Assembly (NCBI GenBank): GCA_020832235.1
Contig: JAFIEZ010000010.1
Span: 62,001 to 126,000, forward strand
Origin: Bacteroidota bacterium
Lineage (GTDB): Bacteria; Bacteroidota; Rhodothermia; Balneolales; HLUCCA01
Direction of reading: 5' to 3'
DNA length: 64,000 nt
This document shows positions 1 through 64,000 of the stretch, piece after piece (position 1 is the first letter of the stretch; every line of letters starts with the position of its first letter). The position numbers were made by a program, and so were the translations under genes. The notes below the pieces were generated by a model. The model had not been told where the DNA came from. It saw only the letters and a list, made by a program, of their open reading frames with translations, and searched no databases.

Positions 1-120
1 TTAGTTTTTGATCGAACCGTTGATGTACACATAAAAAATATTCGACTCAAATTAGGCGACTCGGGTCGACTCATTCGAACCTACCGTGGACTGGGTTATG
101 GCATAGACCGCGACTTATGA
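1..120 (+). CDS. Response regulator, OmpR/PhoB type, C-terminal end only (cut by window edge)
   Basis: The first 39 codons are open and end in TGA at 118-120. They encode the end of an OmpR/PhoB winged-helix DNA-binding domain: the recognition-helix motif [15 protein letters not shown], then [11 protein letters not shown], the usual final hairpin of the family. The receiver domain lies outside the window. The stop overlaps the start of the histidine kinase (ATGA at 117-120), so the two are a translationally coupled two-component pair. The regulated genes cannot be told from this sequence. Confidence 0.9.
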
Positions 121-1505
121 AAATTCGTACCAAACTATCGATTACGTTTATTCTCTTGCTCATTTTCGGTGTAACCGCCGTGAGCAGTTATGCCATTATG
201 TTCATCCGAAACTATTTGTTACAGGAGGGACAACAGACCATACAGGAACAAGCCCGCTGGCTGGCACTTACAGTACAGGAATTTCCTTTGGATGACCAGT
301 TTGAAACACGGTTGTTCACGCTGGAGGAGGTGTCTGGGTATTCCGTAACCGTTTATGATGAGGATGGTGCCGTAGTGTATGGAATTGCTGAACCTTTCGG
401 AGATGATGAGGGTGCTGTATTGACCGATTCGATTAAAGTTCAGGTGTATATGCGGGATGCTGCCTTGGTAAATATTCGTGGAAATCAGGGGCTGTACGTC
501 TTTCACGCCATGATGCGGCCGGGAATGGAGATGGGATTTATTCGTGTATCCAAACTGAAAGACACCATTTATGCACCAATCACAACGATTCGGTGGATTA
601 TTTACAGCGGGATGTTCATTTCAATAGTTATCATTTTGCTGGTAAGCAATGTCTTTGCCCGGTACATGTCACGTCCGATTCTGCGACTAAAGGATGCGGC
701 TCAGCGTATTGCAGAGGGTAAAAACGAGACTATAAACCTGGATGATCAGAGCGATGAGTATGCCGATCTGGCGCGGTCTATTAACTCCATGGCAGAGCGC
801 CTTCGTGAGGATAATGAACGTCTTTCGGCCATCAATGAAAAGCAGGCTCAGTTTTTTGCAGACATTACACACGAAATCCGCAATCCGCTGCACACCATCA
901 ATGCGTCAATGGAGTTACTCCAGACGGGTAGTCTGGATGCCGATCGAGAGAAAAAGTACATCCAGAATGCCCGTACGCAGGCCGAGCGTATCAGTGCACT
1001 GTTCAAGGATTTGTTGACCCTTCAGCGCTACGACTCCGATGAAAATTTCATACAGTCGCAATGGTTTGATCTTCAGCGGGTTACCGGCAGGCTGGCGGCC
1101 TTGTATGAGGAGGAGGCACTACAAAAGGGACTGCGCCTGAGTATTCAGCAGTCATCTTGCAGGGTACTTGCTGATGCGGCCAAAATTGAGCAGGTATTGG
1201 ATAATCTGATATCAAACGCGCTGAAATACACCACGCAGGGCGAGGTTGGATTAGCGTATGAACTGGGGTCGAAAAAAGTGAAGATAACCGTTTTTGATAC
1301 GGGTATAGGCCTGGCTGATGATCATATACCCAGGCTCTTTGATCGATTTTACAGAACAGACAAAGCCCGCTCGCGTGACAAAGGGGGAACCGGTCTGGGA
1401 CTCTCGGTTGTAAAAAGTATTTTGGATGCGCATGGCTCCGAAATACATGTAGAAAGTGAGGTAGGGAAGGGGAGCAGATTCTGGTTTGAGCTCACAGCTA
1501 AGTAA
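117..1505 (+). CDS. Membrane sensor histidine kinase
   Basis: Partner of the response regulator that ends at 120, with ATGA overlap. Visible order in the 462 residues: TM helix about 7-29, an extracytoplasmic sensor region of about 130 residues, TM helix about 158-180, HAMP linker about 181-232, the H box [14 protein letters not shown] with the phospho-accepting His at 252, then the HATPase domain with N box ([12 protein letters not shown]), G1 (DTGIGL), F box (FDRFYRTD) and G2 (GGTGLGLS). All catalytic boxes look intact, so it should autophosphorylate and phosphorylate the adjacent regulator. The sensed signal is not evident from the sensor region. Confidence 0.95.
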
Positions 1506-1522
1506 GGTGTAGGTATACCCGC

Positions 1523-3670
1523 TCACCGAAACCGTGTAATAATTTGGATACCGACATCGCTTCGAAATGGCCCTTCCGTCATATCGTTACCTGATCCAAC
1601 GCTGAATCGGTCGTTGTATGATGTTCGACCCGCTTTGGTTCGAATCAGCAGCCAGGATGTGGGACGGTACTGTGCAACCAAGCTCACACGCTGACCAGAT
1701 CCCGAGAAGGAGGGAATACGAACCACATTGTGCAGGTCATATTCATAGGCAAATATACGTGTGTCGTGGGCATCTGTGTTAAACAACGTGTGCTGAAAAA
1801 CAAGCTCCCAGGCGTTGCTGCGGTATCGCACCACCTGCGTCAACCCCACACCTCCCAACCGCCCAACATCTGCGTAAGGCCGCACTCCTGAAAGCCCCTG
1901 CACCTCACCCCGACCCTGCCACATCCATCCCGACCCCGGCTCCACCCGAACCGAAGCCCTCACCGTAACCCGCTCCCGCATCACCCGAATCCGCGACTCC
2001 CGGCCAAACACATCCTCCGTACGAACCCCGCTCAACACTCCCCGAAACATCGACTCGGCCCTCACCAGAACCCCACGCGAAACCCGCACCTCCGCCGCCG
2101 CACCACGCTCCCAGCCCCAAACCCCCGCATCTGCGTCCGCCCGCACCCCCACCGAACGATACCGGTCCACATAAACCCTCAGCCTGACACCCGTTCGGGG
2201 CCTGATCACAACCCACACACCCGTTCCCAGCTCATTCGAAGCCCCGCTAAATACGCCCATCCCACTACCATACACGGTATAATGATTCTGATCGTAGCTT
2301 CGGTGCCAGATTCCTCCATCCATTATGCCAAGTCGCGACCGTAACCCGTACACCCGCGCATGCCCACCCTGAAGCGAACCCGACCATTCCACGAAACCCT
2401 GTACATCGGCATAACGCACCTGCGTTGCGGCCGACCATAACATCAGCTCACGACCATCAAACTGATGCTCATTAGCAAGACCATCCCGGGCTAAAATCCT
2501 GTCCGAGAACCAGTATCCTGCGAGATCTGCGCGGTGTTCTACCATAATCCCGCGTCGTCTATGGACGTGGTACACATGGCCCCCTACGCTCTTCAGGCTT
2601 AGGTTTTGGTATCGGTCCAGCTCTCCCGATGTTCTTCGCAGGGAGCTCCATCCGGGAAATCGATACCCTGCAAGCTCGTCGTTATCCCATACTTCTGTGG
2701 CGCTGAGTGCCCTGCTCGAGGCATATATCACGGCCCGGGTATCGTCTCGAAACCAGGAAACTGCTCCGCCTCTGTGGAATCTGCCATGACTCCCCGACCG
2801 GTAGGGCCTTAAGGTGGGTACCATCGACGGGAATCGTTGTAAATTTCGGGTACCTCTGCTCATGGCCGACCGGTTATTCATCAGTCCTGTACCCGATTGT
2901 ATGGTGTAATCACCAAGAATGAACTGCCAGCGTTCTCCGGCTTGTATGCCCACATGAAAACTCTGAAACCCTGTACGGTATGGAGCCTGAAAGTCCTCAC
3001 CGGCGGCTTTAGATCGAGCCAGATGAAGCGACAGACCCGGTCCTTCTGCTATGTAGCGGTCCCGATACCGCAATGGCGAGCCCACATAGTTTCCATTTCG
3101 GATACCCATTGCAGTGGGACCTGTTAACTGAATCCGATTTTCTGTAGTTACAGCCATGCGGCCTGCATTCCTGAGTATCGATTCTCTGACACGATACCGC
3201 TCTTTTGTGTACCCGCACGAGGTTTGCACATCTATGAAATTTGAAATGATGCCTAATATCTCTGTATCCAGCTGCAGTCTCGGATTTGACTGCTCGATGA
3301 CAGAGCTGTAAAGCGATGCGAATGTTGACCTGTTTAAATCATCAGGCGATAAATTATCTCTGTATTGAATGAGATTCGGAAGTATGATCGTAACGGCGTC
3401 AATTTCAAAGGTGTCCAGAAATCCGAGCTCACTCAAATCAGTTTCGCGTAACCCGCTCAGACAAACAGGGCTTTCAAAACGAAAAAGAAGATGTTCTATT
3501 AGTTGCTCTGTTTCGTCTTCGTCCAGATCGGTACCGAGTCGATCCAGCACAAACTCCAACCAGTCCGACTCCAATGTTCCGGCAATTTCACCAACAGCAC
3601 CAAAGTCGATTGATTCCGCTTCTGCACGCCCCACAACCGAAATCAGAATTATGATCATTATTGCTACCAT
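1523..3670 (-). CDS. HhH-like N-terminus plus outer-membrane beta-barrel-like protein
   Basis: The frame is open to 3775, but I choose the ATG at 3670: it begins MVAIMIIILISVVGRAEA, a plausible signal peptide, and overlaps the stop of the upstream gene by 7 bases (ATGGTAG). The result is about 715 residues. Residues near 50-110 (LSGLRETDLSELGFLD followed by a second helix pair) resemble the helix-hairpin-helix segment found in large Bacteroidota envelope proteins. The rest is rich in alternating polar/aromatic strands typical of a barrel (GDYTIQSGTG, GRxMLWSAATQ-like strands) and ends in an aromatic/arginine strand. Function is unknown. Bases about 1840-2230 are far richer in G on the coding strand than the neighbours (see findings). 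Confidence 0.7.
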   Translation of the reverse strand: MVAIMIIILISVVGRAEAESIDFGAVGEIAGTLESDWLEFVLDRLGTDLDEDETEQLIEHLLFRFESPVCLSGLRETDLSELGFLDTFEIDAVTIILPNLIQYRDNLSPDDLNRSTFASLYSSVIEQSNPRLQLDTEILGIISNFIDVQTSCGYTKERYRVRESILRNAGRMAVTTENRIQLTGPTAMGIRNGNYVGSPLRYRDRYIAEGPGLSLHLARSKAAGEDFQAPYRTGFQSFHVGIQAGERWQFILGDYTIQSGTGLMNNRSAMSRGTRNLQRFPSMVPTLRPYRSGSHGRFHRGGAVSWFRDDTRAVIYASSRALSATEVWDNDELAGYRFPGWSSLRRTSGELDRYQNLSLKSVGGHVYHVHRRRGIMVEHRADLAGYWFSDRILARDGLANEHQFDGRELMLWSAATQVRYADVQGFVEWSGSLQGGHARVYGLRSRLGIMDGGIWHRSYDQNHYTVYGSGMGVFSGASNELGTGVWVVIRPRTGVRLRVYVDRYRSVGVRADADAGVWGWERGAAAEVRVSRGVLVRAESMFRGVLSGVRTEDVFGRESRIRVMRERVTVRASVRVEPGSGWMWQGRGEVQGLSGVRPYADVGRLGGVGLTQVVRYRSNAWELVFQHTLFNTDAHDTRIFAYEYDLHNVVRIPSFSGSGQRVSLVAQYRPTSWLLIRTKAGRTSYNDRFSVGSGNDMTEGPFRSDVGIQIITRFR

Positions 3671-4506
3671 ACGAATCCAAATCCGAGTCCATGGGTTAGA
3701 CCAAGCTGGGGATGGTCCCTGAACGAATAGGTAACTTTTACCGAGTACAGTTGTAGGGCAAGTCCACCCGACCATACCTCGAATATGGAGCTGTAGCCTG
3801 CCACGCCAAGAACGGTTATCGTATCGGGTATAGGCTCAAAAGCATAGCTGATTCCGGCATGAATATCGGGCTGAAAACGGTCGGTTTGTTCAACAGCCAG
3901 ACTCATAAGAAGTCCGTTTTCAGGAGTATAGCTCAGTCCGGCCGTAGCCGAACTGAGTACTCCCGGTTTAAAGGATCCAGCGTCCCATAGGGGATAGTTT
4001 TTTAAAGCTGCACCCAACAGCAAACGGCCTGATAGCCTATACTGAAATCCAGTGTCTACCACGATGCTATATGCGGTATCGTAGCCTTCTATGGCGTTAT
4101 GAAGAATGCCGGCTCCAAAGCCGAATCGGGCATGATCTACCTGTAAGGCCACACCCGACTTCGCCTGAAGTTCACGGTACAAGGAAAAGCCGAAATGGTG
4201 CAGCTCAAGCGCATAACCGCCTTCAAAAGATTCGCTTTGCAGGTTGCGCTGATACGATAAGCCTCCTTCCTGAAGTGCGCTCAAGCCGAAATGCCGGGTT
4301 CCAAACCAATGCAGGCTATGACCCGAAATCGCAGCCGGATTCGCACTCAGGACGAAGGCGGCAGTCGGCAAAGAGACGGTTGCCCCGGCGTAAGCATGCT
4401 GCTCGAAACCGGAAAACGCCTGTCCGCTGACCACCATCGGGGTTTTGATTAGAATGAGCAGCCAGATAGCTCCCATCCTCCGATAAAAAATCTCAATAAA
4501 TGGCAT
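3664..4506 (-). CDS. PorV/PorQ-like outer-membrane protein, function unknown
   Basis: 280 residues beginning with a hydrophobic stretch (IWLLILIKTPMVVSGQ) that fits a signal peptide. Short repeated beta-strand patterns follow (GFSLYREL, GFGAGILHN, FQYRLSGRLLLGAALK) and the last residue is an aromatic (FGFVW), as in outer-membrane barrels. The segment SANPAAISG near residue 55 is typical of the PorV/PorQ/FadL-like proteins of Bacteroidota. It is transcribed just before the HhH barrel gene with a 7-base overlap, so the two probably act together in the envelope. The family name is inferred from pattern only. Confidence 0.65.
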   Translation of the reverse strand: MPFIEIFYRRMGAIWLLILIKTPMVVSGQAFSGFEQHAYAGATVSLPTAAFVLSANPAAISGHSLHWFGTRHFGLSALQEGGLSYQRNLQSESFEGGYALELHHFGFSLYRELQAKSGVALQVDHARFGFGAGILHNAIEGYDTAYSIVVDTGFQYRLSGRLLLGAALKNYPLWDAGSFKPGVLSSATAGLSYTPENGLLMSLAVEQTDRFQPDIHAGISYAFEPIPDTITVLGVAGYSSIFEVWSGGLALQLYSVKVTYSFRDHPQLGLTHGLGFGFVW

Positions 4507-4585
4507 CTATATTCACTAATTTGCATTATCAGATACGGTTCTGTGTATATAGAGCGTTAAACCCGTAATTTCTTACATCATAAAA

Positions 4586-5491
4586 TTGACTTTTACTGTG
4601 AGTTTTGTGCGTATTTTCATATTTATAGCCTTGTTAAGTGTTGCAGAAACAGCACTTTCGCAGGAAATTCGTGCCCGGGTTACCGTGAATGCAGCTCAGG
4701 TTCAAAATCCTTCACTTGATTATCTGGACCAGCTCGGTCCGCTCATTGAGGGGTATATCAACGATTTTAACTGGACGGAGCATACCTTCGAGGAGCATGA
4801 ACGTATTCGTATGAACATGCAAATTGCGCTTTTGAGCGAATCGAACGGGGTTTTTGATGCTAACGTGGTGATTACGGCCGAGCGTCCAATCTACAATACC
4901 CTTCAGCAAACCCCCACGCTGATTATCAATGATACGCAGTGGAGATTCACGTTTAATCGAAACCAGACCTTAACGCACGACCCGTTTCAGTTTAATGATA
5001 TCGCCTCGTTGCTCGACTTCTATGTTTTTTTGGTGTTGGGAATGGACTTCGATACATTCAGTGAACTGGGTGGCACTCCCTTCCTGCGTCAGGCCCAGAA
5101 TGTACTTGAAATCGCCGCAGGGGTGGGTGCCCTTGGCTGGACAACCGGTACCGGAACCCGCCGAAATCGACATTTTTTAATCAATGGCTTGCTGAACTCG
5201 AATCACGAGTCCTACCGAAAAGCGTTGTATCAGTATCATCGTCATGGGCTTGATATCTTTACGCGATCGCCCGAACGTGCCCGCGCGAACATCTTTGCAG
5301 CATTGGAGTTGATGCAGGAGTCTCGCCGTCAAACAACGGATGATTACGCGTTTGAGGTTTTCTTCGGCGCTAAAAGCAGGGAAATTACCAGTGTTTTCAT
5401 CGAAGCAGAGGCGAGTCAGCGACTGGATGCGTATTTGCTGCTGACGAATATGGATCCGGGTCGACTCTCTGAGTATGATCGCCTGCAGTGA
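4586..5491 (+). CDS. DUF4835 family secreted protein
   Basis: 301 residues with an N-terminal hydrophobic signal (VRIFIFIALLSVAETALSQ, cleavage after LSQ likely). Mature part: IRARVTVNAAQVQN, a central FDTFSELGGTPFLRQAQNV stretch, and a C-terminal SPERARANIFAALELM helix. This is the pattern of DUF4835, a Bacteroidota-wide protein of unknown biochemical role. No ATG start exists in the frame. TTG at 4586 is the longest choice, while GTG at 4598 or 4607 would give a more compact signal peptide and may be the true start. It is divergent from the PorV-like gene, with 79 bases between them. Confidence 0.8.
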   Translation: MTFTVSFVRIFIFIALLSVAETALSQEIRARVTVNAAQVQNPSLDYLDQLGPLIEGYINDFNWTEHTFEEHERIRMNMQIALLSESNGVFDANVVITAERPIYNTLQQTPTLIINDTQWRFTFNRNQTLTHDPFQFNDIASLLDFYVFLVLGMDFDTFSELGGTPFLRQAQNVLEIAAGVGALGWTTGTGTRRNRHFLINGLLNSNHESYRKALYQYHRHGLDIFTRSPERARANIFAALELMQESRRQTTDDYAFEVFFGAKSREITSVFIEAEASQRLDAYLLLTNMDPGRLSEYDRLQ

Positions 5492-5571
5492 TTAAATGGT
5501 TGGCAGGCATTTGTTTTATCGTAAATCACGCTTCATTGTAACCATCAGGAAAACGAACCACCAATCAAATC

Positions 5572-6483
5572 ATGCTTTCACCGGAACTGATTTCTCGTTT
5601 AGGTCCTCTCGAACTCAAAGCCCGCCAGATTGTGGAAGGGTTTATTGCGGGTCTTCATAAATCGCCTTTTTACGGGTTCAGTGTGGAGTTTGCCGAGCAT
5701 CGGTCGTACAATCCAGGTGATGAAATTCGCCATATCGATTGGAAGGTGTACGGGAAATCGGAGCGTTATTATGTGAAGCAGTATGAGGAAGAGACCAATT
5801 TGCGTTGTCATCTGGTTTTGGATGTGAGCTCTTCAATGAAATACAAGTATTTCGCTCCGCAGACAAAGCTGCATTATGCGGTACACTTTGGGGCGGCCTT
5901 GATGTATTTGATGCAGCGTCAGCGGGATGCCTGCGGACTCATCACCTTTGATCAGGAGCTGGGGACCTTTATTCCGGCGAAATCTTCCTACAGTCACTTG
6001 CGGCACATCTATGCGCAATTGGAGCGTATTCTGGAAACCGACAATCCTGCCGCTGAAAAACGACAGACGTCTTCTGTGGATGTACTCCATGAAATCAGTG
6101 AGCGATTGCATCGCAGGAGCCTGGTTGTTGTGATGACAGATCTTTTCGAAAATGTGAGTGAACACGACGCGTTATTGTCGGCCCTGAAGCATCTGAAACA
6201 TAAACATCATGAGGTGGTTCTGTTTCATGTATTGGAGAAGCGCTCGGAGCGGGACCTCGACTTTCCTGATGAACGATTTATTTTCGAAGACCTGGAGACC
6301 GGTGCGCAAATGGATATTATTCCGTCTCAAATCCGTAAAGATTATCAGGAAAAAGTTCAGCTTTACTCCAATCGATTTAAGCATGCCTGCCGTGAGGCGC
6401 ATATCGATTACGAGGAAATTGATACGGAAGGGAAATTCGACCTCGGACTCTTAGCTTATCTGAATAAACGTCGGAAGATGTAG
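5572..6483 (+). CDS. DUF58 / VWA-like domain protein
   Basis: 303 residues, no signal peptide. The DUF58 signature GDEIRHIDWKVYGKS lies at 49-63, followed by a von Willebrand A-like fold with an intact MIDAS DxSxS motif (D84, S86, S88). Members usually sit beside a MoxR AAA ATPase and Bat-type VWA membrane proteins, and are thought to work with them in envelope stress or protein maturation. Here neither MoxR nor Bat genes are adjacent; a BatA-like gene starts at the far end of the window (63642). The start ATG at 5572 lies 80 bases after the DUF4835 gene, so the two may be co-transcribed. Confidence 0.9.
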   Translation: MLSPELISRLGPLELKARQIVEGFIAGLHKSPFYGFSVEFAEHRSYNPGDEIRHIDWKVYGKSERYYVKQYEEETNLRCHLVLDVSSSMKYKYFAPQTKLHYAVHFGAALMYLMQRQRDACGLITFDQELGTFIPAKSSYSHLRHIYAQLERILETDNPAAEKRQTSSVDVLHEISERLHRRSLVVVMTDLFENVSEHDALLSALKHLKHKHHEVVLFHVLEKRSERDLDFPDERFIFEDLETGAQMDIIPSQIRKDYQEKVQLYSNRFKHACREAHIDYEEIDTEGKFDLGLLAYLNKRRKM

Positions 6484-6623
6484 GTTGTTTTACGGTGTCG
6501 TTTAGAACCAACGGTGCGGATATTGCTTTATCCTAAAACCGCTGGGTTTACCACACCATCATAAACAACCATTAGAGTCTCGTTTGCAGATCATTAGTAC
6601 ACGAATCCTTCCGGTCTGTACAT

Positions 6624-6643
6624 AAAAAAGAAGGAGAGCCTCC
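6624..6643 (-). terminator. Candidate weak terminator of the division cluster
   Basis: Read on the minus strand, the short stem GGAG/CTCC with a 3-base loop (6633-6643) is followed at once by a T-rich run (complement of the A run 6624-6629). It lies about 115 bases past the ftsZ stop. The stem is only 4 bp, so this is tentative. Confidence 0.4.
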
Positions 6644-6691
6644 AATCAAGAAGACTCCCCCTGTTAGCAATCTAAATAGGACAAACCGGTA

Positions 6692-6718
6692 GCAGGGCGG
6701 TCGAAAATACCGCCTTGC
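6692..6718. repeat. 10-bp inverted repeat (hairpin) downstream of ftsZ
   Basis: GCAGGGCGGT (6692-6701) pairs with ACCGCCTTGC (6709-6718): 10 pairs with one G-T, loop of 7 bases. It lies 40 bases past the ftsZ stop and has no T-run directly after it on the minus strand. It could protect the 3' end of the ftsZ mRNA or form part of a compound terminator. Confidence 0.6.
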
Positions 6719-6758
6719 GCCAAGGGGGTACATGACCCCGTCAGCGGTTTTAAAACAT

Positions 6759-8156
6759 TTAATCCATCGCCCGTCGCAAGAAGGCAGGTTGCTCAGAATC
6801 GCCTTTATTGATGCGTTCTTCGCGATTATTTAACAGGATGTTGCCTGTCCCAAAGCGTCGCGGAGCTTCGGCCGGGCGCTTGCTGCCCTCATCGTCGCTC
6901 GAGCGGTCGTTATCTTGTATTTCGTGCAAGTTTACGTTCCGGCGCTCAATGGCAGGGGTATCCAGATTTTTGAGGTTTTTCTCGCCTCTCCATGGATCAC
7001 TGTTGTGCGCAGTGCCGGCAAAGCGTGCGGTTAAATCCTCCGTACGGGGTACTGACGTTCGACCGGTGAGGTTATCGGTGGCCGTATTTACGGCAGTTTT
7101 AACTTCTTGTGTGGCGGTATTCACACGCTGTGTCGACCGCGCATCCGAATTACTGGAAATTTTCACCTTGCTATTGCCGTCGGCCAGATCAAAACCGGTT
7201 GCAATAACGGTCATACGAAGCTCATCACCCATGTTTTCATCCATAACGGTACCCATGATGATTTCAGCATCTTCGCCGGCTTCCGTAGAAATGATGCTGG
7301 TCGCTTTGTTTACTTCTTTCATACCCAAAGCACCGTTCGATGAAATGTTAACCAGTACATTTCGGGCGCCGCGAATGGAAATACCATCCAGCAGGGGAGA
7401 GTTGATGGCTTCTCGCGCTGCAATTTCCGCACGGTCAGGACCGGAAGCACTGGCTGAGCCCATAATCGCGGCTCCACCGTCTTGCATCGTCGTACGAACA
7501 TCAGCGAAATCGAGGTTAATTAAGCCGGGTAACAGAATAAGATCCGAAATTCCGCGGGTAGCGTTGTACAATACCTCATTGGCAATTTCGAAGGCCTCCA
7601 TCATGGTCGTGTCTTCGTCGCAGATATCCAGCAGGCGTTCGTTTGGAATCACAATAACGGTATCGCAATTTTTCTTAAGCTCGTTGATACCGTCGCTGGC
7701 AAAACGCATACGCGGCCGGCCTTCGCACATAAATGGTGTAGTAACGATGCCTACGGTGAGAATGCCTTTGCGCTTGGCAATACCCGCTACTACAGGGGCT
7801 CCGCCTGTTCCGGTTCCACCACCCATACCGGCAGTGATGAACACCATGTCGGCGCCTTCAATGGCCTCCTCAATTTCATGGCGGTTCTCTTCCACGGCTT
7901 CCCGCCCGATTTCAGGGCGAGCTCCGGCTCCGAGTCCGCTGGTAAGCGACTTCCCGACCTGAATACACAGGTCAGAAGGGTTGGTTTTCAGGGCTTGTGC
8001 ATCGGTATTCAATGCAATGTATTCTACATTATTCAGCCCTTTTTTGATCATGTTGGTGATGGCATTACCGCCACCTCCACCTACGCCAATTACCTTTATT
8101 CTGGCATTGTCGTGACTAGATTCGTCGTAACTAAAACGAGTTCCTAAAGTACTCAT
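6759..8156 (-). CDS. ftsZ: Cell division GTPase FtsZ
   Basis: Tubulin-like GTPase that polymerises into the cytokinetic Z ring at midcell. 465 residues: N-terminal GVGGGGGNA (24-32), the tubulin signature GGGTGTG at 112-118, and the T7-loop region NLDFADVRT with catalytic acidic residues. A long low-similarity linker (about 330-450, rich in Thr/Asn/Arg) follows, then the conserved C-terminal peptide PAFLRRAMD, which binds FtsA. It is the last gene of the division cluster, 38 bases after ftsA. A good Shine-Dalgarno sequence (AGGAGA, complement of 8162-8167) sits 5 bases before the ATG and supports this start. Confidence 0.98.
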
Positions 8157-8161
8157 GGTTT

Positions 8162-8167
8162 TCTCCT
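8162..8167 (-). promoter_or_regulatory. Strong ribosome binding site of ftsZ
   Basis: AGGAGA on the minus strand with a 5-base spacer to the ftsZ ATG (8156). Many starts in this window have no clear purine-rich site, so this one suggests high ftsZ translation and fixes the start. Confidence 0.7.
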
Positions 8168-8194
8168 ATCTGTGATTGCTTTTTTGATGATGAT

Positions 8195-9445
8195 TTAAAA
8201 TTCTTTGAACCAGGTTTTCATCCGCTGGGAAATTTTGGAAACCAGGTCTTCGCTGTCGCCTGATTTACCCGGACCGGTTTGTATAGGTACCTGGGCGCCT
8301 TTGTTGTGCAGCGCATGTAAAACGAGCCCCACGCCGGTGGCGTAAATCGGGCTCTTAACTTCGTTTACCAGTCCGCCGGTTAAGCCTCTTGGCAGACCAA
8401 TTTTCGCATCGATCCCTAAAATTTCGTTTGCCAGCGGACACATACCTTCCAGCAACGATCCACCGCCTGTAATTACGGCGCCGGCGCTGAGCTGCGAAGA
8501 GTAACCGCTCCGCTTGATTTCGATGGCCACGATTTCGAGGATCTCCTCAACACGTGCCTGTATAATTTTGGCCAATACGCTTTTCTTAATCTCTTTCGGA
8601 GGTCTGCCTGCTATGCCGGGAATCGTGATAATCTCGTCTTCTGTGATGAGATCTGCATAGCACAGACCATGGTCGCGCTTGAGTTTCTCGGCCTGATCTT
8701 CGAGTACGGATAGACCGATGCGGATGTCGTCGGTGACTTTCTGACCAGCGATGGCGACTACGGCAGAGTGGCGAACCGTATTATCCTGAATAATGGCCAC
8801 ATCCGTGGTACCTCCACCGATATCTACCAGTACAACACCGGCCTCACGTTCTTCCTGCTCGAGTACGGCATAGGATGAAGCCAGAGGCTCAAGCATGAGA
8901 TCGGCAACCTGAAATCCGGCCCGCTCCACGCATCGATACATGTTTTTTACGGCAGAAACGAGTCCGGTTATGATGTGGACCTCTGCTTCCATGCGCATAC
9001 CACTCATGCCAACGGGATCGCTGATGCCATCCTGACCGTCAACAATAAATTCCTGAGGAATGACGTGAATGATTTCATAGTCGGATGGTAGGGCGATGTT
9101 ACGACAGTCTACCAGCAGGCGTTCTACGTCTTTGATGGTGATTTCATTATCGCGATTGGTAATGGTAATCACTCCTTTGCTGCGCAGGCTGCGGATATGG
9201 TCGCCGGCAATACCTACGTTTACGGCAGTTACCTCAATGCCAGACGCTAACTGAGCCTGCTCAACGGCTGCCCTGATGGCATTTACGGTTTTGTCGATGT
9301 TGACCACTACCCCGCGGTTGAGTCCGTCGCTGGGTGCCTTGCCAACGCCAAGAATGTTGACCTGCTTATTTTCTGTGATGGATGCCACAACCGCACACAC
9401 CTTGGTGGTGCCGATGTCGAGTCCTACAATGATTCGCTCTTCCAT
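8195..9445 (-). CDS. ftsA: Cell division protein FtsA
   Basis: Actin-like ATPase that anchors FtsZ filaments to the membrane and recruits later septal proteins. 416 residues. Phosphate-1 motif GLDIGTTK at 8-15, SHS2/1C subdomain after it, phosphate-2 motif DIGGGTTD, adenosine-binding ITGGGSLLEG, and a C-terminal amphipathic helix (SQRMKTWFKEF) typical of the FtsA membrane-targeting sequence. It lies between ftsQ (92 bases upstream) and ftsZ (38 bases downstream), the standard order. Confidence 0.97.
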   Translation of the reverse strand: MEERIIVGLDIGTTKVCAVVASITENKQVNILGVGKAPSDGLNRGVVVNIDKTVNAIRAAVEQAQLASGIEVTAVNVGIAGDHIRSLRSKGVITITNRDNEITIKDVERLLVDCRNIALPSDYEIIHVIPQEFIVDGQDGISDPVGMSGMRMEAEVHIITGLVSAVKNMYRCVERAGFQVADLMLEPLASSYAVLEQEEREAGVVLVDIGGGTTDVAIIQDNTVRHSAVVAIAGQKVTDDIRIGLSVLEDQAEKLKRDHGLCYADLITEDEIITIPGIAGRPPKEIKKSVLAKIIQARVEEILEIVAIEIKRSGYSSQLSAGAVITGGGSLLEGMCPLANEILGIDAKIGLPRGLTGGLVNEVKSPIYATGVGLVLHALHNKGAQVPIQTGPGKSGDSEDLVSKISQRMKTWFKEF

Positions 9446-9537
9446 AGTTGGTTACGTTTTGATGATGATGCTAACTGTTTGTGCCGTCGCTTCTGTTTGT
9501 TGAAGCTCTGCGATTGCTATATGTAAAGTGGTTTTGT

Positions 9538-10371
9538 TCATGATTCACGTGTTACAATTTGACCGTTATAACGCAGGTCAACGGATGTGAACTGCTGCGG
9601 ACCACGAACGGCGACAACCTGTCGGTAAAACAAATCCCAATTTCGTAAGGATTCGGCGTAACGGTCGCGCCCGAATACCAGGCGGATGCCGTTTTCATGG
9701 CTGAGTGCTACAATGCCTTCATCGGCTGTCCATGCAATTTCCGACAGCGTGGCGAAGGCCAGCGGTACGCGCTGTGCTTCTATAAGGAAGTCGCGCACCT
9801 GTTGAAATGCAGCAGAACGCAGGGTGTCTTGCCGTGCGGAAATCCCAATTCCGTACACCAGTGGTACATCTACGGCTTTACCGGGTCGAACCGGTAAGAT
9901 TACCCCCTGCTCGTCTGTAAAAACTCTTCGGTTGCCTTGTATAAACATCCCAATAGGCGTGCGCTCCTGCACCGAAATCTGCACGGCTCCCCGCGATGCC
10001 AAACGCATTCCGGCTGTTTTGATGTAAGGGAGGGTTTCAATGCGTTGTAAGACCGCTAAAAACGATACACTGTCGGGCGGACTTTGAAGGGGGATGCCCG
10101 CTATGGCGATGATTTCAGAGGCTTCGGTAAAATAATTTCCAGTGACATTCACCGATTGAATAACGGTGTCGGACTTGAAATACCATCCCGCCAGTGCAGC
10201 CGTACCAAGCAACAGCATAATTATGGCAACTGGCAACAGCTTACCTGGGTTAAATCCAGACAAAGGATTCCCCTTACTGCTTTTCTGGCTTGCAGCTTTC
10301 GGATCCTCCTTGGGTTGAATCCTTCGACCCATAGAAGCGGGCTGATTATGATGTTTGCCTGACCAATGCAT
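9538..10371 (-). CDS. ftsQ: Cell division protein FtsQ/DivIB
   Basis: Bitopic divisome protein that links FtsA/FtsZ to the septal synthases through FtsL/FtsB. 277 residues: basic cytoplasmic N-terminus (about 1-48), one TM helix (LLPVAIIMLLLGTAALAGWY, about 46-66), and a POTRA domain starting at VIQSVNVTGNYFTEASEIIAI. A periplasmic beta domain with the FtsQ-typical VQERTPIGMF segment follows. The start overlaps the murC stop by one base (TAATG), indicating coupling. Identified by domain architecture and position; primary sequence is poorly conserved in this family. Confidence 0.92.
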   Translation of the reverse strand: MHWSGKHHNQPASMGRRIQPKEDPKAASQKSSKGNPLSGFNPGKLLPVAIIMLLLGTAALAGWYFKSDTVIQSVNVTGNYFTEASEIIAIAGIPLQSPPDSVSFLAVLQRIETLPYIKTAGMRLASRGAVQISVQERTPIGMFIQGNRRVFTDEQGVILPVRPGKAVDVPLVYGIGISARQDTLRSAAFQQVRDFLIEAQRVPLAFATLSEIAWTADEGIVALSHENGIRLVFGRDRYAESLRNWDLFYRQVVAVRGPQQFTSVDLRYNGQIVTRES

Positions 10372-11780
10372 TATTTACTTCCTGTCATTACGCTGAATTG
10401 ATCGCCATATCGGTAGATATCACCGGCGCCCATGGTAATAACCATGTCGCCTTTCGCACAGAGCTCATTGAGCCGGGCTGGGATGTCTTTTTTATCGGGT
10501 ACATAGAGCACATGCTTATGTCCAAACGATGCGGCTGCATCGGATATCATTTTCCCGCTAACGCCTTCAATAGGCGCTTCTCGAGAGGGATATACATCGG
10601 TTACCACCAGTACATCGGCGTCGAAGAACGACATCCCGAATTCATCGCACAGCTGCTGGGTACGGGAGTATAAATGGGGTTGAAATACCGCAACCAGGCG
10701 TTTTTCCGGCCAACCGGACCGTGCGGCCTGAAGTGTGGCCTTGACCTCAGTAGGATGGTGTGCATAATCGTCTACCACAGTGATGTCATTGTGCTGTGAT
10801 TTTATCTGAAACCGCCTGAAAACACCGCTGTAACGCTTGAGTCCTGTTTGAATATCTTCGAATTTCATGCCCAGTTCCAGACCAATTCCAACCGATGCCA
10901 GAGCATTTTTTACGTTATGTTCTCCGGGAGCGGCTAATTCTGCACGCCCGAGCAATTTGCCGTCTAATTTTACATCAAAGGAGGTCTCAAGTGCAGATGA
11001 AACCACTTTTTCGGCTCGGAGTCGGGCCTGAGGTGTAAGACCATACGTTAAGATGCGACGTTTAATTCGGGGGATGATACTCCTTACACTGGGATTGTCG
11101 AGACAAACAACTGCTACACCGTAAAAGGGGATACTGTTGGCAAACTGTACGAAGGCGTCTTTGATGTCGTCTTCATCCCGGTAAATATCCAGATGCTCTA
11201 CATCGATATTGGTAATAACTACCATCGAGGGAGTTAATTTGAGGAAGGTGCGGTCGTACTCGTCGGCCTCAACGATAAAGATGTCGCCTTTGCCGACTAC
11301 GGCGTTGGTTTTATCGAAGCTGTGCACCCGTCCGCCAACGACAATGGTTGGATCAAAACTGCCCGATTGTACAACGAGTCCGGTCATGGTGGTTGTGGTT
11401 GTTTTCCCATGGGTACCGGCTATGCCAATCCCGTATTTCATGCGCATGAGCTCAGCCAGCATTTCGGAGCGCTTTATCACCGGAATCTTACGTTCGAGGG
11501 CTGTACTAGTCTCAATATTGTCTTCAGCACGCACGGCACTCGTATACACTACTACGTCAGCACCTTCAATGTTTTCGGCGCGATGCCCCTGATAAATGGT
11601 AGCTCCCAGCTTCTCGAGTCGCTCGGTTGTTTCACCCAGACTACCGTCAGATCCGCTGATTTTAAAACCGCGCAGCAACAGAATTTCGGCCATGCCGCTC
11701 ATACCAATACCACCGATACCGACCATGTGAATATGTCGGGTTGCGCCAAAAACAGGTTGCTGTTGTACAGATTTACTCAT
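10371..11780 (-). CDS. murC: UDP-N-acetylmuramate--L-alanine ligase MurC
   Basis: Adds L-Ala to UDP-MurNAc, the first amino-acid step of cytoplasmic peptidoglycan precursor synthesis. 469 residues with a Rossmann UDP-binding start (MVGIGGIGMSGMAE), the ATP P-loop AGTHGKTTTT at about 121-130, the Mur ligase central motif EADEYDRTF, and the C-terminal VVDDYAHHPTEV motif diagnostic of MurC. Overlaps murG by 4 bases and ftsQ by 1. Confidence 0.97.
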   Translation of the reverse strand: MSKSVQQQPVFGATRHIHMVGIGGIGMSGMAEILLLRGFKISGSDGSLGETTERLEKLGATIYQGHRAENIEGADVVVYTSAVRAEDNIETSTALERKIPVIKRSEMLAELMRMKYGIGIAGTHGKTTTTTMTGLVVQSGSFDPTIVVGGRVHSFDKTNAVVGKGDIFIVEADEYDRTFLKLTPSMVVITNIDVEHLDIYRDEDDIKDAFVQFANSIPFYGVAVVCLDNPSVRSIIPRIKRRILTYGLTPQARLRAEKVVSSALETSFDVKLDGKLLGRAELAAPGEHNVKNALASVGIGLELGMKFEDIQTGLKRYSGVFRRFQIKSQHNDITVVDDYAHHPTEVKATLQAARSGWPEKRLVAVFQPHLYSRTQQLCDEFGMSFFDADVLVVTDVYPSREAPIEGVSGKMISDAAASFGHKHVLYVPDKKDIPARLNELCAKGDMVITMGAGDIYRYGDQFSVMTGSK

Positions 11781-12925
11781 ATTGAATGGGTCAGAAAATT
11801 CAGTTGTTCAGGTGCAGGATGTGTTTGCAGAATGATACCTTCAGCGATGGCCGTTCGGGCCTGAGGTTTTCCAAGACTCCGAGCGTTTGCGGCCATTTCA
11901 GCCAGAACACCTTCATCTGAGAGCAGGCGTTCTACCAGTTTGGGCAATTTTTCTGCCACTTTTTCATCGGTGAGCATCTCAGCGGCACCTTTACCTACAA
12001 CTGAGATGGCATTTTTGCGTTGGTGATCGCCCGCCACATTTGGAGATGGAACGAGTATTGAGGGTGTGCCCGTTGCCAGCAGCTCCGATATGGTACTGGC
12101 GCCTGCTCGGCAAATAACCAGGTCGCTGAGGGCATAGATGCCGGGCATGTTGTCTAGAAATGCGCGAAGCCGTAGGTTCGGATAACTGGATTCGCGAATG
12201 CGCTCTCTCAGCTCATCGATGTAGCGTTTTCCACACTGCCAGATGATTTGTAACCCTTGATCGTTGTGGAGTTTGGCAAGGTGCGCTTCAATAGCTTCAT
12301 TAATCATTTTAGCGCCTCCGCTGCCTCCCATGATACTTATGGTCTGCTTCTGAGGGTCGAGATCCAGTGCTTCTGCTGCCGCTTTACGATCGCCATCCAT
12401 CAAGTCGGTGCGTATAGGGTTCCCCTCCAGCACCACTTTATCAACCGGGAAGTAGCTCGCCGCATCTTCAAAGGCCGTGAAAATGGACGTCGCTTTTTTA
12501 CCTAATAAACGATTTGTTACGCCGGGGTAACTGTTTTGCTCTTGCAACATCAGGGGAATGCCCATGAGGGAGGCCACATAACCAACCGGACCGGCAACAT
12601 AACCGCCGCAACAAATAACCACATTAGGACGAAAACGCCGGAGTATCATCCAGCTTTGCAGAAGACTGATGATCAGCTTCACCGGGAAGAGCAGGTTTTG
12701 AACGGTTAGTCTGCGATGAAATCCACTAATCCAAATGGGGTCGATAGAATATCCGGCTTTAGGCACCGCTGTCCACTCCATATGCGTACGGGTTCCGGCA
12801 AAGCGTACATCCGCTTCGGGCACCAGTTCTTTAATGGTGTCGGCAATGGCAATAGCAGGATAAATATGTCCTCCTGTGCCACCGGCAGCCATCATGACGC
12901 GATATGTATGGGTGTTGTTATCCAC
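11777..12925 (-). CDS. murG: Lipid II synthase MurG (GlcNAc transferase)
   Basis: Transfers GlcNAc from UDP-GlcNAc to lipid I on the inner face of the cytoplasmic membrane, making lipid II. 382 residues, GT-B fold: N-terminal G-loop GGTGGHIYPA at 15-24, second G-loop near IMGGSGGAKMINEA, and the donor-binding motif CRAGASTISELLATGTPS near residue 275. Starts one base after the ftsW stop and overlaps murC by 4 bases. Confidence 0.97.
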   Translation of the reverse strand: MDNNTHTYRVMMAAGGTGGHIYPAIAIADTIKELVPEADVRFAGTRTHMEWTAVPKAGYSIDPIWISGFHRRLTVQNLLFPVKLIISLLQSWMILRRFRPNVVICCGGYVAGPVGYVASLMGIPLMLQEQNSYPGVTNRLLGKKATSIFTAFEDAASYFPVDKVVLEGNPIRTDLMDGDRKAAAEALDLDPQKQTISIMGGSGGAKMINEAIEAHLAKLHNDQGLQIIWQCGKRYIDELRERIRESSYPNLRLRAFLDNMPGIYALSDLVICRAGASTISELLATGTPSILVPSPNVAGDHQRKNAISVVGKGAAEMLTDEKVAEKLPKLVERLLSDEGVLAEMAANARSLGKPQARTAIAEGIILQTHPAPEQLNFLTHSI

Positions 12926-14122
12926 TTAGAAAAAGGTCCTTGTTCGAGGTGGTTTATTTTTTGAAATATTCAAGACTACGCCAATCATCAAGCCGGAAAA
13001 GAGCATGCTGGTACCTCCGTAGCTCACAAATGGCATGGGGAGCCCGGTTACGGGGAACAATCCTGTTGCCACGGCTGCGTTTACATAGCCGTACATCACG
13101 AAGGTAATGGTGAACGTGGTTGCCAGCAGAGAACCCGATATCGTTCGTGCATTGCGTGCCACATATACCACACCTCGCAGCAGGATGAGGGTATAGAGTA
13201 TGAGGATGAGGCTGGCTCCGATCAAACCGTATTCTTCGGCGATGATGGCGTAAATGAAATCGTTGTAAGGCGCCGGCAGGAAGTCGCGTTGTGCACTTTT
13301 GCCCATTCCTACGCCGGTAAGTTGACCACGGGCTATCGCTATATAAGCCTGCTGTGATTGGTAACCGGAACCACTTTCGAGACGGTCGCTATTTATGTGC
13401 ATCACCTGCTCAACGTAATTGGTTACCCTCGACATGCGCGCAGTAGAAGAACTGATGAGAACCGATCCGCCAATAACGCCGATGAGTACCAGCGCGCCCA
13501 TCTGTATTTTACTTACGCCACCCATGAACATTACAACCATACTGAGCGCCAGGAGTACTGCAGCACTCGAAAAGTCTTCTATACCAATGAGTGCACAGGA
13601 AATCGTCACGTAAATCATCATAGGAACAAACGTATCACGGAAAGATCGGAGGATGTTCTTTTCAGCTTTGCGCTCAATCATATAAATTAAGTGCGCAAGC
13701 AGGGCAACCGTAGCCAGCGATGAGGGTTGAAATGAGAATCCGGCCACGTTAATAAAACGTTTCGCTCCCCATACTTCCGTCCCGTACAAGGTCACAATAA
13801 TGAGTAAAATCCAGCTCAATATGAGCATTGGCAGGGCCAATCGCAGCACAAAGCGGTAGTCGATCTTCGAGAAGATAATGAGCACAAAGAAGGCGATAAT
13901 GACCTTGAACAGGTGAGAAATAAGCATGGCCTGTGCCGTTGTGTTTTTCAACTCGGCAAAGTAAGCCGTTGAGGAGAACACGGCCAGCAGCCCAAATATT
14001 GCCAGGGCAATTACGCCTACCAGAATCCATCGGTCGCTGTAACTGGAACGACCTGCGACTTCATCGCTGGAGTTGTCAACGATGAAGGAATGCTTGTCTT
14101 TATGGGATGGAGAAAATATCAT
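12926..14122 (-). CDS. ftsW: SEDS septal peptidoglycan polymerase FtsW
   Basis: SEDS-family glycosyltransferase that works with the septal transpeptidase FtsI. 398 residues with about ten hydrophobic helices after a 30-residue soluble N-terminus. Family signature near the C-terminus: GLFPVTGLPMPFVSYGGTSM. The catalytic-loop context NDFIYAIIAEEYGLIGASL is also present. It is placed between murD and murG as in most Gram-negative clusters, overlaps murD by 4 bases and abuts murG. FtsW rather than RodA is chosen by position. Confidence 0.95.
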   Translation of the reverse strand: MIFSPSHKDKHSFIVDNSSDEVAGRSSYSDRWILVGVIALAIFGLLAVFSSTAYFAELKNTTAQAMLISHLFKVIIAFFVLIIFSKIDYRFVLRLALPMLILSWILLIIVTLYGTEVWGAKRFINVAGFSFQPSSLATVALLAHLIYMIERKAEKNILRSFRDTFVPMMIYVTISCALIGIEDFSSAAVLLALSMVVMFMGGVSKIQMGALVLIGVIGGSVLISSSTARMSRVTNYVEQVMHINSDRLESGSGYQSQQAYIAIARGQLTGVGMGKSAQRDFLPAPYNDFIYAIIAEEYGLIGASLILILYTLILLRGVVYVARNARTISGSLLATTFTITFVMYGYVNAAVATGLFPVTGLPMPFVSYGGTSMLFSGLMIGVVLNISKNKPPRTRTFF

Positions 14123-15480
14123 GATTGGGCCTCCAATGCCATCACGGCCGATTTAAATTCCAGTCCCCGGTGCTCGTAGTTGCGGAACATGTCGAAAGAG
14201 GCACAGGCCGGACTCAGCAGTACACTGGCGCCGCCGATCGATAACGACTGCGCTTTATGAACGGCTTCCTGCATGGTTTCCGCGGTTTGAAAAGCGGATA
14301 CGTGAGGTTTAACCTGATCCATCAGCATGGGTATGGCCTTGCCAATGGCAATAACGGCGCATGTTTTCTCGCGCAGTACATCTGCAAGTTTTGAATAATC
14401 ATTACCCTTGTCCTGACCACCCATAATGAGCACGATGGGCGAGGGGAGGCTTTGTAAAGCATGCCACACGGCATCTACATTGGTGGCTTTGCTGTCGTTA
14501 TAATATCGAACGCCCTGCAGCTCTCTTACCAATTCAAGACGGTGTTCAACGCCTCTGAAATTGCTCAGCGCAGTACGAATGGCCACATCCGGTATACCAC
14601 CCGCGCGCGCGATTAAAGCCGTTGCCATGGCATTCAGCAGATTATGACTTCCGGGCAGAGAGATCTCCGAAGCTGCCATTAGAGGGGTGTGAAGATTGTC
14701 GAAACTCCATGTAAGGGTATCATTATCCAGGAAAATGCCACGATTAACGGGGGTGCTGGCCGAGAACGTCCAGCTAGTGCAGGAAGCGGGATGTTGCTTG
14801 AGTGATGCTTTGATATGCACATCATCGTTCCAGTAAACGAATATGTCGTTACGAGTCTGATTCGAGATAATTCGCATTTTGGAAGCCACATAACGATTAA
14901 ACTGGTTTTGATATCGGTCCAGGTGATCGGGTGTAATATTCAGAATGCTGCTCACTCGCGGATGAAATCGATTTATATGATCGAGCTGGAAGCTGCTCAC
15001 CTCCAAAATAGCCCAATGGTCTGCTGAACAATTCTCAGCAATGTCGGAGAAGGCCGTTCCGATATTTCCGGCAACATGATGTGGGTGACCGGCCGAGCTC
15101 CATACATGGCCCAGCCAGGATGCAACGGTTGTTTTACCATTACTTCCGGTTACAGCAATCATCGGAGCCGTACAGAACCGACTGGCCAGTTCGATTTCAG
15201 AAAGAACAGGCTTTTTGCTTTGCAGATAAGATGCTACGATAGGAGCTTCATCTGGAATACCCGGACTAACTACGGCAACATCCGCCTGATAGGCCGTATT
15301 ACTGTGCCCGTGGTGCTCAAATCGGATACCCAGCTCACGTAACTCTTGCTGTGTTACATCGTTTATTTCACCAAATTCGCTTAGTAGTACATGGGCTCCG
15401 TTTCGCTTCAGAAGCTTTGCCGCAGCTAAACCGCTTCGTGCTGCACCAATTACGACGATATTTTTTTCGTGTAACTGCAT
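14119..15480 (-). CDS. murD: UDP-MurNAc-L-Ala--D-glutamate ligase MurD
   Basis: Adds D-Glu to UDP-MurNAc-L-Ala. 453 residues. N-terminal uracil-binding Rossmann segment (VVIGAARSGLAAAKLL), P-loop TGSNGKTTV at 111-119, central ITPDHLDRY motif with the ATP/Mg ligands, and C-terminal YYNDSKATNVDA, which is characteristic of MurD. One-base overlap with mraY upstream and 4-base overlap with ftsW downstream. Confidence 0.97.
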   Translation of the reverse strand: MQLHEKNIVVIGAARSGLAAAKLLKRNGAHVLLSEFGEINDVTQQELRELGIRFEHHGHSNTAYQADVAVVSPGIPDEAPIVASYLQSKKPVLSEIELASRFCTAPMIAVTGSNGKTTVASWLGHVWSSAGHPHHVAGNIGTAFSDIAENCSADHWAILEVSSFQLDHINRFHPRVSSILNITPDHLDRYQNQFNRYVASKMRIISNQTRNDIFVYWNDDVHIKASLKQHPASCTSWTFSASTPVNRGIFLDNDTLTWSFDNLHTPLMAASEISLPGSHNLLNAMATALIARAGGIPDVAIRTALSNFRGVEHRLELVRELQGVRYYNDSKATNVDAVWHALQSLPSPIVLIMGGQDKGNDYSKLADVLREKTCAVIAIGKAIPMLMDQVKPHVSAFQTAETMQEAVHKAQSLSIGGASVLLSPACASFDMFRNYEHRGLEFKSAVMALEAQS

Positions 15481-16616
15481 TAGCGGAGTTTCAGGGTTAC
15501 GATGGTAAAGATGGCCAGCAAAATGGCTATAATCCAGAAACGGACCACAATTTTGGGTTCGGCCCAGCCCTTTTTCTCGAAGTGATGATGGATGGGAGCC
15601 ATCAGGAAGAGTCGTTGTCCTACCCCTGTGCGTTTCTTGGTGAACTTGAAATACCCGGTTTGTAGAATAACGGAGAGGGTTTCAATAACGAAAATACCAC
15701 CAAGAATAGGCAACAGTAATTCTTTGTGAACCATAAGTGCAACGGCAGCTATGGCTCCACCTAATGCGAGGGACCCGGTGTCACCCATAAAGACTTCGGC
15801 CGGATAGGTATTATACCATAAAAACCCAAAACAGGCGCCCACCATTGCTGAACAGAAAACCGTAAGTTCACCGGTACCGGGCAGATGAATAATGTCTAAA
15901 AAGCTTGAGAAATCTACCCTTCCCGATACATATGCAAGGATAGCCAGAGCCATGGCGGCAATGGCTGAAGTGCCCGCTGCCAGACCATCCAGTCCGTCGG
16001 TAAGATTTACAGCATTACTTACTCCTGTAATGACAAAAATGACCACTGGAAAGAAAATGACCCATCCCAGTGATTCTCCGAGAAAGGCATAATCGATGTT
16101 TACATTCTTCAGAAAAGGTACTGTGCTTATGGTATTATAATCCTGAAAATCCGGATGGAAGTACAGAAAAGATGCAACTACAAGCCCAACCAGAACCTGA
16201 CCCGCAATCTTGAAACGACCCATAAGGCCGGCCTTGTCTTTTTTGATGATCTTTATGTAATCATCCATAAAACCAACGGCACCGAGCGCCAGTACCACGA
16301 AAATGATGGGCAAAAAATATGGATTTGTTGGTCGCATCCACAGCAGGGTAGGTAAAACAGTAGCGAGAATGATGATAAGACCACCCATACTCGGGGTTCC
16401 TGCCTTGCTGAGATGATTGTCCAGACCGATATCGGTGCGCACCGTTTCTTTCAGCTGCATGCGCTGAAGCCAGTTTATAATTCGCTGACCGAAAATGAGC
16501 GATATAATGAGCGCTGTTACAGCTGCAAGAGCACTGCGTACGGTTATATAACTGAATACCCCAAATCCGGGTGGATTGTATGTGTTTTGTATGTACTCAA
16601 GTAACCAAAAAAGCAT
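15480..16616 (-). CDS. mraY: Phospho-MurNAc-pentapeptide transferase MraY
   Basis: Integral membrane enzyme that moves phospho-MurNAc-pentapeptide to undecaprenyl phosphate, making lipid I. 378 residues with ten or so TM helices. Catalytic and family motifs: MDDYIK (Asp-Asp pair), NLTDGLDGLA, FMGDTGSLALGG, and the histidine motif APIHHHFEKKGWAE. One-base overlaps with both murE and murD, so it is translated as part of one tightly coupled block. Confidence 0.98.
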   Translation of the reverse strand: MLFWLLEYIQNTYNPPGFGVFSYITVRSALAAVTALIISLIFGQRIINWLQRMQLKETVRTDIGLDNHLSKAGTPSMGGLIIILATVLPTLLWMRPTNPYFLPIIFVVLALGAVGFMDDYIKIIKKDKAGLMGRFKIAGQVLVGLVVASFLYFHPDFQDYNTISTVPFLKNVNIDYAFLGESLGWVIFFPVVIFVITGVSNAVNLTDGLDGLAAGTSAIAAMALAILAYVSGRVDFSSFLDIIHLPGTGELTVFCSAMVGACFGFLWYNTYPAEVFMGDTGSLALGGAIAAVALMVHKELLLPILGGIFVIETLSVILQTGYFKFTKKRTGVGQRLFLMAPIHHHFEKKGWAEPKIVVRFWIIAILLAIFTIVTLKLR

Positions 16617-18106
16617 CAGGCAATTTCCTTATTAGCAGGTGATGATTTTCGGTTCCTGAGTGCGTCCAGTGCGATAGCTCTATCATTCATGGGATGTCGT
16701 TTACCATTTATTTCCTGATAGTCTTCATGACCTTTTCCCGCAATTAAAATGATGCTGTTTTCATCACCGGAGCCAACCACATGACGAATAGCCTGGTCTC
16801 TTTGGGTAATTCGTTGATATGCGGTTTCATCCGTAAACCCGGTACAAATTTCATTGATGATCTCGTCCGGATCTTCAAAGCGGGGATTGTCAGACGTGAC
16901 GGTAATTATATTGCTGTACCGTGCGGCAATTTTAGCCATGGCAGGCCGCTTTGTTTTATCACGATTGCCACCACATCCAAATACAGTATGTATAGACTGG
17001 TTCTTTTTTCGGATTTCCTGCAACGTTTGAAGAACATTTTCCAGTGCATCGGGCGTGTGTGCATAATCCACAAAAACGGCAGGTTGTCCTTGTTTATGTC
17101 CATCAGTTAACTGAAGGGTTATATTCTCCAGCCGTCCTGCAGCTCCATAGCATTCTGCCAGCGCGGCAACGACATTCTTTGGAGAATATCCTAATGCTAC
17201 ACAGGTTAGAAAAGCCTGTGCTACGTTGTATGCGTTGAAATTCCCGGTTAAAGGACTTTGGATATAGATACCGTCCATATCTATTAAAAGACCGTCGGCA
17301 TCCATCGCTGCAACCTTGTAGTCATCATCGCGCAATGTCAGTTCCCAAATTCGGGCTTTTGTGTCTGATACCATTCGATGCCCTGAAAGATCATCAATGT
17401 TAACGATGGCGGTTGCTTTTTCACTAAGGGAATCGAAGAGGTGCTTTTTTGCCTGCTGATAGGCCTCTATAGTTTTATGATAGTCGAGATGGTCGTGAGA
17501 CAGATTGGTGAACACACCAACCTCAAAGTCTAGCCCCTGCGTGCGGCGTTGATCTAATGCATGACTGCTTACTTCCATTACGAAATGGGTGCATCCTGTA
17601 TCTGCTGCTCTTCTTAGATCGGCTGCAAGTTCCACTGCGCCGGGCGTTGTTAAGGTACTATGAACCCGCTCTGTACCAAATATTTTGCTTACGGTCCCAA
17701 GTAGAGCGGTCTTTGTTTGGAGCCTGGTTAACACCTGGTATATGAGTGTGGCGACGGTTGTCTTACCATTTGTTCCGGTGATACCGATGATGTGTAGGTC
17801 TTTCTGTGGGTTTCCGGCCATGGCCAATGCCAATGGCCCCATTACCAACCGGGTATCCTGTACCAACAGAATGCATACCCCCTCGGCTTCTGTAAGCTCT
17901 TCCGTTATAATTACAGCCGCACCCATTTCAATAGCCTGGGGTATAAATTTATGTCCGTCGAAGGCATTGCCCCGAACGGCTACAAAAATATCTCCGGGTT
18001 TCACCTCCCGTGAGTCGTCGGTAAGTTTTCCATTCGGAATGCAACTGCTTCCCGCAATCATGGAAGGCTTAACAATATCGATAATTTGCTGGAGAGTAAG
18101 CATCAA
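16616..18106 (-). CDS. murE: UDP-MurNAc-L-Ala-D-Glu--meso-diaminopimelate ligase MurE
   Basis: Adds the third residue of the stem peptide. 496 residues; P-loop TGTNGKTTV at 110-118, central NLSHDHLDYH motif, and DNPR at 406-409, the motif that marks meso-diaminopimelate specificity rather than lysine. This predicts a DAP-type peptidoglycan. No murF follows it (the next gene is mraY), as in several Bacteroidota-group genomes where murF sits elsewhere. Overlaps ftsI by 4 bases. Confidence 0.97.
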   Translation of the reverse strand: MMLTLQQIIDIVKPSMIAGSSCIPNGKLTDDSREVKPGDIFVAVRGNAFDGHKFIPQAIEMGAAVIITEELTEAEGVCILLVQDTRLVMGPLALAMAGNPQKDLHIIGITGTNGKTTVATLIYQVLTRLQTKTALLGTVSKIFGTERVHSTLTTPGAVELAADLRRAADTGCTHFVMEVSSHALDQRRTQGLDFEVGVFTNLSHDHLDYHKTIEAYQQAKKHLFDSLSEKATAIVNIDDLSGHRMVSDTKARIWELTLRDDDYKVAAMDADGLLIDMDGIYIQSPLTGNFNAYNVAQAFLTCVALGYSPKNVVAALAECYGAAGRLENITLQLTDGHKQGQPAVFVDYAHTPDALENVLQTLQEIRKKNQSIHTVFGCGGNRDKTKRPAMAKIAARYSNIITVTSDNPRFEDPDEIINEICTGFTDETAYQRITQRDQAIRHVVGSGDENSIILIAGKGHEDYQEINGKRHPMNDRAIALDALRNRKSSPANKEIA

Positions 18107-20262
18107 TTACCCCCTGCAGTAGCGCTCGTAAGCGTATTCATAGATCGCGCCCGTCCTCTGATAGTGACCTCGCGACCCGTTTCATATATGGAGCCGGGCA
18201 GTGGGAATTGCGCATAAACTGTGCCGGAACCAATTTGCTGAATCTCAAATCCAGATGCTGTAAGTGCCAGCATAGCCTGCCGCATACTCATGCCTCTGAG
18301 CTCAGGTACCTCACCGCGCACACGATCAACAGATTCATCTACCTGAACTACCGGGTTCCCGAGTGTCAGCGTAACACGCGTTGAGCGGTCGGCCCCGGCA
18401 CCCGGTTCGGGATTTTGAGCAATTACCAGACTTCCTTCACCCTCGGTATTAAATCGCATACGCAGATTTTCTAGTGATGCTTTTGCATTCTGTGCCGACA
18501 TCCCTCTGAGCATCGGAACATGAGCAACGGGTAACTGCTGAACTTCATCTACAATTTCACGCTGCAAATGCTCATCAAGACCCATAATTCTGGAGGTGAT
18601 CTGTCTGAAAATTGGTCCGCTCACAAATCCTCCGAATATGCTTGTTCGAGGCTCGTCAAGTAGAACCATTACAACATAACGGGGCTCATCGGTGGGGTAA
18701 AATCCTATGAAGGAAGCCCTGTAACGGTTGCGGTAACGCCCATCGATAAACTTTTGAGCAGTTCCGGTTTTACCTCCTATCGTAATTCCTTCGATACTTG
18801 CGAATTGAGCCGTACCGTCTTCGGTTACTACACCTTCAAACGCAGGCATAAGCTTTCGAATAGTCTCCGGTCTGATGGCTCTTCGAATCGCTGTTGGTCG
18901 GGTTTTCTGAATTACATTACCAAACTCATCGAGTACCTCATCAACAACATACGGTCGCATTAAGGTACCATTGTTGGCAAACGCTGCGTAGGCCATTACC
19001 ATTTGAAGCGGTGTAACCTGAACTTCATAACCAATCGACATCCAGGGCAGGGTTACAGCAGACCACTGATAGGGTCGTTGCATACGACCAGCCTCTTCAT
19101 GGGTCAAGTCAATTCCGGTGTGCGTGCCAAATCCGAGGTTTCGGGCGTACTGAAAAAAGGTTTCCCGTGGTAAGCGCATGGAAACCTCGGCGGTTGCAAT
19201 ATTCGAGGACTTCTTAATGGCGTTCTCAAAATCGAGTGTTCCCAACGGATTATGATCACGCATGGCCTGACCATGAATCATTCGCACACCATTTTCAGGA
19301 GTTTCAAATACTTCGTTAAGGGTAACTACATTCTGTTCTACAGCGGCAATAGCGGTAACCAGTTTGAACGTCGACCCTGGTTCTATCATGTCGGAAATGG
19401 CGAAATTTCGTCGGTTTGGAGCCTCCTCAAGGCGGAGAATATTAGGGTTGAACGTGGGGTAGTTGGCCATTGCCCGGACGGCTCCTGTGCGAGGGTCCAG
19501 CACAATTACGCTTCCGTAATTAGATCGAGTTCTTCGTACACCTTCCCGCAATTCTTCTTCAACGATAGCCTGAATGTGGGCGTCGATGGTTGTTTTCAAT
19601 GTATGCCCCTCAACCGGCTGTCGCCTGGGCGCCCCTACCATAGATCGAATTCGACCCAATCGATCTCGTTGTACTTGCTGCTCTCCGTCCCGTCCGCGTA
19701 GAATTCGGTCATAAGATGCTTCCAAGCCCATTTGTCCACGAATTTCGTGATTTACATAACCCAAAACATGCGCTGCGAGCTGATCGTAGTTATACCGACG
19801 TCTGTAATTTTCTTCCAGAATGGTATTGCGATATCGAAGCTCACGCAGTGCTACATAAGCAGATCGTGGCACACTTCGGTCCAATACAATGTAGCGGGAC
19901 CCTGTCGGGGCCTGCTGTATTCTGCGTCGGTATTCCGATACCGGCCTGCCCGTATGGGCGGAAAGGGTATCTAGTATCTGACTGATTTGCTCTGGACGGG
20001 TGTTGGGTACAAGGGGGTCGATGGCAACCGAATAGGTTACGGTATTCGAAACCAAAATGCGTCCGCGGGCATCCAGGATATTGCCCCTTTGTGAGGGGAT
20101 GGGAACCACGTCTATCGCCTGGGCACTCCACAAGTCCCGCAATGCCTGACCTTCAAAAACCTGAATACGCAGCATCTGTATGCCTATTGCAACAGGCAAT
20201 AGCAAAGTCATCCCAAGTACCAGGAGGATGCGTGCTTTTGTATATTTAACAGGGTCTGACAT
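18103..20262 (-). CDS. ftsI: Septal transpeptidase FtsI/PBP3-like with two PASTA domains
   Basis: Class B penicillin-binding protein that cross-links septal peptidoglycan. 719 residues: TM anchor about 11-30, dimerisation/pedestal region, and transpeptidase domain with SxxK (S297-T-F-K300), SxN (S352-S-N354) and KTG (498-500). Two PASTA repeats follow, beginning near VAHVPMLRGMSAQNA and GEVPELRGMSMRQA. C-terminal PASTA domains are common in Gram-positive PBP2x/SpoVD and in the Bacteroidota group but absent in E. coli FtsI; they may sense uncross-linked peptide stems. 45 bases separate it from ftsL. Confidence 0.96.
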   Translation of the reverse strand: MSDPVKYTKARILLVLGMTLLLPVAIGIQMLRIQVFEGQALRDLWSAQAIDVVPIPSQRGNILDARGRILVSNTVTYSVAIDPLVPNTRPEQISQILDTLSAHTGRPVSEYRRRIQQAPTGSRYIVLDRSVPRSAYVALRELRYRNTILEENYRRRYNYDQLAAHVLGYVNHEIRGQMGLEASYDRILRGRDGEQQVQRDRLGRIRSMVGAPRRQPVEGHTLKTTIDAHIQAIVEEELREGVRRTRSNYGSVIVLDPRTGAVRAMANYPTFNPNILRLEEAPNRRNFAISDMIEPGSTFKLVTAIAAVEQNVVTLNEVFETPENGVRMIHGQAMRDHNPLGTLDFENAIKKSSNIATAEVSMRLPRETFFQYARNLGFGTHTGIDLTHEEAGRMQRPYQWSAVTLPWMSIGYEVQVTPLQMVMAYAAFANNGTLMRPYVVDEVLDEFGNVIQKTRPTAIRRAIRPETIRKLMPAFEGVVTEDGTAQFASIEGITIGGKTGTAQKFIDGRYRNRYRASFIGFYPTDEPRYVVMVLLDEPRTSIFGGFVSGPIFRQITSRIMGLDEHLQREIVDEVQQLPVAHVPMLRGMSAQNAKASLENLRMRFNTEGEGSLVIAQNPEPGAGADRSTRVTLTLGNPVVQVDESVDRVRGEVPELRGMSMRQAMLALTASGFEIQQIGSGTVYAQFPLPGSIYETGREVTIRGRARSMNTLTSATAGGN

Positions 20263-20307
20263 GCTGATTATTGACGTTGTTGACGATTACCGATTCGGTC
20301 TCTTTTC

Positions 20308-20688
20308 TTAGTTTCGGGTGATTATTCTATCTGCAGGGCCTCCATCCACCAGACCGATTGCTTTTGCACGGTTGTAAACTTCTGACGGACCTGTCATCCG
20401 TTCGTACGTGAGCTGGACATCGGTATGATCTACTCGGGTGTTTTCAAAACTGATACGGAGCTGGTTAACTTCTCGAAGCAACTGCTGTGTATAAAAAATG
20501 TGTGCGATGTAGATATAGCCTAATACACCAATCAAAATGGTGATTGCAATCATTTTAAAAGGGGAAACGCCACCCGGGAACCCTTTCTTTTCAGATTCAT
20601 CTTGTTTCTTTTTTGCGAAATTCACGTTTTCTTTCGCCTGAAAACCATAATCGCGATCCAGGGGCTTGCCCATTCCTGAAGTGCTCAT
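20308..20688 (-). CDS. ftsL: FtsL-like divisome protein
   Basis: 126 residues: charged cytoplasmic N-terminus of about 43 residues, one TM helix (MIAITILIGVLGYIYIAHIF, about 47-66), then a short periplasmic helix (QQLLREVNQLRISFENTRVD) that fits a leucine-zipper-like coiled coil. It ends with a MTGPSEVYNRAKAIGL segment seen in FtsL-like proteins of this group. Sequence conservation in FtsL is very low, so the call rests on topology, size and position between rsmH and ftsI. The start overlaps the rsmH stop by 4 bases. Confidence 0.82.
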   Translation of the reverse strand: MSTSGMGKPLDRDYGFQAKENVNFAKKKQDESEKKGFPGGVSPFKMIAITILIGVLGYIYIAHIFYTQQLLREVNQLRISFENTRVDHTDVQLTYERMTGPSEVYNRAKAIGLVDGGPADRIITRN

Positions 20689-21608
20689 GATTTCACCTCC
20701 ACTATTCTTTGGGCCACTCGTAATCTTGCGCTTCTCGCGCGAGGGTTTCGGTGAATTTCTTCCTCAGATGGGGTTATCAATGCCGGTTTAACGGGTTCCA
20801 GCGGACGAATATCATGGCCATAAAAATCCTTTTCGATGATGCCATCCATATTGCCTGAGCGGAAAAAGTGCTTCACGAGGCGGTCTTCCAGCGAATGGTA
20901 CGACATAACGGCAATTCGACCACCTTCAGCCAGCATGGAAACACTTTTCTCCAGCGCTAAGCGAAGCATGTCCAGTTCCTGGTTTACTTCAATGCGTATC
21001 GCCTGAAATACCCGTGCCAACGACTTATTTACGTGTGGACCTTTCACAACAGCTTCTACAGCGGCTCGTAGACCGGCCGTGGTTTCTACCGGTCGGCGGT
21101 TCACAATAGCCTCCGTGATTTTGCGGCTGAACCGCTCTTCACCGTAAGCAAAAAGAATGCGTGTCAGTTCAGCCGGGTCATAGTTGTTCACCACTACTGC
21201 TGCGGAAAGGGGACTTCTCGGGTCCATACGCATATCCAGCGGACCGTCTTCACGAAAGCTGAATCCGCGCGAACCTTCATCAATCTGATAACTGGACACA
21301 CCGATATCTAACAGAATACCTGTGATCTTGCCTTTCAAAGATGATGGCAGCAGTACATCCATATATCCGAAGTTTCCCTTCACGGCTTTGAATCGTTGAT
21401 CGTTAATGCGTTGTGTTGCTGTTTTCAGGGCATCATCGTCTTGATCGATGCCATAAACCTGTGCTTTTTCGGAGAGGTGTTGTAATAATGCGGTAGTGTG
21501 CCCACCGCCACCCAACGTGCCGTCGATATAGATACCGTTTGGATCTGTAATCAGAACGTCAACGGTTTCTTTGCATAGAACCGGGTCGTGGTACGTTATG
21601 TGTTGCAT
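20685..21608 (-). CDS. rsmH: 16S rRNA (cytosine1402-N4)-methyltransferase RsmH (MraW)
   Basis: SAM-dependent methyltransferase that modifies C1402 in the ribosomal P site. 307 residues. SAM-binding motif DGTLGGGGHTTALL at about 30-43, then GIDQDDDAL, ILLDIGVSSYQID and the family motif GFSFREDGPLDMRMD, followed by AVMSYHSLEDRLVKHFF near the C-terminus. It is the second gene of the cluster; ATG shares one base with the mraZ stop (TAATG). Confidence 0.98.
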   Translation of the reverse strand: MQHITYHDPVLCKETVDVLITDPNGIYIDGTLGGGGHTTALLQHLSEKAQVYGIDQDDDALKTATQRINDQRFKAVKGNFGYMDVLLPSSLKGKITGILLDIGVSSYQIDEGSRGFSFREDGPLDMRMDPRSPLSAAVVVNNYDPAELTRILFAYGEERFSRKITEAIVNRRPVETTAGLRAAVEAVVKGPHVNKSLARVFQAIRIEVNQELDMLRLALEKSVSMLAEGGRIAVMSYHSLEDRLVKHFFRSGNMDGIIEKDFYGHDIRPLEPVKPALITPSEEEIHRNPRARSARLRVAQRIVEVKS

Positions 21609-22063
21609 TACAGGGAAACATCTCCCATAATTTGTTCAAAAAGTTTGGCGTATTCGTCATCGCTCATGGAGGCGTCAACTTTTTCAAGTTCTTCCGGACT
21701 CCATAATTCGAGGCGATCGCCCACGCCAATGATGGTGACTTTCTGGCTGATGCCTGCCCAATCGGTGAGTGCAGATGGAAGGGCCAGGCGGTGCTGACTA
21801 TCCAGGGTGATGTCTTCGGCATTTCGCAGGAAGTTCCGAATGACGTTCGCACTATCGACGCGCAGGTTGCTAATTTTGGCCAGTTTCTCTTCAACACTCA
21901 TCCACCGGTCTTCCGGATACAGATATAAACATCGCTGAATTCCACGCAGTACGGTGAAATTATCTGGATATGCCGGATTCAGATAACGACGTACCTTGGC
22001 AGGGAGGCTAACACGCCCCTTGCTGTCAATCGAATGCTCATAAGTTCCTTTGAAACTAGGCAC
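21608..22063 (-). CDS. mraZ: Transcriptional regulator MraZ
   Basis: First gene of the division cluster. MraZ is an AbrB-like (SpoVT superfamily) DNA-binding protein that represses its own operon in E. coli. 151 residues with two tandem swapped-hairpin domains: the first with GTYEHSIDSKGRVSLPAKVRR, the second with DITLDSQHRLALPSALTDW. In both, the D-x-x-R/H-x-x-LP core is present. The upstream box of three 10-bp direct repeats (22121-22150) is what a MraZ ring should bind, so autoregulation is likely. Confidence 0.97.
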   Translation of the reverse strand: MPSFKGTYEHSIDSKGRVSLPAKVRRYLNPAYPDNFTVLRGIQRCLYLYPEDRWMSVEEKLAKISNLRVDSANVIRNFLRNAEDITLDSQHRLALPSALTDWAGISQKVTIIGVGDRLELWSPEELEKVDASMSDDEYAKLFEQIMGDVSL

Positions 22064-22120
22064 GACGTCGGTGTTTGAAGTAAATCGTTGTTAATTGCTA
22101 ATTTAAAGAGGTTGTGGGCG

Positions 22121-22150
22121 ACTCTGCCACTTTGTCCCACTTTACCCCAC
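22121..22150 (-). promoter_or_regulatory. MraZ box: three direct repeats with 10-bp spacing
   Basis: On the minus strand three copies of (A)AGTGGG-like sequence begin every 10 bases: GTGGGGTAAA, GTGGGACAAA and GTGGCAGAGT (GTGGG cores at 22150-22146 and 22140-22136, GTGGC at 22130-22126). Known MraZ operators are repeats of TGGGN separated by 5-nt spacers, giving the same 10-base period. They lie about 65-90 bases before the mraZ ATG, immediately downstream of a promoter-like sequence. Confidence 0.75.
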
Positions 22151-22180
22151 AAAGTAGGATTTTAGTATCCTTAATGTCAA
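22150..22180 (-). promoter_or_regulatory. Candidate promoter of the mraZ operon
   Basis: Minus strand TTGACA (complement of 22175-22180), then TACTTTG (complement of 22150-22156) after 18 bases. It fits a sigma-70 -35 box and loosely matches the Bacteroidota TTG / TAnnTTTG pattern. It directly abuts the MraZ box, so bound MraZ would block it. Confidence 0.5.
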
Positions 22181-22542
22181 GTCGAATTTGAAATTATATT
22201 TTTTGGGAGCTAATCCTGAGATTTAGGACACAAAAAGACATGAAAGAAAAGCGTGATGTACCCCGGGTAAAAGCCCTGATCAGGTTACATATTTAACCCA
22301 TTCAACCTGATTAGAACTGTGCCGGTTTATGGCAGCGGGGAGCTTGCTGCACGATCAATATGGTATCTATTTCCGGATACGACGAATACACTATAGCAGA
22401 CATAGTCAATGTGGATGCGAACTAACTTCAGTACGCAAAACCGTTTGATACAAATTATGCCGAGACATAATCCAAGTGGATGTAAACAAAAACGTTGATT
22501 ATGACCGTTTATCATGCACGATAAATTCGGATGTAGCCTTTT
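22181..22542. other. Gene-free region between thrA 3' end and the mraZ promoter
   Basis: About 360 bases with no convincing gene. It holds two inverted repeats: ATCAGGTT/AACCTGAT (22279-22286 with 22304-22311) and TTTATC/GATAAA (22508-22513 with 22520-22525). Either may help end the thrA transcript, but neither has a good U-run after it on the minus strand. Short frames here lack coding character. Confidence 0.5.
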
Positions 22543-24987
22543 TTACCGTACAATACGAATTGCAATTTTCTGAACATCAGCCAGCAATCCGGCAGCGGTT
22601 ACTTCTTTTCCCGCACCCGGTCCCTGTACAGTTAGTGGCGAACGATTGTAGCGCTTGGTATAAATAGATATTTGGTTATCAATGCCACCAAGGGCACCCA
22701 TAGGAGATATTCGGGGTACAGACTGTACCTCCAGCTTGATTTTTCCACCTTCCAATGTACCTACATAACGCAATACATGTCCGGGTTCACAGCGCTCTCT
22801 GACCATCTGTTTCCAGTTATCATCAAACTCAGCTGCACTTGCAAAAAAAGTTTCCAAAGAAACATCCCGCAGGCTCTCAGGAACCAGATCTTCTACCTGC
22901 ATATCTTCAATTTCAACTCGCATCCCGATAGAGCGCGCAATACCCAGTAGCTTCCAGGCTGCATCTTTGCCAGAAAGGTCATCTCTGGGATCAGGCTCGG
23001 CATATCCCATTTCCCTGGCACGTTTGATGGTTTTTCCGAAAGCATCTCCATCCAGCAGGGCATCAAAAAGATAGGTTAACGTACCCGACAATACCCCGGT
23101 TATTTTCTGAATTTGATCCCCTGAACGAATCAGGTCTTTTAGCGTCTGAAATACCGGGAGCCCCGCACCGGCGGTAGTCTCGTACAGATAATGCGTTCTT
23201 TTACCCTCCGTATAGTGCATGAGCTCATCAAAATAAGCCTGTGAGGCGGTATTCGCACGCTTGCTAAGCGTGGCTACATGGATTCCGGCTTTCAGCAGTT
23301 TGTTGTAAAAGACGGAGACCTCCGCTGCACCGGTACAGTCAATAAATATGGTCCGATAAGGATAGTCGGTAATGAGGCGGTTGATGATGAGCCCCCAGTC
23401 GGTTTCCTGTGCTCCCGTTTCCAGGAGTTCGGAGGCTTGTAGGGGAACCATTCCGGAAGCACTCCAGTACATAGAGCGCTTATCGCATATTCCTATAACA
23501 GACAAATCATACTCTTCATTAACAGCTTCTGTTATCTGCTGAAGAAGTTCACTACCAATGATCCCCGTTGCCCCAGCGACAAATAATCGCACGCGTTGTG
23601 CATGCACACAAAAGTGGTCGTTGAGTAATCTGACCGCCGTAAAGGACTGCGCTTTTGGTAAAATCATACTGAAATGCCGGTTTCCGACACCTTTTGCCGT
23701 GGCCAGAGGGGCAATCTGATTTTCGCCTAACACCGATAATACCGCGCCGCTTAATCCCAGATCGTTAACCAACCGGTCGCCAATAACGGTAACCATATTC
23801 ACTTCGTCTAGTACAGTAGGTTCATCAATGAGACCTGAACGATATTCTGTACTGAAGGTCTCCTCTAACACAGAGAGCGCCTTTTCTGACTGCCAGTTGT
23901 CAATCGCAAAAGTGATACCAAACTCGGCAGATGCCGCACTATTGAACAGCACCGTGATATCGGCCTCGAGCAGTGCTCTCATCGCCCGTGTGAGCAAGTT
24001 CTGGATACGGTCAAGTCCTTTGCTTTTTACCCCAATCAAAACGACATCCTTCTTCAGGGAAACCGACTTGAGGGTTCCGTTGGTCTGGGAATACTCATGG
24101 GTGATAAGCGTGCCGGGGTGATCGGGCTCAAACGAGTTGTATATTCCAATGGGGATGGCGACCTCCTCGAGTGGCAGCACGGTTCGCGGGTGCAGTACCT
24201 TCGTGCCAAAATGGGCCATTTCAGCGATTTCGGCATAGTGCAGGCGAGGGATGGTGACGGCTGTTGATGCAATATTCGGATCAGCAGTCAGGACCCCGTT
24301 CACATCCGTCCATATTTCTACAAGGTTGGCATCCAGCGCCTGACCCATAAGTCCAGCCGTGAAATCGGAGCCCGATCTGCCCAATGTGGTGATTTCGTTG
24401 TCGATGGTTGAACCCAGAAATCCAGTAATCACCGGTACGGTTCCGTTAATGGGTCCGAGCGCTTTGTTTACCAGCTCACGGGTGATATCATAGTCTACAT
24501 CCGCATCGCCGAAACGATTGTTCGTACGCACAAAGTGCTGTGATTCGTGGGCTTTGGCCTTGATCCCGCCGGTGTTGAGGGCCGCAGCGAAAATGCGTGA
24601 AGACATCCGCTCGCCAAAAGACAGAACATAATCTCGTGTTTTTGGCGAAATATCACGCGTTGAGTGAATGGTTTGGTACGTATTCAGCAAGTCATTGAGC
24701 AGGGTGTCAATTTCGTCACGTAAGTCGCTATGCGCATCACCGCTGGTAAGTTTGTCAACGGTCTGATGATGCCTTTGTACCAAATTTTCATAACGTGCTT
24801 TCCAGCCTTCGTCGTGGACGCAGGCTTTGTCCATGATGGCAATTAACTCATCCGTAACGCCTCCTAAAGCAGATACAACCACGGCAACGTTGACCTCCCG
24901 CAGCCTTCTGCGCACGATTTCAACGGAGTTTTGGATACGCTCGGGATAGGCAACAGAACTGCCTCCAAATTTCAGGATGTGTAGCAT
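22543..24987 (-). CDS. thrA: Bifunctional aspartate kinase / homoserine dehydrogenase
   Basis: Catalyses the first and third steps of the aspartate pathway toward threonine and methionine. 814 residues: aspartokinase domain from LKFGGSSVAYPERI (about 5-18) to about 290 with FGERMSSRIFAAAL and GRSGSDFTAGL; ACT regulatory region about 310-460; homoserine dehydrogenase from FVAGATGIIGSELL (near 467) with GVLSGTLTYLF and the YAEPDPRDDLSGKDAAWKL catalytic region. The ATG shares one base with the metX stop (TAATG), so homoserine production is coupled to its use by MetX. The ACT region suggests feedback by threonine. Confidence 0.97.
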   Translation of the reverse strand: MLHILKFGGSSVAYPERIQNSVEIVRRRLREVNVAVVVSALGGVTDELIAIMDKACVHDEGWKARYENLVQRHHQTVDKLTSGDAHSDLRDEIDTLLNDLLNTYQTIHSTRDISPKTRDYVLSFGERMSSRIFAAALNTGGIKAKAHESQHFVRTNNRFGDADVDYDITRELVNKALGPINGTVPVITGFLGSTIDNEITTLGRSGSDFTAGLMGQALDANLVEIWTDVNGVLTADPNIASTAVTIPRLHYAEIAEMAHFGTKVLHPRTVLPLEEVAIPIGIYNSFEPDHPGTLITHEYSQTNGTLKSVSLKKDVVLIGVKSKGLDRIQNLLTRAMRALLEADITVLFNSAASAEFGITFAIDNWQSEKALSVLEETFSTEYRSGLIDEPTVLDEVNMVTVIGDRLVNDLGLSGAVLSVLGENQIAPLATAKGVGNRHFSMILPKAQSFTAVRLLNDHFCVHAQRVRLFVAGATGIIGSELLQQITEAVNEEYDLSVIGICDKRSMYWSASGMVPLQASELLETGAQETDWGLIINRLITDYPYRTIFIDCTGAAEVSVFYNKLLKAGIHVATLSKRANTASQAYFDELMHYTEGKRTHYLYETTAGAGLPVFQTLKDLIRSGDQIQKITGVLSGTLTYLFDALLDGDAFGKTIKRAREMGYAEPDPRDDLSGKDAAWKLLGIARSIGMRVEIEDMQVEDLVPESLRDVSLETFFASAAEFDDNWKQMVRERCEPGHVLRYVGTLEGGKIKLEVQSVPRISPMGALGGIDNQISIYTKRYNRSPLTVQGPGAGKEVTAAGLLADVQKIAIRIVR

Positions 24988-26039
24988 TAGCGGGTAATAG
25001 TTGTAGACACGTTGTTGTTAAAGTCGTTGTAGATGGCAACCATCTTTGGAAATTCGATGAGGAAGGCATCGTGACCTTCGTCTGATTCGAGCTCGGCGTA
25101 GGTTGCATTACCGAGTAAACCGGCAAGTTCCCGTTGCTCGGCGGGAACATATAGAACATCAGAGGTAATGGCCATGACCAGAACGGGGATGCTGATAGCG
25201 CCCAGAACGGCCTCGTAGCTACCTCGGCCTCTTGATACATCGTGGGTGTCCATGGCTTCGGTGAGGCGGATATAGGTATTGGCATCGAATCGTTTAACCA
25301 GCTTGTCGCCCTGATAGTTCAGATAAGAGTTGACCTGCAGTAAGTCTTTATGCCCTTCTTGCAGCTTTCGTCCAAACCGTCGCTGAAATGCCGGTGCACT
25401 GCGGTACATCATCATGCCCATCATGCGCGCCGCGGCAAGTCCTTCGGCAGGGAGGGCGTCACTGCTGTAGAATCCATCGTTAAAGTTGCGGTCGGCTTTG
25501 ATGGCACGTCGTTGCGCTTCGCTGAATCCGATCGTCCAGGGGGAGTGCGCTTTGCCCATGGCAATAAGCACGGCTTTACGAATCCGATCGTCCATACACA
25601 GCCATTCGAGTACCTGCATGCCTCCCATAGATCCGCCTATGGCCAGCTCTATACCGTTAACCCCCAGGTGATTTACCAGCTGCTGCTGCACGCGTACCAT
25701 GTCGCGAATGGTTATCTGCGGGAAGTCGCCTTGCCAGGGTTTGCCTGTGGCAGCGTTTTCGCTCCACGGACCAGTTGTGCCATAGCAACCTCCCAATACA
25801 TTCGAGCATATAATGTACTGCTCGGCCGGATTTAGAATGCCATTGTCATCAAATAGCCCTGGAAACCACTCGTCAGCGTCGGCATTTCCGGTGAGGGCAT
25901 GACATACCAGCACCGCATTACTGCCGTCGGCGTTAAGCTTTCCCCAGGTTTTGTACGTTACCTGCACCTGTTCAATCGTGTCGCCAGACTCAGTTATGAA
26001 CGGTTCAGTTAGCGTAAATAAAGATGTTTTTCCAGTCAT
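24987..26039 (-). CDS. metX: Homoserine O-acetyltransferase MetX
   Basis: Acetylates homoserine for sulfhydrylation by MetY. About 350 residues, alpha/beta-hydrolase fold: GCYGTTGPWSENAATGKPW early motif, nucleophile elbow IGGSMGGMQVLEW with the catalytic Ser, and the His motif SDEGHDAFLIEF near the end. The reading frame is open further upstream to 26255, but that extension runs through hairpins and has no family similarity. The ATG at 26039 (MTGKTSLFTL) matches the usual N-terminus. Preceded by a foldable leader (26041-26169) and followed by thrA with 1-base overlap. Confidence 0.95.
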   Translation of the reverse strand: MTGKTSLFTLTEPFITESGDTIEQVQVTYKTWGKLNADGSNAVLVCHALTGNADADEWFPGLFDDNGILNPAEQYIICSNVLGGCYGTTGPWSENAATGKPWQGDFPQITIRDMVRVQQQLVNHLGVNGIELAIGGSMGGMQVLEWLCMDDRIRKAVLIAMGKAHSPWTIGFSEAQRRAIKADRNFNDGFYSSDALPAEGLAAARMMGMMMYRSAPAFQRRFGRKLQEGHKDLLQVNSYLNYQGDKLVKRFDANTYIRLTEAMDTHDVSRGRGSYEAVLGAISIPVLVMAITSDVLYVPAEQRELAGLLGNATYAELESDEGHDAFLIEFPKMVAIYNDFNNNVSTTITR

Positions 26040-26040
26040 C

Positions 26041-26169
26041 GGTTGATGTTGGTACACCCCTGCACAGTTTTCACTGTTTAGGGTTATGCAGATTCTGATT
26101 AACTTTAGCGATGCATCAGAATCTGTTTCGGTCTGTCCGGACCCGCCAGTAGTAAGATGTATATCAACC
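26041..26169 (-). ncRNA. Candidate structured leader of metX (multi-branch RNA), unassigned
   Basis: Directly before the metX ATG, the sequence can form a closed multi-branch structure. The closing stem is 26041-26047 with 26163-26169 (GGTTGAT/ATCAACC, 7 bp). Inside it lie CCCT/AGGG plus ACAGT/ACTGT (26058-26083), an 11-bp perfect stem CAGATTCTGAT/ATCAGAATCTG (26089-26099 with 26115-26125), and GGTC/GACC (26130-26143). The closing stem ends next to the start codon, so it could control ribosome access. It does not match SAM-I or any riboswitch I recognise. The symmetric repeats also allow the opposite strand to fold. Confidence 0.4.
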
Positions 26170-26206
26170 CCCGGTTTCTGCCCATTCCGGGGGTTTTTTA
26201 TTTTTT
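26166..26206 (+). terminator. Rho-independent terminator on the plus strand inside the metX leader
   Basis: AACCCCCGG (26166-26174) pairs perfectly with CCGGGGGTT (26187-26195), 12-base loop, followed on the plus strand by a T-run at 26194-26206 broken by a single A. On the minus strand the same hairpin is followed by TTGATATAC, a poor U-tract. It therefore points toward a plus-strand (antisense to metX) transcript, although there is no plus-strand gene nearby. Its 5' arm shares AACC with the closing stem of the leader structure. Confidence 0.7.
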
Positions 26207-26230
26207 GCCGATTTATTAAGGATGAAATCC

Positions 26231-26255
26231 TTGCATCTGCCGGCTGCAGATGCAT
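26231..26255. repeat. 9-bp inverted repeat between osmC and metX
   Basis: TGCATCTGC and GCAGATGCA separated by about 5 bases form a perfect hairpin, symmetric on both strands. It lies about 50 bases past the osmC stop, so it may mark the 3' end of the osmC mRNA. Confidence 0.5.
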
Positions 26256-26302
26256 TAAACCGACAATCTCCCTTAAGAAGACGCCGGTTTAATACGTTTA
26301 GC

Positions 26303-26872
26303 TTATTCTGATACGTACGCTGCAAGTTCAACTTTATCTTTGAAGGTTACGTTACCCTCGGTCTCCACCGGATGTTGCAGAATATCCAATACCGGACATC
26401 TGTTTTGTGCGAAAAATCGAAGCTGAGCAAGTTTTGCCTCATCGGTTTCGCGGGTGATGATTTCCGTTTCGTAGGTAACCTTATTGAACCCCGGACGAAT
26501 CTTATCGCATACGTTGAAGAATCCCCGTAAATCAAGGTCCCCCGTAGCTTTAACATTAACCCGTTGTACTTCAATGCCCAACACAGCCGCATACGCCGCA
26601 ATTACGATTTCCTGGCAAGATGCAAATGCACCCAGAACCAGCTCCACCGGATTGGGACCCTGATCGGTTCCGCCCAGTGACTTGGGTTCATCGGCAATCA
26701 GGTCGAACTGACGGATTTGAATATCAGCCAGCAGCCCCTCATGCAACGATGATGTTGCGGTGAATTGCGCTTGCGCAGCTTCGTGATCGGCCTTGATGGC
26801 GTTAACTACGTTGTGAACGGCCCCGGCTATAACCCGGTTTTGTTCTTGTTTGATGGTTGAAAAAGTGCCCAT
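26303..26872 (-). CDS. OsmC/Ohr family protein
   Basis: 189 residues with the two redox cysteines of the OsmC/Ohr fold: one in GAFASCQEIVIA and one in FFAQNRCPVLDIL. Family members reduce organic hydroperoxides or act on sulfur compounds. The position between metY and metX links this copy to sulfur amino-acid metabolism, possibly handling sulfide/persulfide or thiol stress; that role is inference. A strong terminator separates it from metY, so it may have its own promoter in 26873-26946. ATG at 26872 gives a normal length. Confidence 0.88.
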   Translation of the reverse strand: MGTFSTIKQEQNRVIAGAVHNVVNAIKADHEAAQAQFTATSSLHEGLLADIQIRQFDLIADEPKSLGGTDQGPNPVELVLGAFASCQEIVIAAYAAVLGIEVQRVNVKATGDLDLRGFFNVCDKIRPGFNKVTYETEIITRETDEAKLAQLRFFAQNRCPVLDILQHPVETEGNVTFKDKVELAAYVSE

Positions 26873-26946
26873 TTTTTCACTCCGATTATTTTTTTGGATG
26901 TTACTACCGCCCGACTCTTGGTGCGACCGGCGTAAAACTTGAGGTT

Positions 26947-26988
26947 AAAAACACGGGGCTGCTGAACTGTCCGGAACAGCACCCCGTG
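26947..26988 (-). terminator. Strong rho-independent terminator after metY
   Basis: Minus-strand stem CACGGGG/CCCCGTG (26982-26988 with 26952-26958) continued inward by GCTG/CAGC pairs, then TTTTT (complement of 26947-26951). It begins 13 bases after the metY stop. It should end the riboswitch-controlled CoA-binding/metY transcript before osmC. Confidence 0.85.
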
Positions 26989-27001
26989 GAGGTTATGAAA
27001 G

Positions 27002-28333
<1,332 letters not shown>

Positions 28334-28426
28334 TTATGTGTTCTGTAAATGCAGATGCTTGTTGTCTGGCATCTCTAAGGTTGAACCGAATTGCACTTGT
28401 TTCGAAAAACACGGCATTCGATGGGG

Positions 28427-28906
28427 TTATTTTTTCTGTTTATCCCGTACCAGGAACTGATGATCAACCTTTATGCATCGGTTTTGAATCAGTCTGGTAC
28501 CGTTTTGTTCAACTTGCTCCTTCAGCTCGTCGTGAGTCCCGGTTCCAAGCTGCAACCAGATTACAGGAGCTCCGATTTCCAGAGCTTGTTCAACGGTTGC
28601 AGGTATGTCTTCAGGACGGCGAAAGATGTCGACCACATCAACAGGAAACGGAATGCTTTTAAGATCCGGGTAGGTAGGCTCTCCCAGAATCTGATCTGCA
28701 CCGGGATTAACCGGCACGATACGAATACCGTGTTTTTGCAGATATCGGCCAACAAAATGGCTGTCTTTTTGCGGGTTTTTGGAAATGCCCACTACAGCGA
28801 TGGTTTTGATGGTTGGTAAAAGCTGTTCGATACGATTCGTTTCAGCGGCCAGCTCGTCGCTGGCGTACATCTTTTCTTCGTACCAGTTGTTAAACGTCGA
28901 TTTCAT
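28427..28906 (-). CDS. CoA-binding domain protein (YccU-like)
   Basis: 159 residues, a single Rossmann-like CoA-binding domain as in succinyl-CoA synthetase alpha: IAVVGISKNPQKDSHFVGRY, then GIRIVPVNPGADQILGEP and VDVVDIFRRPEDIP, and VIWLQLGTGTHDE. Homologues of this size bind CoA but have no proven reaction. It is the first gene behind the SAM-I riboswitch and precedes metY, so a role in sulfur or methionine metabolism is likely by context. Start ATG at 28906 (MKSTFNNWYEEKMY) chosen; the internal ATG near 28870 is possible. Confidence 0.85.
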   Translation of the reverse strand: MKSTFNNWYEEKMYASDELAAETNRIEQLLPTIKTIAVVGISKNPQKDSHFVGRYLQKHGIRIVPVNPGADQILGEPTYPDLKSIPFPVDVVDIFRRPEDIPATVEQALEIGAPVIWLQLGTGTHDELKEQVEQNGTRLIQNRCIKVDHQFLVRDKQKK

Positions 28907-28936
28907 CTGTTGTTTTAGGTTGACAATTGCTTCAAT

Positions 28937-28978
28937 AAAAAAAGCCTCTTCCGCGAAACGATGACAGAAGAGGCTTTT
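28937..28978 (-). terminator. Expression-platform terminator of the SAM-I riboswitch
   Basis: Minus-strand AAAAGCCTCTTC pairs with GAAGAGGCTTTT (28967-28978 with 28940-28951), 15-base loop, then a 7-U run (complement of 28937-28943). It lies 24 bases past the aptamer and 31 bases before the CoA-binding ATG, the expected place for a SAM-induced terminator. Confidence 0.9.
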
Positions 28979-29002
28979 ATTTAAACAGATAAAATCCAGC
29001 TT

Positions 29003-29128
29003 CTCTCATCTTCCCCTTATGGTGCGTACACCAACCGGGCAGGATTTAGCACCTGACCCCCGGTCGTTAAACCGAGGCGGTTGCTAAGGCATCGCAGGGC
29101 CTGATCCCTCCGCCTTTCTTGATAAGAG
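29003..29128 (-). promoter_or_regulatory. SAM-I (S-box) riboswitch aptamer
   Basis: Minus-strand sequence follows the S-box consensus. P1 is CTCTTATC with GATGAGAG (complements of 29121-29128 and 29003-29010), and the kink-turn/P2 region has GGAGGGATCAGGCCC, then GATGCCTTAGCAACC. P3 contains the invariant GGTGCTAAATCC (complement of 29042-29053). S-adenosylmethionine binding favours the terminator at 28937-28978, turning off the CoA-binding gene and metY when methionine is plentiful. SAM-I is a known family; only its presence here is new information. Confidence 0.95.
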
Positions 29129-29157
29129 CTTTCCAGTAACAAAAGAACATTGGATAC

Positions 29158-29192
29158 AAAAAAAGCCCTGCAAGAATTGGAGGGCTTTTTTT
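29158..29192. terminator. Bidirectional terminator 5' of the SAM riboswitch
   Basis: AAAAAAAGCCCT (29158-29169) and AGGGCTTTTTTT (29181-29192) form a perfect 12-bp inverted repeat with an 11-base loop, with T-runs in both directions. On the minus strand it would stop readthrough from the pdxJ-era side, leaving the riboswitch under its own promoter somewhere in 29129-29160. Confidence 0.8.
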
Positions 29193-29414
29193 GATTATGT
29201 CATAGATACAAAAGCCCTGTTAATTACAGAGCATCATACAGCTTCGCTTCGCGATGGATATGTTTTGTTGTTGTGACATGGTGTTAAGTATAAGAACTTT
29301 TTAATACGATGCACAAGAAAAAAATTGAGTAATCGTTTATTTGTCTGTTATTACTTTCATAAATGATAGAAAATATTATCTTTAAGATATATTCGAACTA
29401 CTTTAAAATAGTTT
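29193..29414. other. AT-rich gene-free region before the small secreted protein
   Basis: No gene seen. It probably holds the promoter of the plus-strand gene at 29415. Together with the riboswitch and terminators it makes 28907-29414 the longest non-coding stretch in the window. Confidence 0.5.
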
Positions 29415-29843
29415 ATGAAAGCACTAATCACACTTCTAATTCTTGCGTTACCTGCTGCATTAATTGCACAGAAGACTGATGGAAACGAACTCAGGGCTAA
29501 CGTTGGTTTGAATAATGATGTTGCCATATCCTCATTTGCTCTGTCTAGTTTAGATTTGAATCTAAGTCAGCATATTCACGATTCAAAATCCGAGATTATT
29601 GTATTCGACTTTCGCTCAGAGATGCACCCCGGCAGTGAGACGCTGCGTTTTCAACCCGATAATGACCTGATTTCAAATCGATTCCTTCTCGGTGCACTGA
29701 TTATAGGTGATGCAATTATGAATACCAATGCGCACTCATTTCACCGCTTACCGGCCGTTCAAAACATCCATCAGTACCAAAGGGAGATTGATTTAAGAAG
29801 GTATGAGCTGAATCCGGTTACTCCCAGGTTCATACGCTGGTAG
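29415..29843 (+). CDS. Small secreted protein, function unknown
   Basis: 142 residues with a clear signal peptide (MKALITLLILALPAALIAQ, cleavage after IAQ likely). The mature part is about 123 residues with no motif I recognise; it includes a short hydrophobic stretch (FLLGALIIGDAIM, about residues 90-102) and a basic, aromatic C-terminus ending RFIRW. The DNA is more AT-rich than its neighbours, and the gene is alone on its strand, facing era with 46 bases between stops. It could be a recently acquired or fast-evolving gene. Confidence 0.65.
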   Translation: MKALITLLILALPAALIAQKTDGNELRANVGLNNDVAISSFALSSLDLNLSQHIHDSKSEIIVFDFRSEMHPGSETLRFQPDNDLISNRFLLGALIIGDAIMNTNAHSFHRLPAVQNIHQYQREIDLRRYELNPVTPRFIRW

Positions 29844-29889
29844 CTATCACAATCATGTGGGATCGGTAACATTCCTCCCCACTCATCCT

Positions 29890-30819
29890 TTAGTACCCGT
29901 AACCGCGTAAATAACTCTCCTTGTCGCGCCACTTCTCGCGGACTTTCACAAACAGCTGCAAATTGGCTTTCTTACCGGTTAACTGCTCAATTTGTTCGCG
30001 GGCTTTGGTACCCAGTTTTTTCAGTTTCAGACCACCTTTACCGATCAAGATGCCTTTCTGAGAATCTCGGTTCACGATAATTTCCGCATGAATGTGATCC
30101 ATTTTATCCTCTTCTTTGAATGAGGAAATGGTAACCGTACACGAATAGGGAATCTCCTGAGCATACTGCAAAAAAATCTGCTCACGAATAAGCTCCGAAA
30201 CAAAAAATCGCACCGGATGCTCGCTAAGCTGATCGGGTGGATACAACGGCGGACTCAACGGAAGCACTTCTCCCAGGGATTTTTTTAGCTCATCGAGACC
30301 GGTATGTTGTTCGGCCGATATTTCAACCACAGCGCGATAGGCGAACACAGATGTGCAAACTTCTTTAATGGCCGTAACTTCGCCTTCCTTGGCTGCATCC
30401 ACCTTATTTATCACCAGAACGGCGGGTTTACCCGAGGACCGCATATAGTTCCAAACCCGCTCCTCATCGGCCAGACGAGTAGCATCCACCAGATGCAACA
30501 GTACATCCGCATCTTTGGTAGATCGCGAAACAGCCTGCATCATCGATTCCTGAAGTTTGTACTCCGGAGTGATAATTCCTGGGGTGTCCAGAAAAATCAT
30601 TTGATGGCTCTCTTCATTAAGAATACCAAGTATCTGATGTCTGGTCGTTTGGGCTTTGTGTGTTGCAATAGCCAATTTAAACTCCAGCAAGGCATTCAAA
30701 AGGGTAGACTTACCAGCATTAGGTCGACCAATAATCGCCACGAAACCAGCACGATAATCGGCAGGAACATCCCCACTGGCATTTAACGCATCAAATGGAG
30801 GCTCAATGAACTCCTGCAT
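29890..30819 (-). CDS. era: GTPase Era (16S rRNA maturation)
   Basis: Ras-like GTPase that binds the 3' end of 16S rRNA and helps 30S assembly. 309 residues: G1 GRPNAGKST at 31-39, G3 DTPG, G4 NKVD, and a C-terminal KH domain with GKGGLKLKKLGTKAREQIE followed by LFVKVREKWRDKESYLRGYGY, the usual Era tail. It starts 3 bases after the pdxJ stop, so the two are co-transcribed. Confidence 0.97.
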   Translation of the reverse strand: MQEFIEPPFDALNASGDVPADYRAGFVAIIGRPNAGKSTLLNALLEFKLAIATHKAQTTRHQILGILNEESHQMIFLDTPGIITPEYKLQESMMQAVSRSTKDADVLLHLVDATRLADEERVWNYMRSSGKPAVLVINKVDAAKEGEVTAIKEVCTSVFAYRAVVEISAEQHTGLDELKKSLGEVLPLSPPLYPPDQLSEHPVRFFVSELIREQIFLQYAQEIPYSCTVTISSFKEEDKMDHIHAEIIVNRDSQKGILIGKGGLKLKKLGTKAREQIEQLTGKKANLQLFVKVREKWRDKESYLRGYGY

Positions 30820-30822
30820 AGT

Positions 30823-31545
30823 TTATCCTTCTTTAATGATACGAACCATTTCACGTACGGAGTTTTCCAGTCCATGAAACACCGCGTGAGTAACCAGTGC
30901 ATGACCAATACTAATATCGGCCAGATGGGGAACCGTTCGGATAAACGGCGTAGTGTTTACATAATTCAGACCGTGACCGGCATTCACAATTAGTCCGAGG
31001 CTGTGTGCCAGCTCTGCAGCTTCACGCAACCGTTCAAGCTCGTGTTCTACCACCGATGCCTTCTGTGCATTGGCATATCTGCCGGTGTGCAGTTCAATAG
31101 CTTGCACCCCAAGCTCTTTGCATAGTTGGATGTCGTCTGGATTGGGATCAACAAATAAACTGATCATGGTACCGGTATCCAGCAATCGGGGCACAACCCT
31201 CTTACGGTAATCGCCCATTATCAAACGCATGTTCAATCCGCCCTCGGTTGTTAGCTCTTCACGGCTTTCAGGCACCAACGTACAAATTTCCGGGCGTATT
31301 TTTTCGCATAAACCAATCATTTCGTCGGTTGCCGCCATCTCAAAATCAAGCTTGCCCTTCACCGCATCCTTAAGTGAATAGACGTCATGATCTTTGATGT
31401 GACGCCGGTCTTCACGCAGATGAAACACGATACCGGCGGCCCCGGCGTTTTCACAAATCTGCGCTGCTTCGGTCGGATCAGGAACACCTTCTCCGCGTGC
31501 ATTTCTAAGGGTGGCGATGTGGTCTATATTGACTAACAATTCCAT
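30823..31545 (-). CDS. pdxJ: Pyridoxine 5'-phosphate synthase PdxJ
   Basis: Condenses 1-deoxyxylulose 5-phosphate with 3-amino-2-oxopropyl phosphate, the last ring-forming step of DXP-dependent vitamin B6 synthesis. 240 residues, TIM barrel. Signature NIDHIATLRNARGEG at the N-terminus, FHLREDRRHI, CTLVPE with catalytic Glu, and VNAGHGLNY near the C-terminus. First gene of a pdxJ-era pair, divergent from metF with 150 bases between. The PLP product serves MetY and HisC in this window. Confidence 0.97.
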   Translation of the reverse strand: MELLVNIDHIATLRNARGEGVPDPTEAAQICENAGAAGIVFHLREDRRHIKDHDVYSLKDAVKGKLDFEMAATDEMIGLCEKIRPEICTLVPESREELTTEGGLNMRLIMGDYRKRVVPRLLDTGTMISLFVDPNPDDIQLCKELGVQAIELHTGRYANAQKASVVEHELERLREAAELAHSLGLIVNAGHGLNYVNTTPFIRTVPHLADISIGHALVTHAVFHGLENSVREMVRIIKEG

Positions 31546-31695
31546 AAATTCCCGAAAATTTTAGTAGATTAAGCTGTTAAGGGAAACAAAGACTGGGTAA
31601 AACGGCGGTAAGTATGGGTAACGAAGTACGTGTACCGCGAAGTATAGCCATATCCATTATGAGTTTCCATCCTATTACATAACACAATTCCTTCG

Positions 31696-32661
31696 ATGAA
31701 AGTTACCGAGCATTACGACAGGGCCACCGAACCTCTCATATCCTTCGAAATTATTCCACCTAAACGAGGTTCTGGTGTGCAAACGGTCTTTGACGCCCTC
31801 GATCAAGTGATCAAATTCAATCCACCGTTTATCGATATTACTTCACATGCTGCAGAAGCCGAGTATATTGATTTGGGCAACGGCACCATGAAACGACGGG
31901 TGAAGCGGAAGCGTCCGGGTACCATCGGTCTTTGCGCGGCCATCAAACACCGTTATAACGTTGACCCGGTTCCTCACCTTATATGCAAGGGTTTTACCAA
32001 GGAAGAAACTGAAGATGCCCTCATCGAGCTTCACTATCTGGGCATAGATAACGTGCTGGCTGTACGTGGCGACGACCATGGTGCACCCAAGCCTCATCAT
32101 AAAGACCGCGCGGTGAACAATTATGCCAGCGATCTGGTGCGTCAGGTAAAAGACATGAACAAGGGTATTTACCTTGAAGAACTGATGGAGGCAAATCATA
32201 CTGATTTTTGTGTTGGTGTGGGAGGGTATCCCGAAAAGCATAACGAGGCACCAAACCTGACCTGGGACATCAAGAAACTTCACGAAAAGGTTGATGCCGG
32301 TGCCGATTACATCGTAACCCAGATGTTTTTTGACAATCAGTACTTCTTCGACTTTGTAGATAAATGCAGGGCGGATGGAATTACCATTCCCATTATTCCC
32401 GGTTTGAAAGTATTGACTACCCAAAATCATCTGGTTCGCTTACCTAAGGCGTTTCACCTTTCTATACCTTGTGAGCTGAGCGATGCCGTGGCTGCAGACC
32501 CATCTAATGCGAAAGCTATTGGACAGGAATGGGCAAAAAAACAATGCGAAGAACTGCTCTCGTATGGCGTACCGGGATTACACTTTTACATCATGAGCGA
32601 CCCGTCGCCTGCGGTAAACGTCATCGAATCATTGCCTCTGGGGCAAATTAAAGCCGTTTAG
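31696..32661 (+). CDS. metF: Methylenetetrahydrofolate reductase MetF
   Basis: Reduces 5,10-methylene-THF to 5-methyl-THF, the methyl donor for methionine synthase. 321 residues, FAD-binding TIM barrel: ISFEIIPPKRG near the start with the catalytic Glu, VLAVRGDDHG, FCVGVGGYPEKH, YIVTQMFFDNQYFFDF and VPGLHFYIMSD. It completes the methionine theme of the region but lies on the other strand and shows no S-box in front of it. The N-terminus is somewhat longer than E. coli MetF. Confidence 0.95.
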   Translation: MKVTEHYDRATEPLISFEIIPPKRGSGVQTVFDALDQVIKFNPPFIDITSHAAEAEYIDLGNGTMKRRVKRKRPGTIGLCAAIKHRYNVDPVPHLICKGFTKEETEDALIELHYLGIDNVLAVRGDDHGAPKPHHKDRAVNNYASDLVRQVKDMNKGIYLEELMEANHTDFCVGVGGYPEKHNEAPNLTWDIKKLHEKVDAGADYIVTQMFFDNQYFFDFVDKCRADGITIPIIPGLKVLTTQNHLVRLPKAFHLSIPCELSDAVAADPSNAKAIGQEWAKKQCEELLSYGVPGLHFYIMSDPSPAVNVIESLPLGQIKAV

Positions 32662-32665
32662 CATC

Positions 32666-33130
32666 ATGAGTAACTCCTCCCGATACTACATGCGCATACT
32701 GGTTATTCTGGTAGCTGCAGTAATACTGGAAGGTTGTTCATCTACAAGAAAGGCTATGCGGTCGCCCGAGGCCCGATTGATGGAAATGCATGATCGTTGG
32801 CAAGGAGTACCGTATGTGCTCGGGGGCACTACCCGAAATGGGGTAGACTGCTCGGCCTTTGTGATGATTGTGATGCGGGAACAGTTTGGGATTAATCTGC
32901 CCAGAACCACCCGTGAACAGATGCGGGTAGGAGTTCGCGTACGACAATCTCGCCTCAGAGTAGGTGATCTGGTCTTTTTTCAGACGGGTCGGTCGACCTT
33001 TCATGTAGGTATTATGCTCGATAATAAGCGTTTTCTGCACGCATCCACCAGTCGTGGACCTATGATATCATCGTTGGATGAACGCTATTGGTCGCAACGG
33101 TATCTGCGTGCCCGCAGGGTAATGCGGTAG
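32666..33130 (+). CDS. NlpC/P60 family lipoprotein peptidase (Spr/MepS-like)
   Basis: 154 residues. Hydrophobic N-terminus ending in the lipobox LEGC (Cys24 as lipid anchor), then an NlpC/P60 cysteine peptidase domain with catalytic Cys62 in GVDCSAFV, His113 in FHVGIML and His125 in FLHAS. Such enzymes cut peptidoglycan stem peptides or cross-links. Length and order match E. coli Spr (MepS). It follows metF by 4 bases, probably only by shared transcription. Confidence 0.93.
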   Translation: MSNSSRYYMRILVILVAAVILEGCSSTRKAMRSPEARLMEMHDRWQGVPYVLGGTTRNGVDCSAFVMIVMREQFGINLPRTTREQMRVGVRVRQSRLRVGDLVFFQTGRSTFHVGIMLDNKRFLHASTSRGPMISSLDERYWSQRYLRARRVMR

Positions 33131-33256
33131 AAAATCAACACCGGTTACGGGTAATATCATGGAAAGTCTGCACGGCCAGCGTGTAATTCGACAAAAAAAC
33201 AGCTGCTTTCGCGAAATAAGATAATATGAATCCTGCTTGTTTGGCTAAGTGGCAGG

Positions 33257-34450
33257 CTATTGTTTATGAGACTGCACCCGAGCTCTGATACGGTCTTTCA
33301 TTTTTTTCGCCGCCATCGCATAGCCCCCGTCGTTACCATCCACCAGATGGATATGCCCCTTCTGATGATCCAAAATCATGCAAGTTACCAGTGCCGATTT
33401 TGAAGTATGAATGCCGTACACAACTTCACCTTTTTCATACAACGACTCCAGAAAGCCTTGTAACGTAAAGCGCTGCATTTCATTGCCGGCCAGTACGAGG
33501 CGCAACATGTCGTCGAACTTTCTGAAATCCGTATTTTTGGCCATATCGCTTTTATACCGACCCCAATCGGTTTTTCCTGTTCGTATTCCAAACCGCATCA
33601 AGATCTTACCCAAGAGCCATTGCATTCGGAGTTTTAGCCAATATCCGATCTGCTCTCTTCGCGTTGTACCAAACGTTCGTACGTTTTTTTCGACCAGGAG
33701 CTTTCTGTTATTAAGTGTAAGCCGAAGTTTATCGGATAGAATTGGGGCATACTCGTCTTCAGTACCGTATATTTCTTCTATTCGGGAATAAATCTCCCGA
33801 TATAAGGCGTTGCGATCGGCTTTGCCTTCTTTCACTACATCAATAAGTATAGAATGAACCTCCCCGCGATCGTTATATACCTCATCCCATCGGCATTCAA
33901 GTCCGTTGAAATCCTGCGATGCTTCACCCCCAAGATTTTCAATCAGGTAATTTGAATCACGCTGGGCGGATTTCAGCAGCGTATCGGCCAATTGTGTGCC
34001 TCCCCCGATAAAAGCGGCTTGTGTGAAGTACTCTGATATCGTGATGCGGGCTACTTTAATATCTGATCCGGCTTCACGCAAATCCTTAACAGGAATTAAA
34101 CCCGCCCGAACCTCAAGTCCGAACTGCTGTTTTGCCAGTACCTGAACCCCGCGCAGTGACTTTATGGTAGCTTCTTTTATGGAAGAAGGTATGGCTATTG
34201 TAGCACCATCGCCTCCAAAAACAAAGGGGAAATTGAACTTATGGGTAATGTTGAGCACTCCCATAATGGAAATCGCTCCCATCGCATTGACTTCTTTATA
34301 TCGCCCTTGCTCAATAGCCTGGGTTGAGCCACGGACGTCGGTAATCGCGATGTACCAGTCGTCGGGCAGAGGGAGATAGTTCGATGGATCGGCCGTGTCT
34401 TCGAAGCGACGCAGCATAGGTAAAGCTTCGAAAAACGGGATTTCAACCAT
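33257..34450 (-). CDS. DUF3095 protein, resembles class III nucleotide cyclases
   Basis: 397 residues from the ATG at 34450, seven bases after the secretin stop. An upstream TTG at 34480 would overlap that gene and is less likely. It has the DUF3095 pattern: ITDVRGSTQAI (36-46), then FPFVFGGDGATIAI (about 75-88), then TISEYFTQAAFIGGGTQLAD. The first two blocks resemble the two metal-Asp regions of class III adenylyl/guanylyl cyclases (F-x-D-x-x-G-F-T and G-D-x-x-x-A), with Asp38 and Asp81 as candidate metal ligands. No activity is proven for the family as far as I know. It is the last gene of the pilus operon, which also encodes a cyclic-nucleotide-binding domain. Confidence 0.8.
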   Translation of the reverse strand: MVEIPFFEALPMLRRFEDTADPSNYLPLPDDWYIAITDVRGSTQAIEQGRYKEVNAMGAISIMGVLNITHKFNFPFVFGGDGATIAIPSSIKEATIKSLRGVQVLAKQQFGLEVRAGLIPVKDLREAGSDIKVARITISEYFTQAAFIGGGTQLADTLLKSAQRDSNYLIENLGGEASQDFNGLECRWDEVYNDRGEVHSILIDVVKEGKADRNALYREIYSRIEEIYGTEDEYAPILSDKLRLTLNNRKLLVEKNVRTFGTTRREQIGYWLKLRMQWLLGKILMRFGIRTGKTDWGRYKSDMAKNTDFRKFDDMLRLVLAGNEMQRFTLQGFLESLYEKGEVVYGIHTSKSALVTCMILDHQKGHIHLVDGNDGGYAMAAKKMKDRIRARVQSHKQ

Positions 34451-34457
34451 GTATATC

Positions 34458-35702
34458 TCAAGGTCTTCGGTTCGACTCAATCATTCGTTCACGGCCTTGC
34501 TGCAACACCTCCATGCTGCTATCGCGCTCCAGATTAAATCGCTCACGCATCGAAGGAATGATTTCTGCTCTGATGACGATGATAAGCTCATTCTGAGAGG
34601 TCTCATACGAGTTGTAACCAAAGATATACCGAAGTCCGAAAAACCAGGGCGGCAAATCTTTCAGAAACGGAACTCCACGTCGAATGGTGAGTCTGTCGGT
34701 TTCGTATAATCCGGCGATTACGGTCGATTCACCGCTGTACAGTAATACCTGGGTCACCGCTTCCTGCTTATTGATGATGGTACTCACCGGATCCGGATTC
34801 GCTGTACTGCGTTCTGCCCGTAAATCAAGAAAAATGAATGAGGTATCGCTTTCAGTTATAATGTGCGGTGTTACCGTTAAAATGGTACCGGTACTAAAAA
34901 AGGCATCGGTAATGTTTCCTGCAAAATCGCGCTGCTTGATGGAGAAATCCTGCCCTACCTGAATATCACCTTGTTGACCATCCATTACCTTTATGCGCGG
35001 ACTGGAAAGAATTTCGCCAACATTAAGTAGCTCCAATGTATTCAACAGAGCGCTTACCTCCCAACCTCCCTGAAGCTGTTGCACGGGCACATCAACCTGC
35101 AATGCTTCGAGAGACACACTTCCGGCCGCAAGATTACTCACCTGAACTACGCCACTTCGGATGGCGCTCCAGTCAATTCCAATTTCACGGAGCTGCCGTC
35201 TGCTTCCTTCAAAAAAGATCGCCGAAATTTCAATTTCACGGGTGTCTAAGGATGCGGTTATCTGTCTGCCTGTACCAGCTGCACCGGCTGCACGCTGCTG
35301 AGGCTGAGCCTGAGGACGTGGTTCTTCACGGGGGGCAGCATCCTGCACAGGAACGATTTCAATGAAATCGCGAAATTCCTGCACCATCAGATTGTTCGAC
35401 TGTGTAATGACATCCAGCGCCTGTCGCCAATGCATACTGGGAATATTAATGCCGATTGCCCCGCTGCGGTTCGACCGGTCGATGAGCAGCTTGTCTTCAA
35501 AACTTCGGCTGAATCCGCCCAGAATTATCATAGCCTGCGCTATGGATGTTTCCTGTCCAAGCGTAACCAGCTCATCTGGGTTTGTAAACTCTCTGAACGG
35601 AAGCCTGTCTTGTGCTAGTGCAGGTTGGTGTGCAGTGTGCAATCCTGCTCCTGCCACAACCAACGAGAAAATAAGAATGCTAAAAAAAGAGGTAAATTTC
35701 AT
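34458..35702 (-). CDS. Short secretin, GspD/PilQ type
   Basis: Outer-membrane channel subunit for the pilus-like system. 414 residues with a signal peptide (about 1-30, ending PALAQ). An N-terminal STN/N0-like domain follows (GAIGINIPSMHWRQALDVITQ), then a spacer rich in Pro/Gln/Ala/Arg (about 118-143). The secretin core has LRQLREIGIDW-like strands, VGEILSSPRIKVMDGQ, FSIKQRDF, GTILTVTPHI and the final GVPFLKDLPPWFFGLRYIFG. It is much shorter than typical PilQ (600-700 residues), with only one recognisable periplasmic domain. The 14-base gap from the PilO-like gene puts it in the same operon. Confidence 0.87.
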   Translation of the reverse strand: MKFTSFFSILIFSLVVAGAGLHTAHQPALAQDRLPFREFTNPDELVTLGQETSIAQAMIILGGFSRSFEDKLLIDRSNRSGAIGINIPSMHWRQALDVITQSNNLMVQEFRDFIEIVPVQDAAPREEPRPQAQPQQRAAGAAGTGRQITASLDTREIEISAIFFEGSRRQLREIGIDWSAIRSGVVQVSNLAAGSVSLEALQVDVPVQQLQGGWEVSALLNTLELLNVGEILSSPRIKVMDGQQGDIQVGQDFSIKQRDFAGNITDAFFSTGTILTVTPHIITESDTSFIFLDLRAERSTANPDPVSTIINKQEAVTQVLLYSGESTVIAGLYETDRLTIRRGVPFLKDLPPWFFGLRYIFGYNSYETSQNELIIVIRAEIIPSMRERFNLERDSSMEVLQQGRERMIESNRRP

Positions 35703-35716
35703 AATTGTGCAGGATG

Positions 35717-36577
35717 TTATTCCGATTCATTAATTCTTAAGACGACATCATCACGAATTCCGCCACGATTCAGACGAAATGCAGCAGTTTGCTCATTCAT
35801 GTTTACCCTTATCAGTGAGCCCAGGTACACCCGTGAGCCGATAGGGACAAAGCGAAGTTCGCCAGATTGATCTATGAGGTATGCGCCACCCCGAACTAAG
35901 CCTACAAGCCGGCTTCGTTCTACATCGGTTAGGTTATCTGTATTAGCCGGCACTTCATGTACAAGGGCGAAAAACGGATTGTAGAGTCGACGCGGTACCG
36001 AAGTTCGAATCAGCATTTCAGGGTCTGTGGTAGTGCCACCCCGTGCGTAGTAAAAGTCGGCGTGCAGTTCATAGCGTATTCGGTTGAGTGACTCGGTAGT
36101 GTTGCCTTCCGGTACAATCCGTATGTCTGTAATTCGTACAATCGGTTTACTCTGTTCCAGAATGGTTAGAAAATTAAAAAGCGCCCTGTACGACCCATCT
36201 CCATCCAGCCGAACACGAAGAATCCCGTGGTCGTTATTTCGCACGGAGTCGCGTAATGAAAAATTCATCGTAGTAAAAGCAGCTCCTCTGTTAATAGTAT
36301 GCAGTAATTCATATACATCGGCAACATTATTGGAAGAAAGTAACTCCTTTGGGTGATTCTCAAACTCAAATCGTTTCGTAATATTCATCAGCTGAATCTG
36401 TTCAAAGGTGTCGGCGGTAGCGCTGAGCTGAGAAAGGCGCTGTTCTTTTTGTTGAATCTGTCGTTCCTGTTGTATTACGTCTTCAGCAAAGCTGAAACGT
36501 AAAAAGAACCACCCTCCAATCCCAAGCAGTACCAGGGTGGCCAACAAAATCAGCGTATTTCTGAGTGCGTATGACAT
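35717..36577 (-). CDS. PilO-like pilus assembly protein
   Basis: 286 residues: one TM helix near the N-terminus (LILLATLVLLGIGGWFFL), a coiled-coil stretch (QQERQIQQKEQRLSQLSAT), and then a ferredoxin-like fold typical of PilO (LRVRLDGDGSYRALFNFLTILEQ followed by VRITDIRIVP). The extra C-terminal part (about 210-286; VERSRLVGLVRGGAYLIDQ, VPIGSRVYLGSLI) looks like the beta domain of PilP, so this may be a PilO-PilP fusion. Assignment rests on topology and on position between PilMN and the secretin. Confidence 0.72.
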   Translation of the reverse strand: MSYALRNTLILLATLVLLGIGGWFFLRFSFAEDVIQQERQIQQKEQRLSQLSATADTFEQIQLMNITKRFEFENHPKELLSSNNVADVYELLHTINRGAAFTTMNFSLRDSVRNNDHGILRVRLDGDGSYRALFNFLTILEQSKPIVRITDIRIVPEGNTTESLNRIRYELHADFYYARGGTTTDPEMLIRTSVPRRLYNPFFALVHEVPANTDNLTDVERSRLVGLVRGGAYLIDQSGELRFVPIGSRVYLGSLIRVNMNEQTAAFRLNRGGIRDDVVLRINESE

Positions 36578-36587
36578 GTGCGATTAG

Positions 36588-38300
36588 TTATTGCTGGATA
36601 GTTCCGCTGGTTGATGTTTCATTGAGTTGAAGCATCTGCTCCGGAATCGTCGGTTTGGCGGGATTAAAATAGGTGTCGTCTGCCACAACCGCATTAATCA
36701 ACAGAACAAAGTCATATACAATGACACCACGTTCCTCTCGCTCGGTAACCTGCTGTAATACAGCGTCATGAAACCGATTACTGACAAGCGGGATGCGGTC
36801 GCGGTACAAGGAAGTCCCCTGTATAATCAGGTTATCGGCTGCGCCTTGAAAATTGGTAAACCACAAACTGTTAATATCTTCTGTGGCCGCATTCACAAAT
36901 TGCAAGGTTCTCGACCATTTTAAGGTATTCTCGCTGAGCCCATCTAACAGGCCGACTTTCTGTTCAAAAATGGCATATTCTGCAGCGAGATTATCCACAA
37001 TCTGCGCAATAGTCTGGGTATCGCTGATTTGCCGGTCAAGCCGTTCAATGGTTTGCTGGTTGATGGTAAAGTTGGCTTTTTTACTCTGATAAATATGATT
37101 TCCGAAAATCGGCATCGCGGCAATCAGCAACAGGAGCAGGTATCCGTGCCAGTCTAGCTGAAAGACCTGCTGACGAAGCTGAACATATTTGGGAAGGAAG
37201 GAGAGGTTTACAAAATCTGCTTTCGGATGTTCGCAGGCTGCCCATGCCACACCAATTACTTTCAGATAATCTCTGTAGTCGTCGCTAAGGGTGGCATCCA
37301 CATCAAATTTATCTCCATCGTACTCAAAGGGTTGAACCTGTACGTCGATGAACTGGTCTGATAAAAACAGCAATAATTCACCACCAAGGGTATTACCGGT
37401 AACAATGATCCGATCCAATGTCGGAATTTTACCACGGTCTACCTCGAATAGTATTTTGGAGAAAATGGTGCGGCCAACTCGTTTATTTTTTGAGCCTTCC
37501 TTTATAATCGGTAACACCGAATGAAACTCTTTCCCCTTCATGAAAATGACCGTACTTGAACGGTCTTCTACATGTATAATGCAGCTATACTCATGATCAA
37601 GCAGCGTATAATTGGAGCGAATCATACCCACTAATACGAGCTCCTCACTGAGGATAGTTTTTACGCCTATGTTCCCTTCAAAAAGGGGTAGGGTGTCGTC
37701 AACAATAGATAGAGGGAGTATATCTTTTTCGATAGAACCGACCAAAAGGGTTCCGTTACCGTTTACCCGCATCCATTTAAGCTGGTCTTCACTTACTGGG
37801 TGGTCGTACATGAGCTCAAGGCGCGAGCGTAAATCGGCTTCAATCTTTTTGCGACTTAGTTTGCCCACGTCGATATCACTTACGAGCTGCAGGTGGGTCT
37901 GCTCCAGAGGAATGGCGATACCCGTTTGAATATTTTTGAGAAGGTGCTCGCCAAGCATACCCGCCAGCAGGGTTGCGTTGGACTCAACATCAAGTACAGA
38001 GGCCCCCTCTTTACCCATGTCCCATTCGCTGTCTGGAGAGTCATCCATAATAATGCTATCCAGGTCATCGATATCTTCAAGACCAAACACGGTGTCTTCC
38101 GAAGCGTCATCATCTCCAAAACCCAGGTCATCATCTGCATTTGCAGATTCCTTTTCGTCGGGTGCAGGCGGTTCAATCAGTTTGGCTTTCTGCAGACGTA
38201 CTACCGTAACCTGCTCCTGAGATACTTCAAGCGAAGCCAGTCTTATGTAATCGCCGTCTATGGATATGCCGGTAACTTCACGTTTTTTAAGATCAAACAC
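36588..38300 (-). CDS. PilM-PilN fusion, inner-membrane pilus platform
   Basis: 570 residues. Residues 1-375 look like actin-fold PilM (ITGISIDGDYIRLASLEV start, IGVKTILSEELVLVGMI, RIIVTGNTLGGELLLFL). They are interrupted at about 47-97 by a very acidic low-complexity insert (many Asp/Glu). Residues about 366-570 look like PilN: FVNLSFLPKY motif, TM helix at 386-401, and then a coiled-coil plus ferredoxin-like domain. In most systems PilM and PilN are separate proteins joined by a short peptide contact; here they are one chain. 10-11 bases separate it from both neighbours. Confidence 0.75.
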   Translation of the reverse strand: MFDLKKREVTGISIDGDYIRLASLEVSQEQVTVVRLQKAKLIEPPAPDEKESANADDDLGFGDDDASEDTVFGLEDIDDLDSIIMDDSPDSEWDMGKEGASVLDVESNATLLAGMLGEHLLKNIQTGIAIPLEQTHLQLVSDIDVGKLSRKKIEADLRSRLELMYDHPVSEDQLKWMRVNGNGTLLVGSIEKDILPLSIVDDTLPLFEGNIGVKTILSEELVLVGMIRSNYTLLDHEYSCIIHVEDRSSTVIFMKGKEFHSVLPIIKEGSKNKRVGRTIFSKILFEVDRGKIPTLDRIIVTGNTLGGELLLFLSDQFIDVQVQPFEYDGDKFDVDATLSDDYRDYLKVIGVAWAACEHPKADFVNLSFLPKYVQLRQQVFQLDWHGYLLLLLIAAMPIFGNHIYQSKKANFTINQQTIERLDRQISDTQTIAQIVDNLAAEYAIFEQKVGLLDGLSENTLKWSRTLQFVNAATEDINSLWFTNFQGAADNLIIQGTSLYRDRIPLVSNRFHDAVLQQVTEREERGVIVYDFVLLINAVVADDTYFNPAKPTIPEQMLQLNETSTSGTIQQ

Positions 38301-38311
38301 GCTTCACTTGT

Positions 38312-39541
38312 TTAGTTTATGATATCTTTGAGACGTTTTTTATTATTGGCCTGGTTATAGGCTTCTTCGAGTGTTATTATACCCTCTTCAAACAGACGTT
38401 TCAAGTCCTGCTCCATTGTCATCATCCCCACATTCCCACCTTCCATCAGCATCTGATAAATCTCACCTGTATTATTGTTTTTAATAGCTGACTTGACGGA
38501 GGAAGTATTTAACAAAATTTCTTTAGCAAGAACCAGTTTCCCGGTTTTGGTAGGAACGAGCTTCTGAGATATAACACAAGTTAACACATCGGCCAGTCGC
38601 ATCCGAACGCGGTCTTGTTCTCCTTGCGGTACTTCACCGATGATGCGGTCTATACTTTCGGTTGCGGAAGCCGTATGTAGAGTAGAAAATGTTTTATGAC
38701 CGGAGTCGGTAATTTCCAGAGCGGTCATAATGGTTGGGGCATCCCGCAACTCACCAACTACAATGATATCCGGATCCTGTCGCAAGGCTTCTATAGCGCC
38801 GGTTTTGAACGACTTGGTGTCGCGGCCTACTTCTCTGTGACGCACAATACATCTTCGGGATGTGTGCACCATTTCAATTGGGGAGGAAATAATAACGATG
38901 TGCCCGTCAACCGACCGGTTATTGGCGTCTATAATCGTATCTAGTGTAGACGATTTTCCAGAACCCGTTATACCTGTTACCAGCGTGAGTCCGTACTTGT
39001 AGTATTTCAGACTTAATGCTTTGGCAACTTCGGGATGAAAATTCAGATTTTTGAAAGGTCGAACCTCGGTAGTGATACTTCGCATGTTTAAAGCGAGAAA
39101 ATCGAGGTCGAAGTACATATCGGCCCTGAACCTGCGGGTTGTTCCTTTTTTTGTCTTGATGGAGTAAGAAAAATCCAGGTTTTTTAATTCTAGTAAGGTA
39201 TCCAACTGTTCGGCTGTAAGCAGGGCTGTACATAGGATATCAGCTTCGTAGGGGCTCAGGTCGGGGCCTTCTAACCAAGGTTTTTTTTGTCCGAATATCC
39301 GATACCAGACCTTGTCGTTGCAACCATTTCCGCCAATATCAATATCGGAGGCCCCGTTCTCTTCCATATTTGCCAGTAATGCGACAAGAAAATTTTGCAG
39401 CTCAGTTGTTCGACGTTCCGGAAGCCTGTCTAGTACCTCTACAATCAGGAAATACCGCTCTTTGCCGATGATATCATCGGGAACTTCGCTGCGAACGGGT
39501 TCGAAAACTTCTTTTCGTAACTTGTCGAGGTTTGCTGCCAT
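38312..39541 (-). CDS. pilT: PilT-type retraction ATPase
   Basis: 409 residues, secretion ATPase superfamily. Walker A GITGSGKSST at 190-199, Asp box region, Walker B QDPDIIVVGELRD, and the His box HKTFSTLHTASATESIDR. The C-terminal part MMTMEQDLKRLFEEGIITLEEAYNQA resembles the PilT/PilU tail that ends in helices after AIRNLIRE-like motifs. No tetracysteine zinc motif, which separates it from PilB (42302-44074). It should power filament retraction if the system is a true type IV pilus. The 102-base gap from the upstream gene is the largest after pilC-pilB in this operon. Confidence 0.9.
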   Translation of the reverse strand: MAANLDKLRKEVFEPVRSEVPDDIIGKERYFLIVEVLDRLPERRTTELQNFLVALLANMEENGASDIDIGGNGCNDKVWYRIFGQKKPWLEGPDLSPYEADILCTALLTAEQLDTLLELKNLDFSYSIKTKKGTTRRFRADMYFDLDFLALNMRSITTEVRPFKNLNFHPEVAKALSLKYYKYGLTLVTGITGSGKSSTLDTIIDANNRSVDGHIVIISSPIEMVHTSRRCIVRHREVGRDTKSFKTGAIEALRQDPDIIVVGELRDAPTIMTALEITDSGHKTFSTLHTASATESIDRIIGEVPQGEQDRVRMRLADVLTCVISQKLVPTKTGKLVLAKEILLNTSSVKSAIKNNNTGEIYQMLMEGGNVGMMTMEQDLKRLFEEGIITLEEAYNQANNKKRLKDIIN

Positions 39542-39643
39542 TCAAGAGGGTTACAATAGGTTTATTTGAGAATAACTATGCATAAATCCAGTTTTCATAC
39601 TAAGAGATTTTATGCATAATTAAAAGGGTTCACTTCAGGTTGA

Positions 39644-40708
39644 TTAGTCAAATATAGCTAAAATCCGTTGGCCTGTACCGGCAGTTTGAGGCATCTTGGT
39701 GCTCAGGTTATTCAGCGCGCGACTGTCGTACAGTATACTTGAATTGCCCAATAACTGGAAGTTAATGTTAATGGCTGGATTTACTCCCCCGAATACCATC
39801 GCTCCCCGTATTGCAGGTGTACCTCCGATGTCAGCTGCACCCTGAACGATGATAAGGCCATCGAACTCGAAATTTCCTCTAACTTTCAATGTTGATCCGG
39901 CCTTTACTATGATAATACCGGCTCCGGTCATTCCGCCTTCAACTTCTAGGGTGGAGTTATTATCAACGACAACAATTTTGGGGTTTTCAAATGTACCCAT
40001 GGAGCCATCCACAGCGCGATAAGTTAATGTGTGAACCACGTCTGCATTGGCTACGGAAATATTTACAAAATCTTCCATAGGTGAAAAATCCATGGAGGAG
40101 TCAAGTAAAATACTTGGCCCTGAACCAGTTATCGCTCCAGTTATGTTACCTAACTGATTCGCCCGTAATTTCATAATCTCGTCATAAGCGGCCTGACTGT
40201 TCACAGCAAAGCCGGGGAGGGCTGCTGTTGGATTATCCGGATTCAAATCGTTTCCATCAATCTCAAATGCATTTCCACTTATCGTTAAGTTGAGGTTATC
40301 TGTGAAGACCCCCATCGTACTGTTAACCTCTGGAAGACCGCTGGTAACCTCAATCTGAGCCACAGCCGTAGCCTGACGATTCCCTGAACTCCCTATACTT
40401 CTGATTTCAACAATGTTAGGCGGTAAGGTTATACCGATCATAGTGTCATCTACCACTACCACATCTGCGAACTCATCTCCGAATGAAAACCTTGTGGGAT
40501 TGCCGGGCTCAGCACGCCAGGTTTCGTCAGCTACCAGTTGATTCACGGCCCGCTCAAGTCCGCTGTTGGCTACATTTCGTGCTTGAGCTGTCAACACAGA
40601 CTGTACGTTGATTTCATTCATACTGGCCTGCTTGCCAAACAGGCCGAGTTCAACTATCCCGAAGATGATGAAACTGCCTGTAACCAAAAAAAGCATTGCT
40701 CTACCCAT
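39644..40708 (-). CDS. PilX-like pilin-related protein with repetitive beta region
   Basis: 354 residues. N-terminal hydrophobic helix directly after a few residues (GRAMLFLVTGSFIIFGIVELGLF), then a helix (QARNVANSGLERAVNQL) as in PilX-type minor pilins. The middle and C-terminal parts are beta-rich and repetitive (VDNNSTLEVEGG, VKAGSTLKVRGN, VQGAADIGGTPAIRGAM), similar to right-handed beta-helix or bactofilin-like rungs. No canonical prepilin cleavage motif (GFTLIE). Function probably as a large minor subunit at the filament tip; inferred from position. Confidence 0.65.
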   Translation of the reverse strand: MGRAMLFLVTGSFIIFGIVELGLFGKQASMNEINVQSVLTAQARNVANSGLERAVNQLVADETWRAEPGNPTRFSFGDEFADVVVVDDTMIGITLPPNIVEIRSIGSSGNRQATAVAQIEVTSGLPEVNSTMGVFTDNLNLTISGNAFEIDGNDLNPDNPTAALPGFAVNSQAAYDEIMKLRANQLGNITGAITGSGPSILLDSSMDFSPMEDFVNISVANADVVHTLTYRAVDGSMGTFENPKIVVVDNNSTLEVEGGMTGAGIIIVKAGSTLKVRGNFEFDGLIIVQGAADIGGTPAIRGAMVFGGVNPAININFQLLGNSSILYDSRALNNLSTKMPQTAGTGQRILAIFD

Positions 40709-40719
40709 GACGTGTTCCG

Positions 40720-41262
40720 TTAATTTTGTAATGATCGGGGAATAATATCTGACTCCCAGAATGATTTGGAGAATTCATTTCCGATGGGTACCCGGCTCTC
40801 TACCATCATCTGTACCCGAATTCTGCTAATTTCGTCTAACAACGCCGTAGTATCACCCGCCGTATTGAAGTACGTTAATGTAAACTCCGTAACACCTAAT
40901 TCTATGCGTGTCGTATCGCCGTTAACCACCCGAAACAAAACACGCTCGCGGGGGTTTTTTGAGTTGTTTGCCGGCAGCGTGCTGTCGAAAAACCATTCAA
41001 CAGTAGCTGGCAGATTATCTTCTTGTGCCCCGACAAATACCAGTCGTTGTGCACTGGCATGACTCACTGGGTTTCCGCTGGTTCCCAACCCCAATCTGCG
41101 TATATCATGATTCACCATGGTGGATACCGATTGCATTGACTGCCTTGTCATTTCAGATAAGGTCGTCTGAGCACTGTTTAGCGAGATACGATTATTCAAT
41201 ACCAGCAATGAGAGCAGCAGCAGCCCGCCAATAGTAAAACTGGTGATGATACCCAAATTCAT
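40720..41262 (-). CDS. PilW-like minor pilin-related protein
   Basis: 180 residues with an N-terminal hydrophobic helix (IITSFTIGGLLLLSLLVLNN) followed by an amphipathic helix and a mainly beta domain containing RDRVLFRVVNGDTTRIELG-like strands (actual order RERVLFRVVNGD, IELGVTEFTLTYFN). This is the arrangement of PilW/GspJ-type minor pilins, but the GFTLIE leader is missing. It overlaps the CNB gene by 4 bases and lies 11 bases before the PilX-like gene. Confidence 0.62.
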   Translation of the reverse strand: MNLGIITSFTIGGLLLLSLLVLNNRISLNSAQTTLSEMTRQSMQSVSTMVNHDIRRLGLGTSGNPVSHASAQRLVFVGAQEDNLPATVEWFFDSTLPANNSKNPRERVLFRVVNGDTTRIELGVTEFTLTYFNTAGDTTALLDEISRIRVQMMVESRVPIGNEFSKSFWESDIIPRSLQN

Positions 41263-41774
41263 ACTTCCTCCGAGCCCTCACGCTGCATCAAGCGGCGCTG
41301 CAACTGAATCATTTTCGCATTCATACCGGCAATACGCCGTTGTTGAATCTCCAAAATATTGATGATGAACAACTTAAATAGCCGCTCCGGCTTCCGACGG
41401 AAGAACTCCAGTACTTCTGCTCTGCGAAAGATTAAAGCGATAACTTCTTCTGTTGCACTTACCGAAGCGGTTCTGCCAACCTTGTTAAATAGAAATGTTT
41501 CTCCCAGAATATCACCGCCCCCTATAGTTGCCAGGTGAAGCTCATCTTTCCATACCGAAGCTTTTCCGGATACAATTAAAAAGGCCGTATCCAACTCTGT
41601 ACTGGTTTCCTCAATGATCACGTCATCGGTTTTATACACCCGTGCATGGCCAAGCCGAAAGAAGTCGCGCAGGTCTTCTGGAGGAAAATTTCGGAACAGG
41701 AGAGGTACATTCCGCAAAACGTTCGCCAATCCTTCGTTCACTTTTTGCTGCAGGTTATTTGCTTTTTCCATCAC
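41259..41774 (-). CDS. Cyclic nucleotide-binding domain protein in the pilus operon
   Basis: 171 residues: short N-terminal helix, a CNB (cNMP) beta-roll about 33-125 (VYKTDDVIIEETSTELDTAFLI, then GGGDILGETFLFNKVGRTASVSA), and a C-terminal helical tail (RRIAGMNAKMIQLQRRL). The segment GGDILGETFLFNKVGRTASV matches the phosphate-binding cassette (G-E-x-A-L-x-x-x-x-R-x-A-x-V) with the Glu and Arg present. No DNA-binding HTH follows, so it is not a CRP-type regulator. Embedded between minor pilin-like genes with 4-base spacing, it may couple a cyclic nucleotide to pilus activity. Confidence 0.85.
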   Translation of the reverse strand: MMEKANNLQQKVNEGLANVLRNVPLLFRNFPPEDLRDFFRLGHARVYKTDDVIIEETSTELDTAFLIVSGKASVWKDELHLATIGGGDILGETFLFNKVGRTASVSATEEVIALIFRRAEVLEFFRRKPERLFKLFIINILEIQQRRIAGMNAKMIQLQRRLMQREGSEEV

Positions 41775-41778
41775 ACTC

Positions 41779-42297
41779 CTAAAAGTAGCTTTTTATGTAA
41801 CTTAACGTTACGTCATTCGACAGGTTATCATGGCTGATGGTAACCTCCATGCGTTTCATGCTTGTACGCGCACCGGCATTTATCCTGGGATTTACCTCCG
41901 TTACATAGAAAACAGATACGCTGATTTCAAAATCGCCAAAACCATTATTCCGGGTTAAGGTAAGCCCGTTGAAATCATCAAAATCATTAAAGTTAGGGTA
42001 TATCTCACCGGCTTCAGGTCCTAAATCTGCCGGAGCGGTAAAAGCAGAAGGAATCTGGGCGGGTAATAGTACGTCGGGATTTCCAATACGGTTACCACTG
42101 CCAACGCTGGCTGCATCGAATGCTTTTGTTCTAGCCTCGTCGATAATAGACTGACCAACTGCGATGGCATTGTACTCCACCTGCGCTTCCACATACATGG
42201 TGGTGTTGCGCACAAAGCTCCGGTTCGTATTGTTTACCAACACTGAAAATAACACCATTCCGGCCATCAGAAAGATAATATCAGAGTAATCGCTCAT
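41779..42297 (-). CDS. Pilin-related membrane protein (minor pilin-like)
   Basis: 172 residues. Hydrophobic N-terminal helix preceded by only a few residues (SDYSDIIFLMAGMVLFSVLV), then an extended helix (VRNTTMYVEAQVEYNAIAVGQSIIDEA) and a soluble domain with short beta strands (DFEISVSVFYVTEVNPRI) like PilV/GspI-type subunits. No classical leader. It is 4 bases from both pilB and the CNB gene. The assignment is by topology and operon position. Confidence 0.6.
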   Translation of the reverse strand: MSDYSDIIFLMAGMVLFSVLVNNTNRSFVRNTTMYVEAQVEYNAIAVGQSIIDEARTKAFDAASVGSGNRIGNPDVLLPAQIPSAFTAPADLGPEAGEIYPNFNDFDDFNGLTLTRNNGFGDFEISVSVFYVTEVNPRINAGARTSMKRMEVTISHDNLSNDVTLSYIKSYF

Positions 42298-42301
42298 GGT
42301 T

Positions 42302-44074
42302 TTAGTCCTCTATGGTTATGGCGATGATTTCTTCTATGGTAGTAACGCCGTCTTTTATACGTTCTCTACCGCTGGCTCTCATCGTGAGCATGCCATTTTT
42401 GATGGCCTGATCACGAATCTGGTCTTCATCGATATCGTCACCCGACGAAAAGATGATGCTTTTGATATTTTTGTCGAAAAACAACGCTTCATGAATCGCT
42501 ACCCTACCTTTATACCCCTTGTTGCATTTTGCGCATCCTACAGCCCCATAAAAGGTCGTTTTGGCAATTTCATCGTCGGTAAATCCTACTGAACGAGGCA
42601 AGTCAGGGTTAATATCATCAATTGGACGTTTGCAATTCTCGCATAACCTGCGAATCAGGCGCTGTGCCATCACCAGATTTACGGCACTGGCAATTAGAAA
42701 CGGTTCTACCCCCATCTTGAACAGACGTGCTACGGCGCTTGGCGCATCGTTGGTGTGCAAGGTAGAGAAGGTGAGGTGACCGGTATTCGCTAGTTTTATG
42801 GCAATTTCAGCGGTTTTAAGATCCCGAATCTCTCCTACAAGTACAATGTCGGGGTCATGACGCAGAATACCGCGTATGGCCATATCAAAGGTCATATTGT
42901 CGCTGATTTTCAGCTGCCGGGCGCCACGGATGAGGTACTCTACCGGTTCTTCTACCGTAAGCACGTTAACACTGGGATCAATAACCGAGTAGAGCGCCGC
43001 AACCAGGGTGGTGGACTTTCCGCTACCGGTAGGACCGGTAATAATCACAATGCCGGATGGTTTCCGAATAGCCCTGTTGAAATCACCGAAGGCCTGCTTC
43101 TGCAAACCAAGCTTGTTCAGGTCGGTAATGACCTTACGATCATCTAGAATCCGTATTACAACCGATTCAAATTTCCGCTCGAATTCCTGTCCTACAATGG
43201 GCATAATCGATACCCGGAACCGCAGGTTATGCCCGTCAATTTTCCGCTGGATGAATCCATCTTGTGAGCTGTCTCGTTCGAAACGGTCCACATTTCGGGT
43301 TTTGTCTTTAACTACGGCTGTAAGAGCTTCGGGCTTTACTCCCGACTGGGTATGCCAGAGCTGCAGTTTTCCATCAATCCTGAAATGTATATCGGTGGTA
43401 TTACCGACACCCGGAATAATATGAATATCACTCACGCCCAACCGAACACCTTCAATAAGCATACCCTCGATGAGGGAGTTGAGCATACTCTGATTGATTT
43501 CAGCGTCGATCTCGGCCTCGTTAATTTCGGCCTGCTGCATATCACCTTCGTCCAGCTCTATTTCTTCCAGGAGATCAAGGAATTCATTCTTCTGCTCATA
43601 TACCTTCGACAGAATATTTTCAACTATCTCCAATCTACAATATGTCGTTTCGAAGTTTTTGAATCCCAGTTTGCTGGCCAGGGTAATAATGGTGGGATCG
43701 GTAGGGTCGGCCGCCGCGATAATCAGGTTATTTCGCTCAACGCGGAAGGGGATGGTCTTGCGATGTGCGAGTTCATCAACAATTTCATTCGGGAGGGTTT
43801 CCAGAATTTTTTTGATGTTGGCGATACGTTCTTCACTTTGCACATCAGGAATTGTGCTGATGTCTCGGAAGGCATAAAAGTCGGAAATGGCCTTCATAAC
43901 GGTATGCCGGTCCAGTCCGAAATCGTCTACCAGCACAGCGCCCAGTCTGCGTCGGATGGCCTCCGGCTCTGCCATCTGAGTGGAAACAGCCTTCTCAAGC
44001 TGCTCGCGGGTAACGATACCCCGCTCTACGAGCAGGTCCCCACTTCTGCGCTTAAGGTTTAATTGTACAGCCAT
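42302..44074 (-). CDS. pilB: PilB/GspE-type assembly ATPase
   Basis: 590 residues: N-terminal MshEN/GSPII_E-N domain (about 5-160; ERGIVTREQLEKAV, DFYAFRDISTIP). The core has Walker A GPTGSGKSTT at 347-356, Walker B RHDPDIVLVGEIRD and the His box TGHLTFSTLHTNDAPS. The tetracysteine zinc motif (CENC ... CAKC) is present. This is the extension motor of type IV pili or type II secretion. Follows pilC by 64 bases. Confidence 0.95.
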   Translation of the reverse strand: MAVQLNLKRRSGDLLVERGIVTREQLEKAVSTQMAEPEAIRRRLGAVLVDDFGLDRHTVMKAISDFYAFRDISTIPDVQSEERIANIKKILETLPNEIVDELAHRKTIPFRVERNNLIIAAADPTDPTIITLASKLGFKNFETTYCRLEIVENILSKVYEQKNEFLDLLEEIELDEGDMQQAEINEAEIDAEINQSMLNSLIEGMLIEGVRLGVSDIHIIPGVGNTTDIHFRIDGKLQLWHTQSGVKPEALTAVVKDKTRNVDRFERDSSQDGFIQRKIDGHNLRFRVSIMPIVGQEFERKFESVVIRILDDRKVITDLNKLGLQKQAFGDFNRAIRKPSGIVIITGPTGSGKSTTLVAALYSVIDPSVNVLTVEEPVEYLIRGARQLKISDNMTFDMAIRGILRHDPDIVLVGEIRDLKTAEIAIKLANTGHLTFSTLHTNDAPSAVARLFKMGVEPFLIASAVNLVMAQRLIRRLCENCKRPIDDINPDLPRSVGFTDDEIAKTTFYGAVGCAKCNKGYKGRVAIHEALFFDKNIKSIIFSSGDDIDEDQIRDQAIKNGMLTMRASGRERIKDGVTTIEEIIAITIED

Positions 44075-44138
44075 AAACTATTTCCGATGTATTTTCCTAA
44101 AGACGGACTACCCCATCAATATACGTACAAGTTTGGTA

Positions 44139-45473
44139 TTAAAATTGGCTTTGAGGCTGAATAACGGCTGTTTCAGACGAAACTACGGTAATGGCAATGA
44201 GTGCAATCATGATGAAGAGGTTGATAAAGAGATTGATCATGTCAATAACGGAATTCATCTTGTAGGTTGTCTGAATTTCGTAATAGTCAGCCAGCTGTTG
44301 GGCGTTGTTTTTCAGATCTCCGGTTTCAGCTCCCAGACGAAAACGCGACAAGGCGGTTTTGGTGAACACCCCAGATGCTTCGAGCCCTTCCATGAGGCCC
44401 TTGCCTTCGTCGAGCATACCTCGAATAGCCTTTTCTTTGATCATTTTTTCCATGTAGGTATTTCGGCAGGCTTCCGAGGCGATTTTGATGACCTCAACAT
44501 TTTGGCCCGACCCGCTGTACAGGGTGTAGAAAACACGGGCAAAGATTTCAATACTGGTTTTGTGGAGGAGGTCGCCGATAACGGGTACTTTGATGATATA
44601 ACGGTCTAGAACCAATTTGCCTTTTTCGGTTCGTATAAAAGCGATAAATGCGCTGATGGGAATAACAAAAGCGGTTACAATGGGAAGCCAGTAGTCACGC
44701 AGAAAGTAACTAAAATTCATGGTCCACTCGGTCATAGGAGGGAGGTCGATCCCCATATCTACAAAGAGTTCTGCTGTAGCTGGAAAAATATATCCTACAT
44801 AAAACAGGATGACCAAAATAATAGCCAGAACGGTGATTGCGGGCATGAGCATTGCCCTTCGGAGGTTCTTTTTAAATGCAGCATCCCTTTCCAGGAATTT
44901 GGCCGTACTTTCAAAAACCAGCGCCATATTACCGGAAGTGGAGGCCACGCTAAGCATATAACAGGCGAATTTGCCGAAGATATCGATGTGTTTATTATAC
45001 ACCTCGCTTCCTTCTTTACCGTCTTTGAGGTCCTTTTGTATAGTCCTGATAACCTCTTTCATACGCTTGTTCTGCGTATCTTCAATCAAAAGGTTTAGAA
45101 TTTCATCGAAGGTGAGCTTTTGTTTGAGAAGATCGGCTGAGATACGGATGAAATTTACAACTTCATCGGAAGGTACTCCCCCTTTAAAACTGATAAGCTC
45201 TTTCTGTACAGACTTGACCTTGTAACCTAGCTTAGCAAGTGCGCGCTCGAGTTCTTCCTTGCTGTAAGCTTCCTGTTCGCCGCTGAGTACTTTGCCGTCT
45301 TTTTCTACTTTGTAGAGGAAGTTGTACTTCTGATCCAGAGACTTGAGCTTAACTCCTTTGCTCTTGATGAATCGATTGACCCGTTCTGTGGCAATTTTTT
45401 TCGTGTCCGCCTCAAACTCATTTTGGATGAGCTTGCCGTTGCTGGTAATTCCTTTGAGACGAAAAACGGGCAT
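44139..45473 (-). CDS. pilC: PilC/GspF-type inner-membrane platform protein
   Basis: 444 residues: an N-terminal soluble segment, then two T2SSF domains. TM helices are seen at about 208-235 (MLMPAITVLAIILVILFYVGYIFP), 262-280 (WLPIVTAFVIPISAFIAFI) and the C-terminus (LINLFINLFIMIALIAITVVSS). The family motif FARVFYTLYSGSGQ and FRLGAETGDL are visible. The platform couples PilB/PilT to pilin insertion. It starts 25 bases after the second pilin. Confidence 0.93.
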   Translation of the reverse strand: MPVFRLKGITSNGKLIQNEFEADTKKIATERVNRFIKSKGVKLKSLDQKYNFLYKVEKDGKVLSGEQEAYSKEELERALAKLGYKVKSVQKELISFKGGVPSDEVVNFIRISADLLKQKLTFDEILNLLIEDTQNKRMKEVIRTIQKDLKDGKEGSEVYNKHIDIFGKFACYMLSVASTSGNMALVFESTAKFLERDAAFKKNLRRAMLMPAITVLAIILVILFYVGYIFPATAELFVDMGIDLPPMTEWTMNFSYFLRDYWLPIVTAFVIPISAFIAFIRTEKGKLVLDRYIIKVPVIGDLLHKTSIEIFARVFYTLYSGSGQNVEVIKIASEACRNTYMEKMIKEKAIRGMLDEGKGLMEGLEASGVFTKTALSRFRLGAETGDLKNNAQQLADYYEIQTTYKMNSVIDMINLFINLFIMIALIAITVVSSETAVIQPQSQF

Positions 45474-45498
45474 TAGTAAAAGATGTTATCGCGAAAAG

Positions 45499-45876
45499 TT
45501 AATCGATGTCAGAAGTGACAGATGTGGGTGTTAGTGTAAATGTAATGGGAGGGGATTCAACCGTTGGAGTAGCAATTATCTTAAATTCTTGAGCATTTCC
45601 AGAGTCTATTTCAAGTACATATTTTCCGTCAGCTGTTGAGTCAGGCAAATTAATAGATTGCATTGTCAAACCAGAGAAACTGCCACCTCCTCCACCAAGT
45701 CCAGCAGGTCGGTTATAATGTGCAATTGAGTAGTTATGTGCAGTAAAAATTTGTTGTCTAATTGCATCTATATTACTAGTTACCCTTGTTGCTTGAAATG
45801 TATTGATTGCTACAATAGTAGCTATTGTAACAATAATAGATACAAGTACTATTAAGAGTAATTGTTGCTGACCCAT
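45499..45876 (-). CDS. Second short pilin-like protein, MGQQQLLL type
   Basis: 125 residues, paralogue of the upstream pilin (both start MGQQQLLL, contain VAINTF, RPAxLGGGGxSF and a short beta domain). N-terminal helix QQLLLIVLVSIIVTIATIVA starts right after Met-Gly, without the GFTLIE motif or Glu5. Its ATG is the 3' arm of a perfect palindrome (CCCATATATATATGGG, 45872-45887) and has no visible Shine-Dalgarno sequence, so its translation may be much lower than that of the first pilin. It probably forms a minor or alternative filament subunit. Confidence 0.72.
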   Translation of the reverse strand: MGQQQLLLIVLVSIIVTIATIVAINTFQATRVTSNIDAIRQQIFTAHNYSIAHYNRPAGLGGGGGSFSGLTMQSINLPDSTADGKYVLEIDSGNAQEFKIIATPTVESPPITFTLTPTSVTSDID

Positions 45877-45887
45877 ATATATATGGG
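45872..45887 (-). promoter_or_regulatory. Palindrome containing the start codon of the second pilin
   Basis: CCCATATATATATGGG is its own reverse complement and includes the ATG of the second pilin (45876-45874). In the mRNA the start codon can pair with the CAT before it. It shares two bases with the hairpin upstream. Confidence 0.6.
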
Positions 45888-45909
45888 CAGGTGCTTGAAA
45901 GCACCTGCC
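45886..45909 (-). repeat. 10-bp perfect hairpin between the two pilin genes
   Basis: GGCAGGTGCT (45886-45895) pairs with AGCACCTGCC (45900-45909) around a 4-base loop, with no T-run after it. It lies 11 bases after the first pilin stop. A hairpin in this position typically stabilises the upstream mRNA and sets a higher dose of the first product, as expected for a major pilin. Confidence 0.7.
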
Positions 45910-45920
45910 TGTACTAAATC

Positions 45921-46403
45921 TTAAGACCCAGCAGTAGTTAAATTAACACTTTGCCATTCGATATCGTTAGCAAGAATATCTGCCTCTAAAAATGGGCCTG
46001 AAATAGTGGTTGTAACTAAAGTAGCGTCGTTTTCGTCTACTGTAGTTGTTACTCCACTAGCCGGGTATGCTCTTACTGTGAAGCTAGTTGCGGTAGCTCC
46101 CGCTTGAATCACGTAGGCACCATTAGCATTAACAGCTGTTAGATTGTTAGTCCCTTGAGCGATGTTTCCTGAGAACGTAATATTTTGAAATGTAATACCC
46201 ACAAAACTATTGCCTCCACCGCCGAGCATTGCTGGACGAATATAGTAAGCTTGTGCAGAAGCAGCGATAGAAGCTACATCATTTCTAAGCGCATCCAGGT
46301 TTGCAGATTCTGCAGCACTTGAAAACGTATTAATTGCTACAACTGTAGCGATTCCGACAATAATGGTAACCAATATTACCAGTAAAAGTTGTTGTTGACC
46401 CAT
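45921..46403 (-). CDS. Probable major pilin, MGQQQLLL type
   Basis: 160 residues. The N-terminal helix (QQQLLLVILVTIIVGIATVVA) begins directly after Met-Gly. The helix continues (NTFSSAAESANLDALRNDVASIAASAQAYY) as in pilins and is followed by a Gly-rich turn (LGGGGNSFVG) and a small beta domain of low charge. There is no long prepilin leader and no Glu at position 5; cleavage after Gly2 is possible. It is the first gene of the operon and has a good ribosome site (GGAG, 7 bases before the ATG). First position and the hairpin behind it suggest this is the main subunit. Confidence 0.78.
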   Translation of the reverse strand: MGQQQLLLVILVTIIVGIATVVAINTFSSAAESANLDALRNDVASIAASAQAYYIRPAMLGGGGNSFVGITFQNITFSGNIAQGTNNLTAVNANGAYVIQAGATATSFTVRAYPASGVTTTVDENDATLVTTTISGPFLEADILANDIEWQSVNLTTAGS

Positions 46404-46410
46404 GATTGAT

Positions 46411-46414
46411 CTCC
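46411..46414 (-). promoter_or_regulatory. Shine-Dalgarno sequence of the first pilin gene
   Basis: GGAG on the minus strand, 7 bases before the ATG at 46403. It contrasts with the second pilin, which has none. Confidence 0.65.
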
Positions 46415-46487
46415 GTTATTTTTTCTTTAGTTGTGTTTAGTTATCTAAATCATTCGTTAAAAACACGTCATATGTTGTCAACAAAGA

Positions 46488-46501
46488 TCATAAATCGTTT
46501 A
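46488..46501 (+). repeat. 14-bp direct repeat, copy 1
   Basis: TCATAAATCGTTTA, identical to 46763-46776. On the minus strand (the pilus reading direction) it reads TAAACGATTTATGA and lies about 85 bases before the pilin ATG, a likely place for a regulator site. Confidence 0.55.
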
Positions 46502-46762
46502 CTCAGGGAACATACTTGTAGACACTACACCGATCCTCAGGTACAGACTTCACTGAATCTTTGCTCTAACATGCAACATGTCAAAAATGGCAATGTACAC
46601 CAATTAACATATAATACGATGCACGCACCATAAAGCAAATAACATTTTTGCTTCCTAACAATAGAGTGTTTCGACACCAATTTGTTACATGAAAAATTAT
46701 AAAATCTTTATAAATCCCTAGCTTTTCACTCCATGAAAATACACATTAGGGTTTTATTTATT

Positions 46763-46776
46763 TCATAAATCGTTTA
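46763..46776 (+). repeat. 14-bp direct repeat, copy 2
   Basis: Exact copy of 46488-46501, 275 bases away in the same intergenic region, 47 bases past the hisA stop. Confidence 0.55.
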
Positions 46777-46822
46777 ATAACATGAACTTATGATGGGTAG
46801 GACTCTATCCGATCCTATAATA

Positions 46823-47551
46823 TCATTTTTGTCTCAAATGATATGCTTTCATCACATCCAGCGACAAATACCCCTCCAGATAGGCTCTTCCTACCACAAC
46901 CGCGTGCACGTTCAGCGCGTTTAGCTGCACGAGGTCCTCTTCTCCGGCCACCCCGCCCGATGCAATAAACCGCAGCGTCGGGAACCCATCCATGAGTCGA
47001 CTATACAAGCCAACATTACTTCCCGAGAGCATGCCGTCACGCGAAATGTCGGTACAGAGTACCTCCTGCAAGCCCTCCGCTACCATACGATCCAGATACG
47101 CCTCCACCGGCTCGTCCATGGTTTCCAACCAGCCGGCATAGGCCATCTTCCCGTCTTTGAGATCCATGCCTAAAATACACCGTTCGCCTCCCCAGGTCTC
47201 CAGCGCCCGAAGCCAGTCCGGCTCGTTTTTAACCGCCATCGATGAGCATACAACTTTGCTCAGTCCAGCCTCGAAGAGCTCACGAACATGGTCGTATACC
47301 CGGATTCCACCACCGGTCTGCACGGTGAGGCCCGTTTCGTCGATGATGCGCTGAATATGAGGAAGGTTCTCGAACCTACCCGATTTCGCACCGTCCAGGT
47401 CCACCACATGGATGTGCTCAAAGCCGGCATCCGCAAACTTCTGCGCAATCACAACCGGATTGTCTTCATACACGGTAACCTTGGCGTAATCGCCTTTCTG
47501 CAGGCGGACAACTTTTCCATCGAGGAGGTCTAAAGCGGGAATTACATTCAT
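46823..47551 (-). CDS. hisA: ProFAR isomerase HisA
   Basis: Amadori isomerisation step of histidine synthesis. 242 residues, (beta/alpha)8 barrel with two phosphate sites: catalytic Asp8 in VIPALDLLDGKVVRL, HVVDLDGAKSG, and a second half with catalytic Asp in LCTDISRDGMLSG, then FIASGGVAGEEDL. It is the last his gene here; hisF and hisIE, which normally follow, are absent from the window. It starts 35 bases after hisH. Confidence 0.97.
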   Translation of the reverse strand: MNVIPALDLLDGKVVRLQKGDYAKVTVYEDNPVVIAQKFADAGFEHIHVVDLDGAKSGRFENLPHIQRIIDETGLTVQTGGGIRVYDHVRELFEAGLSKVVCSSMAVKNEPDWLRALETWGGERCILGMDLKDGKMAYAGWLETMDEPVEAYLDRMVAEGLQEVLCTDISRDGMLSGSNVGLYSRLMDGFPTLRFIASGGVAGEEDLVQLNALNVHAVVVGRAYLEGYLSLDVMKAYHLRQK

Positions 47552-47586
47552 GTGCGGCGTGTCTTGGTTTCAGTAAAGGGTAGTCG

Positions 47587-48189
47587 TTACAAAGCTGTAC
47601 TATGCACTAAGCTCAGGAAGTTTCGCAGGAGGTGCTCTCCATTCGGGCCCGACTTCTCGGGATGAAACTGCGCCCCCATGAAATTCCCACGCGCCGCAAC
47701 GGCCGTAAATGGAAGCTGATAGTCACAGGAGGCCACCGTGTCAGCGGTGACAGGCGCGTAGTAGCTGTGCACGTAATACATTTGCTGTTCGGGTTGGAGT
47801 CCGGAGAGCAGGGGATGGTCTTTTATGGATGCAAACGCATTCCAGCCCAGATGCGGAACTTTGCCCAGCGTCTCGTCGAAGCGAAGTAGCCGACCCGGAA
47901 GCACACCCAGTCCGTTGGTGTTGCCTTCCTCCGAGCTTTCGTAGAGCAGCTGCATCCCAAGGCATATACCCAGAACGGGTTTGGTGGTCTGCTGTAGCCA
48001 TGCTACCAGGTCACGCTCAGCGAGTGCCTGCATCGCGGCCTCTGCATGACCAACCCCCGGAAATATGACGGCATCGGCCTGATCGAGTACGTTTTTATCG
48101 TAGGTGACCTGAAACGTAGCCCCAATACGCAGCAGCGCGTTGGAGACCGACATCAGGTTTCCGGCTTTGTAGTCAATTATGGCAATCAT
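47587..48189 (-). CDS. hisH: Imidazole glycerol-phosphate synthase, glutaminase subunit HisH
   Basis: Class I glutamine amidotransferase that feeds ammonia to HisF. 200 residues: DYKAGNLMSV start, FPGVGHAEAAM oxyanion region, nucleophile Cys in GICLGMQLLYESS, HLGWN motif, and the His-Glu pair GAQFHPEKSGPNG. The partner synthase HisF is not in the window, so it must be encoded elsewhere. Gap of 170 bases from hisB. Confidence 0.96.
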   Translation of the reverse strand: MIAIIDYKAGNLMSVSNALLRIGATFQVTYDKNVLDQADAVIFPGVGHAEAAMQALAERDLVAWLQQTTKPVLGICLGMQLLYESSEEGNTNGLGVLPGRLLRFDETLGKVPHLGWNAFASIKDHPLLSGLQPEQQMYYVHSYYAPVTADTVASCDYQLPFTAVAARGNFMGAQFHPEKSGPNGEHLLRNFLSLVHSTAL

Positions 48190-48359
48190 GTGCTGGATGT
48201 AGATTTGGTTAATATCATTGGCGGCTCGGACTCTGCAATAATCGTATATACTTGCCGATGAATCGGTATGCTAAAGCAGATGTGAGTATTTACGATACAG
48301 GTGTCACTGTTTAGGCCATTTGACGTGATCTGATTCTGCTCGATTTACACAGCAACGCA

Positions 48360-49253
48360 TCAAAGTGCTCCTTTGCTACTGGGAATTCCGTTCGGATCTT
48401 TCGGATTCCCGGCTACGGCTTGTTTGAGCGTACGCGCGAATCCTTTAAAGCAGGCCTCGATATTATGATGGTCGTTCTCGCCTTCGAATTGAATGTTGAG
48501 CGTGGCCTTGAGTCCCATAGCGAGGGAATAAAAGAAGTGTTTGGTCATTTCGGTGGGGAAATCGCCTACTTTTTCACGGGTGAAATTCCCTTCGAATACC
48601 AGATACGGTCTGCCGGAAAGGTCCAGCGCTACGGTGGCGCGGGCCTCATCCATCGGCAATACAAATCCGTACCGCTCAATGCCGCGTTTGTCGCCGAGGG
48701 CTTCAAGCAGGGTCTCGCCCAAAGTGATGCCCACATCTTCAATGGTGTGATGTTCGTCGATGTGGAGGTCGCCTTTGCAGTACACTTCCATATCTATAAA
48801 ACCATGACGGGCAATCTGCTCGAGCATGTGATCGAAAAAGGGGATGCCGGTTTCGATGGTATTTTTGCCCGATCCGTCTAGGTCGACCTTCACAAAAATA
48901 TCGGTTTCGTTGGTTTTGCGACGTTTTTCGGCGACCCGGCGCTGATCCAGCAGGTACAGCTGCATACCCATCCAATCGGGACTGCTAAACGGAAACTCCC
49001 CGTCGAAATCGGCTATGACCAGCTCACGGTGCTGTGCGTCTACGATGACATCGGCTCCGGCTGTGCCGAAATCCGCCAATTCAATGCCTTCCTGACGAAG
49101 CAGGGCCAGTTCGTCGGCTTCGAGTGTGGCCGCATCGGTCCCGATACGGTGTTCTTTGCTGGTGAGGGTGAAGAGAGCCCGCAGGGTGCCGGGACGAAAA
49201 GTTAACGTGTCGTCGTCGCCGCGCAGGGCCGGAGGCGTTATCCAGATATTCAT
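48360..49253 (-). CDS. hisB: Imidazoleglycerol-phosphate dehydratase HisB with a degenerate N-terminal extension
   Basis: 297 residues. Residues about 110-297 are a complete [33 protein letters not shown], metal site [10 protein letters not shown] (166-175), DISGRP-like [11 protein letters not shown], second metal site [14 protein letters not shown], and the C-terminal PSSKGAL. Residues 1-109 align by eye with the histidinol-phosphatase half of bifunctional HisB ([13 protein letters not shown] against the E. coli LAFEPGVIPELL region). They are some 55 residues shorter and lack the catalytic DxDGT motif and the zinc cysteines. So the phosphatase half seems dead or changed. Overlaps hisC by 4 bases. 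Confidence 0.93.
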
Positions 49254-50302
49254 GATAGTTTTTCGGTTAACATGGTGAGCATGGCGTCGTTTTCTTCGGC
49301 CGTGCCAATCGTAATGCGGATGGTGCTGTCGCAGTGAATCTGGTCGCCGCGATAACGGATGACCACGCCGGCGTCGGCCATTTCTTTGTATATACGCAGG
49401 GCATCGGGCACTTCAATCAGCAGGAAGTTGGCGTCGGAGGGGTGAATCACACCAACAGCAGGAATCTCGCGGAGTTTTTCGGCTACTCGTACGCGCTCGG
49501 CGTTGAGTGTGGCCACATGGCGTTGCATTTCGTCGATGTGGTCCATGGCTTTGAGTGCCACCTCAGTAGTGAGCTTATTGATATTGTAAGGCGCCTTCAC
49601 ACGCATCATATAGTCGATGATTTCGGCGGATGCAAGGGCGAGACCCAGCCGGATTCCCGCCAGTCCGAACGATTTCGACAAGGTTTGCAGCACAATCAGG
49701 TTTTCGAAAGCATCCAGTTCTGAGGCAAAACTGGCTTCGTCACTGAAATCGATATAGGCTTCATCCACAACCACAATCCCGTTGAAATCCAGCAGCATGC
49801 GGCGGATGTCCTGCCGGTGCAGCACGTTTCCGGTCGGATTGTTCGGTGAGCACAGGAAAATCACTTTCGTGGTGGGACGAACCGCGGCCAGGATGTCATC
49901 CACCCTCAGCTGAAAATCACGACTCAATGGCACTGCGTGTACATCTACGTCGTTGATGGCGGCGCTCACTTTGTACATACCATAGGTTGGAGGGGTGATG
50001 AGGATGCTGTCTTCGCCGGGTCGACAAAAAATGCGGAGCACCAGATCGATAGCCTCGTCGCTTCCCACCCCGCAGAACACGTTCTCGGGTTGAATCCCGC
50101 GAAATGCGGCATAACGCGCGCGGAAAGCCTCCTGATGCGGATCAGGATAGCGGTTGAGTTCGCGTGGATCGGCGGGTACCGAGCCGATGGCGTTCTCGTT
50201 GGCATCCAAAAGAATGCCCTGATCGTAGTCGTCGCGTGCGCACCGGTAGGGGGTGAGCAGTCGGATGTTGGTTCGAACCAGGCTGTGTACGTCGAATTTC
50301 AA
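49250..50302 (-). CDS. hisC: Histidinol-phosphate aminotransferase HisC
   Basis: PLP-dependent fold-type I aminotransferase. 350 residues: LDANENAIG substrate region, [23 protein letters not shown], and the PLP lysine in [17 protein letters not shown]-terminal Arg in [12 protein letters not shown] that binds the substrate phosphate/carboxylate. Lies 123 bases after hisD and overlaps hisB by 4 bases. Confidence 0.97.
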
Positions 50303-50425
50303 GGGAGTGCGCGTTGGTGGTTAATAATTAGTGTGGTGTATGTGTAGTTGAGCGTCGGCGGGTGGTTTGTTTTTGGCAGCGGCTGGTTTGGCCTAAGCTC
50401 TATTTCCGCCTAAACCCGGAATCTT

Positions 50426-51721
50426 TCATGAGGATTTCAAAGCTTTGAGTCGGATACTCACGGCACGTTCGTGCGCGGCAAGTCCTTCGGTTCGGGCCAT
50501 AATCTCTACGGCAGGACCAACATTTCGTAGTCCGTCGGGTGTCAGAGTCTGCACCGTCATTTGACGCAGGTACGAGTCAATCGAAACGCCGCTGTACATG
50601 CGGGCATAGCCGTATGTGGGCAGGGTGTGATTGGTTCCTGATGCATAATCGCCCACCGACTCGGGGGTCCATGGTCCGACGAATACGCTTCCGGCAGTCT
50701 GAATGTGTGCAACCAGATCGGTGGCATCAGTGGTGTTGATGATCAGGTGTTCAGGCGCGTAAGCATTGGTAAAATCCAGTGCTTCCTGCCTGCTGGCGGT
50801 ATGCAGAATATAGCTGTTATCCAATGCTTTCGCTGCAATGTCGCCACGGGGCAGGGCTTTGCATTGGGCGGTCAGTTCGGCCTGCAATGCATCGGTATTA
50901 AAGCCCGGCAGCGTGACCAGTACCACCTGGGAGTCGACTCCGTGCTCGGCCTGGGACAACAAGTCCGCAGCCACAAAGGCGGGATTTGCCTGTTCGTCGG
51001 CAATCACGAGAACCTCCGACGGACCGGCAGGCATGTCGATGCTAATCATCGCTTCGCTGTTTTGAAGCAGCATTTTGGCAGCGGTAACATACTGATTGCC
51101 CGGACCCAGAATTTTGTCCACTTTGGGTACGGTCTGTGTTCCATATGCCAGCGCTGCAACAGCTTGTGCGCCTCCGGCAAGTAATACCTGTTTAACGCCG
51201 CACAGCGCGGCAGTAAACTCTACTTCCGGAGCGAGGCTTCCGTCAGCACGCGGAGGCGTAGCAATGATAACCTGTTCGCATCCGGCAAGATGGGCTGGAA
51301 TCGCCAGCATCAGTACAGACGAGGGGAGAACCGCCGTGCCGCCCGGAACGTAGAGTCCAACCCGTGGAATAGCCCGTGGATACCGGCTGCACACCACACC
51401 AGGCATGGTTTCAACGGTGACTTCCTGAGGCCGTTGGGCCCGGTGGAACATATAGATATTGTTGAAGGCCGTCTCGAAGGCATCGCGCACCTCCTGCGAA
51501 AGGGGGATGTCGTCTTTGTCGCGAACGGTAAGCATGGGCGTGTCGAGGGTGGCTTTGTCAAACCTGGAGGTGAGCTCAAGCAACGCCCGGTCTCCATTAT
51601 TCCGCACCTGATTGATAATATCCTGTACGGTGCCGAACAAAGCCGTATAGTCGATGCGAGGACGCAATAATAATGTATGGCGTTCCTCCTGCGAAAGTTG
51701 ATTGAAGTCGAATACCCGCAT
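50426..51721 (-). CDS. hisD: Histidinol dehydrogenase HisD
   Basis: NAD- and zinc-dependent oxidation of histidinol to histidine, the last two steps. 431 residues. VPGGTAVLPSSVLMLAIPA, DMPAGPSEVLVIADE and LSQAEHGVDSQVVLVT (zinc/catalytic motif) are visible, with NAYAPEHL and GDYASGTNHTLPT near the C-terminus. Begins 2 bases after the hisG stop. Confidence 0.97.
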   Translation of the reverse strand: MRVFDFNQLSQEERHTLLLRPRIDYTALFGTVQDIINQVRNNGDRALLELTSRFDKATLDTPMLTVRDKDDIPLSQEVRDAFETAFNNIYMFHRAQRPQEVTVETMPGVVCSRYPRAIPRVGLYVPGGTAVLPSSVLMLAIPAHLAGCEQVIIATPPRADGSLAPEVEFTAALCGVKQVLLAGGAQAVAALAYGTQTVPKVDKILGPGNQYVTAAKMLLQNSEAMISIDMPAGPSEVLVIADEQANPAFVAADLLSQAEHGVDSQVVLVTLPGFNTDALQAELTAQCKALPRGDIAAKALDNSYILHTASRQEALDFTNAYAPEHLIINTTDATDLVAHIQTAGSVFVGPWTPESVGDYASGTNHTLPTYGYARMYSGVSIDSYLRQMTVQTLTPDGLRNVGPAVEIMARTEGLAAHERAVSIRLKALKSS

Positions 51722-51723
51722 GG

Positions 51724-52593
51724 TTACATGATCATGTTTTCAATGGGAAGAATCACGATTCCGGTCGCTCCCGCGGCCTTCAGCTTCTCGGTGATGGTCC
51801 AAAATTCGTTGATGGGTACAACGGAGTGGATGGCCACCATGTCGGGATCGGCAAGAGGGAGCACGGTCGGACTTTTCAGCGCAGAGATAATACGCAGAAT
51901 TTCATCCTGAGAGGCTTTAGGAGCGTTCATCATGATATAACGAGAGCGCTGAGCCAGCTGACATCCGCCGATTCTCAGCAGAAACTTGTCAATAAGCTCC
52001 TGTTTTTCGGCAGAGATGGGTTTGTTTGTCTGAATGAGCTGACTCTCGGAGGTGAAAATGACATCCGTTTCTACCAGTCCATTTTGTCGGAGGGTACCAC
52101 CGGTTGATACCAGGTCGCACACGGCATCGGCTACACCTAATCGAGGCGCGATTTCCACCGCACCCGAAATTTCCACTGTTTTTACATCCATCCCGTTTTC
52201 ACGGAAGTATTTTTGTGTGAGGAAGGGATAACTGGTGGCGATGCGTTTTCCGTTAAGGTCTTTAGCGCTTTTGTAGGTACCATTTTTAGGTACGGCTACG
52301 GAAAGACGGCACTTCCCGAATCCCAGATTACGGATAACCGTTACATCGGCGTTTTTCTCGGCCGTGACATTGGCGCCCACGAAACCGATATCACAAACCC
52401 CATCCTGAACGTACTCAGGAATATCGTCGTCTCGAATGAGCAGCAGTTCAATATCGAAGTTTTGTATGGGCACAATCATGTGACCTTTGTAGCTGTCGAA
52501 TTTCATGCCTGCCTGTTTGAGCAGACCAATACTTTCTTCGGTCAGTCGACCGCTTTTCTGAAGGGCAATACGTAATGTTGAGCTAGGTTCCAC
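51724..52593 (-). CDS. hisG: ATP phosphoribosyltransferase HisG, long form
   Basis: First, committed step of histidine synthesis. 289 residues, i.e. the long HisG form with a C-terminal ACT-like domain (about 215-289) that binds histidine for feedback; no HisZ needed. Motifs: RIALQKSGRLTEESIGLL start, DIGFVGANV, RIATSYPFLTQKYF, and the PRPP loop DLVSTGGTLRQNGL. First structural gene behind the histidine leader peptide and attenuator. Confidence 0.97.
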   Translation of the reverse strand: MEPSSTLRIALQKSGRLTEESIGLLKQAGMKFDSYKGHMIVPIQNFDIELLLIRDDDIPEYVQDGVCDIGFVGANVTAEKNADVTVIRNLGFGKCRLSVAVPKNGTYKSAKDLNGKRIATSYPFLTQKYFRENGMDVKTVEISGAVEIAPRLGVADAVCDLVSTGGTLRQNGLVETDVIFTSESQLIQTNKPISAEKQELIDKFLLRIGGCQLAQRSRYIMMNAPKASQDEILRIISALKSPTVLPLADPDMVAIHSVVPINEFWTITEKLKAAGATGIVILPIENMIM

Positions 52594-52617
52594 AATAATA
52601 ATTGGTTATAGATGAGT

Positions 52618-52728
52618 AAGAAAAAGATTTCCCCACGAAGGGAGATTGTCGAAAGGGGGCCGTATCAGATGGGGAGAACGCAAAATTATGCGTGAAGGTG
52701 CCCGGCAAATTGATGCACCGATACGGCC
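52618..52728 (-). promoter_or_regulatory. Attenuator region of the his operon
   Basis: On the minus strand GGCCGTATC (complement of 52720-52728, inside the leader peptide) can pair with GATACGGCC (complement of 52658-52666), a 9-bp stem that would act as antiterminator. TCCCCA (complement of 52670-52675) can pair with TGGGGA (complement of 52630-52635), followed by AAATCTTTTTCTT, a terminator-like end. The alternating pairings and the His-rich leader fit ribosome-mediated attenuation. The terminator stem is only 6 bp with a large loop, so the exact fold is uncertain. Confidence 0.65.
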
Positions 52729-52784
52729 ACGATATGATGTCCGTGATGTCGATGCACATGAAGATGAGTGATGTTTGAAATCAT
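52686..52784 (-). CDS. hisL: Histidine operon leader peptide (HisL-like), 32 residues
   Basis: ATG at 52784-52782 to TAA at 52688-52686: 32 codons of which ten are histidine (residues 7, 9, 11, 13, 14, 16, 17, 24, 29, 31). It lies 92 bases before hisG on the same strand. Such a His count by chance is very unlikely. When charged histidine tRNA is scarce, ribosomes would stall within it and let the antiterminator form. The His codons are spread rather than in one run as in E. coli HisL. Confidence 0.85.
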   Translation of the reverse strand: MISNITHLHVHRHHGHHIVAVSVHQFAGHLHA

Positions 52785-52979
52785 GTTCTAAATATAAAGA
52801 AAAATGAACGTGATGGCAGAGCGATTTTTTAAATAGCGAATTCTAGTTGCAATATTTTATTGAAAGCGCTTTTCTGTTGATATGAGTTCGCTTATATTGA
52901 TTTTAAACCTATTTAATCTTGGTGCGAAGCGGTTGCGGCTTCCCCGCAGCTACTTCCCCAAAAAGGCTGGAGGTAGATT
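52785..52979. other. Divergent promoter region of the his operon and the DASS transporter
   Basis: About 195 AT-rich bases between the leader peptide (minus) and the transporter gene (plus). Both promoters must lie here, but I cannot assign boxes confidently. No other gene seen. Confidence 0.5.
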
Positions 52980-54446
52980 ATGGCTGCGCTCATGTCGGAG
53001 TACGGAAACAGGCAACGTTACGGTCTCATTGGAGGGTTACTGGTATTTCTTCTCATCGTTTTTCTCCCTGCACCACAGGGGTTATCGCAGGAAGCCTGGT
53101 TTACGGCAGCTGTTGCTATGTTGATGGCGGTATGGTGGGTAACCGAGGCCCTGCCGATTCCTGCAACGGCCCTGGTTCCGATTGTGATGTTTCCTATCCT
53201 GGAAGTTTCCAGCATCCGTGAGGCCACCGCGCCGTTCGCCAATCCCCTTATCTATCTGTTTATGGGTGGATTTATCATCGCCATTGCTATGGAAAAATCG
53301 GAACTGCATCGCCGTATAGCTCTGAATGTTGTTCGCATGGTTGGAACCCGTCCGATGAATATTGTAGCTGGATTCATGATTGCGGCGGCTTTTTTGAGTA
53401 TGTGGGTGAGTAATACGGCAACGGCGCTGATGATGCTTCCCATAGCCTTATCGGTGGTGCATCTGGTAGAGGACAAAAAAGACATTAAAAATCAGAATCT
53501 TCAGTTCAATTTTTCCTTATGTCTGGTCTTATGTATAGCCTACGGCTGTAACATAGGAGGGATGGGAACGTTGATTGGAACTCCGCCAAATGCACTGATG
53601 GCAGGTTTCATGCTCGATAACTATCAGGTTGAAATCAGTTTTGCGCAATGGATGCTCATAGGTGTACCCTTGGTGGTGATATCGCTTCCGCTTGTATATT
53701 TGTTGCTCACCAAGGTTTTGTATCCTATCACCCTCAAGGAGATTCCCGGCGGCAGAGAGCTAATTAACAAGCAGCTCAGCGGAATTGGACGGATGTCGGT
53801 TCGTGAGCGTATTGTTGCAGTAGTATTTACGAGTACAGCTATGATGTGGATTTTCCAGCAGCAACTGGTGGCTTACGTACCGGAGTTGAGCGATACCGGT
53901 ATTGCAATTATGGGCGCATTGCTGTTGTTTATGATCCCGGTAGATTTCAAAAAAGGTGATTTTGTACTTAACTGGAATGATGCCAAACGGTTGCCCTGGG
54001 ATATACTCGTCCTTTTCGGTGGCGGACTGAGTCTGGCTGCGGCCATAAGCTCAACCGGACTTGCTTCATGGATGGGCGATTCCCTGCGGGCCCTCGATAC
54101 CTGGCCCATGATCGCCCTAATGGTACTATCGCTCACCATTATCATATTTCTCACAGAGGTTACCAGTAATACCGCAACAGCCGCTGCATTTATGCCTATT
54201 CTGGCATCTGTCGCTCTTGCGCTGGGTATTGACCCGCTTATGCTGGTAATTCCGGCGGCACTGGGAGCCAGCTGTGCGTTTATGTTGCCGGTAGCTACAC
54301 CGCCCAATGCAATTGTGTATGGGAGTGGATACATATCTATGCCTCAAATGGCCAAGGCCGGCTTTTGGGCAAACCTAATGATGATTGGTGTAATTACTGT
54401 GGCCAGCTATCTGCTGATGGGGTACGTTTTTGGAATCGTTTACTAG
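52980..54446 (+). CDS. DASS/SLC13 family anion:sodium symporter
   Basis: 488 residues with about 11-12 hydrophobic segments. The two hairpin SNT motifs that bind sodium and substrate carboxylate are intact: WVSNTATALMMLP (first half) and VTSNTATAAAFMP (second half), with GTPPNAL and ATPPNAIVYGSG after them. Family substrates are C4-dicarboxylates, citrate or sulfate. The pattern is closest to the dicarboxylate (SdcS/NaDC) type, but the substrate cannot be fixed by eye. Single gene followed by two hairpins. Confidence 0.93.
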   Translation: MAALMSEYGNRQRYGLIGGLLVFLLIVFLPAPQGLSQEAWFTAAVAMLMAVWWVTEALPIPATALVPIVMFPILEVSSIREATAPFANPLIYLFMGGFIIAIAMEKSELHRRIALNVVRMVGTRPMNIVAGFMIAAAFLSMWVSNTATALMMLPIALSVVHLVEDKKDIKNQNLQFNFSLCLVLCIAYGCNIGGMGTLIGTPPNALMAGFMLDNYQVEISFAQWMLIGVPLVVISLPLVYLLLTKVLYPITLKEIPGGRELINKQLSGIGRMSVRERIVAVVFTSTAMMWIFQQQLVAYVPELSDTGIAIMGALLLFMIPVDFKKGDFVLNWNDAKRLPWDILVLFGGGLSLAAAISSTGLASWMGDSLRALDTWPMIALMVLSLTIIIFLTEVTSNTATAAAFMPILASVALALGIDPLMLVIPAALGASCAFMLPVATPPNAIVYGSGYISMPQMAKAGFWANLMMIGVITVASYLLMGYVFGIVY

Positions 54447-54488
54447 AGCATACCTGCACATTGCTTTTATTCACCAAGATAAAAATAA

Positions 54489-54519
54489 AGGCCCGACCGT
54501 ATTTCCAACGGGCGGGCCT
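54489..54519 (-). terminator. Hairpin terminator after the transporter gene
   Basis: AGGCCCG (54489-54495) pairs with CGGGCCT (54513-54519), extended inward by CCGT/ACGG. The T-rich tract follows on the minus strand (complement of the A-rich 54479-54488), while on the plus strand there is none. It may act in both directions by stem strength. Confidence 0.55.
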
Positions 54520-54523
54520 GAAT

Positions 54524-54545
54524 ACCGTCAGGTCATCATGACGGT
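54524..54545. repeat. Second hairpin after the transporter gene
   Basis: ACCGTCA (54524-54530) and TGACGGT (54539-54545) form a 7-bp perfect inverted repeat, 4 bases after the first hairpin. No T-run follows. Confidence 0.5.
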
Positions 54546-54898
54546 TATTGCTGGGGTATAAGAAATTCTATAAAAAAGGTTTGCCCTCAGTATTTAACAT
54601 TCGGATGCGTATAGATGATTTGGTTATGCGTTAATAACACTAGCATAAAAGGCTGTACCTACACAAGGCTGAAGTGTTTCGAAAAAAAATATGGTGGGAA
54701 AACAGGGTGCTGGCTTAAGTACATTGCTCTAACGCAATTGCATAAAAGATATTTGATTTATCGAACTAATAAAATACGAATATCGTTATTAGATTTAAAA
54801 TCTCTTCTCTCTCGTGTAGTATTTATGCATTATATACGATAATAACGACGATTCTTTGTATTTTCGGAATCTGAAATTTTTTTTGCCAAACCAATTCC
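54546..54898. other. AT-rich gene-free region before lepA
   Basis: About 350 bases, very AT-rich. A 75-codon frame at 54615-54842 has no recognisable character and no ribosome site, so I leave it out. It presumably holds the lepA promoter. Confidence 0.5.
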
Positions 54899-56695
54899 AT
54901 GAAGCACATTCGCAATTTTTGCATTATTGCACACATCGACCACGGAAAATCTACACTTGCCGACCGTTTGCTTGAGCGAACAGGAACTATCACCGAACGG
55001 GATATGCAGAATCAGGTACTCGACGATATGGACCTGGAACGTGAACGGGGAATCACGATTAAAAGTCATGCCATCCGAATGGATTATACCGCCTGGGATG
55101 GTCAGAAATACGCATTTAACCTGATTGATACGCCCGGTCACGTAGATTTTGCCTATGAGGTATCCCGTGCTTTGAAAGCATGCGAGGGTGCTATTCTGGT
55201 TGTGGATGCATCGCAGGGTGTGGAAGCGCAGACTATATCTAATTTGTATCAGGCAATCGATCAAGGCCTTGAAATTATTCCCGTACTCAATAAAATAGAT
55301 CTGCCCGGAGCCGAACCAGAGATTATAGCGCAGCAGGTAATGGACTTGATTGGTTGCAAACGGGAAGAAATACTCTCCGTCTCCGGAAAGACAGGTGACG
55401 GTGTAGAAGATCTGTTGGAGGAAGTTGTAAAACGGATACCTCCTCCAAGCGGTGATCCTGAAGCACCCTTACGCGCACTTATTTTTGACTCTGTTTTCAA
55501 CACCTACCGCGGATCTGTGGTGTACGTTCGGGTTATGGACGGAGTGCTAAAAAAAGGGGAGAAAATTCGATTCATGGCCGCCGATAAAGTCTACGATGCC
55601 GATGAAATCGGGTACCTCCGCATGAAAAACGATCCCCGTGATGAGATACGCGCTGGCGAAGTAGGTTACATCATAGGCAGTGTTAAAACGCTGGAAGACA
55701 CCAAAGTCGGAGATACCATTACTACTGTTGGTCGACCGTGTGAATTGGCCATTCCAGGATTTAAACTGGTAAAACCCATGGTTTTTAGTGGGTTGTATCC
55801 TACAAACAGCGAAGACTTTGAAGGCTTGCGAACAGCCCTCGAGAAGCTTCAGCTCAACGATGCATCGCTGCAGTTTATTCCGGAAACATCCGTCGCCCTT
55901 GGATTCGGATTTCGTGCAGGATTTCTGGGTATGCTCCATATGGAAATCATTCAGGAACGACTCGATCGTGAATTTGATATGGACATCATTACAACGGTTC
56001 CAAACGTAGAGTATGAAGTGCATACGGAGGATGGTAGAACAGTTATCGTTGATAATCCAAGCGATATGCCACCCGCAGGTAATATCAAGGCCATCTATGA
56101 GCCGTATATTCGTGCACAGATTATATGTCCTGCCGAGTACATCGGTGCGGTCATGAAACTCTGCCAGGAGCGACGTGGCATGTTCAAAAACACTACCTAT
56201 TTGGATACCTCAAGGGTAGACATTACCTACGAGCTTCCACTCGCTGAAATCGTATTCGACTTTTATGACAAGCTCAAAAGCAATACGCGCGGTTATGCTT
56301 CGTTGGATTATGAGTTCATTGACATCCGCGAAGGAAAAATGGTGCGCCTCGATATTTTGCTCAACGGTGAACCCGTTGACGCCCTTTCCAGCATCGTTCA
56401 CCGCGATAAAGCATATGAGTGGGGTAAACGACTGTGTTCTAAGCTCAAAGAGCTCATCCCACGGCAGATGTACGAGGTAATAATTCAGGCCGCAATCGGC
56501 TCTAAAGTCATCTCCCGAGATACAATCAGAGCCCTGCGAAAAGATGTACTTGCCAAGTGTTATGGCGGTGATATATCACGTAAACGAAAGCTTCTGGAAA
56601 AGCAGAAAGAAGGGAAAAAGCGCATGAAGCAGGTTGGCTCGGTAGAAATACCTCAGGAGGCTTTCCTTGCGGTACTGTCTATGGACAATGGATAA
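54899..56695 (+). CDS. lepA: Elongation factor 4 (LepA), ribosomal GTPase
   Basis: 598 residues. G1 [16 protein letters not shown] near the start, switch [15 protein letters not shown]3 [12 protein letters not shown]4 [14 protein letters not shown]4-specific C-terminal domain at about 490-598 ([19 protein letters not shown] and [34 protein letters not shown] split over the tail). LepA back-translocates or remodels stalled/initiating ribosomes. Start ATG directly follows an AT-rich leader. Co-directional with the secreted protein and lepB downstream, 30 bases apart. Confidence 0.98.
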
Positions 56696-56725
56696 ATCCC
56701 ACACGTAACTAGTTCACACACCTTT

Positions 56726-57331
56726 ATGAAACTCTATCGTTTTCCTCTCATGTTTATGTTAATGCTGGTTTTATTTACAGCCAGTGTTCAGGCACAAACA
56801 TTGCCAACTTTTGCTGCACCGGAAATTCGCATGGTGCCGAATGCTGAGAAAGCAGCTTTCGAGCGAAGATTTGCAGACATTACAATGACAGGCGCCGGAT
56901 TTCAGGGAGGGACTGTCATCGACCAGCTGCCTACCTCTGAAATAAGATCCAGACTCCAGGCCGTTTTCGGAAATCCAACCGTAACCTTGGATGATTTTAT
57001 CAGCGCAGCCTCAATACGGCCGGCCAATTCCATTCAGTTCGAATATTGGTTCGTTGTGAATGACAGTATACCCATGATTATACTAGACATCGACGGGCCA
57101 TTTACCCGCGGTCTGGTGTATGCCGGCTCTATTGAATATATTGACATGATGCCGGAAATTAAAAGAACGCTCTCTCGCAAGCTCATGGGGATAAACAGAC
57201 CCGGAGAGTTTACAGATGTGTTTTATTCTCCTGAGCGGCGCCAATGGTTCCGTGTTTCTTATGCCAACGGTGAGTATGCTACGGAAGAAATTGCTCGTCC
57301 GGCACGATTTAATCGTATTAATCTTAACTAG
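56726..57331 (+). CDS. Secreted protein of unknown function between lepA and lepB
   Basis: 201 residues with a clear signal peptide (FPLMFMLMLVLFTASVQAQ, cleavage after AQA/Q). The mature part of about 178 residues has no motif I recognise; it contains a mixed alpha/beta pattern (QFEYWFVVNDSIPMIILDIDGPF) and a tail WFRVSYANGEYATEEIARP. Its place between lepA and the signal peptidase gene suggests only shared transcription. No cysteine and no lipobox. Confidence 0.75.
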   Translation: MKLYRFPLMFMLMLVLFTASVQAQTLPTFAAPEIRMVPNAEKAAFERRFADITMTGAGFQGGTVIDQLPTSEIRSRLQAVFGNPTVTLDDFISAASIRPANSIQFEYWFVVNDSIPMIILDIDGPFTRGLVYAGSIEYIDMMPEIKRTLSRKLMGINRPGEFTDVFYSPERRQWFRVSYANGEYATEEIARPARFNRINLN

Positions 57332-57345
57332 AACGAGGTTCTCCA

Positions 57346-58437
57346 TTGAGTAAGAACGAGAAAGCGTCGCGCCGCACCTCACGGCGAAAAGATCGAAATG
57401 AACCTGATACCGTTGAAAAAGCAAAAGCGTGGGCGAAAAGCTGGTTGGATGCAGCTCTCTGGGCATTTGTTGTCGCCATAATTATCAGGACATTCTTCTT
57501 TGAGGCTTATAGAATTCCGACCCCCTCAATGGAACAAACCTTGCTCACCGGGGACTTTCTCATTGTTTCAAAGATGAATTACGGTCCGCGCACCCCGATG
57601 ACTATCGGTGTGCCATTTACCTCTATTCATGTTCCTGGAGTAACCCTTCCGTGGTTCCGTATTCCCGGCTTTCAGAATATCAAGCGAAACGACATCGTTG
57701 TATTTAACTATCCGGTTGATGCGGTTCCGATTTCTCAACGTACAAACTACATTAAACGGGCGGTGGGTATGCCCGGTGATGAGCTGGAGATTCGTGAGAA
57801 AGTACTCTACATAAATGGTGAACCAGCCGAATATCGCGATACCTATGAGCAACTCTACACAGTAACCATGCGCGAACGGCTGCGATTGAGTGAATCGAAG
57901 GTTCGCCTTGCTGGTGGCTCTCTGCTGGGGAGTGAAACACCCGGAAGTTTCGTGGTAAACATGAGTCCACCCGTACGGCGGGAGGTGGAAACTTGGCCTG
58001 AGGTTGAGTCGATTGAACCTCGTATGCGACCGGCGTCCGCCCAGGATTATGTCCGCAATAATTTTACGTTTCGTCGGGGGATGAGTGGTAACCAGGATCA
58101 TCTGCCTGCTTTTGTGATTCCTTACAAAGGAATGGAATTGGCATTAGATACGGAAACGTGGCCAATATACCGTGATGTGGTGGAAAGGCATGAGGGAAAT
58201 ACAGTTCAGATCACGGATGACGGATTTTTGATTAACGGAGAGTTAACTACCACCTATATCATTCAGAAAGATTATTATTTCATGATGGGTGATAACCGTG
58301 ATAATAGTGAAGATTCCCGGCATTGGGGCTTTGTTCCAGACAATCATGTCATCGGTAAGCCGGCTATCTTATATTTTTCGTGGGACCATGACCGAAACCT
58401 GCCTCGCTTTAACAGGTTGTTTTCTCTCATTCGATAG
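57346..58437 (+). CDS. lepB: Signal peptidase I LepB
   Basis: Membrane serine protease that removes signal peptides of exported proteins. 363 residues: basic N-terminus, TM helix about 36-52, catalytic Ser61 in RIPTPSMEQTLLTGD, catalytic Lys137 in NYIKRAVGMPGDELEI, and the C-terminal MMGDNRDNSEDSRHWGFVP box. A long insert (about 165-270) between the Lys and the last box makes it larger than the 250-320 residues usual elsewhere, as in many Bacteroidota. Start codon is TTG at 57346 with GAGG upstream; no ATG is available in range. Confidence 0.96.
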   Translation: MSKNEKASRRTSRRKDRNEPDTVEKAKAWAKSWLDAALWAFVVAIIIRTFFFEAYRIPTPSMEQTLLTGDFLIVSKMNYGPRTPMTIGVPFTSIHVPGVTLPWFRIPGFQNIKRNDIVVFNYPVDAVPISQRTNYIKRAVGMPGDELEIREKVLYINGEPAEYRDTYEQLYTVTMRERLRLSESKVRLAGGSLLGSETPGSFVVNMSPPVRREVETWPEVESIEPRMRPASAQDYVRNNFTFRRGMSGNQDHLPAFVIPYKGMELALDTETWPIYRDVVERHEGNTVQITDDGFLINGELTTTYIIQKDYYFMMGDNRDNSEDSRHWGFVPDNHVIGKPAILYFSWDHDRNLPRFNRLFSLIR

Positions 58438-58525
58438 TATTTCCGTACGATCACACAGCCGCTGTTCTGACCTGCACGTTTGATTTACTTCGTAGTGTCC
58501 AACGAATCCGTGATTTCGAGGTATA

Positions 58526-59635
58526 TCAGGCTTTAGCTATAGTTTTACCTCTGGCCTGACCTTCGCGAATAGCCAACTGACCGCAACCTGCGTCAATGTC
58601 ATCCCCACGGCTCCTTCGTACTGTAGCTCGAACACGCTGAGCCGATAACTGCTTCATAAATGCATTTAGCCTGTCTTCTCTGGCACGTTGCAAAGCTACA
58701 CCCAATACATTGTTATACATAATAATGTTTACCTTGCTGGGCAACCATCTGGTAATTGCAGCCAGATTCCGTGCATCTTCAGGATTGTCGTTGAAACCAT
58801 CAAAGAGCAGATACTCAAACGTAACCGGTTTCCCCGTCAAACGGTTATAATACTGAAGCGCATCTTTCAGAGCATGTAAATTCAGGGAGTCGTTAATAGG
58901 CATGATCTGGTCTCGCTTGTCATCCGATGCAGCATGCAAAGATATGGCCAGATTGAAATCCCGTTTTTCATCACCAATTTGTTTAATCTGCTTGGTTAAT
59001 CCAACTGTAGATACGGTAATTCGTTTGGGGGAAAGATCCAACGAAAGGGGGTCGGTCAGTATTTCGGTAGACGTCATCACCGCCTGATAGTTATGCAAAG
59101 GCTCTCCCATACCCATGTAAACGATATTCGTGATACGCTTGCCAAAACGCTCAAGGGCGTCCAGATTAATGGTGGTAATCTGGTCTACTATTTCACCGGG
59201 GCTCAAATTTCGGAAAAACCCCATTTTACCGGTTGCGCAAAAAGCGCATCCAAATACACAGCCTACCTGCGATGAAACGCATACCGTTAAACGATCGGCA
59301 ACACCATCGTCAAAAAATTCGGGAATAAGAACCGCTTCAACCTGATTTCCATCATGTAAATTGTACAGGTACTTGGTAGTTCCGTCTTTTGAGGTTTGCT
59401 TTTGATGCAAAGTCAGACTGCGTATATACGCTACCTCCGAAAGCTTTTGCCTCAGATCTTTTGGCAGATTGGTCATCTCTTCAAATGTAACAGCTCCCTT
59501 TTGGTAGAGCCACTGAAAAATCTGGTCGCTGCGGAATTTTTTCATGCCCAATCCAAGGCACAGTGCTCTGAGCTCTTCTTTATTGAGCGATTTCAGGTCG
59601 TGCAAAGCAGTTTTTTGAAGGGCTTCTTCATTCAT
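58526..59635 (-). CDS. rlmN: Dual-specificity RNA methyltransferase RlmN
   Basis: Radical-SAM enzyme that makes m2A2503 in 23S rRNA and m2A37 in tRNAs. 369 residues. The [4Fe-4S] motif is C126-x3-C130-x2-C133 in VGCVFGCAFCATG, followed by GMGEPLHNY and TVSTVGLTKQI. The methyl-carrying Cys lies in the C-terminal DIDAGCGQLA. Last gene of an lgt-containing operon; overlaps lgt by 4 bases. Confidence 0.97.
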   Translation of the reverse strand: MNEEALQKTALHDLKSLNKEELRALCLGLGMKKFRSDQIFQWLYQKGAVTFEEMTNLPKDLRQKLSEVAYIRSLTLHQKQTSKDGTTKYLYNLHDGNQVEAVLIPEFFDDGVADRLTVCVSSQVGCVFGCAFCATGKMGFFRNLSPGEIVDQITTINLDALERFGKRITNIVYMGMGEPLHNYQAVMTSTEILTDPLSLDLSPKRITVSTVGLTKQIKQIGDEKRDFNLAISLHAASDDKRDQIMPINDSLNLHALKDALQYYNRLTGKPVTFEYLLFDGFNDNPEDARNLAAITRWLPSKVNIIMYNNVLGVALQRAREDRLNAFMKQLSAQRVRATVRRSRGDDIDAGCGQLAIREGQARGKTIAKA

Positions 59636-60693
59636 GATGTTACAGCGTTTCTTTCCTGTAGACCTTTCTTCCAGTCGGCCTTAGCGAGCAGCCAGATTCC
59701 AACGGCTACAAGCGGTAAGCTTAAAATCTGGCCCATACTCAGGAATGCGAGGGTTTCATCGAAACCGGGTTGACGTTCCTTGGCAAATTCAATGACAAAT
59801 CGTGCCAGAAATATTCCGGCCATAAATATCCCTGATAAAATTCCGACAGGCGGGTTATTCCGGAAATATCTATATACAAAAATCAGTATGACAAAAATGA
59901 CCATGTATAAAAACGATTCGTATAACATGGCAGGATGACGAGGTACCATGTCTTCGCGAACAAAAATAACGGCCCAGCTAACGTCGGTCGGACTTCCAAG
60001 GATTTCGGAATTGAAAAAATTCCCAATCCGTACAAAGCTGCCTCCGATAGCAAAGGGTATTGCTATACGATCTGCTGTCCACAAAAAGCCCGAATCGGGA
60101 TACTTCCGTGTAAACGCATAAATGGCGAGCAGAACGCCGGCAACAGCCCCGTGTGAGGCGAGTCCGCCCTGCCAGAAATAAAAGATTTCATTCAAGTTGC
60201 GGATGTAGTAATCGAAGTCGTAAAAGAACACATGACCTAAGCGGGCACCTAGAACGGTTCCAATCATGAGGTATATGAACAATGTCTCGGGTTGTTCCTG
60301 TGGCTTACCGGCATGCTCAAAGGTTTTACTGCCAAGGTAGTATCCCAACAGAAAAGAAGCGGCAAACATGAGTCCGTACCATCGTATAGCAATCGGACCG
60401 ATCTGCGAGATGGTTCCCGCCTCAGCAGCGATAAATAACAACTGCCCTAGGGAAAACGCAGCAATACCAATACCTATTTGCTGAATTTTGTTTAGTGAAG
60501 AACCCTCTTCGTTTTGTTTCTTGCGTCGTTTTCCTGTTTTTCCGGTTTGGGTAGACTTCGAGAAAAAAGAAACAGCACCGAGATACATCACAAAAGCCAG
60601 CACAATGCCAGGAATACTGATTGAAAATGGTAACTCAACAACTCCCAGGTCAAAAAGAATCGGACTCCCGTCCCATACAAAATAGTCTTGCAT
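59632..60693 (-). CDS. lgt: Prolipoprotein diacylglyceryl transferase Lgt
   Basis: Attaches diacylglycerol to the lipobox Cys of prelipoproteins. 353 residues with seven or more TM helices. Conserved motifs: HGAVAGVLLAIYAF, the Lgt signature VRIGNFFNSEILGSPTD with essential Arg, and HPAMLYESFLY. An extra hydrophilic stretch rich in Lys/Arg (about 45-65) near the N-terminus is longer than in E. coli. Starts 2 bases after cysS. The lipoprotein at 32666 is a likely substrate. Confidence 0.96.
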   Translation of the reverse strand: MQDYFVWDGSPILFDLGVVELPFSISIPGIVLAFVMYLGAVSFFSKSTQTGKTGKRRKKQNEEGSSLNKIQQIGIGIAAFSLGQLLFIAAEAGTISQIGPIAIRWYGLMFAASFLLGYYLGSKTFEHAGKPQEQPETLFIYLMIGTVLGARLGHVFFYDFDYYIRNLNEIFYFWQGGLASHGAVAGVLLAIYAFTRKYPDSGFLWTADRIAIPFAIGGSFVRIGNFFNSEILGSPTDVSWAVIFVREDMVPRHPAMLYESFLYMVIFVILIFVYRYFRNNPPVGILSGIFMAGIFLARFVIEFAKERQPGFDETLAFLSMGQILSLPLVAVGIWLLAKADWKKGLQERNAVTS

Positions 60694-60695
60694 AA

Positions 60696-62159
60696 TTAAT
60701 CTAGTTTATAGGTTGATCCGTTGGGACCGTCTTCGATCCGGATGCCGGCCTGAGCTAATGTATCGCGTATGAGGTCTGCTGTAGACCAGTCTTTAGACGA
60801 CCGCGCGTTAGCGCGAAGCTCAATAATGAGCTTAAGTGCATGATCCAGCTTTTCAGCTGCATCGTTGTCTGCATTGGCTGCCTGGCCTGAAACGGAAAGT
60901 CCGAGTACTTCATCAACGAATCTGAAAACGAACGACTGTACTTCGGCTATGTTTTCGGGAATATCTCCCTTCAGAATACCTGCCCGCAGAGGTTTCAGGT
61001 TTTCGAACAACACAGCCAGGGCCATAGCTGTGTTGAAATCGTCATTCATTCTGGATTCCAGTGTTTTTTTGAATCCCTCCAGGTTAAATGGGGCAGCAGC
61101 TGTGGGTGTACCCGCCTGGGCTATACTCTCTAGAATAGACATCAAGTTTTTGAGCCCTGTCTCAGCTGCTTCCAGTGCAGTCTCCGAAAAATCAGTTGTA
61201 CTTCGGTAATGACTTTGAAGCAGGAAAAAGCGAATCACTTGAGGTTTCCAACTGCGTGTCAGCAGGGGATGGTCACCGGTAAAAAATTGCTGTAAACTAA
61301 TGGCATTACCCAATGATTTACCCATTTTCTGACCATTCAGCGTTACCATATTATTGTGAAGCCAGTATTTCACAAATTCAGTATCGTGAACGCATTCACT
61401 TTGTGCAATTTCGCATTCATGGTGCGGAAACTGATTTTCAAGACCGCCTCCGTGGATATCAAAAGTTTTTCCCAGATACTTGTTGCTCATGGCCGAGCAT
61501 TCTATATGCCAACCGGGGTAACCCGGTCCCCACGGGGAAGGCCACTGCATGAGATGGGACTCGTCTGCGCGTTTCCAAAGGGCAAAATCGGCAGCATTGC
61601 GCTTATCTCCGGCGGTATTCACCCTTGTACCCGACTCGGCTTCGTCTAGCTTTCTTCCGCTGAGTTTTCCGTAATCAGAGTCGCTGTTTACATCGAAATA
61701 CACGTTTCCGTTTACTTCATACGCATGACCTTTTTTGATCAACTCTTCTATCATGGCTATTTGCTCGGGAATATGTCCCGTGGCGCGAGGTGATATGTCT
61801 GGCCGAAGTACATGTAGAGCGTCCATATCGCGGAAATAGGTATACGTGTAATGTTCGGCTATTTCCATGGGATCTTTTCGCTCCAGACGTGACTGCTTCT
61901 GAAGCTTGTCTTCACCAGAATCAGCATCGTCGGTCAGATGTCCTACATCCGTGATGTTTTGCACATAACGAACCTTATATCCCAGATATCGAAAATACCT
62001 CACAATCACGTCGAATGAAACGTAGCTTTTGGCGTGACCAAGGTGAGCGTCGCCATAAACGGTTGGTCCGCAAACATACATACCCACAAATCCCTCTTTA
62101 AGAGGAATGAATTCTTCTTTCTTTCGTGAAAGCGTATTAAAAACGTGTAATTTTTCCAT
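60696..62159 (-). CDS. cysS: Cysteinyl-tRNA synthetase CysS
   Basis: Class I synthetase. From ATG at 62159 (MEKLHVFNTLSRKKEEF) it has 487 residues; a frame extends 17 codons further up without similarity. HIGH-type motif in CGPTVYGDAHLGHAKSY, zinc ligands in this motif, WHIECSAMS and HHECEIAQSE, KMSKS variant KMGKSLGNAI, and a DALR-type anticodon domain plus the C-terminal zinc-less tail DWSTADLIRDTLAQAGI. First gene of cysS-lgt-rlmN. Confidence 0.97.
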   Translation of the reverse strand: MEKLHVFNTLSRKKEEFIPLKEGFVGMYVCGPTVYGDAHLGHAKSYVSFDVIVRYFRYLGYKVRYVQNITDVGHLTDDADSGEDKLQKQSRLERKDPMEIAEHYTYTYFRDMDALHVLRPDISPRATGHIPEQIAMIEELIKKGHAYEVNGNVYFDVNSDSDYGKLSGRKLDEAESGTRVNTAGDKRNAADFALWKRADESHLMQWPSPWGPGYPGWHIECSAMSNKYLGKTFDIHGGGLENQFPHHECEIAQSECVHDTEFVKYWLHNNMVTLNGQKMGKSLGNAISLQQFFTGDHPLLTRSWKPQVIRFFLLQSHYRSTTDFSETALEAAETGLKNLMSILESIAQAGTPTAAAPFNLEGFKKTLESRMNDDFNTAMALAVLFENLKPLRAGILKGDIPENIAEVQSFVFRFVDEVLGLSVSGQAANADNDAAEKLDHALKLIIELRANARSSKDWSTADLIRDTLAQAGIRIEDGPNGSTYKLD

Positions 62160-62379
62160 TGGACATCGGGAATCAGTATTGCTGCCTGAGGACGTTGAGA
62201 GCCTGCACAATTCTTCGGCTAACTAACTGTATAAAAATGTTTTGCGTAAATAGTAAGATGGTATTTAACCAAAAAAATGTATCTGTTAAAGATACGAAAC
62301 CTCGCCTCCATTATGAACCCGTAATTGGTTAAGGAATCTTTGTTCCACGCTTTTAACGGTCTTTTACTATTATAGGGTT
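62160..62379. other. Divergent intergenic region, cysS and glycerate kinase
   Basis: 220 AT-rich bases with both promoters expected. I see no riboswitch or T-box sequence and no gene. Confidence 0.45.
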
Positions 62380-63636
62380 ATGATTGATATTAATGCACAC
62401 ACCGACAGAATACAGCGAACACAACTGGCAAACTGGTTCATCGAAGCCATGCAGGCCATGCAGCCAGGTACACGTTTTCAGGAAGATATCTTACTGAATG
62501 GAGAGGAGCTCACATTGAACGACGGTCGCTGCATATCGCTGGATAAATACAGGAAAATTTGGCTATTTGGCGCCGGTAAAGGTGCTTTTTCGCTGGCAAC
62601 AGGTATCATTTCCAAAATGGGAAGTAAGATAACCGGCGGCGCGGTTATCGGTCCATCCGATGGTAGTGGAAAGCCGCTTTCAGTGAGCCCCGATTCCCGT
62701 GTGCAATTTTTGCCGGGTAACCATCCCTTGCCTCTTCAACATTCAGTTGAAAGTACCCAGAACCTTTTGACGATGGCTGAAAATGTACGTCCCGACGACC
62801 TTGTTTTATTTGTGCTAACCGGCGGAGCATCAGCCATGCTATGCAAACCTGTTCCTACGGTCTCGCTGGCCTACAAGCAGCAACGCTTTAAAGAATTGCT
62901 TGCGTCCGGGGCCTCAATACAAGAAATCAATGCCGCCCGTAAAGCCCTTTCCATGGTGAAAGGAGGAGGCTTGTTAAAGGCATTCTCAGGGGCAGAGGTC
63001 GTGAATTTTATTGTTTCTGATGTGCCTGGTGACGATTTGTACACTATTGGTAGTGCGCCAACCCAGCCCACCGCCGACCAGCCATATAGGGGCAATGTCA
63101 TAAATTGCTTGCTGGCTACACCAACCCAAACCGCCAGGCTGGTGGGCAGATATGCACGCCTCGACGGGTATAACGTGCACGTTCAGGACCATGCCTACAG
63201 TGGTGACGTTGCCGCAGTTGCTGGCAATATGTACAGCGACATCGTGCGAATTTCCGAATCGGAGGCATCACCGTCACCAACAACATCCGGAACGGTGCTG
63301 ATTTACTACGGCGAGTCTGAAGTAGTTGTGCAGGGTAATGGAAAAGGTGGCAGGAATCAACATCTGGCGCTGCACCTGGCGATTGACTTGGAGCGCCTAG
63401 GCCGCAAGGTTACCGTTTTAAGCGCCGGAACCGACGGCATAGATGGTAATACAGATGCAGCCGGAGCACTATGCACTGAATCTACCGCACGTATTGCGCG
63501 AAAAAAAGGATTGAACTCTTTGGATTTCCTCCAAAATTTCGACTCGCATTCTTTTTTTATGGAGATTGGTGATATCTTCAAGATTGGTCCAACAGGGACT
63601 AATTTCGCTGATTTGCAAATAGTTATTGTACACTGA
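62380..63636 (+). CDS. Glycerate 2-kinase, GckA/MOFRL family
   Basis: Phosphorylates D-glycerate to 2-phosphoglycerate in glyoxylate/serine-related metabolism. 418 residues: N-terminal DUF4147 domain with WLFGAGKGAFSLATGI and GNHPLPLQHS, TGGASAMLCKPVP, and KALSMVKGGGLLKAF. The C-terminal MOFRL domain has GKGGRNQHLALHLAI and SAGTDGIDGNTDAAGAL. All catalytic motifs look intact. ATG at 62380; followed 5 bases later by the BatA-like gene. Confidence 0.95.
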   Translation: MIDINAHTDRIQRTQLANWFIEAMQAMQPGTRFQEDILLNGEELTLNDGRCISLDKYRKIWLFGAGKGAFSLATGIISKMGSKITGGAVIGPSDGSGKPLSVSPDSRVQFLPGNHPLPLQHSVESTQNLLTMAENVRPDDLVLFVLTGGASAMLCKPVPTVSLAYKQQRFKELLASGASIQEINAARKALSMVKGGGLLKAFSGAEVVNFIVSDVPGDDLYTIGSAPTQPTADQPYRGNVINCLLATPTQTARLVGRYARLDGYNVHVQDHAYSGDVAAVAGNMYSDIVRISESEASPSPTTSGTVLIYYGESEVVVQGNGKGGRNQHLALHLAIDLERLGRKVTVLSAGTDGIDGNTDAAGALCTESTARIARKKGLNSLDFLQNFDSHSFFMEIGDIFKIGPTGTNFADLQIVIVH

Positions 63637-63641
63637 TAGTT

Positions 63642-64000
63642 ATGACCTGGGAAAATCCTGTTTATTTATGGCTCTTACTAGGCCCTTTGCTGGTTCTGCT
63701 TGTATCGGCTTTGTACAAAAGACAGCTGAAAAAAAGGCGGAGTGCGTACTTTTCTGACGAAGTTTTCGCTAAGCTCTACACCAATGAAATACCCGGGGTA
63801 CGAACAGCAAGGTCGTCGCTGATTTATCTTGGCTCAATCTTGCTCATCATAGCATTGGCCGGACCTCAAATTGGCGTTGAAATACGTGAAGTGGAGCGTC
63901 GTGGTGTTGATATTATGGTAGTGCTGGATGTATCCCGAAGCATGCTGGCCCAGGATGTGCGCCCGAACCGCCTCGACAAAGCCAAATTTGAAATCCTCAG
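63642..64000 (+). CDS. BatA/BatB-like VWA membrane protein, N-terminal part (cut by window edge)
   Basis: Open from ATG at 63642 to the window end (119 codons). TM helix about 8-24, linker, second TM about 60-74, then the start of a von Willebrand A domain with MIDAS DVSRSML (Asp96, Ser98, Ser100) followed by AQDVRPNRLDKAK. This matches BatA/BatB of the Bacteroides aerotolerance cluster. Such genes normally sit with moxR and a DUF58 gene; the DUF58 gene of this window is 57 kb away, so the cluster may be split or duplicated. What follows 64000 is unknown. Confidence 0.88.
   Translation, partial: MTWENPVYLWLLLGPLLVLLVSALYKRQLKKRRSAYFSDEVFAKLYTNEIPGVRTARSSLIYLGSILLIIALAGPQIGVEIREVERRGVDIMVVLDVSRSMLAQDVRPNRLDKAKFEIL

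Follow-up and report, generated by a model that had tools for sequence, protein, structure and literature searches.

The leader frame and the his operon

The window (the whole stretch of DNA analysed, 64,000 nt) carries a his operon on its reverse strand, in the order hisG-D-C-B-H (the hisD-to-hisH block spans 47587..51721), with a small His-rich frame ahead of it. Among named relatives, the closest are the MAG “Bacteroidetes bacterium HLUCCA01,” whose HisG is 95% identical to that of the window, and Balneolales MAGs, that is, Balneolota in the NCBI taxonomy. In the direction of transcription, the features are:

52789..52796 (-): putative -7 promoter element TATATTTA, of the Bacteroidota type TAnnTTTG, 4 nt from the leader ATG
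52784-52686 (-): his leader peptide frame, 32 codons, 10 of them His, ATG start, TAA stop
51724..52593 (-): hisG, ATP phosphoribosyltransferase, GTG start, first gene of the operon
50426-51721 (-): hisD, second gene of the operon
49250-50302 (-): aminotransferase taken as hisC
48360-49253 (-): hisB
47587-48189 (-): glutamine amidotransferase taken as hisH

The leader peptide reads MISNITHLHVHRHHGHHIVAVSVHQFAGHLHA*, and the GTG of hisG lies 92 nt downstream of the end of its frame. The first-pass annotation had described ten His in 32 codons before hisG, and its coordinates and His count were right. Of the window's 725 small frames, this one has the highest His content; 20 dinucleotide shuffles of the window yielded 22,248 small frames, none of which had at least 8 His together with at least 25% His. 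The peptide matched no family among the Pfam and NCBIfam models. The Rfam model for His_leader (RF00514), which detected the E. coli control, had no match in the genome or the window, and the leader is thus outside that family as modelled. The sole Rfam match in the window at gathering thresholds is a SAM riboswitch (RF00162; 29003-29128, minus strand, 76.6 bits); sub-threshold matches were taken as chance. Such a short gene is likely to be missed by gene finders, and the leader offers a simple annotation rule.

The promoter element is not peculiar to this locus. A TAnnTT element is found no more than 14 nt from the start codon in 72 of 100 leaders, as against 7% of control start codons, and mostly 4-5 nt before it, a spacing that suggests that the leader mRNA is probably leaderless or nearly so.

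Ribosome-mediated attenuation by amino acids is textbook knowledge for the Enterobacteria; to our knowledge, it is little documented for the Bacteroidota group. The enterobacterial hisL resembles the window's leader in being His-rich, in lying directly before the first his gene, and in allowing alternative pairings between leader and post-leader sequence. It differs in having a single run of seven His codons, where those of the window are dispersed; the window's leader, besides falling outside RF00514, has a probably near-leaderless mRNA and no convincing intrinsic terminator.

Distribution among relatives

Both sister species (loci L031 and L032, identical to L002 and L003) have His-rich leaders of the same frame length, with 66-68% nucleotide identity to that of the window, so that the conservation upstream of related hisG genes proposed in the first-pass annotation as a check on its reading does hold. 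In the window's family, a His-rich frame ending approximately 65-170 nt before hisG is found in genera g1 and g2. In other families of the same order, one is found at this position in almost all loci of the Balneolaceae (f4), in most f5 loci, in the one genome sampled from f2, and in one f3 genome (L014/L038); none was seen in the remaining f3 genomes or in genus g3 of the window's family. Four other f3 loci have kept a Trp leader, so the loss in f3 seems to be specific to his. At f3 loci L006-L008, L012, L013, and L015, which have no his leader, an apparent lepA adjoins hisG upstream.

A survey of small frames in 400 kb of relatives (19 stretches of 20 kb from Balneolaceae and one from f3) found 17 of 6119 that satisfied a strict His criterion; all 17 are the his leader. 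A chance or otherwise unrelated His-rich peptide is therefore hardly a credible reading of the frame. Metal binding, for example, is a possible property of His-rich peptides, but the His codons of the leader are kept while other residues vary, and the frame always lies just 5′ of hisG and nowhere else in these 400 kb, so that this reading may be considered refuted to a practical degree.

Shorter His leaders, such as MFINQLHHHHFHNCSQAMC and MKQITHIHHHHFLTNG, occur in many families of a phylum-wide sample. These were picked by their His content, and the weakest (3-4 His) are individually less certain; the terminators behind them provide independent support. At loci L130-L135 and L156-L215, short His leaders together with canonical terminators precede hisG in many families of Bacteroidota and Ignavibacteria, apparently a general feature of these groups that lies outside RF00514 coverage. 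On this survey, the his leader is of ancient origin in the Bacteroidota group and occurs widely there, and that of the window is real, functional-looking, and conserved. The his leaders of other Bacteroidota and Ignavibacteria, including the hisG element of Flavobacteriaceae (PMC9723704), share place and codon with those of Balneolales, and the two are probably of common origin.

In 2010, the authors of a study that added a His leader in bacilli knew of demonstrated leader-peptide systems from no groups other than Proteobacteria and Actinobacteria (PMC2965389). A 2021 transcriptome of Flavobacterium psychrophilum gave clues for leader-peptide attenuation of amino-acid operons, and described a 5′ element at hisG that further Flavobacteriaceae genera share (PMC9723704). 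The suggestion in the first-pass annotation that the mechanism extends to the Bacteroidota group was not the first hint of this; its reading of the locus as a classical attenuator is supported in part. No report of a his leader in Balneolota was found in the literature searched, which is part of the whole.

Pairing and terminators behind the leader

Inverted repeats within and behind the frame had also been claimed, and are present:

52720..52728 (-): segment 2, GGCCGTATC, within the leader, just past the main His cluster
52678..52693 (-): small hairpin ACGCA-TAATTT-TGCGT, whose loop holds the stop codon of the leader
52658..52666 (-): segment 3, GATACGGCC, the candidate antiterminator strand complementary to segment 2
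52630..52675 (-): hairpin TCCCCAT...GTGGGGA, resembling a terminator but weak (-8.4 kcal/mol)
52620..52627 (-): U-rich tail TCTTTTTC, absent from the sister species

Segments 2 and 3 are an exact 9-nt complement (p = 0.009 against shuffles). L032 has a compensated version of this pairing at the same place, though weaker; L031 is different, with none there. The 2:3 pairing is thus clear in the window but, on the sequences compared, not firmly conserved within the genus. The stop-codon hairpin is kept in both sister species, and similar ones are found in L004 and some Balneolaceae. The TCCCCAT...GTGGGGA hairpin is followed by AATCTTTTTC, with AA separating the stem from the U-run. When a ribosome is modelled at the stop codon this hairpin appears in the predicted fold, and when it is modelled as stalled upstream the 2:3 fold dominates; a short version, TCCCT-TCGT-GGGGA, is predicted in the stalled fold as well. 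L032 has no counterpart of the hairpin, that of L031 has no U run, and no convincing one was found in either sister or in 44 Balneolaceae. Of the alternative stems with a U-rich end proposed earlier, the inverted repeats are present, but the claim that they end in an intrinsic terminator is weak, given the low stability of the stem, the interposed AA, and the lack of conservation.

Terminators were sought more widely by an energy scan of the post-leader region, counting hairpins at least as stable as -9 kcal/mol that precede a U-tract. They follow 34 of 35 his leaders elsewhere in the phylum (four f14 genomes having been set aside), but only 1 of 44 in Balneolaceae and 0 of 4 in the window's own family, for which there are four leader sequences. 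Allowing the end of the leader to serve as the 5′ arm changes these counts to 34/35, 8/44, and 1/4, respectively. The f5 loci fall in between, L037, L044, and L115 having clear terminators. Such scanning can recognize terminators in these genomes, since a separate, stringent scan found terminator-like sites at 16% of Balneolaceae gene ends, compared to 0.2% in shuffles.

The Trp leaders of the same order provide a comparison, as they also precede a biosynthetic gene, in the same genomes. Leaders of the TGGTGGTGG type recur in most Balneolales trpE loci (f1, f3, f4, and f5), and, unlike the his leaders there, all 20 examined have a canonical terminator, including that of the source genome (-15.9 kcal/mol). 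The latter, MLLITANTVNWWWPLAKRFA*, stands before trpE (G000:C10, 560454-561827, minus strand; locus L223). Leu/Ile/Val leaders at leuA and Phe leaders at pheA gave no consistent signal.

Pairing between the leader end and the post-leader region was compared with that obtained when post-leaders were swapped among species. The sequences are related and part of this relatedness is ignored, so the p-values are optimistic. In Balneolaceae, the leader end pairs better with its own post-leader (centered excess -1.82 kcal/mol, p = 0.0002; taken separately, p = 0.0018 in clade A and p = 0.13 in clade B), and the control set with canonical terminators also gives p = 0.0002. Pairs close to the stop codon include GAUGUGC/GCACGUC, AUGCGC/GCGCAU, UGGAUA/UAUCCA, and UGCUGCG/CGUAGCA. 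Sequence by sequence, the helix straddling the stop is modestly better than in shuffles (median p 0.28), and no consensus structure emerged when MAFFT alignments for the two large clades of Balneolaceae were folded with RNAalifold (0.0 and -0.22 kcal/mol), because loop lengths vary. Such species-specific pairing is as expected of an antiterminator-like interaction. The stem covariation that the first-pass annotation proposed to look for is found among Balneolaceae; within the genus, the 2:3 pairing is compensated in L032, while L031 follows a different scheme.

The post-leader region is also unusual in composition. In Balneolaceae it has a C fraction of 0.294 and a G fraction of 0.077; the difference, C minus G, amounts to 0.217, whereas control upstream regions have 0.037 (p = 1.8e-19; p = 7.7e-17 on 36 representatives) and the stretches after Trp leaders -0.009. 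The C excess of the window itself, 0.167 vs. 0.059 (sd 0.096), is within the control range. In folding models of the Balneolaceae, stalling at the His codons would lower access to post-leader C residues from 0.85 to 0.69, a predicted drop of 0.162 compared to 0.099 in shuffles (p = 0.016).

Possible modes of termination

Conservation beyond the genus, the covarying pairing in Balneolaceae, and a position shared with the canonical his attenuators elsewhere in the phylum strongly support a role for the leader in sensing His, which is very probable. By the testable sequence criteria, a convincing terminator excepted, the locus looks like a his attenuator that varies in its termination half. In the proposed mechanism, RNA polymerase would initiate at the leader start codon or immediately ahead of it, and the His-rich frame would be translated by a ribosome. 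If charged His-tRNA were scarce, the ribosome would stall at the His codons; the leader's 3′ part would then be available for pairing past the stop codon, and transcription would proceed into hisG. If His were plentiful, the ribosome would reach the stop codon and cover this 3′ part, exposing the C-rich, G-poor stretch, and transcription would end before hisG. The leader would thus probably switch the operon on when histidine is short, although we infer this direction. In the window's family and in Balneolaceae the last step is likely non-intrinsic and may involve Rho acting on the exposed stretch. The chances that this is ribosome-mediated His attenuation of such a kind, with termination probably not intrinsic and perhaps Rho-dependent, appear about evenly balanced.

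Rho binds C-rich, G-poor, unstructured RNA, and the genome encodes an intact Rho on C13 (574.5 bits, above the curated cut-off). A second Rho-like frame (G000:C2:14067-15356, minus strand; locus L217) scores 417 bits and has one in-frame TAG. The C-rich, G-poor stretch, the Rho gene, and the existence of leader-gated Rho sites elsewhere (speF/orf34) make Rho the leading candidate for the termination step, judging from composition and the absence of a terminator, although its involvement falls just short of an even chance. In Salmonella, mgtL is another Rho-linked leader peptide. There, as in speF/orf34, the position of the ribosome governs the formation of a hairpin just past the leader stop, as proposed here; the signal amino acid and the gene are different, and Rho has been shown by experiment in those systems, where here it is suggested by sequence. 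The speF leader has a CU-rich Rho site, with the leader peptide gating the adjacent hairpin (PMC6386406).

One alternative is a fully classical intrinsic attenuator, with 2:3 as antiterminator and TCCCCAT...GTGGGGA plus TCTTTTTC as terminator. The modelled folds of the window behave as this would require, and the same architecture is found with strong terminators in part of f5, in Ignavibacteria, and elsewhere in the phylum; but the weak stem, the AA before the U-run, the lack of a usable counterpart in either sister, and the formation of the short hairpin even in the stalled fold make it unlikely here, particularly as the Trp leader of the same genome has a proper terminator. Control might instead be translational, with the stalled ribosome acting not on transcription but on folding or re-initiation where hisG begins. 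The distance from leader stop to hisG is short (mostly 65-135 nt in Balneolales), and in Salmonella speF/orf34 the hairpin past the stop affects translation and mRNA stability (PMC6386406). The swap test, however, found no preference of the hisG start region for its own leader or post-leader (p = 0.85 and 0.997), of the kind that covarying pairing would produce, and the post-leader pairs less with its own hisG start than swapped partners do; we consider this quite improbable.

It is also conceivable, though very unlikely, that the hairpin straddling the stop codon is itself the terminator, its action being prevented when ribosomes stall at the final His codons. U-rich sequence follows its 3′ arm in some Balneolaceae (L095, L096, L079, and L093), and a U5 tract is close behind it in Balneola-like species. 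Its median energy in 44 Balneolaceae species is, however, just -2.9 kcal/mol, and stalls at early His codons would favor termination, the wrong direction for a biosynthetic operon.

To return to factor-dependent termination, the Balneolota his attenuator may have kept its sensing half, made up of a nearly leaderless His leader with switchable pairing at its stop codon, and exchanged the intrinsic terminator usual in its phylum for termination by a factor, probably Rho, whereas the trp attenuator in the same cells stayed intrinsic; this broader proposal is tentative, and we lean slightly against assuming it. Within single genomes, the his leader lacks a terminator that the trp leader has, which offers a natural paired test of how an attenuator can keep its sensing half and exchange its termination half. 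The f14 loci (L168-L171) possibly represent another variant: their His leaders have no intrinsic terminator in the post-leader region, and their last His codons, together with sequence flanking the stop codon, form a strong hairpin.
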